The notes under the pieces: generated by a model
The model's database searches: none
What the model saw: only the letters and a program-made list of their open reading frames with translations
Told to the model about the DNA's origin: nothing
DNA from: Ignavibacteriota bacterium
GTDB taxonomy: Bacteria > Bacteroidota > Ignavibacteria > UBA10030 > UBA6906
DNA length: 42,535 nt
Assembly: GCA_003152875.1 (NCBI GenBank)
Contig: PMBF01000009.1
Span: forward strand, 75,213 to 117,747
Reading direction: 5' to 3'
Made by a program: the position numbers and the translations under genes
Part shown: positions 1 to 42,535 of the stretch, one piece after another
Numbering within the stretch: the stretch's first letter is position 1
How the letters are laid out: every line of letters starts with the position of its first letter

Positions 1-302
1 ACAAACACGCGGGCATCGATCGTCTGGCGGAGCTCGCGCTCCAGCGCCCTGGCCTGCCGGTTGGTCAGTTTGAGGATGGGTGAGCGGCCGCCGATGCGGC
101 GGTAGTACTCCTGAACCCTTCCGGCCCGCCGGGAAGAGATCAGTTTCGCCAGGGGCCTGCGGAACAGAAACGCCATGGGCAGGTCGATGATGTCGGGGTC
201 ACAGAAGAGGTTGAACAGGAAGGGTTCAACGCTCTCCAGTGAGTCGGGACCACCCAGCTGCAACAGCACCACGCCTACCGGGGACTTCGTGTGCAGCGGC
301 AT
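1..302 (-). CDS. hemH: Ferrochelatase, N-terminal part (cut by window edge)
   Basis: Inserts ferrous iron into protoporphyrin IX, the last step of protohaem synthesis. About 100 N-terminal residues are visible. They contain the family signature [19 protein letters not shown] followed by DPDIIDLP, and later [11 protein letters not shown], all typical of ferrochelatase. I chose ATG at 302 because GGAG lies 6 nt upstream; an ATG at 314 is in frame but has AGGA directly abutting it. It follows hemE on the same strand after about 120 nt, consistent with the last visible gene of the haem operon. The C-terminal half, including the catalytic histidine region, lies outside the window, so intactness cannot be judged. 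Confidence 0.9.
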
Positions 303-424
303 GCAAGGCTCCATTCCTGCTTCTCACTTCATCCGACTCACACCCGTCAATTGCGGGAGGCCGGCCCTCCGGAGCCCATCACCGCTCCGTGCGCCAGGGC
401 CCTTCCGGGCTCTCTCCGGAGGCA

Positions 425-1465
425 TCATCCCCTGTGGAACACGCCGCTCTCTTCTTTGACCGCATCGACCATCGCCCGCACATGGTCCACCGGCACGTCC
501 GGGAACACTCCGTGACCGAGATTGAACACATGACCTTCTCCTGCCCCGTATTTCGCGAGGATCGCGCGGACCTCCCGGCGGATGCAGCCCGGGGACCCGT
601 ACAGGAAGGAGGGGCTGAGGTTCCCCTGCACCGCGACCCGGTCGCCTATCAGGGCACGCACATCCGCGAGGTCCACCGCCCAGTCAACGCCGACCACGTC
701 TGCCCCGGTCTGCGCGATGTCGCGCAGCGCGTGGTTCGCCCCCTTGCAGAACACGATCACCGGCTGGCCGTCGCGGTGAAGCCTTGAGACGATGTTGAAG
801 ATCGGTTCGAGCGACCACTTCCTGAAATGATCGGGAGGGAGGACCCCTGCCCAGGTATCGAAGATCTGGAGCGCGTCGGCCCCCGCGGCCAGCTGGGCTT
901 CCAGGTACATCCTGACGCTCTCGGTCAGTTTGTCGATCAGCTCCCTGAGTGTTTCCGGATCGTCGAGCATCATCCGCATGACATGCTGATAGTCTCTGCT
1001 CCCTCCGCCTTCCACCATGTACGTGGCGAGAGTCCACGGTGAGCCGGAAAACCCGATGAGCGGCACGCGGCCCCGAAGGGCCCTCTTCGTCAGCTCGATG
1101 GCGTCGACGACATAGCGCAGTTTCTTCATGGGGTCGGGGACTCGAAGGGCTCCGACATCGTGCCGTGTCCGCACCGTCCGCGGAAACCGCGGCCCTTTCG
1201 ATTCCTCCATTTCAAACCCGAGCCCCATGGCCTCAGGCACCACCAGGATATCGGAAAAGATAATCGCCGCATCGACGCCGATCAGCTCCACGGGCTGCAC
1301 CGTCACCTCGGCTGCAAGCTCCGGCGTTCTGACCATCGTGAGAAAATCCGATCGCGAACGGAGTGCCCGGTATTCGGGAAGGTAACGCCCCGCCTGGCGC
1401 ATGATCCAGACAGGTGTGCGTTCGACGGGCTGCCGCTTGCAGGCCCGGAGGAACAGGTCGTTCAT
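425..1465 (-). CDS. hemE: Uroporphyrinogen decarboxylase
   Basis: Decarboxylates the four acetate side chains of uroporphyrinogen III to give coproporphyrinogen III, in the cytoplasm. The 346-residue length is normal for the family. The N-terminal signature IMRQAGRYLPEYR (about residues 22-34) contains the substrate-binding arginines, and FSDILVVPEAMG carries the conserved aspartate. The later GFSGSPWTLATYMVEGGGS and NLGHGVFPDVP motifs are also family hallmarks. Its ATG overlaps the hemD stop as ATGA (4 nt), so the two are probably translationally coupled. Confidence 0.97.
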   Translation of the reverse strand: MNDLFLRACKRQPVERTPVWIMRQAGRYLPEYRALRSRSDFLTMVRTPELAAEVTVQPVELIGVDAAIIFSDILVVPEAMGLGFEMEESKGPRFPRTVRTRHDVGALRVPDPMKKLRYVVDAIELTKRALRGRVPLIGFSGSPWTLATYMVEGGGSRDYQHVMRMMLDDPETLRELIDKLTESVRMYLEAQLAAGADALQIFDTWAGVLPPDHFRKWSLEPIFNIVSRLHRDGQPVIVFCKGANHALRDIAQTGADVVGVDWAVDLADVRALIGDRVAVQGNLSPSFLYGSPGCIRREVRAILAKYGAGEGHVFNLGHGVFPDVPVDHVRAMVDAVKEESGVFHRG

Positions 1466-2247
1466 GGGTTTCCGGCGAAATAATCGGCAATCGCATCGGC
1501 CAGTCCGCGCGCCGTGGATTCTGAGGCGATGATGGACGGCTCCCTCCCGACGGCCCGGACCGCCTCGGCCGTACTGGGTCCGATGACAGCAACGCGCGTC
1601 CGGGCAAGAATGTCCGAGGGCGCGCCCGACGGGATCGCTCCGGCGAAGCTGTTCACCGCCGAAGGGCTCGCAAATGTTACCACATCGATCTCACCCTGGG
1701 CAATCCTCCCCATCACCTCTTCTGCATCCCTGAGATCCGCATTCACCGTGCGGTAGACGGTCACATCCTCCACCGAAGCCCCGAGCCCCCGCAGACCCTC
1801 GATCAGCTCCCGCCTGCCCAGATCTCCCCGGGGGACCAGGATGTGCCGGCCGCGAACGCCGGTCTCTCTGAAGTGATCCAGGAGGGCTGCCGCGGAATAC
1901 TCCCCGGGAACATGCCGCACATGGAGCTTGATCCGCTCCAGCTCGGCTCCCGTCTTCCGTCCGACCGCCGCCATCTCGCAACGAGCCAGCAGATCGGGAG
2001 AGATCCCGACGGCAATGCACCGGTGGAGGAAGAATGTCACGGCATTGATGCTGGTAAAGACGATCAGATCGAAGCTCCCGAACCGGGCGAGGGCCGCATC
2101 GCATGCCTCCCAGGACTGGGGAGGGATAACCTGAATCGTCGGAAGGAATACCACCTGGGCACCATGCCGTTCCAGTGCGGCCTGAAGCTCGGCCGACTGC
2201 TCCCGCCGGCGGGTGATCAGAATTGTTTTATGGTGCAGAAGGGTCAA
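1462..2247 (-). CDS. hemD: Uroporphyrinogen-III synthase
   Basis: Cyclises hydroxymethylbilane to uroporphyrinogen III with inversion of ring D. The family is poorly conserved. The 261 residues nevertheless show the expected two-lobed pattern: ILITRRREQSAELQAALERHGA at the start, then FDLIVFTSINAV, then VVTFASPSAVNSF and VAVIGPSTAEAVRA. The last two are typical of the second lobe. The position between hemC and hemE supports the call. The start overlaps the hemC 3' end by 20 nt and the stop overlaps hemE by 4 nt. There is no strong Shine-Dalgarno site, so the exact start is less certain. Confidence 0.93.
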   Translation of the reverse strand: MTLLHHKTILITRRREQSAELQAALERHGAQVVFLPTIQVIPPQSWEACDAALARFGSFDLIVFTSINAVTFFLHRCIAVGISPDLLARCEMAAVGRKTGAELERIKLHVRHVPGEYSAAALLDHFRETGVRGRHILVPRGDLGRRELIEGLRGLGASVEDVTVYRTVNADLRDAEEVMGRIAQGEIDVVTFASPSAVNSFAGAIPSGAPSDILARTRVAVIGPSTAEAVRAVGREPSIIASESTARGLADAIADYFAGNP

Positions 2248-3199
2248 GAGGTATTCCCCGGATTTCCGTGAGGATCGTGCCCGCCCCCCGGGCGATCAGT
2301 TGTTCAGCCAGACCGGTCCCCAGGCAGATGGCATCTGCAGGGTCGCCTGCGGTTCGCCCCCGCACCATTCTGGATCCGTCAAGCGAGCCGACAACCGCGT
2401 CGAGGACCAGCCGCTCCCCCCCGGCCCTTCCCTCGATGCGGCCGTAAGTTCCGATCGGCACCTGACACCCGCCTTCCAGCCTCCGGAGGAAGGCTCTCTC
2501 CGCGGTCGTCCCCAGCAGGGTCTCCCTGTGCGTCAATCCCCCCGCAAGCAACCTCATCCGTTCGTCCCCCTCCCGGATCTCGATCCCGAGAGCTCCCTGC
2601 CCCACCGCCGGCAGAATGGTCCCCAGTGCCAGCGTCTCACCGATACGGTCCTCCCACCCCAGACGGACCACGCCCGCCCGGGCAAGCAGCATGCCGTGCC
2701 AGTCCGACTCCTCCAGCTTGCGCATGCGTGTCGCCAGATTGCCCCGGATTTCCGGGATGATCACATCGGGACGGATGGCGTACAGCTGGCACCTCCGGCG
2801 CAGGCTCCCCGTGGCAATGCGGGCCCCGGGCGGCTGTCCCGCAAGCGTACGCACCGTGTTCCGTGGATGCGGAATGAACACGTCGCGCGGGTCCTCCCGT
2901 TCGCACACACCACCGAGCGTGAGCCCCTCCGGCAGCTCGGTCGGAAGGTCCTTCAGGCTGTGTACCGCCAGGTCGATGCCGCCGGAAAGAAGTGCTTGCT
3001 CGATCTCCCTGGTGAAGAGACCCCGGTCGCCAATCAGGGAAAGCGGCGAGTCCAGCACTCTGTCGCCGGTGGTCTTGATGATCTCCATCGTCACCCGCAA
3101 CCCGGGAGTGAGCCGCTCCAGGGCGCGCTGGACCCACCGGGCCTGCCAGAGGGCGAGGTCGCTGCCCCGGGTACCGATCCGGACAGTCTCAGGATTCAT
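2228..3199 (-). CDS. hemC: Hydroxymethylbilane synthase (porphobilinogen deaminase)
   Basis: Polymerises four porphobilinogens into hydroxymethylbilane using a covalently attached dipyrromethane cofactor. The 323 residues show IGTRGSDLALWQA at the N-terminus and AVHSLKDLPTELP containing the catalytic aspartate (Asp84). The arginine-rich ATGSLRRRCQL and the cofactor-attachment loop LEGGCQVPIGTYG (Cys245) follow. All key residues seem intact. The start overlaps the hemA stop by 11 nt and the end overlaps hemD, which fits a tight operon. Confidence 0.97.
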   Translation of the reverse strand: MNPETVRIGTRGSDLALWQARWVQRALERLTPGLRVTMEIIKTTGDRVLDSPLSLIGDRGLFTREIEQALLSGGIDLAVHSLKDLPTELPEGLTLGGVCEREDPRDVFIPHPRNTVRTLAGQPPGARIATGSLRRRCQLYAIRPDVIIPEIRGNLATRMRKLEESDWHGMLLARAGVVRLGWEDRIGETLALGTILPAVGQGALGIEIREGDERMRLLAGGLTHRETLLGTTAERAFLRRLEGGCQVPIGTYGRIEGRAGGERLVLDAVVGSLDGSRMVRGRTAGDPADAICLGTGLAEQLIARGAGTILTEIRGIPLDPSAP

Positions 3200-4472
3200 G
3201 GGGTTCGCTGCCGTTGGAGGAGAGGCGGAACAGCTCGCGCAGAGCCAGGATGCGCGCCGCGGTATCCCGGTCGGTCTGTGCGTCGCCCTGCTTCAGGACC
3301 TCGGTGGGCCCGTGTAGGATCTTGTTCACAATCCGCCGCGTCACCAGCTCCACCAGATCGCGGTCTTCAGGCTTGAACCTGTTGATGTTCTTCTCGACCT
3401 CCTGCCGCCGGATTCCCTCGAGAGAATCGCGGAACTCCTGGATGGTCGGCCCCGCCTGAAGCCCGGCGGCCCAGCGGAAGAACTCCTCCGTCTCCTCCTG
3501 CACGATGGAGTCAACCCTCGGGAGCTCCGCCATCCGCCGCTCGAGGTTACGGTCCACAATCGAGCGGAGCGCATCCATGTCATACAGAAAGACGTTCTCG
3601 ATCTTCCTCGAGGCGGGATGGATATTGCGGGGGACGCCGATATCGATCAGAAACAGGGGATTGTTCGAGCGCCGCCTCATGACCTCGTGGACGTGCTCGG
3701 GCTGCACCACATAGGAGGGACTGCTCACGGAAGTGATGACGATATCGACCAGGTTGAGGGCCTCGTTCAGCTTCTCGTAGTCCACGACGGTCCCTCCCAG
3801 CTCCCGCGTCAGCGCCTCGGCCTTCTCCTTCGTCCTGTTTGCCACGTAGATGCGACCTATCTCCTTCCCGACAAGGTGCCTCATCGTCAGCTCGCCCGTC
3901 TCTCCTGCGCCAATCAGGAGCGCCGCCTTTTTCGAAAGGTCGGCGAAGATCTTGCTGGCAAGCTCGACGGCCGCATAACTCACCGACACCGCCCCCTCGC
4001 AAATGGAGGTCTCGGTCCGCGTTCTCTTCCCCACATGGAGCGTGGCCTGCATCAGGCGGTTCATAACCGGGCCCAGGGCGTTCATTTCCCTTGCGAGCTG
4101 GAACGCCTCCTTGACCTGGTTGAGGATCTGGATGTCGCCGATGACCTGCGAATCCGTGCCGGAGGCTACCCGGAAAAGGTGCGCTACCGCCGCGTCGCCG
4201 CTCGATTCGTAAAAGTGGCCGGGCCCGACCGCGCTTCCGGCATTCTTGAAGGCAATGAGAAAGGATTTGAGATCATCGTGGCTCACCGGGCCCTCACGAC
4301 CCAGGCCGTACACTTCGGTCCTGTTGCATGTCGACACCAGCATGCACTCGGCAAACCACCGCTCCTTCAGCGTGGTCATGGCCTGCCGGGTCTCGTCGGC
4401 CGACAGCCACATCCGTTCCCGGACGTCCACCTCCGCGGTGCGATGACTGATACCGATGGAAACGAGATTCAT
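3189..4472 (-). CDS. hemA: Glutamyl-tRNA reductase
   Basis: Reduces glutamyl-tRNA(Glu) to glutamate-1-semialdehyde with NADPH, the committed step of the C5 route to haem. The 427-residue product has SIGISHRTAEVDVRE at the N-terminus and the catalytic Cys49 in LVSTCNRTEVYG. The GVVIGDIQILNQVKEAF-like region reads SQVIGDIQILNQVKEA here. ALLIGAGETGELT is the NADPH-binding fold, followed by a C-terminal helical dimerisation domain. The open frame extends 43 codons upstream, but family alignment puts the start at MNLVSIG (4472). The gene lies 20 nt downstream of the ccsA-like gene. Confidence 0.96.
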   Translation of the reverse strand: MNLVSIGISHRTAEVDVRERMWLSADETRQAMTTLKERWFAECMLVSTCNRTEVYGLGREGPVSHDDLKSFLIAFKNAGSAVGPGHFYESSGDAAVAHLFRVASGTDSQVIGDIQILNQVKEAFQLAREMNALGPVMNRLMQATLHVGKRTRTETSICEGAVSVSYAAVELASKIFADLSKKAALLIGAGETGELTMRHLVGKEIGRIYVANRTKEKAEALTRELGGTVVDYEKLNEALNLVDIVITSVSSPSYVVQPEHVHEVMRRRSNNPLFLIDIGVPRNIHPASRKIENVFLYDMDALRSIVDRNLERRMAELPRVDSIVQEETEEFFRWAAGLQAGPTIQEFRDSLEGIRRQEVEKNINRFKPEDRDLVELVTRRIVNKILHGPTEVLKQGDAQTDRDTAARILALRELFRLSSNGSEPHES

Positions 4473-4492
4473 GACCGCCGCTCGCGCCTCTC

Positions 4493-5323
4493 TCAATGAA
4501 AGCTGTGGAAGCCGCTCAGGTACAGGTTGACGACGGTCATCGACAGGAAGACGAACCCGAACGCAACGAGCGAGATGATCATCATTTTCCTTCCCTGCCA
4601 TCCCAGCCTCCGCTTCGCGCTGAGGCCTGCGGCGTACATCACCCAGATCGCCAGCGTGCCGACCAGTTTCGGATCGAGGTACGAAAACTCCTTGAAGACG
4701 CGCGGGAGCCAGACGACCCCGATGATGATGGCAATGGTCAGACTGATGAACCCGAAGATCTCCGCCTTATGGCTCATGGCCTCAAGCATCTCCAGGTTCG
4801 GGAGGCGGTTGTAGATGAGCCCGAACTTTGTCGACTTGATCTCGTGGTACAGCATCAGATACAGGAAACCGTACACCGCCGACAGGGAGATCGCCGTGTA
4901 GCCAAGGAGGGCCGCCGAGACATGAAACCCCAGGACGAGGCTGTGCAGGTACTCGGGGATTTTGACGACGTCACGAAGGAAGAGCGACGAGGCCGTCTGA
5001 AAGGCGAGCGCGAGGATCAGGATGAAGAAGCCGGTGCTCCTGGTGCCGGTCCGCCATTCGATGTAGGTGTAGGCAACGGCGATCGCCGCTGCCAGAAGCG
5101 TCATGATTTCGTACACATTGGTGATCGGAGGATGGTCGAAGGCTGCGGTCCGGACCGCCAGGGAGACGGCATGCAGGCAGAGCGTGAACAACAGGACCGG
5201 CCGCTGCAGGCGCAGGGCGGCGGCCGAAGACCCGAAGAATGTCAGACCGTAGAGAAGAACGAGAACCGCATACAGGATCGGTAGAATGACCGTGAATGCG
5301 ATCACCAGAGGCATGAATTCCAT
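4493..5323 (-). CDS. CcsA/HemX-type cytochrome c assembly membrane protein
   Basis: Multi-spanning inner-membrane protein of the cytochrome c assembly (CcsA/HemX) family, 276 residues with about eight hydrophobic segments. Diagnostic stretches are FDHPPITNVYEIMTLLA, the haem-coordination-like histidines in LGFHVSAALLGYTA, and LEAMSHKAEIFGF. HemX-like members next to hemA influence glutamyl-tRNA reductase levels in some Gram-positive bacteria, whereas CcsA moves haem for cytochrome c maturation. The sequence alone does not separate these roles. The tryptophan-rich WWD motif of true CcsA was not evident, which leans towards HemX. It is the first gene of the haem operon. Confidence 0.88.
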   Translation of the reverse strand: MEFMPLVIAFTVILPILYAVLVLLYGLTFFGSSAAALRLQRPVLLFTLCLHAVSLAVRTAAFDHPPITNVYEIMTLLAAAIAVAYTYIEWRTGTRSTGFFILILALAFQTASSLFLRDVVKIPEYLHSLVLGFHVSAALLGYTAISLSAVYGFLYLMLYHEIKSTKFGLIYNRLPNLEMLEAMSHKAEIFGFISLTIAIIIGVVWLPRVFKEFSYLDPKLVGTLAIWVMYAAGLSAKRRLGWQGRKMMIISLVAFGFVFLSMTVVNLYLSGFHSFH

Positions 5324-5497
5324 AGAACACCGGACGAACCGTCAATCTTCTGCCCGACCGACTGGACACCCAGGGTGCGCTCACTCCCGCGCCTCCCCTC
5401 TTCCTCCTGCAACCCATGATATCCGCCGCGGCACACGCCTTGTACCCTGCCATGACTTCAGGGGGATGGGACAGCGATGGCAGGAAGGGCTTCATCC

Positions 5498-5526
5498 AAT
5501 ATAGCAATTCCGGGGGTAGGAAGAAA
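5498..5526 (-). promoter_or_regulatory. Possible promoter of the haem operon
   Basis: On the minus strand TTTCTT is followed after 17 nt by TATATT. The -10 matches the pattern seen at other promoters in this window, but the -35 is weak. The implied leader to the ccsA-like start is about 165 nt and holds no other gene. Confidence 0.3.
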
Positions 5527-5531
5527 GGCGG

Positions 5532-5561
5532 TTTGAATGCAAACGGGGGGATTCGTACATT
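5532..5561 (+). promoter_or_regulatory. Promoter of the CPXCG small-protein gene
   Basis: TTGAAT, 17 nt, TACATT. Read the Bacteroidota way it is TTTG, 20 nt, TACATTTC, one base off the -7 consensus TAnnTTTG. The predicted transcript start is near 5568, which gives a short leader to the ATG at 5594. Confidence 0.5.
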
Positions 5562-5593
5562 TCGCGACGTGTGCCAAAGCCAAGGAGGATCTC

Positions 5594-5779
5594 ATGGAAC
5601 TCGAGGCGACCTTTGTTTGCGCGTACTGCTTTCAGGTCAACACCATCATGGTCGATTCCACGGGCGGAGTGGATCAAGAGTATGTCGAAGACTGTCAGGT
5701 ATGCTGCCGGCCGAACCAACTCCGCATCACGATCGACGAAGAGCTCGAAACGGTGGATGTGAGCACGGAAGCGCCCTGA
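5594..5779 (+). CDS. Small cysteine-rich CPXCG-type zinc-ribbon protein
   Basis: A 61-residue protein with two cysteine pairs, FVCAYCFQVN and EDCQVCCRPNQ, spaced as in the CPXCG cysteine-rich family. This predicts one zinc ribbon; the cellular role of the family is unknown. The acidic tail follows ITIDEELET. The start at 5594 is set by a strong AAGGAGG site about 6 nt upstream. The frame is open 19 codons further up, but that extension overlaps the promoter. It converges with the GvpL/F-like gene, with 28 nt between the stops. Confidence 0.8.
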   Translation: MELEATFVCAYCFQVNTIMVDSTGGVDQEYVEDCQVCCRPNQLRITIDEELETVDVSTEAP

Positions 5780-5807
5780 CGTTCATGAACATCTCCCCCG
5801 GAGGATC

Positions 5808-6668
5808 TTACGGGGCGTCGCCCAGCGTTACTTTCTCGATATCGCCCCTGAGCGAGATCATCAGCTCCTGCAACAGGTATTGGTACTGCAGGTCCGTCAG
5901 GAGACGTACAAACCTCACCAGGATGCTGGGCCTGATCTCATAGGAAGCCTTGAGGATGGGCTTCCATTCGCCGGATGATCCGCTCTCCAGCGAGACGATC
6001 TGAAGGACTCTGGCATGATCGGCGATCGGCTCTATCTCCCGATGAATGGTTTCGGCCAGACGGTGCTGGCGGATCAGGATCCGTTCGAGAGTCCTGACAT
6101 CGATTCTCCCCGGGACCGGCCTGGTGGAATAGCTGTTGCGCTCCCGGTCGACTTCCCTTCTCTTCTCGGGAGTATCGTGCATCTGGAGTTCCATGAACCG
6201 CGCGTCCAGGACCGAGACCTCCACGGTCCACCACTTCGTCGCCCCGAGAAGCTGCAATGCCCTGACGGCCTGTTCCCTCTGGTTCTGGAGCCGGCGCTGG
6301 AGCCCTTTCCACCCGCACACGACGGTCCCGACCGGGAAGGGAAGCAGGGCACCGTGAAGGCGCAGGTCATTCAGGATGCTCTCATGGAGCCCCCGCAGCC
6401 GTATGGAATCCTGTTTGGACAGCAGGAGGTTGTCTTCCCGCCCGAGTGACACCACTTCCTGCGGCATCTGGCTCAGGTAATACCTTAGTCCTTCGGAATC
6501 CCAGGCAAAAACGAGGCTCCGGCCGTCGATCCCCCTCTCCTCCATGGAAAACGGGGCAGCCGCAGGCTTCTCTTCGGGTCCCAGTGTGCTGACCCCGTGA
6601 AGGTACAGACAGGCATCGGGGGGAACTTCAAAGGCACTCCTTGACACACTGAAATTGCGGAATGGCAC
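5808..6668 (-). CDS. GvpL/GvpF family gas-vesicle-type protein (orphan)
   Basis: About 286 residues. The central stretch HESILNDLRLHGALLPFP followed by VGTVV matches the GvpL/F core (family pattern: HExxL, then LPLRFGTVF). It is followed by a lysine/tryptophan-containing beta strand, then LAETIHREIEPIADHARV and a second ferredoxin-like half. In gas-vesicle gene clusters these proteins are accessory assembly or nucleation factors, but no gvpA, gvpN, gvpK or other vesicle gene is in this window. I chose GTG at 6668, which has GAGG 8 nt upstream. The in-frame TTG at 6725 falls inside the predicted -7 promoter element. GvpL/F assignment is by motif reading only. Confidence 0.68.
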   Translation of the reverse strand: MPFRNFSVSRSAFEVPPDACLYLHGVSTLGPEEKPAAAPFSMEERGIDGRSLVFAWDSEGLRYYLSQMPQEVVSLGREDNLLLSKQDSIRLRGLHESILNDLRLHGALLPFPVGTVVCGWKGLQRRLQNQREQAVRALQLLGATKWWTVEVSVLDARFMELQMHDTPEKRREVDRERNSYSTRPVPGRIDVRTLERILIRQHRLAETIHREIEPIADHARVLQIVSLESGSSGEWKPILKASYEIRPSILVRFVRLLTDLQYQYLLQELMISLRGDIEKVTLGDAP

Positions 6669-6722
6669 TGATGCGTCCTCGCATGTGTCAAATAGGGGCT
6701 CCTGGAACGTCTTCGCAACAGT

Positions 6723-6754
6723 CAAAGATAGCGAACCGTCCAGAGAACATCAAT
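6723..6754 (-). promoter_or_regulatory. Bacteroidota-type promoter of the GvpL/F-like gene
   Basis: The minus strand carries TATCTTTG, an exact match to the -7 consensus TAnnTTTG of the Bacteroidota primary sigma factor. TTGA lies 19 nt upstream, where TTTG is expected. The transcript would begin near 6717, which excludes the TTG start at 6725. Confidence 0.5.
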
Positions 6755-6817
6755 CCCGCTCCTTTTCGGGATCAGTACCGCCGGTGTCGCGGAGCACGTC
6801 CCGTTGCTTTTGCGGGA
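6753..6817. repeat. Two adjacent ATCCCG/CGGGAT hairpins
   Basis: Hairpin one (6753-6772) is ATCCCG, loop CTCCTTTT, CGGGAT. Hairpin two (6799-6817) is TCCCG, loop TTGCTTTTG, CGGGA. Both continue into a related right flank (TCAGTACCGC versus TCAATGCCGC), so they are diverged direct copies. They sit between two divergent genes, upstream of both. Confidence 0.7.
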
Positions 6818-6905
6818 TCAATGCCGCACGCTTGCGCCATGAACGAGTTTTAGGTATGTTGCGATATGCACTGACTCCTTTCCCACCTTCCCTGCATCGA
6901 ACCGA

Positions 6906-7523
6906 GTGAAGCGGCACGAATTCACACCCCTCTCCGACGACGAAGTGATCCGGACGGCTGCAGGAGGCGACCACGCGGCTTTCACCGAACTCGTCAGGAG
7001 GTATGAGCAGACCGTGTACCGGTTCTCTCTGAAGCTCTGCCGCGACCCCCGGACGGCCGAGGAGGTGCTGCAGGACACGTTTATCAATGTTTTCCGCAAG
7101 CTGAGGTCGTTCGACGGGAAATCGAAATTCAGCACGTGGCTGTACGCCATCGTGGCCAACAACTGTCTCATGAAGCGGCGGAAGCGGAAGCTGGAAGAGC
7201 TGGAGGAACCACTTGAGCTGCTCGACACCCCTCCCACGGACGGCGAGGGCCGGTATGCTCACCAGATAGCACGCTGGGAGGAGACGCCCGCTGACCTCAT
7301 GCTCAACAAGGAGTTGCGGACCGTTCTGGACGCCGCGATTCTGAAGCTCCCGGATCTCTACAGGGCGGTTTTCGTGCTCAGGGATGTGGAGGGAAAGACG
7401 ACCGAGGAAACGGGCGAGATTCTGGGGGTTTCACAGGAAGCGGTGAAGTCACGATTGCGCCGCGCCCGAAGCTTCCTGAGAGAGCAGCTCGATCCGTACA
7501 TGACGACACACAGGAGTGCCTGA
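6906..7523 (+). CDS. ECF-type RNA polymerase sigma factor
   Basis: A 205-residue sigma-70 family protein with only regions 2 and 4. Region 2 spans about residues 22-95 (FTELVRRYEQTVYRFSLKL, then AEEVLQDTFINVFRKL and FSTWLYAIVANN). Region 4 spans about 135-195 (LPDLYRAVFVLRDVEG, then EILGVSQEAVKSRLRRAR, the helix-turn-helix that contacts the -35 element). The start is GTG without a clear Shine-Dalgarno site; no better upstream start is in frame. The anti-sigma gene begins 2 nt after its stop, so the pair is co-translated. It directs polymerase to a stress- or envelope-type regulon not identifiable here. Confidence 0.95.
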   Translation: MKRHEFTPLSDDEVIRTAAGGDHAAFTELVRRYEQTVYRFSLKLCRDPRTAEEVLQDTFINVFRKLRSFDGKSKFSTWLYAIVANNCLMKRRKRKLEELEEPLELLDTPPTDGEGRYAHQIARWEETPADLMLNKELRTVLDAAILKLPDLYRAVFVLRDVEGKTTEETGEILGVSQEAVKSRLRRARSFLREQLDPYMTTHRSA

Positions 7524-7525
7524 CG

Positions 7526-7819
7526 ATGGAGTGCAAATGCAAGGATGTGTACCGGTTCATCTGCGATAATCTCGACCAGCCGGTAGATTCGCCCGAGTGT
7601 GCCGCCATGCGGAAACACATGGAGGGGTGCGAGGACTGCCGGGCCTACCTGGACTCCTTGAAACAGACAATAGCCCTCTACCGTACCGTTCCCGTCGAGA
7701 GTGTGCCAGAGGCCGTCCACCGCCGGCTGATGAACGCGCTCCAGGAATGCGTCGGTCCTGCCGCTGCCTCCCGTTCAAAAACGCCCCAAATCCCCCGACG
7801 GCCGAAACGAGGGGCCTGA
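7526..7819 (+). CDS. Soluble zinc-finger (ZAS-type) anti-sigma factor
   Basis: A 97-residue protein whose core MRKHMEGCEDCRAYL contains the Hx3Cx2C zinc-binding anti-sigma motif. Extra cysteines (CKC at 3-5, C13, C25) precede it. No hydrophobic segment is present, so it is cytoplasmic, unlike the membrane-anchored anti-sigmas controlled by proteolysis. Soluble ZAS proteins such as RsrA respond to thiol oxidation or metals, and a redox role is inferred, not shown. The position immediately after the ECF gene supports the partner assignment. Confidence 0.88.
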   Translation: MECKCKDVYRFICDNLDQPVDSPECAAMRKHMEGCEDCRAYLDSLKQTIALYRTVPVESVPEAVHRRLMNALQECVGPAAASRSKTPQIPRRPKRGA

Positions 7820-7899
7820 CCCTCTGTCCACCTGTCATCAGCCTCATCAGCTCAGCACTCCGCGGAAACGCCTCCCGTCTTCCCCGCGTGCACAACCGG

Positions 7900-8055
7900 C
7901 TACTGTCCCGTCCCGGTGCGCGACATCAACGGCCCCGCATCCCGCCATTTCACCGTGACTTCCGTCGGTCCCATCGCGTACGGTGCGATCTCATAAGGGT
8001 TATAGGAAAAGAGCAATCCCTCCGGTGTCAGACCGGCATTCACCGTCAGCGCGAC
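7900..8055 (-). pseudogene. C-terminal remnant of a DUF3298 (RsiV-like) protein
   Basis: An open stretch of about 50 codons ends at TAG (7902-7900). It encodes LTPEGLLFSYNPYEIAPYAM, then GPTEVTVKW, closely matching the C-terminal end of the DUF3298/RsiV fold, in which an aromatic-rich YEIxPYAxG segment is conserved. The rest of a normal protein of 200 residues or more is missing. Upstream the frame runs through a run of nine G into the 3' end of the M48 peptidase gene in a different frame and hits a stop. No convincing start or Shine-Dalgarno site exists. I read it as the leftover of a deletion. Confidence 0.6.
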
Positions 8056-8071
8056 CCCCCCCCTCCCCCGG

Positions 8072-8869
8072 TCATTTCTTGAAGTAGGTCATTGCCTCGG
8101 GGATCTCCTCACGGATCTTGTCAATGCGTGACTGGTCCGACGGGTGGTCGCTCAGAAACTCGGGAGGCTTTCCTCCACCCTGCGAGGCCATCCGCTCCCA
8201 GAACGGGAGCGCGGTGTGCGGATCGTAGCCCGACATCGCCATGAAAATGAGCCCGAGGTGGTCCGCTTCGCTCTCCTGCGTCCGGCTAAACGGAAGGAGG
8301 GCGCCCACCTGCACCCCGACGCCGAAGGCGGAGTTCCAGAGCTGCCGCGTCTGTTCGGGTTTGTTCGCCAATGCCTGGTCCAGAGCCATCCCCCCGAGCT
8401 GCGCCAGGAGTCCCTGGCTCATCCTCTCGCCGCCGTGGTCGGCCACGGCGTGCGAGATCTCGTGCCCCAGCACGACAGCCAGGCCGTTTTCATCCTGCGT
8501 GAGCGGCAGGATGCCCGTGTAGACGACAACCTTTCCACCGGGCATGCACCAGGCGTTCACTTCCTTGCTCTCGACAAGGTTGAATTCCCAGTTGTACCCG
8601 TTCAGACGGTCAGACATGTTCTGCTGGGCCATGTACTGCTGGACTCCCACGGCAATCCGTTTCCCGACACGCACCACGAGACCGGTCTGCTCCTGGTTCG
8701 TGCTGAGTTTGTTGTCCTTGAGGAACTGGCCGTACTGCTGGGTGCTCATGGAGAGCATCTGTGAATCGGGAATGAGGCTCAACTGGCGCCTGCCGGTCAG
8801 CGGCACGGTGCTGCAGCCGGCCAGGACCAGGACGAGCACGAGAACCATATCGTTACAGATTGTACGCAT
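8072..8869 (-). CDS. M48 family zinc metallopeptidase, lipoprotein
   Basis: A 265-residue periplasmic protease of the BepA/LoiP-like M48 group, which handles outer-membrane protein quality control in Proteobacteria. A signal peptide ends in the lipobox LAGC (Cys19). The zinc motif HEISH lies in VVLGHEISHAVADHGGERM and the third ligand is in ESEADHLGLIFMAMSGYDP. The C-terminus FLSDHPSDQSRIDKIRE is typical of the family. The catalytic domain is complete, but no TPR tail follows, so it is shorter than BepA. It lies downstream of mscL on the same strand with a 69-nt gap. Confidence 0.93.
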   Translation of the reverse strand: MRTICNDMVLVLVLVLAGCSTVPLTGRRQLSLIPDSQMLSMSTQQYGQFLKDNKLSTNQEQTGLVVRVGKRIAVGVQQYMAQQNMSDRLNGYNWEFNLVESKEVNAWCMPGGKVVVYTGILPLTQDENGLAVVLGHEISHAVADHGGERMSQGLLAQLGGMALDQALANKPEQTRQLWNSAFGVGVQVGALLPFSRTQESEADHLGLIFMAMSGYDPHTALPFWERMASQGGGKPPEFLSDHPSDQSRIDKIREEIPEAMTYFKK

Positions 8870-8938
8870 GGGTTTCCCTGTCTTCCTATTTTACGAGAGC
8901 GTGAAGAGAGGCCGGAGGGTTCTCTCAGTCCTTCCGCT

Positions 8939-9343
8939 TCAGGCCCTGCCCTTCAGGAGATCCCGGATATCGGCCAGCAACAACGCTTCCGCTGACGGCT
9001 TCGGCGGAGCGGCAGGAGGTTCATCCTTCTTTCGCTGGAGCCTGTTGATTCCCTTGACCATCATGAAGATGCACCATGCCACGATGAGGAAATCGACAAC
9101 GGCCTGGAGGAACTTGCCGTACCGCAGGAGCACGGAAGTGTCCGGAGTCGGACCCTGCTTGAGGAGAACAGCAAGGTTCGAGAAATCGATTCCGCCCACG
9201 AGCAGCCCGATGGGCGGCATGATCACATCGGCGACAAGCGACGACACAATTTTGCCGAAGGCTGCGCCGATGATCACACCGACTGCGAGATCTACCACGT
9301 TGCCCTTCATGGCAAATTCCCTGAATTCCTTCATCATGCTCAT
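8939..9343 (-). CDS. mscL: Large-conductance mechanosensitive channel
   Basis: A pentameric inner-membrane pore that opens under extreme membrane tension to release solutes after osmotic downshock. The 134 residues show the family N-terminus [21 protein letters not shown]1 with the glycine/alanine-rich pore lining ([20 protein letters not shown]) and a short periplasmic loop. TM2 ([20 protein letters not shown]) and a charged C-terminal bundle follow. Start supported by AGGAGGATCAG just before ATG. The DUF3078 gene ends 36 nt upstream. Confidence 0.97.
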
Positions 9344-9379
9344 CTGATCCTCCTGTGCGGAGTGTGTGGGGAGTATGGA

Positions 9380-10288
9380 TTAGAGAATGGAGTAGCTGAC
9401 ACCCATCGCAAGGACCTGCTTGATCTGCGTTCTCGGGCTTGCGTTCAGGTCGTGCAGAAACTGCACGCCGAAATTGGCGGAGACATACTTGTTGACCTTG
9501 GCCGTGATCAAGTTTTCGCACCTGGCATAGACGCGATCCATCGATTTCAGGGGGGCGAACAGCTCGAGCCTGGAAGAAAACGTGAGGTTGTCCGCAAAGC
9601 TCCACGCCACTTCCGTCACGGACTCGATTCCTCCTTCGACCCGGCTCTTCTGCGGCGCCGCCGGAAGAGGATCGCTCGCATAGTGGGTAAACTGCGACGT
9701 GAAGATCTCGCGGACGGCCGCGCCGATGCGGGTCGTGACCTCGGGGACCGGCTTCCAGGCGACGCCCGCGCTTTGCGTGAAGTACGCCGGGTCGAAGAAC
9801 TTTGAGACTCCCGTCGCGGTGCCGTTGTTGTCATACGTGAACCCCTCCGCGAATTGCGTCCGGAACGTCGCCGACACATACGGATTGACGGTGGTCCCGA
9901 ACTTGTAGATGAGGAGCGCCTCGTAGTAGATCTCATCGTCAGTTTTCCGGAGTCCCTGGCTCCCCAATCGTGTCTGCCCGAAGGAGAGCTTGTAGCTGTT
10001 GGACCAATTGATGGTTTCGCAGTCCAGCACGGAGGCGCCGTTCACGAAGACGGTGTAGGAAAGCGCGTTTTCCCCTCCCTGGGCCCAATCCTTGAACGAG
10101 ACCTGGGTGAGGTTGAGCCCGGCCACCATCCCGTGATGCCAGCCATACTTTTTCGACGTGTCGGCGGTCGCGGCGGCTGCCTTCTCCTGGAGACGTTTTT
10201 CCCGGTCGGCGTCCTCCTTCGACAGCTGAGCTTGTGCCATGGGGAAGACCACAAGGACAAGAATTGGTAGGATTGCCCGGAGTGACAT
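9380..10288 (-). CDS. DUF3078 outer-membrane beta-barrel protein
   Basis: 302 residues with a signal peptide cleaved near AQA-Q (about residue 20). The mature start contains GLNLTQVSFKDWAQGGENAL, the hallmark of the DUF3078 family found in Bacteroidota and relatives. The rest consists of alternating amphipathic strands ending in an aromatic/hydrophobic strand, VLAMGVSYSIL, as expected for an outer-membrane barrel. The function of the family is unknown. It sits between the permease and mscL. Confidence 0.85.
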   Translation of the reverse strand: MSLRAILPILVLVVFPMAQAQLSKEDADREKRLQEKAAAATADTSKKYGWHHGMVAGLNLTQVSFKDWAQGGENALSYTVFVNGASVLDCETINWSNSYKLSFGQTRLGSQGLRKTDDEIYYEALLIYKFGTTVNPYVSATFRTQFAEGFTYDNNGTATGVSKFFDPAYFTQSAGVAWKPVPEVTTRIGAAVREIFTSQFTHYASDPLPAAPQKSRVEGGIESVTEVAWSFADNLTFSSRLELFAPLKSMDRVYARCENLITAKVNKYVSANFGVQFLHDLNASPRTQIKQVLAMGVSYSIL

Positions 10289-10433
10289 CGCGGTACCCTT
10301 TCAAGTAGAAGATTTGGCTGCTGAGAGAACGGACAGAAGTGCAACAGGAGAAGAGACGACACTTCAGGCGATACGCGGAACACACTCTCAGAACAGCACG
10401 AGCCGGCGCCCGGTTCCGCACCCGCGCATGTTT

Positions 10434-11942
10434 CTATGGGCGGCCCTGGAGGGCAGCCGTGCGCCGAAGATGGCTGTGCTTGAAGCCATAGAGGAAATAC
10501 ACACCCAGTCCGACGGTCAGCCAGAGGGCAAACCTCACCCAAGTAATCCAGGGAAGCCCGGTCATTAAATAGAGGCACGAGCCGATCCCGAGCAGCGGGA
10601 CAAGGGGAACCAGCGGGGTGCGGAAAGCGCGCGGACGGCCGGGATCCCTGCGCCGGAGAATAAGCACGCCAATGCAGACGAGGACGAACGCGAACAACGT
10701 GCCGATATTGGTGAGATCCACCATTTCATCGATGCTGGTGAACATGGCGGTCACCCCGACAGCGACCCCTGTGCAGATGGTCGTGACGTGCGGCGTCCGG
10801 TATTTCGGATGAACGCGCGCGAACGTCTGAGGGAGCAGACCATCGCGGGCCATGGAGAAGAAAATGCGCGGCTGGCCCAGTTGGAAGACCAGCAGCACGG
10901 CAGTGTGAGCCACGACCGATCCGAAGGCCACGATGCCCACCGCCACGTCCCCCCAGCGTTCGATGTTCGCATACTGCAGGGCAAGCGTGAGCGGCTCGGC
11001 CTGCTGGGTCGCCAGAACTTTCACCAGATCGCGGTACGGGATGATTCCGGTGAACACTGCGGCCACGATAATGTAGATCACCGTACAGATGATCAGAGAA
11101 CCGATGATCCCGACCGGTAGACTCCGCTTCGGATTCCTGACCTCCTCTGCAACTGTGGACACGGCATCGAAGCCGATGTAGGCGAAAAACACGATGGCGG
11201 CACCTGCCTGGATCCCCGCCCAGCCGTTGGGTGCGAAGGGGATCCAGTGCGCCGGCTTCACATACTTCATCCCCACGAACACGAAGAACGAGAGGACGAT
11301 CAGCTTGATAATGACCATGCCGGCGTTGGCCCGGGAGCTTTCACGGATCCCGATGACCAGAAGCACGGTGATCAGAGCGACGATGCCGAAGGCGACAATG
11401 TTGAAGACCAGCGGGATGCCAAAGAGGTGGGGAGCGCTCTCAAAGAGACCGGGAATCTTCCCTGCAGTGCGGAAATCGGTGCTCAGCCAGTCAGGGATGA
11501 CAATCCCGAATCCAGCGACAAGCGTCTTGAAGTAATTCGTCCAGCTGATGGCCACCGCCACATTGCCGACGGCATACTCGATGATAAGGTCCCAGCCGAT
11601 GATCCAGGCCACAAGCTCGCCGAGCGTGCCGTAGGAGTACGTATAGGCGCTGCCGGAGATGGGGACCATGGCCGCGAATTCCGCGTAGCAGAGGGCGGCA
11701 AACCCGCAGGCAATTCCTGTCACCACGAACGAGAGAATGAGTGCGGGACCCGCGCCAGGGCGTGCGGCGTCGCCAGCGGCCGCCGTCCCGATTGTGGCGA
11801 AAATGCCTGCACCGATGATCGCCCCGATCCCCAGCATGACCAGATCGAATGAACCCAGGGCGCGTCTCAGCTGGGTCTCTGGCGCGTCGCCTTCGTGCAG
11901 AATGGCGTCGAGGCTTTTTGTCCGGAAGAGCTGATGCAACAT
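10434..11942 (-). CDS. Cationic amino-acid-type APC permease
   Basis: 502 residues with about 12 or more transmembrane segments. The TM1 signature reads LGIGAIIGAGIFATIGTAAA, the substrate-binding helix break of the APC superfamily. It is followed by CYAEFAAMVPISGSAYTYSY, conserved in cationic amino-acid transporters (CAT/YfnA group). The C-terminal region VPLVPLLGIGSCLYLMTGL also matches that group. It predicts proton-coupled uptake or exchange of an amino acid; the actual substrate cannot be read. The stop lies 145 nt upstream of the DUF3078 gene. Confidence 0.92.
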   Translation of the reverse strand: MLHQLFRTKSLDAILHEGDAPETQLRRALGSFDLVMLGIGAIIGAGIFATIGTAAAGDAARPGAGPALILSFVVTGIACGFAALCYAEFAAMVPISGSAYTYSYGTLGELVAWIIGWDLIIEYAVGNVAVAISWTNYFKTLVAGFGIVIPDWLSTDFRTAGKIPGLFESAPHLFGIPLVFNIVAFGIVALITVLLVIGIRESSRANAGMVIIKLIVLSFFVFVGMKYVKPAHWIPFAPNGWAGIQAGAAIVFFAYIGFDAVSTVAEEVRNPKRSLPVGIIGSLIICTVIYIIVAAVFTGIIPYRDLVKVLATQQAEPLTLALQYANIERWGDVAVGIVAFGSVVAHTAVLLVFQLGQPRIFFSMARDGLLPQTFARVHPKYRTPHVTTICTGVAVGVTAMFTSIDEMVDLTNIGTLFAFVLVCIGVLILRRRDPGRPRAFRTPLVPLVPLLGIGSCLYLMTGLPWITWVRFALWLTVGLGVYFLYGFKHSHLRRTAALQGRP

Positions 11943-12212
11943 GGAAGGTTTTCGAATTCGTGACTGGGAAGATACTCAGAAGTCTTCGAAATCGCCACCA
12001 CTTCGATGCGGCGGCTCCACTACGGAACAATTCCCGGTCACCGGCAATTCCCACGCTCCATACCCCTCCACCCCGAGCCTCAAGCCGCGTGGAAACCTTT
12101 CTTTCGCGGGCTGGCAAGGCAGCGCACATTTGCACCTGCCGCCCATTTTGCCTACCATGTTAGAATGCCGCGCTTCATTCAGTCCCGCATCACACAGGAG
12201 CCCCCAACGGTC

Positions 12213-13844
12213 ATGAGATACGCCGCTCTCGCACTCGTTGTTGCCCTTTCGTCCAGTCGGGCGCTCACCCAACCCGCCGTCGAAAAAATCGACACCGCCG
12301 CGATGTCCAGAATTCGCGAGGAAGGGCTGAACCGCTCCCACGCCGCGGAGACTCTGGAAGGACTTACCGACGTGTGCGGCGAGCGCCTCAGCTTCTCCCC
12401 CGAGCTCAAAGCCGCCGCCCGATGGGTCGCGGCCAGACTCTCTTCCTGGAAGCTCGACAGCGTGAGAATAGATCCCTGGACCCCGGCGGAGAAAGGGTGG
12501 TCCATCAGGCGTTTCAGCGTCCACATGATCGAGCCGCAAACCGTCCCTCTGATCGGAGTCGCCAAGGCGTGGTCGCCGGGCACGGACGGCGTGGTGAGGG
12601 GCGAAGCGGTCTATCTCGATGTGAAGGCGGATTCGGAGTTCTCCAGGTATCACGGGAAACTGAAGAAGGCTTTTGTCTTCATCTCCGATCCCCGCCCGCT
12701 CGGACTGGACTTCACCCCGTTTGCCTCGCGGACACCCGATTCGGTGCTGCTGAAACTGGCCAACGCCGAGCCGGGAGCATCGCGCCGGCGAGGACTCGCC
12801 TTCGGAGATTCCGCCACAGTCCGGAGATTCCGTCAAGACGCGCTGCTGACTTCAAGCAGACTCGAGTTTTGCAGGAAGGAAGGAGCAAGAGTCATCATCG
12901 ACGCCAGCCGTGGAGACGGCGGCACCATCATGACGGGGGCCGCCTCAGTCCCCCAGGCCCCGGGGACACCCTATGCCTCCCGCATCAGCTCCTATGACCC
13001 GAAAGCGCCCGACATCGTACCCCAGGTCTCGCTCGCCGCGGAACACTACAATCGGATCGTCCGCCTGCTGAAACAGGGCTTGCCGGTGAAGATGGAAATG
13101 GACCTCGAGGTGGAGTTCACGAGTGAGCTCCAGCCCGGCCTGAATGTGCTGGCCGAGATACCGGGAACTGACTTGGAGGATGAGGTGGTCATGATCGGCG
13201 CACACCTTGACTCCTGGCACGCCGGCACAGGGGCATGCGATAACGGGACCGGCGTGACGACCGCTATGGAAGCGATGAGAATTCTCTCCGCGATCGGGCT
13301 CAGACCCAGGCGGACCATCCGCATCGGCTTGTGGAGCGGGGAGGAACAGGGCCTCTTGGGTTCGAAGGCCTTCGTGACGAAATACCTCGGGGAGCGGGAA
13401 GGTGACGGAAGGGGCGACCAGGGCCCGGTGCACACAACTCCGGCCTATGACAAATTTTGCGCCTACTTTAACGATGACAATGGCAGCGGAAAATTCCGCG
13501 GAATCTATCTGCAGGGAAACGAAGGGCTCCGCCCCGTCTTCCGTGCCTGGCTCGCCCCATTCGGCGATCTCGGGGCCTCCACGGTCACGGCGGCAAACAC
13601 CGGAGGGACTGACCACCTCTCCTTCGACGCAATCGGACTCCCCGCCTTCCAGTTCATCCAGGACCCTCTCGAATACGGGAGGACCTATCACACGAACTTC
13701 GATACGTACGAGCGCGCCTCCGAGGACGATCTGAAGCAATCAGCCGTGATCATGGCGGCGTTTGCATATGACGCGGCCATGCGCGAAGAGAAACTCCCCC
13801 GCAAGCCGATGCCGGAACCGCAGCGGACCTCTCTCTCCCAGTGA
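12213..13844 (+). CDS. Secreted M28 zinc aminopeptidase with PA-domain insert
   Basis: 543 residues with a signal peptide (MRYAALALVVALSSSRALTQ). A protease-associated-like region (about residues 120-280) separates the N-terminal helices from the M28 catalytic domain. Zinc-site motifs are MIGAHLDSWHAGTGACDNGT (His and Asp ligands) and GLWSGEEQGLLGSKAF (catalytic and ligand glutamates). The late GGTDHLSFDAIGLPAFQFI and RTYHTNFDTYER supply the last ligand. The architecture resembles carboxypeptidase Q-type M28B proteins. The frame is open 69 codons further upstream, but the signal peptide and a GGAG site 12 nt away set the start at 12213. Confidence 0.93.
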   Translation: MRYAALALVVALSSSRALTQPAVEKIDTAAMSRIREEGLNRSHAAETLEGLTDVCGERLSFSPELKAAARWVAARLSSWKLDSVRIDPWTPAEKGWSIRRFSVHMIEPQTVPLIGVAKAWSPGTDGVVRGEAVYLDVKADSEFSRYHGKLKKAFVFISDPRPLGLDFTPFASRTPDSVLLKLANAEPGASRRRGLAFGDSATVRRFRQDALLTSSRLEFCRKEGARVIIDASRGDGGTIMTGAASVPQAPGTPYASRISSYDPKAPDIVPQVSLAAEHYNRIVRLLKQGLPVKMEMDLEVEFTSELQPGLNVLAEIPGTDLEDEVVMIGAHLDSWHAGTGACDNGTGVTTAMEAMRILSAIGLRPRRTIRIGLWSGEEQGLLGSKAFVTKYLGEREGDGRGDQGPVHTTPAYDKFCAYFNDDNGSGKFRGIYLQGNEGLRPVFRAWLAPFGDLGASTVTAANTGGTDHLSFDAIGLPAFQFIQDPLEYGRTYHTNFDTYERASEDDLKQSAVIMAAFAYDAAMREEKLPRKPMPEPQRTSLSQ

Positions 13845-13932
13845 CGTGCACCGGGGACCCGCCTGTCAAGACCGTGCCCTTCAGCTCGATGCGTCATAGG
13901 ACCGGGGGGACACACCCTCCTCCCCCCCATGC

Positions 13933-13950
13933 GCGGGAGTTGACTCCCGC
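13933..13950 (+). terminator. Hairpin after the M28 peptidase gene
   Basis: GCGGGAG, loop TTGA, CTCCCGC: a 7-bp GC-rich stem about 90 nt after the peptidase stop, followed by AAGACATTTG without a clear U tract. It may act as a terminator or as an RNA-stabilising hairpin. Confidence 0.35.
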
Positions 13951-14120
13951 AAGACATTTGTAGAAAGTGCAGCGGTTCAGCAACTTTTCCCCCCGAAAGA
14001 CGCGTCGCAGGGCCAATTCCCTTAAGAAACCTCCCGGCATGAGTCTTGAAACCACATTATCCTTCAGGAAGTGCGGCAGGAGCAGGGCAGCGCCTCACAC
14101 GTTTTTCTGGGGTAACCAAC

Positions 14121-14288
14121 ATGACAATCGTAATCGGCATCCTCGCGTATATGGCAATCATCACAGGAATCGTTGCCTTCTTCCGCTTTGTCCATTCCGC
14201 GGACAGTGATCTGAGCGAGCTCACGCTGAATACCCCCGAGCTTCGTCCGGTCCATGTCATGCCGCATTACCGCCGCCGGAGCGCATAA
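14121..14288 (+). CDS. Small single-helix membrane protein, unknown function
   Basis: 55 residues. Residues 2-24 (IVIGILAYMAIITGIVAFFRF) form one hydrophobic helix, followed by an acidic linker (SADSDLSELTLNTPE) and a basic tail ending HYRRRSA. This suggests an inner-membrane peptide with a cytoplasmic tail. I recognise no family. ATG at 14121 is preceded by a TGGGG stretch 9 nt upstream, and the longer frame from 14046 does not look coding. It is 276 nt after the M28 peptidase gene and is closed by a strong hairpin, so it may be its own transcription unit. Confidence 0.45.
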   Translation: MTIVIGILAYMAIITGIVAFFRFVHSADSDLSELTLNTPELRPVHVMPHYRRRSA

Positions 14289-14398
14289 GCCCGGTTTTTC
14301 GCGTTGGCAGACGGCAGGGGCGCGGTGCTCTATGAAGCTGAGGGCCCCGCCCGGAAGAAGGCACCAGAAGTGTACATCACGCACTTGCCTCAGCACAC

Positions 14399-14420
14399 AG
14401 GGTCCCCTCCGAGGGACCCT
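14399..14420. terminator. Hairpin terminator between convergent genes
   Basis: AGGGTCCC, loop CTCCGA, AGGGTCCC complement GGGACCCT: a perfect 8-bp stem followed by TTCCCG. It lies between the small membrane protein (plus) and the Lrp-type gene (minus), 7 nt from the latter's stop, so it can serve both directions. Confidence 0.65.
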
Positions 14421-14427
14421 TTCCCGT

Positions 14428-14706
14428 TCACTCCATTCCCACCGAGAACATCGCCTCGAGATCGTGCTTTGAGTAGGTCCGGAAAGCGATCAGCGTCTCG
14501 GTGCTCCTGATCCCCCCCACCTGCGACATGCGGCGTGTTACAAGGTCCGCGAGATCCTCATTGGTCTTGACCCTGATCAGCACCGCCAGATCGTAGCGCC
14601 CTCCCACCGAATACACCTCGGAGATGCCCGGCAGCGCAGCAAGCTGCTCGGCGACATCCTGGATCCTTCCGTGTTCGAGGTTCATCAACACAATCGAAGT
14701 GACCAT
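14428..14706 (-). CDS. Stand-alone Lrp/AsnC ligand-binding (RAM) domain protein
   Basis: 92 residues that correspond to the RAM effector domain of Lrp/AsnC regulators, with no DNA-binding helix-turn-helix. Visible are SIVLMNLEHGRIQDVAEQL (first strand and helix) and GISEVYSVGGRYDLAVLIRV, the conserved GxYD beta hairpin. The late GIRSTETLIAFRTYSK is also typical. Such single-domain proteins assemble into rings and bind amino acids, and may modulate full-length Lrp paralogues. It is the last gene of the minus-strand run, 27 nt after the C1-like peptidase. Confidence 0.9.
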   Translation of the reverse strand: MVTSIVLMNLEHGRIQDVAEQLAALPGISEVYSVGGRYDLAVLIRVKTNEDLADLVTRRMSQVGGIRSTETLIAFRTYSKHDLEAMFSVGME

Positions 14707-14733
14707 GGCTCATGTCCCGGGGCTTGTGGCTCG

Positions 14734-15981
14734 TCAGTTCTTCTGCTGTTCGGCGGCGACTTTCTTCAGGAGGTCGCTTGCCATGTCCCTGTGGACCGTC
14801 AGCCCCATCATCTTCAGCTTGATGTAGTCTTCCCGGTAGAAATAGTAACCCCGGTGTGCGTTGTTACGCGACCCGGAGCCGGAATCCTTGATCAGGAACC
14901 AATCGCTCCCTTCGACCGTGGTGCACCCGACCACGTGGATGCCATGGTCGTCAGTGGTGGTCTTGTTGGTAAACCGGAACTGCCTGGCGCTCTCGTCGAT
15001 GAATGCCGCCGGGATATCAAAGGTGGGAATCACTGCGATCCCCGCATGCCCTTCCAGCCCGGGTTCGGAGGTGTCCCCGCCGATGCACACCGTATAGCCT
15101 TTTCGAATGGAATTCTTCAGCACCCCCATGAAATCGTCGAGCGGCACATTCAGATAGTCAGTGCTGTGCCACCAGTTGTCGGGAACCTCGTACTCCACCA
15201 TCCGGAAGTAGGGCTTCTCCATCAGCGACATCACTTCAACATAATCCTCCAGGTTCAACCGGAGAACGGAGCCGAGGTACTCCCTGGGGTTCATCGAGCG
15301 TCCTTCGACTGTGACTGCCGCCGGAGGTTCGCCCAGGTAGCGGTTCAGGATGGAGCGGACCGTTCGCACTACCTCCTCCTCGTTCCACGCATTGCCGGCC
15401 TTCACGGAGAGAAGATACGCCTGCAACTCGCTGAACAGGACACGGTGGTCATGGACCTTCTGCCCGGGGAGGAGGCCCGAGTACGCGGAGGCCGGAACGA
15501 TTCCGTACTGCTTCCAGATCCGCGGAACGGCGTTGGCCTCGGAGCCTTCTCCGAAGGCCGAGTTCCCTCTCTCCTTGACGAAGCGCCGCGCTTTCTCCAC
15601 ATACTCCCAGTACACGGTGTACAGCTCCGAAAGCTTCACGTCGCGTCCGGTCAGCCGGTGGATCTCGGATTCGTAGAAGGATGTGGTGGAGAAACACCAG
15701 CACATTCCCGAAAGCCCCTGGGACAAAGGGGGCGTGTGCCATGACGTGGTGAATTCGCCCGCCGACGCCGGGGCCTTGATGCCGCCGAAATCCACGCGGA
15801 GCTGGCGCTGAGCCAGGTTCTCCTTCTTGATGAACGCGTCCGCCCCATGTTCAAGCTCATCCAGGAACTCGTTCTTCGGCTGTTGGAATACCGCCCGGTC
15901 CCGGTGGGCATCCTGCTGGGCCAGCCCCGCCCCGGCCGGCAGGACCGCGAGACAGGCCGCGGCAAGCATCCATCTGTTCAT
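14734..15981 (-). CDS. C1-like cysteine peptidase (bleomycin hydrolase/aminopeptidase C type), exported
   Basis: 415 residues with a signal peptide cleaved near GAGLAQQ. Papain-fold active site: oxyanion Gln88 and nucleophile Cys94 in SQGLSGMCWCFST, and catalytic His346 in DDHGIHVVG. The third position, normally Asn in a KNSWG or ENSWG motif, is Asp366 in LIKDSGSGS. The ending GYYFYREDYIKLKMMGLTVH resembles PepC-like proteins. PepC and bleomycin hydrolase are cytoplasmic hexamers, so the signal peptide marks a periplasmic or secreted variant. It follows the 221-residue unknown gene after 27 nt. Confidence 0.87.
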   Translation of the reverse strand: MNRWMLAAACLAVLPAGAGLAQQDAHRDRAVFQQPKNEFLDELEHGADAFIKKENLAQRQLRVDFGGIKAPASAGEFTTSWHTPPLSQGLSGMCWCFSTTSFYESEIHRLTGRDVKLSELYTVYWEYVEKARRFVKERGNSAFGEGSEANAVPRIWKQYGIVPASAYSGLLPGQKVHDHRVLFSELQAYLLSVKAGNAWNEEEVVRTVRSILNRYLGEPPAAVTVEGRSMNPREYLGSVLRLNLEDYVEVMSLMEKPYFRMVEYEVPDNWWHSTDYLNVPLDDFMGVLKNSIRKGYTVCIGGDTSEPGLEGHAGIAVIPTFDIPAAFIDESARQFRFTNKTTTDDHGIHVVGCTTVEGSDWFLIKDSGSGSRNNAHRGYYFYREDYIKLKMMGLTVHRDMASDLLKKVAAEQQKN

Positions 15982-16008
15982 GAGATCATTCCTTTCGTTG
16001 GTGAACGG

Positions 16009-16674
16009 TCAGTCGAGCGCATCGAGTTGCCTGATCTGCCGGACGTTGTTGAAGAGCTGCTCGGCGGAGTAGCCGTCCTCTTCTTCGACGGCATAACGGT
16101 CCAGGAAGGCCCTGCAAAGGGCAAGCAACGCCGCATCGTCCGCCTTGATCTTCTTCCCCTCGGCCAGACAGAAGAGGGCGGCGGCCTTCATGCCCCTGGT
16201 CCAGAGAGTTTTCCCACCGGAATCGCGGGAGACCGGAGCGGAGAGCGGGGAGGGGGGGTTCAGCTTGGGCAGCAGCTCCTTGATGTTGACCTGGAGGTGC
16301 GCCAGGGCCATGAGCAGGCTCCTCCTTTTCTTCGCCTCCGTGTCGAGCGCGGCAAGCCGCCCGGACTTTTCGGACCGCTCCTGAGCGCTCAACTGACTGT
16401 CGCTCTTGAGCGCCTCCATCTTCATCGGTCCCCCTCCGGGCAGAGAGAACTCCACCGCCTGCCGCCCGGCGAAGAAGTTCCGCTGCACTTCCTTTTTCTC
16501 CTCCTCAAGCTGCTTGATACCGCTCTGCAGATCGGTCTTGTACCGGCCGAGAGGAATCTCGCTCTCCCCTTCCTTCGACCGCTGCACAAGGATCAGACGC
16601 GCGGAGCCCTCTTCCTTGCGCACGCCGACGACGCCGGCGGCCTTCAACTGTTGCAGTACCTGGAAATCAGTCAT
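16009..16674 (-). CDS. Conserved-looking hypothetical protein with coiled coil
   Basis: 221 residues starting MTDFQVLQQLKAAGVVGV, with no signal peptide. A charged helical region (about residues 45-125, with QLEEEKKEVQRNFF and KKRRSLLMALAHLQVNIKE) suggests a coiled coil. The C-terminal third is a helical domain with AEGKKIKADDAALLALCRAF and YSAEQLFNNVRQIRQLDALD. I do not recognise a family. The frame is open 70 codons further upstream but the extension is arginine/proline-rich and looks non-coding. It lies between the 105-residue unknown gene and the C1-like peptidase. Confidence 0.7.
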   Translation of the reverse strand: MTDFQVLQQLKAAGVVGVRKEEGSARLILVQRSKEGESEIPLGRYKTDLQSGIKQLEEEKKEVQRNFFAGRQAVEFSLPGGGPMKMEALKSDSQLSAQERSEKSGRLAALDTEAKKRRSLLMALAHLQVNIKELLPKLNPPSPLSAPVSRDSGGKTLWTRGMKAAALFCLAEGKKIKADDAALLALCRAFLDRYAVEEEDGYSAEQLFNNVRQIRQLDALD

Positions 16675-16862
16675 GATGTTGCCACACGATCCCGGACAGA
16701 AGTGACGCGGAGGGAACCAGGAAGGAACGATCCACGCACGGCGCCTCGCGCTGCTGGGGCTCCGAAGGGGCCCGCGGGATTGCGCCGCATCATGCGTGAG
16801 TATACCGATTTGAGGGAGAAGAAGCAACGCATCAGGGCGAGGTTCCGACGCACCAGGCCCTG

Positions 16863-16894
16863 CCGCAACCGGGCTACGCCGCAACGCGGCTGCG
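16863..16894. repeat. Tandem 16-bp GC-rich duplication
   Basis: CCGCAACCGGGCTACG is followed directly by CCGCAACGCGGCTGCG (13 of 16 identical) and then a partial third CCGC. It lies in the 249-nt non-coding gap between two unknown genes. No function is evident and no other feature was seen in that gap. Confidence 0.45.
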
Positions 16895-16923
16895 CCGCTC
16901 AGACGCTCTGCAGGGCAGGCGGT

Positions 16924-17241
16924 TCACAGGACCGGCTTGAAGTCGGCAACCACGAAGGACCTGTCGCGGACCGCAACCTGGATGCGGTCCCCCCTCTCGT
17001 AAACAACATGGTGCGGAAAGCATCGCTGAAGACCCCTCGCGGCCTCGAGGGAGCTCCGGAACACGATGCTTTCGAGCCGGCGACGCGCATCTTCGGCCAT
17101 CAGCCTGCTCCCGCCAACCTGGACAATTCGCATCACTCCTCCGGATGGACGTTTTTCCCATGGATACCATGACTGCACATCAGTTCCACCCACCGGTGTA
17201 AGAAATGACTTCTTCCGCTCATCGGCTGTGATGCGGATCAT
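16924..17241 (-). CDS. Small hypothetical protein overlapping uvrC
   Basis: 105 residues if translation begins at the ATG that overlaps the uvrC stop as ATGA (GGGAG 3-4 nt upstream). A 69-residue product is possible from ATG at 17133, which has GGAGGAG just upstream. The second part reads naturally as a small alpha/beta protein: MRIVQVGGSRLMAEDARRRL, HHVVYERGDRIQVAVRD, RSFVVADFKPVL. The first 36 residues look less protein-like, so the shorter form may be the real one. No family recognised. Confidence 0.55.
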   Translation of the reverse strand: MIRITADERKKSFLTPVGGTDVQSWYPWEKRPSGGVMRIVQVGGSRLMAEDARRRLESIVFRSSLEAARGLQRCFPHHVVYERGDRIQVAVRDRSFVVADFKPVL

Positions 17242-19121
17242 GGACTCCCGGCGTCCCCCTCCGCGCCTTCACTGTCAAAGTAGGTCCGGATCTTTTCCGC
17301 CGTCGTCTCCCCGACAATGTCCGCCAGCTGCTCCAGAGTGGCGAACTTCACCCCCTGGACCGACCCAAAGGCTTCGAGCAGCTCCCTTGCCCGCTTCTCC
17401 CCCACGCCGCCGATCTGATGCAGCTCTGTCTGGAGCGTCCGCTTTGCCCGTAGGGTCCGGTGAAACGTGATCGCGAACCGGTGCGCCTCGTCCCTGACCT
17501 GCTGAAGGAGACGAAGCCCCGGCGAATCCTTCGGTATCAGCTCCGGCTCGCTGCTGTCGGGCTTGTACACCTCCTCGAGACGCTTGGCGAGTCCGATGAC
17601 CGCCTGGTTCCGGATCCCGAGGGAGCCAAGCGTCTCCACGGCACTCGACAGCTGTCCTTTGCCTCCATCCACCATGATCAGGTCCGGAAGTGACCCGTGT
17701 TCATCCAGGAGGCGGCTGTACCGCCTCCGGACCACTTCCTGCATGCTCGCAAAGTCGTTGGGACCGCTTACCGTCGCGATCTTGAACTTCCGGTACTCGC
17801 TTTTCCTGGGTTTCCCGTCAAGGAAAACCACCATGGAAGCGACACTGTCGGTCCCCTGGATGTTCGAGATGTCGAAGCACTCGATCTTGCGCGGCAGACT
17901 CTCGAGCCGGAGATCGCGCTGCAAAGCCTTGATGCCGGCCGGGATGTATTCCGCCCGTTTCATCTTCTGCAGCTTGAGCTCCCCGAGAAGAAACTTCGCA
18001 TTAGTGTTGGAGAGCCGGACAAGCTTCGCCTCCTCCCCATCCTCCGGGTGAAGGAGCCTCACGGGAGTTCCGCGGCGGGAGCTCAGCCACTCGCGGACCG
18101 CTTCCTCCTCATCCAGCGGGGCAGGCAACAAGACCTCCGCGGGGATATCTTCCACATCGATGTAGTACTGCTGCAGGAACGCGGCCACAATCTCCCCTGC
18201 CTGCTTCCCCTCGACGCAGCTCATGTAGTAATGCTGGCGGCCGATCATTTTGCCCTCGCGGAGCCTGAAGACCACCCCGCACGCATCGTCCTCGTCTGCA
18301 GCAAGCCCGAGGATGTCCCTGTCCGTGGCGTCGAGGTCGGAAACGCGCTGCTTCTCACTGTACGCCTGGAGCCCCTTGATCCGGTCCCTCAGGAGCGCCG
18401 CATCCTCGAAACGCAGCTGCGACGCCATCCCGTCCATCTCGTGCCGGAGCTGCTCCATCAGCGATTCGGTCCTCCCCTGAAGCACCGCCGCCACCTGGTC
18501 GATCATCGCGTTGTACCGTTCCCGGGTCACCAGCCCCTCGCAGGGACCCTCGCATTTCTTGATGTGATAATCGAGGCAGACCCTGATCTTCTTCCCCCGG
18601 ATAGTCTCCTCGTCGATGTAGTAGTTGCAGCTCCGGATCATGAAGATGTCGCGCACCGTCTTGAGTGCCGCCCTGACGTTGTGAACGTCGGTATAGGGCC
18701 CGAAGTAGCGCGAGCCGTCGCGGCGCATCTGACGGGTGACGAACACCCTCGGGTACGGCTCATGGGTGATGACGATGTAAGGATAGCTTTTGTCATCTTT
18801 AAGATTGACGTTGTACCGGGGTTTCAACTTCTTGATGAGGTTTGCTTCGAGGATGAGCGCCTCCACCTCGCTGTCGGTGACGATGATCTCAAGGTCGGTT
18901 GCCTTGCGCAGCATCGCCTCTATCCGCGGATCCATCGAACGCGACTTCTGAAAATACTGTCGTACTCGGTTTCGGAGACTCTTGGCTTTCCCCACGTACA
19001 GCACCGTCCCCTCGCCGTCCTTGTGCTGGTAGACGCCGGGTCCGGAGGGGAGGCTCTCCAATTTCTGATCGACGGTGAGCGCTTCCCCCGTGAGCTTGAT
19101 CGTGAGGACCTGCAGGGTCAT
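17238..19121 (-). CDS. uvrC: Excinuclease ABC subunit C
   Basis: Makes both incisions around bulky lesions in nucleotide excision repair, after UvrA/UvrB loading. 627 residues, normal length. The GIY-YIG nuclease (about 20-105) includes GPGVYQHKDGEGTVLYVGKA, and an EANLIKKLKPRYNV stretch follows. A cysteine cluster (CLDYHIKKCEGPCEG), a UVR motif (about 205-240) and the RNase H-like second nuclease (FDISNIQGTDSVASMVVF, DLIMVDGGKGQL) come next. Tandem helix-hairpin-helix motifs close the protein (IGGVGEKRARELLEAFGS). It starts 32 nt after the M1 peptidase stop. Confidence 0.98.
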   Translation of the reverse strand: MTLQVLTIKLTGEALTVDQKLESLPSGPGVYQHKDGEGTVLYVGKAKSLRNRVRQYFQKSRSMDPRIEAMLRKATDLEIIVTDSEVEALILEANLIKKLKPRYNVNLKDDKSYPYIVITHEPYPRVFVTRQMRRDGSRYFGPYTDVHNVRAALKTVRDIFMIRSCNYYIDEETIRGKKIRVCLDYHIKKCEGPCEGLVTRERYNAMIDQVAAVLQGRTESLMEQLRHEMDGMASQLRFEDAALLRDRIKGLQAYSEKQRVSDLDATDRDILGLAADEDDACGVVFRLREGKMIGRQHYYMSCVEGKQAGEIVAAFLQQYYIDVEDIPAEVLLPAPLDEEEAVREWLSSRRGTPVRLLHPEDGEEAKLVRLSNTNAKFLLGELKLQKMKRAEYIPAGIKALQRDLRLESLPRKIECFDISNIQGTDSVASMVVFLDGKPRKSEYRKFKIATVSGPNDFASMQEVVRRRYSRLLDEHGSLPDLIMVDGGKGQLSSAVETLGSLGIRNQAVIGLAKRLEEVYKPDSSEPELIPKDSPGLRLLQQVRDEAHRFAITFHRTLRAKRTLQTELHQIGGVGEKRARELLEAFGSVQGVKFATLEQLADIVGETTAEKIRTYFDSEGAEGDAGSP

Positions 19122-19153
19122 TGCACTCCGACGCTTTCCGGAAAAGGCCCCCG

Positions 19154-21235
19154 CTACCTCACGAGGGCAATTTTTCTGACCGAGACCCCGGTTCCTTCCA
19201 GTCTGGCAAGATAGACGCCAGAGGCCAGGCGGCTCCCGTCGAACACCACCGAATGCCTCCCCGCTGCCATCACCCCGTCTGCCAGGCGGGCCACCTCCCT
19301 CCCCAGAAGGTCATACACCGCCAGCCGGACCTTCCCTGCAGTGGGAAGTGTGAATTCCAGGACCGTCTGTGGATTGAACGGATTTGGATAATTCTGTTCG
19401 AGCCCGAACTGCGCAGGCGGGCGCGGGGATTCTGCGGCGACTTCGGACGCCAGCCCGGGAACCACCTGCTTAAGTATCCATCCGTCCGGATCCAGGACCA
19501 CGCTGTCGGGCGCCGTCGCGAGCGCCAGACTGAATCTCTGAACGCGTGCTGTGTCAAGGACTGTAAAGAGGGTGTCCCTCCCGCCGGGCCCGAAGGCCCG
19601 AACGCTGATCGGCATTCGAAACGTGGGCCATGCGGATTCCTGCATTTGAGAGATGGTGAGCGTCATCATACCGTTTGCATAGGTGAACCTGGGCGCATAT
19701 TGCGGCCAGCCGGGCCCGTATACCCACTCCTGGAAGAACCAGCCCATGTGCCGTCCGGTGACGGAATCGATAACCGCGAGGTAGTCATCGGTGACGGCGG
19801 CAGCCTCCTGATACTTCGCGCGGTACGCGCGCAGGCTGCCGAAGAACAGGGAGTCGCCGAGGACCCCCCGCAGGGTGTGAAGAACCCATGCCCCCTTGCT
19901 GTAGACGCTCTGAGCAAAAAGGGCGAATCCCTGCGACTCGGGATCATAGACAGCCCCTCTCCAGGAGGCATAGTCGAATTGCTGCAGGACGTCATTCATG
20001 TACTGCTTCAGGGCGGCGTTTCCTCCCTTCGACTCGCTCCAGAGCGCCTCTCCATAGGTTGCGAAGCTTTCGTTCAACCAAACGTCCTTCCAAGTCCCGC
20101 ACGTCACAAGGTCTCCCCACCACTGGTGCGAGAGCTCGTGCACCACGATGAACTCGCTGTCTTCGTAGCTTCGGGCCAGCGTGGTAATCGTCTGGTGCTC
20201 CATCCCTCCGTAAGAGAAAGGAGCGACCCCCGCCATGCCGTACTTCTCGAACGGGTAAGAGCCGAAGAGCTTCCCGAGGCTGCTGATCATCCGGGCGACC
20301 GTCGGGAGGTACGCCGCGCACTGGGCCGAGTCAGGCTGCCAGACATAATACTGCACCGGAATGGTGTCGCCGGGCGCGAGTGCCAGGGGAAGGCTGGTCA
20401 CGGCCCACCTGGATATCGTGACAGCCAGCAGGTATGTCGCGACCCGATGCTGCTCCTGCCAGTGCCAGGTCACTGTCCCATCGGCATTGGCCGATGTTCC
20501 CAGCAGCTTCCCATTCGACGCTGCGACGTACCCGGCTGGCACCGTGGCATGAATCTCCGCGGTACTCTTCACCCACGGTTGGTCATAACAGGGCATCCAC
20601 AACCTGGCATCCGACGGCTCGGACATGGTGTACCCCAGGTTTTCCGGAACAAGCGGGGCCGGATACCAGTAGTATCCGAGCCTGTGGCTTGGCCGCCGAA
20701 GACCGGGAAGCCTGCGGTAGGAGATCGCCACCTTCAGCGTATCTCCCGCATGTGCCGTGCTCCCGAGCAGGACGGAGAATTCCTCATGCGCCGGGTCGAC
20801 GGAAGAGCTCCTCGGGACCCCGTTCACCAGAACGCTGTCGATCGCAAGCTGCGCGGAGTTCAGTGTCAATGAGTCGATTCCGCGGCGCGGGACGACGAAC
20901 ATTGTCACAGTTCCTCCCATCGCCTCCGAGGTCATGGCAAACGTCAGGTCCAGCCGGTAGTGCGTCACGTCGAACGGCTGGGGTCCCACGTACTGGAGGT
21001 GGTCCCTGCGGAGCTGTTTGACCACCGGGGGGTGATCGACGGCCTGATTCCCTACGGCCTCCCTGAACGTCCCGGGAAGCAGAACGTCACCATGAGCACG
21101 TCCGGGAATCAGCAAGCTGGGTTCCAGCAAGCTGGGTACCAGCAGGCTGAGCACCAGCAAGCCGGGCGCCAGAAGGCCGGGCTGCAATACAGCATGAGGC
21201 ACGTGCAGGCGCATCCACTCCGCAATCCCCCTCAC
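19154..21235 (-). CDS. M1 family zinc aminopeptidase with T9SS C-terminal sorting domain
   Basis: 693 residues. The gluzincin active site is VVHELSHQWWGD with the third ligand in WLNESFATYGEAL; the exopeptidase loop appears as YGGMEHQTI. The last 85 or so residues form a type IX sorting domain (EQNYPNPFNPQTVLEFTLP, GREVARLADG, SGVYLARL, KIALVR). The protein is therefore exported by Sec and then across the outer membrane. The signal peptide hydrophobic core is encoded by five 15-bp repeats. GTG at 21235 overlaps the EamA stop (GTGA); ATG at 21214 with GGAG 3 nt upstream is an equally good start. Confidence 0.94.
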   Translation of the reverse strand: MRGIAEWMRLHVPHAVLQPGLLAPGLLVLSLLVPSLLEPSLLIPGRAHGDVLLPGTFREAVGNQAVDHPPVVKQLRRDHLQYVGPQPFDVTHYRLDLTFAMTSEAMGGTVTMFVVPRRGIDSLTLNSAQLAIDSVLVNGVPRSSSVDPAHEEFSVLLGSTAHAGDTLKVAISYRRLPGLRRPSHRLGYYWYPAPLVPENLGYTMSEPSDARLWMPCYDQPWVKSTAEIHATVPAGYVAASNGKLLGTSANADGTVTWHWQEQHRVATYLLAVTISRWAVTSLPLALAPGDTIPVQYYVWQPDSAQCAAYLPTVARMISSLGKLFGSYPFEKYGMAGVAPFSYGGMEHQTITTLARSYEDSEFIVVHELSHQWWGDLVTCGTWKDVWLNESFATYGEALWSESKGGNAALKQYMNDVLQQFDYASWRGAVYDPESQGFALFAQSVYSKGAWVLHTLRGVLGDSLFFGSLRAYRAKYQEAAAVTDDYLAVIDSVTGRHMGWFFQEWVYGPGWPQYAPRFTYANGMMTLTISQMQESAWPTFRMPISVRAFGPGGRDTLFTVLDTARVQRFSLALATAPDSVVLDPDGWILKQVVPGLASEVAAESPRPPAQFGLEQNYPNPFNPQTVLEFTLPTAGKVRLAVYDLLGREVARLADGVMAAGRHSVVFDGSRLASGVYLARLEGTGVSVRKIALVR
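21110..21184. repeat. 15-bp minisatellite, five units, inside the signal-peptide region
   Basis: Units at 21110, 21125, 21140, 21155 and 21170: CAGCAAGCTGGGTTC, CAGCAAGCTGGGTAC, CAGCAGGCTGAGCAC, CAGCAAGCCGGGCGC, CAGAAGGCCGGGCTG. Being a multiple of three, gain or loss keeps the frame. On the minus strand the units encode LLxPS/LLxPG-like pentapeptides that make up the hydrophobic core of the M1 peptidase signal peptide. Confidence 0.85.
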
Positions 21236-22161
21236 CGTTCCCTCCGCTGTGTGTAGACCGCCGACCGGGTGCTTCTGGCTGCCAGGGCCCTCCAGTTTGT
21301 CACCGCTATGCCCACCAGCACCAGGGCGGCCCCGGCAAGGACCGAACGATCGAGCCGCTCACCCAGTATCGCCGCACCGAGAATCACCGCGATGATCGGG
21401 TTGATGAAGCTGGAGAGCGACAGATAGACTGCCTGGACCCGCTTTAACAGCCAGTAGTATGTCACGAACGCCACGACTGATCCAAACACCGCAAGATAGA
21501 GGATCGATCCGGCGCCGGAAACGGTCAACACCACCGGCCGGTCGCGCTCGAATGCCGCAGCCAGAGAAAGGAGCGACACCGTTCCCATGGTCATCCCCAC
21601 GAAATTCATGACAAACGGACTGATTTCCCTCCCGTGCTTCTTGATCGGGATCAGGGCATACGCCTGGAGAAGCGTGGCCGCAAGGATTGCGGCCATCCCC
21701 GCCATCCCCCGGCTCCCCGTCCAGGTAAGCTCCGGAGAAAAGATCACGACCACTCCGGCAAAACCGACGAGGGTGCCGGCAAACTTGTAGGCATCCATCT
21801 TCTCCGTGCCGGAGAGAAAGTGGGAAAAGAGGGCGACCCAGAAAGGGAATGCGCCGAAGAGGATGGAGCAGAGAGAACTCGGGATGAATTGCTCACCCCA
21901 GTACACGAGGGCGAACGGAATGGAGAAGGAGAGTATGCCGATGGCCAGATAGGTTTTCCATGCCTCGGCGGACAATGGCACCCTGAGGCCGCGGGCCCGG
22001 ATGATCGCGAAGAGGATTCCGGAGGCCACCAGGAACCGGATCCCCGCCGAGAGGAACGGAGGCATGGTCTCAAGGCCGATCTTGATGGCGAACCAGGTCG
22101 ATCCCCACACCGTGCTGATGACGGCGAACCCGAGGGCAATGCGGAGGCGTTCGGATTTCAT
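21232..22161 (-). CDS. EamA/DMT family transporter
   Basis: 309 residues with about ten transmembrane helices in two EamA repeats. The first begins with STVWGSTWFAIKIGLETMPP, the typical first helix of drug/metabolite transporters. The second repeat ends with FINPIIAVILGAAILGERLD, the matching conserved motif. It probably exports a small metabolite or amino acid; the substrate cannot be deduced. It starts 19 nt after the era stop and ends overlapping the M1 peptidase start, so it sits inside the operon-like run. Confidence 0.93.
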   Translation of the reverse strand: MKSERLRIALGFAVISTVWGSTWFAIKIGLETMPPFLSAGIRFLVASGILFAIIRARGLRVPLSAEAWKTYLAIGILSFSIPFALVYWGEQFIPSSLCSILFGAFPFWVALFSHFLSGTEKMDAYKFAGTLVGFAGVVVIFSPELTWTGSRGMAGMAAILAATLLQAYALIPIKKHGREISPFVMNFVGMTMGTVSLLSLAAAFERDRPVVLTVSGAGSILYLAVFGSVVAFVTYYWLLKRVQAVYLSLSSFINPIIAVILGAAILGERLDRSVLAGAALVLVGIAVTNWRALAARSTRSAVYTQRRER

Positions 22162-22180
22162 GGACGAACCGGAGGAACAC

Positions 22181-23122
22181 TCACTGGTACCCCAGCCTCT
22201 TCAACCATTCGGGTTTTTCCCTCCACTTTTCCCGGACTTTCACGTGGAGGTCAAGGAAGACGGGATGATCGAGAAATCGCTCGATGTCCACGCGCGCGAG
22301 CTTCCCGATGGCTTTCATCATCGCTCCCTTTTTCCCGATGAGAATGCCTTTCTGGGAATCGCGCTCGACGTACAGATCGGCGCTGATGAACCACTTCCCT
22401 CCTTCGCGCTCCGCGAACTCCACGATGTCCACCGTCGTGGAATAGGGAATCTCTTCATGCGTGTTCAGGAAGACTTGTTCACGGATGATCTCCGCCACGA
22501 AGAACCGCTGGTGGTGTTCGCTGACGATGTCGAGGGGATAGTACGGCGGATGGACGGGAAGTTCAGCGGTCAGAACGCCGAGAAGATCCCCGGTCCCTTC
22601 TTTCTTCAGCGCGGACACCGTGAAGGACTTTGCGAATGGGTGGCGGCCGGTGTAGAACTCCCGAAGGCGGCTCAGGACGTCCCGGCCGGCCAGATCGCAT
22701 TTGTTGATCACGAGGTAGACAGGCTTCCGGGTCCTCTGGAGACTGGCAAGGGCATCCCCGGACCCTTCGCCCGCTTCCGGTCCCCGGGAGGCGTCAACCA
22801 TGAACAGGACGATGTCCGCGTCTGCGATCGCCGAAGTGGCGGAGCGCATCATCGCGTCATGCAGGGCGTAACGCGGCCTCAGAATCCCCGGCGTATCGAG
22901 GAAGATGATTTGCGCAAGGTCGGTGGAATGGATGCCCAGAATCCTGTGACGCGTTGTCTGGGCCTTTGGAGTGACGATCGAGATTTTCTGGCCCAGTATG
23001 GCGTTCAGGAGGGTCGACTTCCCGACGTTGGGTTCGCCGACGATCGCCACGTAGCCGGAACGGAAGTCCTGAATCACTGTGTTCCCTGTGGGCGCCGACG
23101 TGTCGACCTCCGTGCGCGGCAT
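22181..23122 (-). CDS. era: GTPase Era
   Basis: Essential GTPase that binds the 3' end of 16S rRNA and assists 30S subunit maturation. 313 residues. G1 is GEPNVGKST, G2 lies around TPKAQTTRHRILGI, G3 is DTPG, G4 is NKCD and G5 lies in SALKKEG. The C-terminal KH domain is present (REQVFLNTHEEIPYST, then QKGILIGKKGAMMKAIG). The start at 23122 is 4 nt beyond the PII stop; the longer frame would overlap PII by 110 nt. Family position of G1 agrees with this start. Confidence 0.96.
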   Translation of the reverse strand: MPRTEVDTSAPTGNTVIQDFRSGYVAIVGEPNVGKSTLLNAILGQKISIVTPKAQTTRHRILGIHSTDLAQIIFLDTPGILRPRYALHDAMMRSATSAIADADIVLFMVDASRGPEAGEGSGDALASLQRTRKPVYLVINKCDLAGRDVLSRLREFYTGRHPFAKSFTVSALKKEGTGDLLGVLTAELPVHPPYYPLDIVSEHHQRFFVAEIIREQVFLNTHEEIPYSTTVDIVEFAEREGGKWFISADLYVERDSQKGILIGKKGAMMKAIGKLARVDIERFLDHPVFLDLHVKVREKWREKPEWLKRLGYQ

Positions 23123-23126
23123 GGTG

Positions 23127-26538
<3,412 letters not shown>

Positions 26539-26573
26539 GTATTGGCCTGTCGAATCGATGGTATTATATTCTT

Positions 26574-26602
26574 AATATAGGGACAAATGCTTTGCCAAGC
26601 AA
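26574..26602 (-). promoter_or_regulatory. Promoter of secA
   Basis: On the minus strand TTGCTT, 17 nt, TATATT. Predicted transcript start is near 26567, about 28 nt before the secA ATG. Confidence 0.45.
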
Positions 26603-26637
26603 TAACAAGGGTATCATGCTTCTTCATGCCACTTCAT

Positions 26638-26652
26638 GCTGCATCATGCAGC
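26638..26652. promoter_or_regulatory. Palindrome in the secA-dacB divergent region
   Basis: GCTGCAT-C-ATGCAGC, a perfect 7-bp inverted repeat, within a stretch that repeats TTCATGC three times. It could be an operator or the 5' hairpin of the dacB message; nothing decides between them. Confidence 0.3.
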
Positions 26653-26675
26653 TTCGTGAACGATCCCGGGGAATG

Positions 26676-28151
26676 ATGTCCCGCACATTCATCTTTTCCG
26701 TCGCTTCCGGCATCCTCGTTGCAGCCCTCCTTGCTGCCGGCTGTTCCTCCGCCGGTAACACGGCCAGAGTGGATTCTGCGGGGACGCAGGGCGGTCCCCG
26801 CACCCATCACTCTGCGGCGGCGCTCGGAAACAGGATCGATGCGCTCATGGTCGATTCTCTCTTTCCGCCGGCCAGCGCCGCCGTCAGGATCGTCTCGCTT
26901 TCTGACAACATCGTCCTGTATGAACGCAACGCGCAGCTCCTCTTCACCCCTGCATCAAACCAGAAGCTCTTCACCTCGGCCGCAGCGCTCCACCTCCTGG
27001 GACCATTGTTCCGGATTACAACCGTGGCGGGATTCGATTCAGCCGCCGGGAAGATTTTCCTGAGGGGGGGCGGCGACCCTCTGCTTTCAACGAGTGACCT
27101 GGATTCGCTCGCGAGCACGCTGCGCGGACTCCTTCCGCCTGGAGGCTCATGGACACTTGTGGGCGATGCCTCCCGCTTCGACTCGCTGTACTGGGGACCC
27201 GGATGGATGTGGGACGACGCCGCAGACCCGTCGGGAATGGGGATCTCGGCGTTGTCGGTCAACGGCAATACGGTGGAAGTGTCCGTGAGAGGAGGGCCGG
27301 CGCCGGGAAGCCCGCCCGAGGTGACGGTCATTCCGCCGACAGGATTCGTTCAGGTGATGAACAGGGCGGTTGTCTCCGACAGCGTCGTGCGGGAACTGAC
27401 CATCGCCCGCCCCCTTCAACATCCGTCGAACGTCATCTTAGTGGACGGTGAACTCCTCCCTGGCCAGCAGGTCTCCGTCACCCTGACGGTCTTCGAGCCC
27501 GACAGGTACACACTGACGCTGTTCGCAGAGGCCCTCAGCAGGGTGGGTATCCGCTGCAGCGCCGCAGTCATGGACACCATGCCGGGAAGCGTCCGGCCGG
27601 CCGCGGCGGTCTCCCGCCGTCTCGACTCCGTGGTGACGTTCATGAATACGGTGAGCGATAACCTGTCCGCCGAGTGTCTTGTAAAACTCATGGGCGCCGA
27701 ATCGGCAGGCACGCCGGGGACATGGCAGTCGGGGATTCGCGCGGTGAAGAACTTCCTGGCGTCGATCGGCATCGATACCGCCCGGATCACCCTTGTCGAT
27801 GGATCGGGGTTTTCACGGTACAACCTGACGAATGCGGAGACCATCGTCAGGCTCCTTGTAGCCATGGCGCACGATCAGGAAGCAGGCCGCTCTTTCATGG
27901 CGTCCCTCCCTGTGGCCGGCGAGGCGGGAACACTATCGAGACGGATGAGGCGCACGGCGGCGGCGCATCTGCTGAAGGCAAAAACAGGGACGATGACCGG
28001 GGTCTCGTCCCTGAGCGGGTATACGACGGGAGCGGATGGAGAGCCGCTGGCCTTTTCCATCATGATGCAGAACTTTCCCGGCTCCTCACACTCCTACCGG
28101 GCCATACAGGATAGCATCGGGGTTCTCATCACCGGCTGGGAAGGACGCTGA
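26676..28151 (+). CDS. dacB: PBP4-type D-alanyl-D-alanine carboxypeptidase/endopeptidase, lipoprotein
   Basis: Peptidoglycan-trimming serine enzyme of family S13. 491 residues; signal peptide with lipobox LAAGC (Cys23). Active-site triad of motifs: SNQK (Ser94, Lys97) in TPASNQKLFTSAA, SDN in NTVSDNLSAECLVK, and KTG in LLKAKTGTMTGVSSLSGY. The region between SxxK and SxN has the large insert typical of PBP4. ATG at 26676 has GGGGA 4 nt upstream; ATG at 26673 is adjacent and in frame. It runs divergently from secA and ends 12 nt from the convergent ftsH stop. Confidence 0.95.
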   Translation: MSRTFIFSVASGILVAALLAAGCSSAGNTARVDSAGTQGGPRTHHSAAALGNRIDALMVDSLFPPASAAVRIVSLSDNIVLYERNAQLLFTPASNQKLFTSAAALHLLGPLFRITTVAGFDSAAGKIFLRGGGDPLLSTSDLDSLASTLRGLLPPGGSWTLVGDASRFDSLYWGPGWMWDDAADPSGMGISALSVNGNTVEVSVRGGPAPGSPPEVTVIPPTGFVQVMNRAVVSDSVVRELTIARPLQHPSNVILVDGELLPGQQVSVTLTVFEPDRYTLTLFAEALSRVGIRCSAAVMDTMPGSVRPAAAVSRRLDSVVTFMNTVSDNLSAECLVKLMGAESAGTPGTWQSGIRAVKNFLASIGIDTARITLVDGSGFSRYNLTNAETIVRLLVAMAHDQEAGRSFMASLPVAGEAGTLSRRMRRTAAAHLLKAKTGTMTGVSSLSGYTTGADGEPLAFSIMMQNFPGSSHSYRAIQDSIGVLITGWEGR

Positions 28152-28163
28152 TCCCCGCGTTCG

Positions 28164-29960
28164 TCACGCGGCCTCCAGACCGGCCGCTGCCACAACGCAG
28201 GCGAATCGCGCGTGATCGATGGTTTCTTCTTCCAGCAGCACCTGGCGGAGCGCTTCGAGGGCCCGGGCATCGCTCCCGACGATCTCCTGTGCTGTACGGA
28301 GTCCATCAGACAGAATCCGCTCGACTTCCTCGTCGATCCGCAGTTCGGTGTGGACTGAATACTCGCTCAGGAAATCCCCCCTGCCACCCTGTGCGCCCCG
28401 CTCCAGACACACCACCGGGCCAATCCGGCTCATCCCAAGCTGTCGCACCATCTTTCGAGCGATCGAAGTCGCCCGCTCAATGTCGTTGGCGCTGCCGGAG
28501 GCGAACGAACCGAGCATCCGCTCCTCGGCGACACGCCCTGCCATAAGCACGGCAATCTGAGATTCCAGGTACTCTCGTGAATACATGTTGCGGTCGTGGT
28601 CCGGCAGCTGCATGGTGATGCCCAGAGCCGATCCGCGCGGAATGATCGACACCTTGTGGACGGGGTCCGCCGCCGGGAGGCGGAAGGCCGCCAGAGCATG
28701 CCCGGCCTCATGAATCGCAATCCTTTCGCGCTCGGGCTCCGTCATGACGGCAGAAGTTCTCTCGACCCCCATCGTGACTTTGTCACGAGCAGTTTCAAAA
28801 TCCGCCATCCGCACCTCTTCCCTCCCCTCGCGCGCAGCCGACAGCGCAGCTTCGTTCACAAGGTTCGCCAGCTCCGCGCCGGTCATGCCGGGAGTGCCCC
28901 GCGCAACTTTGTGAAGATCCACGTCCGGGAACAGCGGCGTTCCACGTGTGTGCACCTCAAGGATCCTTCGCCTTCCGCGGATGTCGGGGCGGTCCACGGT
29001 GACACGCCTGTCAAAACGCCCTGGACGCAGGAGCGCCTCATCGAGGACGTCGTGCCTGTTCGTCGCCGCCATCACGACGATCGTCGCATGCTGGTCGAAG
29101 CCGTCCATCTCCACCAGGAGCTGGTTCAACGCCTGCTCGCGCTCCTCGTTGTGTCCGTTTGAAGGTCCCCCGCGCTGCCGGCCGATGGCATCAACTTCAT
29201 CGATGAACACGATGCAGGGGGCAGCCTTCCTGGCCTGCGCAAAGAGATTTCTCACGCGGCGGGCTCCAACGCCAACGAACATCTCAACAAATTCCGAGCC
29301 CGATATCGCATAGAACGGCACACCGGCCTCCCCGGCAACCGCTCGCGCCAGCAAGGTCTTCCCCGTGCCCGGAGGACCGACCAGCAGCACCCCGCGCGGG
29401 ATCCGGCCGCCAAGGCGGGTGAACCGCTCCGGCGTCTTCAGGAATTGCACGATCTCCTGCAGCTCGTTCTTGGCCTCATCGACACCGTCGACGTCGATGA
29501 ACTTCACCGGCGAGGTCTCGAGATTGACCGCCTTCCGGGCTTCGGTGCCGAAGGCTCCCGGGTTCTTTCTGACAAGGACAAAGAGAAGCCCGCCCAGGGA
29601 AATCGCCATCACCAGAGTCGTGGCCACCTGAACCGGATCGACGCCGCCAGAGGAGGCAAACCGCACGGCGATGCCGCGCTCCGCAAGCCGGTCCGCAAGT
29701 GCCGCCTGTGTCGCCCCGTTCGGCACTTCGCCCGTGAAATGTGCGCCGGATGTCAGCTCACCGGCAATTCTCGCCCCGTCGAAAGAGACCTCTTTCACGT
29801 CTCCCGACTTTGCATGGCTCATGAGGGTTGTGTAATCCAGCTGCAGGACCTGTGAAGGGTCGCCGCGAACCACAACATAGAGACCGCAACCGGCCGCGAC
29901 ACACGCCCCCCCCACGATCAACATCAGCTTCGTTTTCGTTTTTCCACGGAAATTCCACAT
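28164..29960 (-). CDS. ftsH: ATP-dependent zinc metalloprotease FtsH
   Basis: Membrane-anchored AAA+ protease degrading membrane and regulatory proteins. 598 residues: TM1 about 12-31, periplasmic FtsH-ext domain, TM2 about 110-130. Walker A is GPPGTGKT (195-202), Walker B is [10 protein letters not shown], and the second region of homology has [19 protein letters not shown]. The zinc site is HEAGH (417-421) with Asp in SANDIERAT. Start at 29960 set by GGGGAG 6 nt upstream; a longer frame exists but lacks support. The C-terminus is short, without the long tail of some FtsH. Confidence 0.97.
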
Positions 29961-30131
29961 GTTTTTCTCCCCGCTCCTTATGAGTCTCCAGAGCACAGGT
30001 GCAATCCCCGTACCAGACTTGGGTGACAGAAACAGGGGGCGCGGCGGCAAATTCAACAGCTTTTGAGCGGGAAGTAATGTAATTTGTACAAAGCTCAGAG
30101 CCCCGGACGAACGGGCGCACACCTACAACAC

Positions 30132-30161
30132 CGAAGCCCTTCACACTCGTGAAGGGCTTCG
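30132..30161 (-). terminator. Strong hairpin downstream of the DUF4097 gene
   Basis: A perfect 13-bp stem, CGAAGCCCTTCAC paired with GTGAAGGGCTTCG around loop ACTC, with flanking ACAC/GTGT extending it past a one-base bulge. It lies 45 nt after the DUF4097 stop and 170 nt before ftsH. No long U run follows, but it should block or stabilise the upstream message. Confidence 0.65.
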
Positions 30162-30205
30162 TGTCCTCTTCGTGAAAGAAGGGGGTGTGAAAGTGCAGTT
30201 TTTCT

Positions 30206-31144
30206 CTACAAAGGCCGCACGCGGACGTCGCCGCCGGAAGTATGGGCATAGATCGACGGTCCTCCACCGTTGAGCGTTCCGTGGATCCTGTCTTCCTTGA
30301 TCCTTCCCGACACGGTGACCGGCATGTCGCACGTCACCCCTCCGCCGCTGGTCGAAAGATCCAGCTCTGCCCCCGCATCCTTCGCAATGGTAAGCTCAAT
30401 GTTGCCTCCGGAAGTCTCCGCATGGATGCCCTTGTTCGCCCCGTTCACCTTCACATGCACGTTGCCCCCCGAAGTGTGCGCCTCCACCTTCCCATCAACT
30501 CCTTCGACCCACACATTCCCTCCTGAAGTCCTCAAATCAACGTCGCCTGTCATTGATACCGCGCGCACATCCCCTCCCGATGTTTTCATCTTCACGGGTC
30601 CGGTCACCTTTTCGGCGTGAATACTGCCGCCGGAAGTCTCCATGGTCACTTCCCCTTCCACCTCCTGTGCGGTCACGTCCCCGCCTGATGTTCCCCCGCG
30701 AACCCTCCCCTTCAGGGCTATCACTTCAACGTTGCCGCCGGAGGTCCTGAGCTCCACACTGTACTCATGCGGAACGAGGACCACGAAGCGCGCATCGAAA
30801 TTATTGAAACCGTGGAACCACGAACTCATCTTTTCTTTGAACTCTCCGCGCACTTCAACGTCGTTGCCATGCTGATCGGCTGATATCTCGAAACGGTTGA
30901 CATCCCTCTCTCGGCCGCGAAGATCGACAACGACACTCACTTCGGACCCGCTTCCGCCCTTCACCGACACCGATCCGACATCGGTCTTCAGGACCAGGCT
31001 GCCGCCCGGAGCGACGGTGAACTTCTTCTCAAAATGCCTCGTGTCGCCGCTGGGCGCGTCCATCCTGCGTTCGGCACAGGAGGAAAACGTGGCAACGCAG
31101 AGAAGCATGAGGAGAATTTCTGCACCAGAACGTAACATTTTCAT
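30206..31144 (-). CDS. DUF4097 beta-solenoid lipoprotein with TSGG repeats
   Basis: 312 residues with a lipoprotein-like signal peptide ending at Cys23 (FSSC, an imperfect lipobox). After an N-terminal domain (about 35-125) come nine repeats of TSGGxV/I spaced about 17-25 residues apart: TSGGNVEV, TSGGDVTA, TSGGSIHA, TSGGDVRA, TSGGNVWV, TSGGNVHV, TSGGNIEL, TSGGGVTC, TSGGDVRV. This predicts a right-handed beta-solenoid, as in DUF4097/YvlB-type adhesin-like proteins, which are often tied to ECF-sigma or envelope-stress systems. AAGGAGA about 8 nt upstream sets the start. Confidence 0.85.
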   Translation of the reverse strand: MKMLRSGAEILLMLLCVATFSSCAERRMDAPSGDTRHFEKKFTVAPGGSLVLKTDVGSVSVKGGSGSEVSVVVDLRGRERDVNRFEISADQHGNDVEVRGEFKEKMSSWFHGFNNFDARFVVLVPHEYSVELRTSGGNVEVIALKGRVRGGTSGGDVTAQEVEGEVTMETSGGSIHAEKVTGPVKMKTSGGDVRAVSMTGDVDLRTSGGNVWVEGVDGKVEAHTSGGNVHVKVNGANKGIHAETSGGNIELTIAKDAGAELDLSTSGGGVTCDMPVTVSGRIKEDRIHGTLNGGGPSIYAHTSGGDVRVRPL

Positions 31145-31185
31145 GGGAGATCTCCTTCCAGGGGTGGTGTGTGGTCTTCATACGG

Positions 31186-31215
31186 TTAGACGCCCGCTCC
31201 CGACAAAAAGTTGCA
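31186..31215 (-). promoter_or_regulatory. Candidate ECF-sigma promoter of the DUF4097 gene
   Basis: On the minus strand TGCAACTTTTT is followed by CGTCTAA, with 17 nt between AAC and CGTC. This matches the general ECF layout (AAC, 16-17 nt, CGTC). Predicted leader is about 36 nt. An alternative housekeeping reading, TTGTCG, 18 nt, TATGAA, overlaps it. Confidence 0.45.
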
Positions 31216-31274
31216 TTTCACGGGGTTCTTTGTTAATTGACTGGGCATTCTCCTCATCACTGGTGACATTCGTT

Positions 31275-32240
31275 GTGCGATTGATTATCATGTTCGCCTT
31301 CCTCCTGGTCTCCGGCTGCTCACGAGAACAGCCCAGCGTCCCCGCCGCCACAGTCCCGGCGTCAGGCTCCGCCTCATCCTTGGACCGGTCTCTCCCGCAC
31401 TTCGACGGCCAGGAGGCATTCCGTCTCCTTCTCCGGCAGACATCCTTCGGGCCGCGCAATCCGAATTCTCCGGGCCATGCGGGGTGCCTGGAATTCCTGA
31501 CCGCGACCCTTGGCGCGCTTGCAGACCGGATCGACCTCCAGCAGTTCACCCAACAGGGTTACGGCGAGGCGCTGAACCTGACGAATATCTTCGCCCGGTT
31601 CAAACCAGATGCTCCGTCACGCATTCTCCTGCTGACACACTGGGATACCCGCCCCCGCGCCGAGCACGACCAGGACAAGAGCCGCCGCGACCAGCCGATC
31701 CTCGGAGCCAACGACGGTGCAAGCGGAACAGCGGTCCTCCTGCAACTCGCAGCCCTCATGAAACGCCTTCCCCCCGCCATCGGCGTCGATCTGCTCTTTG
31801 TCGACGGTGAGGACTATGGGAAGGAAGGCGATCACGATCTCTACCTGCTCGGGGCACGGCACTTCGCCTCCAACAAGCCCCCGGACTACGCACCAAGGTT
31901 CGGAATCCTCCTCGACATGGTCGGCGATACCTACCTGGAACTCCCCAGGGAACAACACTCCCTCAAATATGCCCCCGATATCGTGGACCTGGTCTGGAAC
32001 ACCGCGAGGGACCTCGGGATCCGGCAATTCATCAATGAGCAGGGGGAGTTCGTCATCGACGACCACCTCCCGTTGAACGAGGCCGGGATCAAGACGATCG
32101 ATATTATCGATTTCAACTACCCGGACCCGACGAACCGCTACTGGCATACCCACGACGACACCCCTGATCATTGCAGCCCGGAGAGCCTCGAGGCGGTGGG
32201 CACAGTCTTGACAACCATCGTATATACGCAGCAGCCATGA
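31275..32240 (+). CDS. M28-fold glutaminyl-cyclase-like lipoprotein
   Basis: 321 residues with lipobox LVSGC near residue 15. M28/QC-type zinc motifs: LLTHWDTRPRAEHD, then PILGANDGASGTAVLLQLA, FVDGEDYGKEGD, and FGILLDMVGD. YWHTHDDTPDHC supplies the last ligand. The WDTRP and GANDGASG forms fit glutaminyl-peptide cyclotransferases, which cyclise N-terminal glutamine to pyroglutamate, better than classical aminopeptidases. T9SS-bearing bacteria often have such enzymes for exported proteins with N-terminal glutamine. GTG at 31275 has GGTGA 7 nt upstream; GTG 31263 and ATG 31290 are alternatives. Its stop overlaps prmA (ATGA). Confidence 0.85.
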   Translation: MRLIIMFAFLLVSGCSREQPSVPAATVPASGSASSLDRSLPHFDGQEAFRLLLRQTSFGPRNPNSPGHAGCLEFLTATLGALADRIDLQQFTQQGYGEALNLTNIFARFKPDAPSRILLLTHWDTRPRAEHDQDKSRRDQPILGANDGASGTAVLLQLAALMKRLPPAIGVDLLFVDGEDYGKEGDHDLYLLGARHFASNKPPDYAPRFGILLDMVGDTYLELPREQHSLKYAPDIVDLVWNTARDLGIRQFINEQGEFVIDDHLPLNEAGIKTIDIIDFNYPDPTNRYWHTHDDTPDHCSPESLEAVGTVLTTIVYTQQP

Positions 32241-33094
32241 GCGGACCAACCATCGAGCTGTCGGTCGTCCTCCCGCCGGAGAGTGCCGACAGCCTGATCG
32301 GGCTCCTCAGCGTCCGGGGCTTCGAGGGATTCTGGGAGGACGGGGAAACTCTCAGGGCCTATTGCACGGCCGAGCGCTGGGACGATGAGACGCGTGCGGC
32401 GGTCCATGAGAGCCTGACCGCCTTCGCCTCCGGGCACGAGATCCCGCTTCCACGGGTCTCCATCCGGCTGATCCCGCCGCAGAACTGGAATGCCGAGTGG
32501 GAGGCGACCATCAGGCCCGTGAGCGCGACTGGGAGAATCGTGATCGCGCCCAGCTGGCATCCCGTGCAGCCCTCCGGGGACCAGATCGTCCTGACGATCG
32601 ATCCGAAGATGTCTTTCGGCACCGGACACCACGAGACCACACGCCTGATGCTACAGCTCCTTGAACCGAGGGTCTCACCGGGGTGCACGCTGCTGGATGT
32701 GGGCACTGGAACGGGTGTTCTTGCCATTGCGGCGGTCAAACTGGGCGCCGCGTCGGCAACCGGGGTGGACAACGACGGGTGGTCGTTCGAGAATGCGCGC
32801 GAGAACGCAGAGGCAAACGGCGTTGGGGGGGCCGTATCATTTCTACTCGGAGAGCTCGCCGATGTGCCTCCCGGGCGCTTCGACCTGGTAGCCGCGAACA
32901 TCCAGCGCAGCGTTATCGAGCCCCTGCTTGCTCCCCTGCTGGATCGTGTAACTCCCGGAGGCTCACTTCTCCTCTCAGGCATCCTGGACACCGAACGGAA
33001 TGCCATGATGGAAGCGTTCAACCGCCAACGGGCAACACTGGGCGAAGAACGGACCGAGCATGAATGGATCGCTTTCGCTCTTGTGGTTCGATGA
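32237..33094 (+). CDS. prmA: Ribosomal protein L11 methyltransferase
   Basis: Uses S-adenosylmethionine to methylate ribosomal protein L11. 285 residues. An N-terminal L11-recognition domain (about 1-85) ends with PPQNWNAEWEATIRPV. The methyltransferase core begins KMSFGTGHHETTRLML, then SAM motif LLDVGTGTGVLAIAA, VDNDGWSFENARENAEAN and DLVAANIQRSVIEPLL. The family-specific GTGHHETT and AANI elements make the call firm. ATG overlaps the upstream stop as ATGA, pointing to coupling with the cyclase-like gene. Confidence 0.95.
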   Translation: MSGPTIELSVVLPPESADSLIGLLSVRGFEGFWEDGETLRAYCTAERWDDETRAAVHESLTAFASGHEIPLPRVSIRLIPPQNWNAEWEATIRPVSATGRIVIAPSWHPVQPSGDQIVLTIDPKMSFGTGHHETTRLMLQLLEPRVSPGCTLLDVGTGTGVLAIAAVKLGAASATGVDNDGWSFENARENAEANGVGGAVSFLLGELADVPPGRFDLVAANIQRSVIEPLLAPLLDRVTPGGSLLLSGILDTERNAMMEAFNRQRATLGEERTEHEWIAFALVVR

Positions 33095-33104
33095 TCCGCT
33101 CCCC

Positions 33105-34076
33105 ATGCAGACCGAAGACCGCGTCCCCCCCCTTTCCATCGCCGTTATCGACATCGGCACCAACACCGTGCTTCTTCTGATTGCCGGGGTTGAAGCCGGG
33201 GGAACATTGACGACAGCCGTGTACGAGCAGCGCACCCCGAGGCTCGGGCGGGGGGTCGACGCGGGGGGCCGTCTCCATCCTGAATCGATGGAGCGGGCTG
33301 TGCAGGCCGTGGAGGAATTCCGCCGCATCATAGCCCGGCGCCGGCGCGACGCTGTGGCTGTCTTTGGCACGAGTGCCGTCCGGGATGCACAGAACAGGGA
33401 CGAACTCGCATCGCTGATGCTGGCACGGACCGGATTCCCGCTGGAGGTTCTCTCAGGAAACGACGAGGCGCTCTGGACCTACAGGGGCGCCATCAGCGGT
33501 GTGCCGGGAATCGCGGCGGCCACGGTCATCGACATCGGCGGCGGGAGCACCGAGATCACTTCAGGGACCGGCCGCAGAGTCACCTCCTCCGCAAGCCTGA
33601 ACATCGGGTCGGTCCGGCTGACCGAACGCCTCCTCCTTCACGATCCTCCTCTCAGAAGGGAGACGGATGACGCCCGCAGCACAATCCGCAGGGCGCTCTG
33701 CTCCGCCGCCGCTGCGCCCGGATCGCTTCTGGTCGCTGTCGCCGGAACGGCCACCACACTCGCCCTCCTTGCGCAGAAGCGCCCGGAGTTTTCCATCGAA
33801 GCCGTCAGCGGCTACGTGTTGCCGTTACACACTGTCTCGGAGCTGAGAGCCTCACTCGAGCGCCGCTCATCCCGCGCTATTCGCGGGATGGCTCCCTACA
33901 TGGAGGGACGCCACGACATCATCACCGCGGGGGCGTTGATCCTGGAGGAAGCGATGGTGCATTTCGGATTTGAACGGGTGCTGGTGAGCGAACGAGGGGT
34001 CCGGTACGGAGTGGCATTGCGCGAGGCGGAGAGAGTACGGGGGCGGGCGCCCGAGCAGGGAAAGACCGATCAGTGA
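33105..34076 (+). CDS. Ppx/GppA family exopolyphosphatase/pppGpp phosphatase
   Basis: 323 residues of the ASKHA fold. The phosphate-1 loop is IAVIDIGTNTVLLLIAG. Other landmarks are AVFGTSAVRDAQNRDEL, LSGNDEALWTYRG with the catalytic glutamate region, and VIDIGGGSTEIT, the phosphate-2 loop. It hydrolyses polyphosphate or pppGpp; only the Ppx/GppA core domains 1-2 are present, so activity is unresolved. ATG at 33105 is preferred by family alignment, though ATG at 33060 is in frame and would overlap prmA by 35 nt. Its end overlaps the convergent cysteine desulfurase by 7 nt. Confidence 0.9.
   Translation: MQTEDRVPPLSIAVIDIGTNTVLLLIAGVEAGGTLTTAVYEQRTPRLGRGVDAGGRLHPESMERAVQAVEEFRRIIARRRRDAVAVFGTSAVRDAQNRDELASLMLARTGFPLEVLSGNDEALWTYRGAISGVPGIAAATVIDIGGGSTEITSGTGRRVTSSASLNIGSVRLTERLLLHDPPLRRETDDARSTIRRALCSAAAAPGSLLVAVAGTATTLALLAQKRPEFSIEAVSGYVLPLHTVSELRASLERRSSRAIRGMAPYMEGRHDIITAGALILEEAMVHFGFERVLVSERGVRYGVALREAERVRGRAPEQGKTDQ
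33868..33890. repeat. ATCCCG/CGGGAT palindrome within the ppx gene
   Basis: CATCCCGCG, loop CTATT, CGCGGGATG: a 9-bp perfect stem in coding sequence. The core matches the hairpins at 6753-6817 and the palindrome at 39432. Confidence 0.6.
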
Positions 34077-35245
34077 GCGATCATCCTGCCGAGAAGCTTA
34101 GAGACCCTTTCCAGAGTCTCCGCAACATCTTCGCGCGTATTCTCCCTCCCGAAAGAGAACCGCACTGTCGCCCTCGCCGTATCCAGGTCTCGTCCCATCG
34201 CCAGGAGCACATGGGAGGGCTGCATGCTTCCCGACGAACATGCTGAACCGCTCGTCACCGCAATCCCCTCGAGATCAAGATTCGGCACGAGCATCTCGCC
34301 CTCCAAGAGAACCTTGGCACTGTTCACCGAGACATTGAGAATGTGCGGCAGTCGGCAGGCAGGGTGACCGTTCACCAGGAGGCAGGGGAAGCGGTCGCAC
34401 AGGGCCCTTTCAAAATCGTCCCGCAGCACCGAGAGGCGTTCTGATTCCACCTCCATGAGCTCCATCGCCAGTTCAACAGCCCGCGCAAATCCGGCCGCAA
34501 GCGCGACATTCTCGGTCCCCGGCCTCCGGCCCTTCTCCTGCCCTCCTCCGGTCATCAGCGGTTCGATGCCCGTCCCGCGCCTGATGTACAGCGCTCCGAT
34601 ACCCTTGGGCCCGTACAGCTTGTGAGCGGAGAGCGACAGAAGGTCTACCGCGAGGTCATCCGCCCGGACCGCAATCTTGCCGAATGACTGAACGGCGTCG
34701 GTGTGCACCATCGCTCCTGCCCGGTGGGCGGCCTCAGCCACATCCCCCACACGATTGATCGTGCCGACTTCGTTGTTCGCATGCATGACGGACACGAGAG
34801 CCGTCGTGCCGGACATGGCGGACGCCACCTCGAGCGGATCGACCGACCCGTTGCTGTCCACCCCCACGACGGAGACCGCCCCTCCGTCCTCCCGGAGTCT
34901 CTCGCACGTGTCAAGCACGGCATGGTGTTCCGCGGCATCGGTGACTACCCCCGTCCGGCCCCGTTTTCTGCCGGCGCGCCAGGCCCCCACAATCGCAAGG
35001 TTGTCCGATTCCGTCCCACCACTCGTAAACACCACCTCGCCGGGCAAAGCCCCTATCGCCGAGGCGATCGTTCCCCTGGCGCGCTCGAGGGCGTTTTTGG
35101 CCTCTCTTCCGAACGCATGGATCGAAGACGCATTGCCGAAGGTATTCTCGAAATACGGCAGCATCGCCTGGAGGACCCTCGGGTCGAGCGGGGTAGTTGC
35201 GGTATGGTCGAGGTAGATCCGTCTCACCGCGTCTCTCTCAGACAT
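34070..35245 (-). CDS. Cysteine desulfurase (NifS/IscS type)
   Basis: PLP enzyme that takes sulfur from cysteine for iron-sulfur clusters and tRNA thiolation. 391 residues. Landmarks are IYLDHTATTPLDP, SGGTESDNLAI, HANNEVGTIN and HTDAVQSFGK. The PLP lysine Lys209 lies in LSAHKLYGPKGIGALY, and GGGQEKGRRPGTENV follows. The catalytic Cys336 lies in a loop, SGSACSSGSMQPSHVLLAMG, typical of group I enzymes. ATG at 35245 overlaps the thioredoxin-TPR stop by 8 nt; a 35-codon upstream extension is in-frame shadow. No iscU, iscA or iscR lies nearby. Confidence 0.95.
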   Translation of the reverse strand: MSERDAVRRIYLDHTATTPLDPRVLQAMLPYFENTFGNASSIHAFGREAKNALERARGTIASAIGALPGEVVFTSGGTESDNLAIVGAWRAGRKRGRTGVVTDAAEHHAVLDTCERLREDGGAVSVVGVDSNGSVDPLEVASAMSGTTALVSVMHANNEVGTINRVGDVAEAAHRAGAMVHTDAVQSFGKIAVRADDLAVDLLSLSAHKLYGPKGIGALYIRRGTGIEPLMTGGGQEKGRRPGTENVALAAGFARAVELAMELMEVESERLSVLRDDFERALCDRFPCLLVNGHPACRLPHILNVSVNSAKVLLEGEMLVPNLDLEGIAVTSGSACSSGSMQPSHVLLAMGRDLDTARATVRFSFGRENTREDVAETLERVSKLLGRMIAH

Positions 35246-36041
35246 AGAGGGCGCTGCTGAAGTCGCGCCGCCGGCTCCTCGCCGCCTCGTGGTCGTCGCC
35301 GAGGAGCGTGAAGACGGCGATGCACGCTCTCCGGGCGCCGTCATCGTCATAGAACCGGTCGATGCGGATCACTTCGATGAACATGTCAAGAGCCTGCTCG
35401 TACTTCCCGCTCTGCAAGGCACGTACGGCTTCCAGATAACGGGTCTTGGCTGGCCCGTCAGGCAAGGTTGAAGGATCGCGGGAATCCAGCGCGCCGATGG
35501 TCCTCATCGCTTCAGCCGGCTGGTAGAACGCCGAGTCGGCCTCGATCGGCTCGACAAGCTCGAGTGCACGCGCCAGGTCCGTGGAGAGCAGGGCCTTCGC
35601 CAGGGCCACCCGGGCACGATGGTTCCCGGCATCCCGGCGGATGACCTCTTCGAGGAGAGGAACAGCCCCCTCCGTCCCGGAAGCCAGAAGGGACTCGGCC
35701 CGGGCAAGAGTCTCGCGGTTCGGGTCCGGAAGCGACTTCTTCAGCCACTGGTCGACCGCGTATTCCGGCAATGCGCCCGTGAACTCCGCGGCAACGGCGC
35801 CGTTGATGAACATCTTCACGCTCGGGATGCCGCGGATGCCGTAACGTGCCGCAATCTCCTGGTTCCTGTCAGTATCGACCTTTGCCAGGACCCATCGCCC
35901 GGCATCCCTCGCCGCCAGACGCTCCAGAACCGGTCCCAGCATCTTGCAGGGGCCGCACCACTCGGCCCAGAAATCCACCAGGACCGGGGTCGTGCCGCTC
36001 AGGTCCAGTACGTCCTTCTGAAAATCTTTGACCTCTGCCAT
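35238..36041 (-). CDS. Thioredoxin-TPR protein (CnoX/YbbN-like) with active CGPC site
   Basis: 267 residues: thioredoxin domain about 1-108 with FWAEWCGPCKMLGPVLE (Cys29, Cys32) and the cis-proline in GIRGIPSVKMFINGAV. Then come TPR-like helices, about 120-260 (ETLARAESLL, RARVALAKALLS, ALQSGKYEQALDMFIEVI). This is the CnoX/YbbN chaperedoxin layout; Escherichia coli CnoX lacks a full CxxC, whereas here CGPC is intact. Start at 36041 has GAGGAAGG immediately upstream. It is co-transcribed with the cysteine desulfurase. Confidence 0.92.
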   Translation of the reverse strand: MAEVKDFQKDVLDLSGTTPVLVDFWAEWCGPCKMLGPVLERLAARDAGRWVLAKVDTDRNQEIAARYGIRGIPSVKMFINGAVAAEFTGALPEYAVDQWLKKSLPDPNRETLARAESLLASGTEGAVPLLEEVIRRDAGNHRARVALAKALLSTDLARALELVEPIEADSAFYQPAEAMRTIGALDSRDPSTLPDGPAKTRYLEAVRALQSGKYEQALDMFIEVIRIDRFYDDDGARRACIAVFTLLGDDHEAARSRRRDFSSALYV

Positions 36042-36225
36042 GCCTTCCTCACGTTGCCATCTGATTGTGTCTTGCCATCGGCATTCCTGCTGCCTCTTGA
36101 ACACCAACTGCCGGCTGCGTCCATGATACCTCCCGGCCCTTGCCGCGCCGACCGGCGCCCGGGCGCATCAACGCCCGAGACCTGTGTTCCCCACTTCCCC
36201 GCTGCGATGAGAGATTTCAGCTAAA

Positions 36226-36254
36226 AATATACCCCTTCAGCGGGCAACAATCAA
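36226..36254 (-). promoter_or_regulatory. Promoter of the thioredoxin-TPR/cysteine desulfurase operon
   Basis: On the minus strand TTGATT, 17 nt, TATATT. Transcript start near 36219 would give a 178-nt leader. The whole gap 36042-36441 holds this promoter and the one at 36376; I see no gene in it. Confidence 0.5.
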
Positions 36255-36375
36255 TTCGAACCCAGAAGCTGAAGGCATGAACCGGCATGAGGCGGCCTTT
36301 CTCTAAGACGGCCGGTCTCCGCCACCGGATCCGGGGGCGGGGCCGGCAGGTTGCTCCCCAGGCATTATCGAGACG

Positions 36376-36404
36376 TTGCTTCTATGAGCACAAAATTCTA
36401 CATT
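36376..36404 (+). promoter_or_regulatory. Promoter of the binding-protein/kinase/regulator operon
   Basis: TTGCTT, 17 nt, TACATT on the plus strand, with a transcript start near 36411 and a leader of about 30 nt to the ATG at 36442. Confidence 0.5.
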
Positions 36405-36441
36405 CTGCCGACGATCCTGGTCCCTCTCCCCAGAAGCCTGC

Positions 36442-38019
36442 ATGCCAGCCTCACGAAGCCTTGGTGCACTCGCAATCCTGCTCGCACTGCTCTCCTGCGG
36501 CAAAGATCCCGCTGCCTCACCTCCACGCCCCCTCTACGGCGGAACACTGAAACTCGCCGTCTCAGATCCCGTGGAGAGCCTTGATCCTCAGTCCATTCGC
36601 TATGACACGGACTGGTTCGTGGCATCCATGATCTTCGAGGGGTTGACAGCGCCCGGTTCATTGCCGGATTCGGTCGAACCCCTCCTTGCAGAGTCCTGGA
36701 CGCGCATGGATGGCGGGGCACGGTGGCTCGTGAGACTCCGCTCAGGAGTGAGGTTTCAGGACGCCCCTTGTTTCCCGGAAGGAAAAGGGCGTGAAGTCAC
36801 GGCGGATGACATCGTCTTTACCTTCACACAGGCGCTCAGAAGAGACTCAACAAACATCAGTCCCGGCCCGATTGCCGCCCGCATTGCCTCAGTGCGCGCG
36901 CTTGACCGCAACACCGCGGAGTTCACTCTCACCCGCCCCTATGTGACGTTCCTGAAACTCCTCTCCACACCCCCCGCGTTCATCATTCCCCATGAGAGCG
37001 CCGGATTCTATGGCCGCAAAACCTCCGTGCATCCGGTGGGGACGGGGCCATTCAGACTTGCCGTCTGGGAGAACTCCGGAGACATCATCCTGGTCAGGAA
37101 CCCTTCCTACTGGAGACGAGACAGCCTTGGACGAGACCTCCCCTACGTAGACGAGATCTCCATCCGGTTAACCGGCAACCCTGCGCTCTGTATCCCGCTC
37201 TTCCTGAAGGGGGAGACGCACTTCCTTGTTGTGAACGAGTCCGAAATACGTCAGCTTCGCTCAGGCAGCGGAGCCTCTTTCATGGTGACCACCGTTCCCG
37301 AGGGTTTGACTGTCCGGTTCTTCGGCATCAGCATGGATCCTCATTCTGCCCTTGGCCGGCGCCCGGCGCTGCGGCGAGCGCTCGCCGCCTCGTACAACCG
37401 TTCTGCCCTTATCCGGGAGCTGAAGGGAGTTGCCCTCGAAGCGTCCACCCTTGCCCCGCCGCATCTTATCGGCACGACAGCTGCTGGCACGGTTCCCCGG
37501 CCCGATCCTTCAAGGTTTCCTCAGGGAGACCCTCTCCCTGCACAGCTGACGATCTCCACCACCATACGCTCACCCGACGTCGATCGTCTTGCTGCCGCGG
37601 TAAAGGACCTTGGGATGACTCCCGTGTTGAACGTGAAGGTGGACGAATACTATGAACACGTCGTCAGGGAGCGACCGGACCTCTTCAGGGTGAGCATGCA
37701 GCCCCTCTTTCCCGATCCCGAAGAGTACTACGCTTTCTTCTCTTCGAAGAGTCCGGCTTCGGTGAATCTCACGGGCTACCGAAGCGCAGCATACGATTCC
37801 GTCTTCGATCAATCGACCATCGAACAGGACTCCGGCCGGCGGCGCTTGCTGTTCCGGCGGCTCGAATCGATTCTGCAGCGCGATGCTCCGTTGGTTCTCC
37901 TCACCCACGAGGGACCGCGCCACTACGTTGTCCCCGGCTTTGTGCGCGGGCTGGTCCTCCGCTTCACCACCCCCGACTTCGCCCTGATCTGGCTGGATCG
38001 ACATGAAGACGCCCGCTAA
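36442..38019 (+). CDS. ABC-type peptide/nickel solute-binding lipoprotein (family 5)
   Basis: 525 residues with a lipobox (ALLSC, Cys about 19). SBP family 5 features: GGTLKLAVSDPVESLDPQSI at the mature start, IFEGLTAPG, PLLAESWTRMDGGARWLVRL, GVRFQD, VTADDIVFTFTQAL and VGTGPFRLAVWE. It belongs to the DppA/OppA class that binds peptides or other solutes outside the inner membrane. No permease or ATPase genes lie beside it. Instead its 3' end overlaps the sensor kinase by 17 nt, which suggests it presents ligand to the kinase. This is inference from order only. Confidence 0.9.
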   Translation: MPASRSLGALAILLALLSCGKDPAASPPRPLYGGTLKLAVSDPVESLDPQSIRYDTDWFVASMIFEGLTAPGSLPDSVEPLLAESWTRMDGGARWLVRLRSGVRFQDAPCFPEGKGREVTADDIVFTFTQALRRDSTNISPGPIAARIASVRALDRNTAEFTLTRPYVTFLKLLSTPPAFIIPHESAGFYGRKTSVHPVGTGPFRLAVWENSGDIILVRNPSYWRRDSLGRDLPYVDEISIRLTGNPALCIPLFLKGETHFLVVNESEIRQLRSGSGASFMVTTVPEGLTVRFFGISMDPHSALGRRPALRRALAASYNRSALIRELKGVALEASTLAPPHLIGTTAAGTVPRPDPSRFPQGDPLPAQLTISTTIRSPDVDRLAAAVKDLGMTPVLNVKVDEYYEHVVRERPDLFRVSMQPLFPDPEEYYAFFSSKSPASVNLTGYRSAAYDSVFDQSTIEQDSGRRRLLFRRLESILQRDAPLVLLTHEGPRHYVVPGFVRGLVLRFTTPDFALIWLDRHEDAR

Positions 38020-39874
38020 CAGGCTTCGCAACAGGGTCGTGCTTCTGAGCGCGGGCTCCACCGGCCTCCTGCTCGCCGTCGCCGTCGCATTCATGCACAT
38101 CTCCGGCGTCAGCCGGGTCTACGAACGGGCGGCAGGACGCGTCAAGAGTGACGGCGCCTCGTTTGCCGTGGAATTCACGCGGGCGATCGAAGCGTCAGCC
38201 GTCGAATTGTCGGCAATGCGGATGAACTCCCCAATGAGCCCTGGCCCGGGCGCAGAGCCGGCAACCGACACCGCGTTGGTCGGCAACCTCAGGGCGCTGA
38301 TGCAGGCATACCCCTCCAGGTACGAGGAAGTGACCCTGGGGGGAACGCCTGGAAGGCATACCCGGCGCATGTCTCTTGTCAGGGCATTTGACGGGGAGTA
38401 CCACCTGCGAATCGACGACGGAGGCACCGAGCCGGCATCCCTGTCGTTCCGGTTGTCCGCTGCCCGCAGCCTCCGGGACCTGGCGTCCGAGTGCACAGCC
38501 GGCGTGCGGGGGACCTCCGTTGCGCTTCATGTTCCTCCCTCCGGGCACCTCTGCGCCTTGGGCGCATCGCTCAGCATTGCGGAGCTGACGGAAGCCGTCC
38601 TCTCACAATCGGCAGGCATATTCGCCTCCATGCCGATCGTCATCGATTCCGGCGGTGTGGTCATGTACAGTCCGACTCCAGTCGACAGAGGCCAGAGGCT
38701 TTCGGTCGTCCGGCCCGAAACCGCCGGACTCCCGGCTGGGCTCGCAACCTCGGAAGCGGTGCGACGAGGCGATCTGCTGTTCGCCCGGCAGCCCCTCCTG
38801 GACGGAACGCTGTTCGTCATCATGCTCTATGACTCGGAGCGGGATGTCCGCGACATTGAAGCCATGACACTGCGGGCCAGTCTGCTGGCGTCGGCCCTCC
38901 TCGTGGCCGTCACCCTCATCCTCCTCGTGCTTGCCGGGAGGTTCTCGCGATCGCTCCGGGAGGTGACACATGTCGCGCGGCAGGTCGCTTCAGGCGACTT
39001 CAGCCGGACCATCCCCAGCTGGCGGGATGATGAGCTCGGCGTGCTGATTGCGGCCTTCAACGACATGGTGTTCAGGCTCCGCGATACCTATGCAGAGCTC
39101 AACCGCGCCAATCTCGACCTGGAGCGGAAGGTCGATGAGCTGACACGAACCCGCACCGAGCTTTCGCGCAGCCAGAGGCTCGCCTTGATCGGCGAAACTG
39201 TATCGAGGATATCGCATGAGATCCAGAACAAAGTCGGGGGGATCAGCATCTGGGTGCAGAACCTTGAGCTGCAGACTGCCCGGAATCCTCTCACTTCCGT
39301 GTACGTCGCGGAGGTGAAAAAGGCTCTCTCATCATTCCTCTCGATGCTGGTGAGTTTCAAGCGGCTGTACCGCCAGCCGCAGCTCGAACCGCGGTCTTTC
39401 GACGTCTCCTGTCTCGCGCAGCGGCTTGCAGACGGGATGAATTCATCCCGTGAGGGTCCCCGGGTCCTCTTCCATGCCTGGCCTCCCGATCGGCCCATCC
39501 GGATCACAGCGGACCCGGAACGCTTGCAGGAGGCTCTGGAGAACCTGCTGCTCAACGCCATCCAGCATTCCCCTGACGGATCAACGATTGATCTCTGTGT
39601 GGGACCGGAAGATGGGGTCCTCCTCATCACAGTTGCCGACCGGGGCCCCGGCGTCCCCGAATCCATCCGGGAACGGCTCTTTCAACCTTTCGTCACTACC
39701 AGACACGACGGGAGCGGACTCGGTCTTGCCATCGCCCACGCTGTCATCACCTCCCACAATGGAACGCTGAGCTACAGCCCGAGGGAGGGTGGGGGCTCCA
39801 GTTTCGAGATTCGTATTCCCGCATGCATCGAACCATGCCAACAATCAAACCATGAAAATCCTGATCGCGGATGA
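38003..39874 (+). CDS. Membrane sensor histidine kinase (NtrB/AtoS-like)
   Basis: 623 residues: TM1 about 12-33, a large extracytoplasmic domain about 34-288 with no recognised family, TM2 about 291-312, HAMP about 313-365, and a coiled coil. The DHp helix has phosphoacceptor His405 in RISHEIQNKVGG. The ATPase has the N-box ENLLLNAIQHS, G1 DRGPGVPE and G2 GSGLGLAIAHAV. The HEIQNKVGG form is close to the kinases that pair with NtrC-type regulators. The 3' end overlaps the regulator gene by 23 nt, confirming pairing. Confidence 0.95.
   Translation: MKTPANRLRNRVVLLSAGSTGLLLAVAVAFMHISGVSRVYERAAGRVKSDGASFAVEFTRAIEASAVELSAMRMNSPMSPGPGAEPATDTALVGNLRALMQAYPSRYEEVTLGGTPGRHTRRMSLVRAFDGEYHLRIDDGGTEPASLSFRLSAARSLRDLASECTAGVRGTSVALHVPPSGHLCALGASLSIAELTEAVLSQSAGIFASMPIVIDSGGVVMYSPTPVDRGQRLSVVRPETAGLPAGLATSEAVRRGDLLFARQPLLDGTLFVIMLYDSERDVRDIEAMTLRASLLASALLVAVTLILLVLAGRFSRSLREVTHVARQVASGDFSRTIPSWRDDELGVLIAAFNDMVFRLRDTYAELNRANLDLERKVDELTRTRTELSRSQRLALIGETVSRISHEIQNKVGGISIWVQNLELQTARNPLTSVYVAEVKKALSSFLSMLVSFKRLYRQPQLEPRSFDVSCLAQRLADGMNSSREGPRVLFHAWPPDRPIRITADPERLQEALENLLLNAIQHSPDGSTIDLCVGPEDGVLLITVADRGPGVPESIRERLFQPFVTTRHDGSGLGLAIAHAVITSHNGTLSYSPREGGGSSFEIRIPACIEPCQQSNHENPDRG
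39432..39451. repeat. Perfect 20-bp palindrome within the kinase gene
   Basis: ACGGGATGAA followed by its exact reverse complement TTCATCCCGT, no loop. It carries the same GGGAT/ATCCC core as the repeats at 6753-6817 and 33868-33890, and encodes part of DGMNSSREG in the kinase. Confidence 0.6.
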
Positions 39875-41243
39875 CGACTCGACGACCCGGAGAGGAATCG
39901 AGGCATTCCTGAACGCAGAGGGCCACACCGTGACCGCCGTGGCAGACGGCCGGGAAACGCTCAATGCCATCCAGCGGGAAGGGTTCGACCTGCTCCTTCT
40001 TGACGTCCGCATGCCAGCCCTGGACGGGCTGGCGGTTCTCAAAGAGATCCGCAACCGGAAGCTGCCGCTCCCATGCCTTATCATGACCGCGTATGCCACG
40101 GTCGAGGATGCAGTCACGGCAATGCGGATCGGAGCCGACGACTATCTGACAAAGCCCCTGAACCTTGAGGAACTGGGCATCAGAATCGGCCGCCTGCGTG
40201 ACACCTCGGCGCTCCGCGCAGAAAACCAGGAGCTGCGCAGACGGCTCCTCGAACGGGACAATCCCACGCTTGTAGGCGAAAGCCGGACGATGACGGATGC
40301 AAAGCGGATGATCGCAAGGGTCGCCGCTGATCCTGATGTTTCTCTCATCATCTACGGTGAAAGCGGGACCGGGAAAGAGCTGGCCGCGAGGTCGGTCCAC
40401 GCCCAGGGGTCGCGTTCATCACACCCCTTCGTGGCCGTCAATTGCGCAGCCCTGCCTGACACCCTCCTTGAGAGCGAATTGTTCGGCTATGAACGGGGAG
40501 CCTTCACCGGCGCATTCCGGAGCAAGATCGGACTCTTCCAGGCCTCCCAGGGGGGGACACTCTTGCTCGACGAGGTCGGGGAGATGAGCTCTCCCATGCA
40601 GGCCAAACTCCTCCGCGTGCTCCAGGAACGGGAAGTCCAGCCACTCGGCAGTACCGCTCCTGTCCCCTTTGATGCCAGGGTGATCGGCGCATCGCGCGCC
40701 GACCTTAACGCTCTGATGCGTGCCGGGAAGTTTCGCGACGACCTCTTCTATCGCCTGAATGTCGTCGAGATCCATCTCCCTCCCCTCCGGGAAAGGCCGG
40801 AAGATGTGCCCGCACTCGTGGATCACTTCCTGCAGGAACGCGAACGCAAGGATGGTCGGCGCATCAGGTTCAACGCCGAGGCCCTCGAAGCACTCGGTCA
40901 GTATGGCTGGCCCGGCAATGTCCGGGAGCTGCAAAACGTCGTCAGTACCCTCTTCGTGACCGCAGAAGCGGAAACTGTCCGCTTGGCCGATCTCCCGCTC
41001 CGCCTCCTTGACACCCGGGCCGCTACACCCGGCATCTCCCCTCCACCCTGGATCTCCTCTCCTTTCACGGAGGCTCTCCGGGAAATGGTCCGTCAGTTCG
41101 AACGGGAATACTTGCTCTATCACATCAACAGGAACAACGGCAATCTCACAAAAACGTCTGAGGCCATCAGGCTCTCACGTGTTACGCTTCATAAGAAGAT
41201 CCGGGATCTTGGACTTGAACCTGCACGTCCCAAAAAATCATGA
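39852..41243 (+). CDS. NtrC-family sigma-54-dependent response regulator
   Basis: 463 residues. The receiver (1-115) has an intact acidic pocket (ADDDS), phosphoacceptor Asp51 in LLLLDVRMPALDG, and Lys101. The AAA+ domain has Walker A GESGTGKE (169-176), the sigma-54 contact loop GAFTGA (216-221), Walker B TLLLDE, and the arginine-finger region. The C-terminal Fis-type helix-turn-helix includes NLTKTSEAIRLSRVTLHKKI. All elements needed to open sigma-54 promoters are present. ATG at 39852 matches the receiver start; the longer frame overlaps the kinase without support. Confidence 0.96.
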   Translation: MKILIADDDSTTRRGIEAFLNAEGHTVTAVADGRETLNAIQREGFDLLLLDVRMPALDGLAVLKEIRNRKLPLPCLIMTAYATVEDAVTAMRIGADDYLTKPLNLEELGIRIGRLRDTSALRAENQELRRRLLERDNPTLVGESRTMTDAKRMIARVAADPDVSLIIYGESGTGKELAARSVHAQGSRSSHPFVAVNCAALPDTLLESELFGYERGAFTGAFRSKIGLFQASQGGTLLLDEVGEMSSPMQAKLLRVLQEREVQPLGSTAPVPFDARVIGASRADLNALMRAGKFRDDLFYRLNVVEIHLPPLRERPEDVPALVDHFLQERERKDGRRIRFNAEALEALGQYGWPGNVRELQNVVSTLFVTAEAETVRLADLPLRLLDTRAATPGISPPPWISSPFTEALREMVRQFEREYLLYHINRNNGNLTKTSEAIRLSRVTLHKKIRDLGLEPARPKKS

Positions 41244-41360
41244 CCCTCGAAGATAAGACTTCTTTACACTGATAAGTCCCCTTTACGCCATCCCCGTTCT
41301 TGTTGACGTCCCCTCCCACGTTTTTCGCCGAGTTTCGCCGTTTCCCACTCCACCTTGCTC

Positions 41361-41378
41361 CTGGCACGCTGCGTGCAA
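41361..41378 (+). promoter_or_regulatory. Sigma-54 (-24/-12) promoter
   Basis: CTGGCACG, 4 nt (CTGC), GTGCAA. The invariant GG and GC are exactly 10 nt apart, and all but one base of TGGCACG-N4-TTGCA match. It lies 117 nt after the NtrC-type regulator stop and points at the pseudoreceiver gene, with a predicted start near 41390. Confidence 0.8.
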
Positions 41379-41424
41379 ATACCCGTGGCAACCAGACGGA
41401 AACATCCCCGCCGACACTGACACC

Positions 41425-41817
41425 ATGGACTCCACACTTATCACCCAGACAGCATCCCTGCTCCCCTCGTTGCTCGTCATGGAGCCCGAGACGAGCCAGC
41501 GCAAGGGTATAGCGGTGGCAGTGCTGGACCATGTCCATGAAGTGCGTCTCACCGGCAGCATGGCCGAGGCCATCCGCTGTTGCATGGAGAGGCCGTTCAC
41601 CGTGGCGTTGCTCTCCCTCGACCTCGCCGATCCCCCTTCATGGGAACAGCTCGGGGCTTTTCGCGCTGCCGCCCCCGCCTCCCGGATCATCATCGCTGGA
41701 CCTCAGATCACAGACACAGGCAGGCTCGCTCAATTCGGAGTCCGCACTGTCCTCGAACAGCCTCTCGATGTCAGAGGACTTTTGTCAGTTTTGTCCGAAC
41801 GGGAACCCTTACCCTAA
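41425..41817 (+). CDS. Degenerate receiver-domain (pseudoreceiver) protein
   Basis: 130 residues that follow a CheY-like pattern: strand one SLLVMEPE, a strand and helix VRLTGSMAEAIRCCMERP, then FTVALLSLDLADPPSWEQL. RIIIAGPQ and VRTVLEQPLDVRGLLSVL complete it. The phosphoacceptor position is Ser64 (LLS where LLD is expected). The acidic pocket reads MEPE, and the conserved lysine is Gln112 (EQPLD for TKPLD). It is therefore unlikely to be phosphorylated and may act as a protein-binding partner. No Shine-Dalgarno site is obvious. It follows the sigma-54 promoter and precedes the exported protein by 15 nt. Confidence 0.7.
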   Translation: MDSTLITQTASLLPSLLVMEPETSQRKGIAVAVLDHVHEVRLTGSMAEAIRCCMERPFTVALLSLDLADPPSWEQLGAFRAAAPASRIIIAGPQITDTGRLAQFGVRTVLEQPLDVRGLLSVLSEREPLP

Positions 41818-41832
41818 ACCAACGGAGGACCC

Positions 41833-42535
41833 ATGCACCAGTTCCATGCTCACCATCTGTTGAAGAGGATGATTTGGATTCTGTGCACAGCCCTGAGCGT
41901 GTATTCGGCTCAGGCCCAGATCACGATCACCTCATCCGATATTCAGTCCGTCTATACCACCGGCAACTCCCTGAAATCGTTGCTCGCCCTCGGACCCCTG
42001 ACCATCACGGTCGGTGATCCTTCATCATCCCCGCAAATCTGGGACTTCCGGGATATCGCCTTCGCCGACGCCGGCGTCATCGATCCCGTCGCTCCATCTG
42101 AGGCCCCTGCAATCCCGGACTTTTCATCCGCAAACTGTGTCCTTCGCGAGACGCTGGATGATTCAACCGGGATTCCGCTCATGGTCTACACCTACCATTC
42201 GCTCACCTCCACCGAGTACAGCATGCTCGGCATGTGTGGCGACTCGGGAAAATACGTCATACGCTACCGCCCCCCCGTCTCCCAGATGAAGTTCCCTTTC
42301 CATATGGGCCTTTCCTGGACCCAACAGTCGCCGCCAGAGACGACCGAGGTCATTCCCGGCTACTCTATCATCACGACAACATCCCACAATCACTCGGTCG
42401 ACGCCTTTGGCACCCTCCGGCTGCCCGATGGAGACTACGAAGTTCTCCGCGACAAGGTGGTAACCGTCGCGGAGACCGAGACGCAGATGGGGAAGTCCCG
42501 GTCCAAGGGAATCACCTATAACTTCGTGACAATCG
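41833..42535 (+). CDS. Exported protein of unknown function, N-terminal part
   Basis: 234 residues are visible and the frame is open to the window edge. ATG at 41833 has a strong CGGAGG site 5 nt upstream. A signal peptide with hydrophobic core MIWILCTALSVYSA is followed by QAQITITSSDIQSVYTTGNS. The mature part is rich in beta-type sequence (SVDAFGTLRLPDGDYEVLR, HMGLSWTQQS) as in large secreted proteins of T9SS bacteria. No family recognised; a C-terminal sorting domain could lie beyond the window. It is second in the sigma-54-driven unit. Confidence 0.85.
   Translation, partial: MHQFHAHHLLKRMIWILCTALSVYSAQAQITITSSDIQSVYTTGNSLKSLLALGPLTITVGDPSSSPQIWDFRDIAFADAGVIDPVAPSEAPAIPDFSSANCVLRETLDDSTGIPLMVYTYHSLTSTEYSMLGMCGDSGKYVIRYRPPVSQMKFPFHMGLSWTQQSPPETTEVIPGYSIITTTSHNHSVDAFGTLRLPDGDYEVLRDKVVTVAETETQMGKSRSKGITYNFVTI

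Follow-up and report, generated by a model that had tools for sequence, protein, structure and literature searches.

Background

Genes encoding sigma-54 activators usually lie close to their targets, and most activator sites are located 100–250 bp upstream of the promoter, as stated in the available portion of one survey (PMC6615313). In the part of a second report at hand, the promoter consensus is given as TGGCAC-N5-7-TTGCT, and validated promoters deviating from it are on record (PMC12316311). Two single-domain proteins acting on two-component kinases are described in the accessible sections of their reports. Osp of Rhodobacter sphaeroides, a single-domain regulator that has neither the acidic pair nor the lysine, is activated by CtrA and inhibits the kinase CckA (PMC9430884). 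FixT of Caulobacter is a single-domain receiver exerting negative feedback on a two-component kinase (PMC7078487). A literature search combining Ignavibacteri, sigma54 and two-component found nothing; among the matches listed for single-domain regulators and sigma-54, none, judging from titles and the starts of abstracts, deals with the arrangement described here.

Organization of the locus

The window, which is the whole stretch of DNA analysed, measures 42,535 nucleotides and derives from an Ignavibacteriota bacterium. The following features, all on the plus strand, mark its last part:

36442–38019, plus strand: extracellular solute-binding protein, family 5 (PF00496, E=1.7e-44)
38003–39874, plus strand: membrane sensor histidine kinase (PF02518, HATPase_c, E=5e-26; PF00672, HAMP, E=2e-14)
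39852–41243, plus strand: NtrC-type response regulator (PF00072, PF00158, PF25601, PF02954)
41362–41377, plus strand: most likely sigma-54 promoter, TGGCACG-CTGC-GTGCA, 119 nt after the regulator stop; transcription start expected at about 41388
41425–41817, plus strand: ORF130, a degenerate receiver-like protein of 130 aa, first gene downstream of the promoter
41833–42535 and past the window end, plus strand: putative secreted protein, second gene of the presumed operon, with GGAGGA before its ATG and a 15-nt gap to ORF130

The three upstream genes overlap, by 17 nt (solute-binding protein and kinase) and 23 nt (kinase and regulator). The N-terminus of the solute-binding protein contains the motif LLALLSC, which we take to be a lipobox and hence presumably a lipoprotein-like N-terminus. 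The overlap of its gene with the start of the kinase gene suggests that the binding protein is a possible co-sensor for the kinase. The latter features hydrophobic segments at about residues 11–40 and 285–318, as seen by hydropathy, and the H-box-like motif SHEIQNKVGG. The regulator is made of a receiver, an AAA+ sigma-54 interaction domain with Walker motifs A and B and the GAFTGA sequence, and a Fis-type HTH.

The probable promoter site

The consensus of sigma-54 promoters is TGGCACG-N4-TTGCA. Searching the window sequence, the 16-nt stretch TGGCACGCTGCGTGCA, or TGGCACG-CTGC-GTGCA, is found at 41362–41377 of the plus strand. The GG (41363–41364) and GC (41375–41376) dinucleotides are separated by 10 nt (GG-N10-GC). 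The only mismatch to the consensus is a G replacing the first T of TTGC: the -24 element and the spacing are exact, and the -12 element reads GTGC. The original prediction had placed a near-consensus sigma-54 promoter just after an NtrC-type gene, and rpoN, the protein domains, the genome-wide excess of correctly spaced sites and the recurrence of the arrangement agree with it. The site was right, and its coordinates (41361–41378) carried one extra base at each side. The term near-consensus conceals a weak point, as the -12 sequence GTGC shows no enrichment in this genome.

The site resides in the 181-nt gap between the regulator (39852–41243) and ORF130 (41425–41817). It is intergenic, in the same orientation as ORF130, and its end is 47 nt from the ORF130 ATG; the first start codon of ORF130 is 37 nt past the expected start of the transcript. 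It is also the top-scoring sigma-54-like site of the window. By a weighted score, the weights of which were set by hand, sites scoring at least as high are expected 1.1e-4 to 2.4e-4 times in the gap on this strand, and 0.06–0.12 times over the whole window on both strands. An unweighted search of the window allowing up to 3 mismatches yields 37 matches against 37.06 expected, which is chance; the case for the site rests therefore on its closeness to the consensus and on its place.

These figures bear on an alternative according to which the resemblance is fortuitous, the site is unused, and ORF130 is co-transcribed with the genes of the solute-binding protein, kinase and regulator. The whole-window expectation leaves room for such a coincidence, but the expectation in the gap and on the proper strand is against it. 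A search of the 181-nt gap revealed neither a terminator-like nor a sigma-70-like sequence, so that read-through from upstream is possible, in keeping with co-transcription.

The second-best site of the window, TGGTACG-GGGA-TTGCA, is located on the minus strand at 30000–30015. It ends 39 nt before a likely ATG at 29960, which comes after AGGAGCGGGGAG. The gene downstream (28164–29960) encodes an FtsH-type protease with M41 peptidase and AAA domains. The site falls inside the gene only if the longest frame is considered, and upstream of it if the ATG at 29960 is the start; it may be a sigma-54 promoter of the protease gene.

Sigma-54-like sites in the genome

Absence of rpoN had been named in the original prediction as evidence against the promoter. 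A profile search of the genome identified the gene (PF04552, E=6.2e-58; C32:3338–3811), which sits on the same contig and whose product carries the RpoN box ARRTVAKYR. A genome scan had also been proposed, and it reveals that the correct spacing is over-represented. In the 3.96-Mb genome the sequence TGGCAC-Nk-TTGC occurs 4, 1, 8, 3, 19, 5, 3, 6 and 9 times for k from 1 to 9 (58 matches), and the 19 sites at k=5, the sigma-54 spacing, compare with a mean of 4.9, an about four-fold excess. By a test in which every frame is taken from its earliest start codon, so that sites are over-called as internal, 9 of these 19 sites are outside ORFs of at least 80 aa, and all 9 precede a same-strand ORF by 2–145 nt; none of the 17 sites found at the control spacings k=3 and 9 is outside such ORFs. 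The other 10 sites at k=5 are inside an ORF, 7 of them on the other strand, so that not every k=5 site need be a promoter.

The GTGC variant behaves differently from TTGC. Matches to TGGCAC-Nk-GTGC number 11, 4, 9, 5, 7, 2, 7, 5 and 7 for k from 1 to 9 (57 matches in this genome): 7 are at k=5 and the other eight spacings average 6.25, which makes no excess. Across 41 genomes, TGGCACG-N4-GTGCA accounts for 14 of 134 matches, the other spacings for 6–12 each except N2 (49); the corresponding figures for TGGCACG-N4-TTGCA are 25 of 132, and 6–17 except N2 (27). Since the GTGC variant is not in excess, the sequence alone leaves doubt on the site, and a chance resemblance gains from this; the position favours a promoter. 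Six of the seven genomic TGGCAC-N5-GTGC sites lie within open frames of at least 80 aa, and the sole exception is 41362–41377, which argues against coincidence. Two of the other GTGC sites (L146 and L147) are 107 and 192 nt from the start of the frame, and a later true start is possible for them; at the control spacings k=3 and 7, GTGC sites are outside ORFs in 2 of 16 instances.

A variant with a shorter spacer, TGGCACG-NN-GTGCA (often TGGCACGTCGTGCA), is over-represented about five-fold relative to other spacings in the 41 genomes, and is sometimes present in several copies on one contig.

Repeats in the gap and the dyad within the site

Repeated sequences upstream of the -24 element are candidate sites for the binding of the activator:

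41323–41340, plus strand: TTTCGCCG twice, starting at 41323 and 41333, the candidate activator site of the original prediction
41252–41267, plus strand: first copy of a 16-nt direct repeat, GATAAGACTTCTTTAC, possible activator half-site
41271–41286, plus strand: second copy of the 16-nt direct repeat, GATAAGTCCCCTTTAC

The two copies of TTTCGCCG are found 10 nt apart, as had been reported. Their proposed role as activator sites is not supported: the pair is only 22–39 nt upstream of the -24 element, and exact repetition of an 8-mer within 30 nt is at chance level (P=0.115, 2000 first-order shuffles of the gap). A scan of the genome for the octamer repeat TTTCGCCG-N2-TTTCGCCG, also suggested at that stage, retrieves nothing beyond the pair in the gap when at most 1 mismatch is allowed, and 11 copies at 2 mismatches versus 3 for the reversed control, a mild excess. 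The heptamer GTCCCCT, the other repeat pointed out, occurs at 41276 as indicated, but its second copy is at 41308 rather than 41312; four further places on the plus strand of the window feature it. The 16-nt repeat is 76–110 nt upstream of the promoter, and is thus better placed than the TTTCGCCG pair. A repeat as good is found in shuffled gaps with P=0.119 (2000 first-order shuffles), which is not significant. With at most 1 mismatch allowed, the pair has no second occurrence in the genome, where one lone copy at 1 mismatch is found elsewhere. Neither the TTTCGCCG pair nor the 16-nt repeat goes beyond chance.

A dyad with 6-bp arms, GCACGC-T-GCGTGC, spans 41364–41376, inside the promoter site. 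The very base which deviates from the consensus, G for T, helps make the dyad, of which only two perfect copies exist in the genome, one being that at 41364–41376. The dyad might accordingly be an operator for some unrelated dimeric regulator, whether repressor or activator, with the likeness to a sigma-54 promoter as a by-product. Dyads with up to 1 mismatch are barely commoner than the reversed control (24 versus 19 per strand), and the dyad was rejected as a recurrent operator. A lone dyad would moreover leave the place of the site, after an activator gene, unexplained. An operator is therefore very improbable.

Sigma-54-like sites downstream of activator genes

The sigma-54 activator domain is matched 19 times in the genome, and for 17 of these matches the fetched stretch includes the stop codon of the gene. 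A same-strand site is found within 300 nt downstream of 3 of the 17 genes, at 119, 120 and 185 nt, but as the first of these is 41362–41377 itself, independent cases are 2 of 16. The opposite strand has none in this interval. Four sites are present in the other 108 kb of scanned strand. The site at 120 nt, TGGCACG-TCTC-TTGCA, agrees with the consensus throughout and precedes a 104-aa ORF; that at 185 nt, TGGCATC-CTCT-TTGCT, precedes a 156-aa ORF. In 14 of the 17 genes no site is present in the following 300 nt.

The arrangement was also analysed in 99 loci hosting relatives of the regulator (34–44% identity), 19 from a search of 21 genomes, and 80 corresponding to the best 80 of 520. Seven of 12 strict same-strand sites fall 0–300 nt after the regulator stop, in 7 of the 99 loci, the sites elsewhere including those probably located in the Walker-A region; strict sites on the opposite strand are 0, and 92 of the 99 loci lack a strict site in the 0–300 nt interval. 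By inspection, two loci with a looser site look like textbook pairs: in one (L075) the activator is followed by what we take to be a P-II-like gene, and in the other (L119) by what is presumably a pilin gene. The closest relative of the regulator among the matches listed is 44% identical, and the best 80 of 520 may omit records very near the genome of the window. The site could not be footprinted in orthologues because the relatives listed do not exceed 44% identity, which leaves a point to chance resemblance.

Some sites lie about 820–860 nt before the stop of the relatives' regulators, and hence inside the gene. By our codon reading they probably fall at the conserved Walker-A region, and we take them as false positives. 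A stretch of the relatives' NtrC-type genes, probably this region, often spells a sigma-54-like sequence, as TGGCCCG-N4-CTGCA, and gives rise to false promoter calls.

Clustering of sites at the same place relative to activator genes speaks against a fortuitous resemblance, which, taken with the data on the gap and the genome, we regard as unlikely. The most likely reading of 41362–41377 is that of a genuine sigma-54 promoter, and it is fairly well supported. A promoter after an activator gene is an ordinary genetic layout; the receiver-like target, and the parallel in a few relatives, lift the finding slightly above routine.

ORF130 and the putative secreted protein

The base composition of ORF130 by codon position resembles that of neighbouring genes. 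Matches to ORF130 were found in 3 of 41 genomes, none of which is of the same genus; one genome is its own, and in each of the other two ORF130 matches the receiver domain of a larger regulator (E=9.2e-5 and 7.4e-4). ORF130 scores 17.4 bits to a regulator-receiver profile, versus at most 2.3 bits for 200 shuffles; Pfam Response_reg is not reported for it at E up to 5. Modelled by AlphaFold2 as a single sequence, the protein gives a poor result (pLDDT 39.7); modelled with 15 aligned receivers, it adopts a (beta-alpha)5 fold (pLDDT 87.8), which is support rather than proof, since the receiver alignment could steer the model toward a receiver fold. By title, almost all of the 50 PDB matches to the model that were listed, out of 334 (E<=0.001), are receiver domains. 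Among the matches listed, the best E-value is that of a CpaE-type protein, and the best TM-score (by query), 0.78, that of Spo0F. Sequence and model agree in that ORF130 looks like a stand-alone degenerate receiver.

Phosphorylatable receivers feature an acidic pair after beta1, an Asp after beta3, a Thr or Ser after beta4, and a Lys after beta5. In the alignment, ORF130 has E-P at the acidic pair, S at the phospho-acceptor Asp, a gap at the Thr and Q at the Lys. A D is found two residues past the S, and is paired with the Asp in another alignment. ORF130 is probably not phosphorylated, because most phosphorylation residues are missing.

The gene that follows encodes in full a putative secreted protein of 344 aa (L002:9046–10080). 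The C-terminus matches Por_Secre_tail, a secretion C-terminal sorting domain, with 21.5 bits, below the 27-bit cut-off. The gene contains two N residues at L002:9749–9750, probably a scaffold join, and the frame across them is uncertain.

The presence of this gene, only 15 nt on, and the loss of the conserved phosphorylation residues suggest another reading of the operon, in which the promoter is equally real and only the role of ORF130 differs. ORF130 would be an output of the system, for example a connector to another pathway, or a decaying gene, and the operon would exist for the sake of the secreted protein. Other lineages have different genes behind the promoter, which fits this reading. 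The small receivers found in relatives at the same position, described below, speak against it. We give this reading serious weight, at somewhat short of an even chance.

Small degenerate receivers in relatives

In two genomes, G025 and G027, a kinase/NtrC-type pair is followed by a sigma-54-like site and a small degenerate receiver gene. The two small receivers match Pfam Response_reg with E=1.7e-3 and 1.2e-3, respectively, below the curated cut-off. A profile made from these proteins and ORF130 was run against 98 genomes of the order. The five best matches are in G027, G025, G042, G000 and G064, that in G000 (ORF130 itself, 2.1e-45) being circular as the profile contained ORF130. A sigma-54-like site is 33–63 nt upstream of the receiver in these five loci, out of 30 examined and including that of the window. 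In three additional genomes (G047, G044 and G032) the site is 302–341 nt upstream, and in 22 of the 30 loci there is none within 700 nt upstream. Independent lineages are few, because G042 and G064 belong to the same genera as G027 and G025.

Ten of these proteins, once aligned, feature a common S-P-D motif, and keep the Asp and the Lys. ORF130 was considered as a member of the SPD-type family, on account of its position and of the profile that contained it, and rejected, since a profile built from the proteins of the other 29 loci, with ORF130 left out, gives it 0.2 bits. Pairwise BLASTP among ORF130 and the small proteins of G025 and G027 was not significant. The SPD-motif receivers of the order are, like ORF130, stand-alone, degenerate and near an NtrC-type gene, but their sequence family differs; the likeness, as far as can be read from sequence, is one of position and kind, not of family. 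A separate SPD-type locus is present in the genome of the window, on a different contig (C57). The regulator of this locus is 61–73% identical to 5 of 6 relatives' regulators compared, and that of the window 36–40% identical to all seven compared. The SPD loci that were read are often flanked, unlike the window, by genes for UspA-like and CxxCH-containing proteins (names by inspection).

In several genomes (L199–L206) a cluster is made of a PAS-type kinase, an NtrC-type regulator, an SPD receiver, and UspA-like and CxxCH-containing proteins, names being mostly by inspection; a sigma-54-like site follows the regulator in some. The small receiver at C57:26362–26721 (L205, this genome) was matched across one TGA. 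In two relatives, sigma-54-like sites are found near the start of the kinase gene (L200, about 8359, minus strand; L201, about 4876, plus strand), a hint that the kinase/regulator pair may be autoregulated.

A few relatives have degenerate receivers of another sequence family at this position, and the recurrence makes more sense if a receiver-like product serves a purpose there. Pushed further, NtrC-type systems of the order would repeatedly put a degenerate receiver under the sigma-54 promoter of their own regulator, in at least two sequence families, as a convergent kinase-decoy circuit. We regard this extension as rather doubtful.

Proposed mechanism

In the model that we favour, a signal would reach the membrane kinase (38003–39874), perhaps via the solute-binding lipoprotein encoded just before it, and signalling by the kinase would lead to phosphorylation of the NtrC-type regulator (39852–41243). 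The regulator would bind at some place before the -24 element, possibly within the 118 nt that follow the stop codon of its gene, and its GAFTGA loop would make sigma-54 RNA polymerase open the promoter at 41362–41377. Transcription from about 41388 would then cover an operon made of ORF130 and the putative secreted protein. ORF130 would finally, as its likeliest role, feed back on the kinase, for example by docking as a mimic of the real receiver, as the analogy with known proteins suggests. The model as a whole, with a regulator-driven sigma-54 promoter and ORF130 as a feedback partner of kinase and regulator, appears to us quite probable. It is built on sequence, domains, the presence of rpoN, the genome-wide excess of the proper spacing, the recurrent arrangement, and the receiver-like sequence and modelled fold of ORF130; from these we infer the start of the transcript, the binding of the regulator at the gap and the feedback role. 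The regulator gains a concrete target in this lineage, and the locus provides a test case for receiver-like decoys under sigma-54 control limiting NtrC-type signalling.

Comparison with known systems

The locus shares with the pattern of a sigma-54 promoter beside the gene of its enhancer-binding protein, as outlined in the available portion of the survey, the -24/-12 elements with GG-N10-GC spacing, the adjacent upstream activator, the GAFTGA motif and rpoN (PMC6615313). It differs from this pattern, to the extent covered there, in the GTGC at -12, in having no convincing activator repeat, and in its targets, a receiver-like and a putative secreted protein (PMC6615313).

According to the accessible part of its report, Osp is, like ORF130, a stand-alone receiver-like protein without acidic pair and lysine (PMC9430884). 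Expression under the output of a two-component system is shown for Osp and presumed for ORF130. Osp differs from ORF130 in retaining the aspartate and in depending on CtrA, instead of sigma-54, for its activation. Inhibition of a kinase is likewise shown there for Osp, on CckA; ORF130, known from sequence and model, is likened to it by its features (PMC9430884). FixT resembles ORF130 in consisting of a single receiver domain and in being tied to a two-component system, and binds an Fe-S cluster, as described in the section at hand, where sigma-54 does not come up (PMC7078487). If the feedback proposed for ORF130 is true, the idea that emerges from Osp and FixT, which in these texts are tied to other regulators, would extend to sigma-54 systems.
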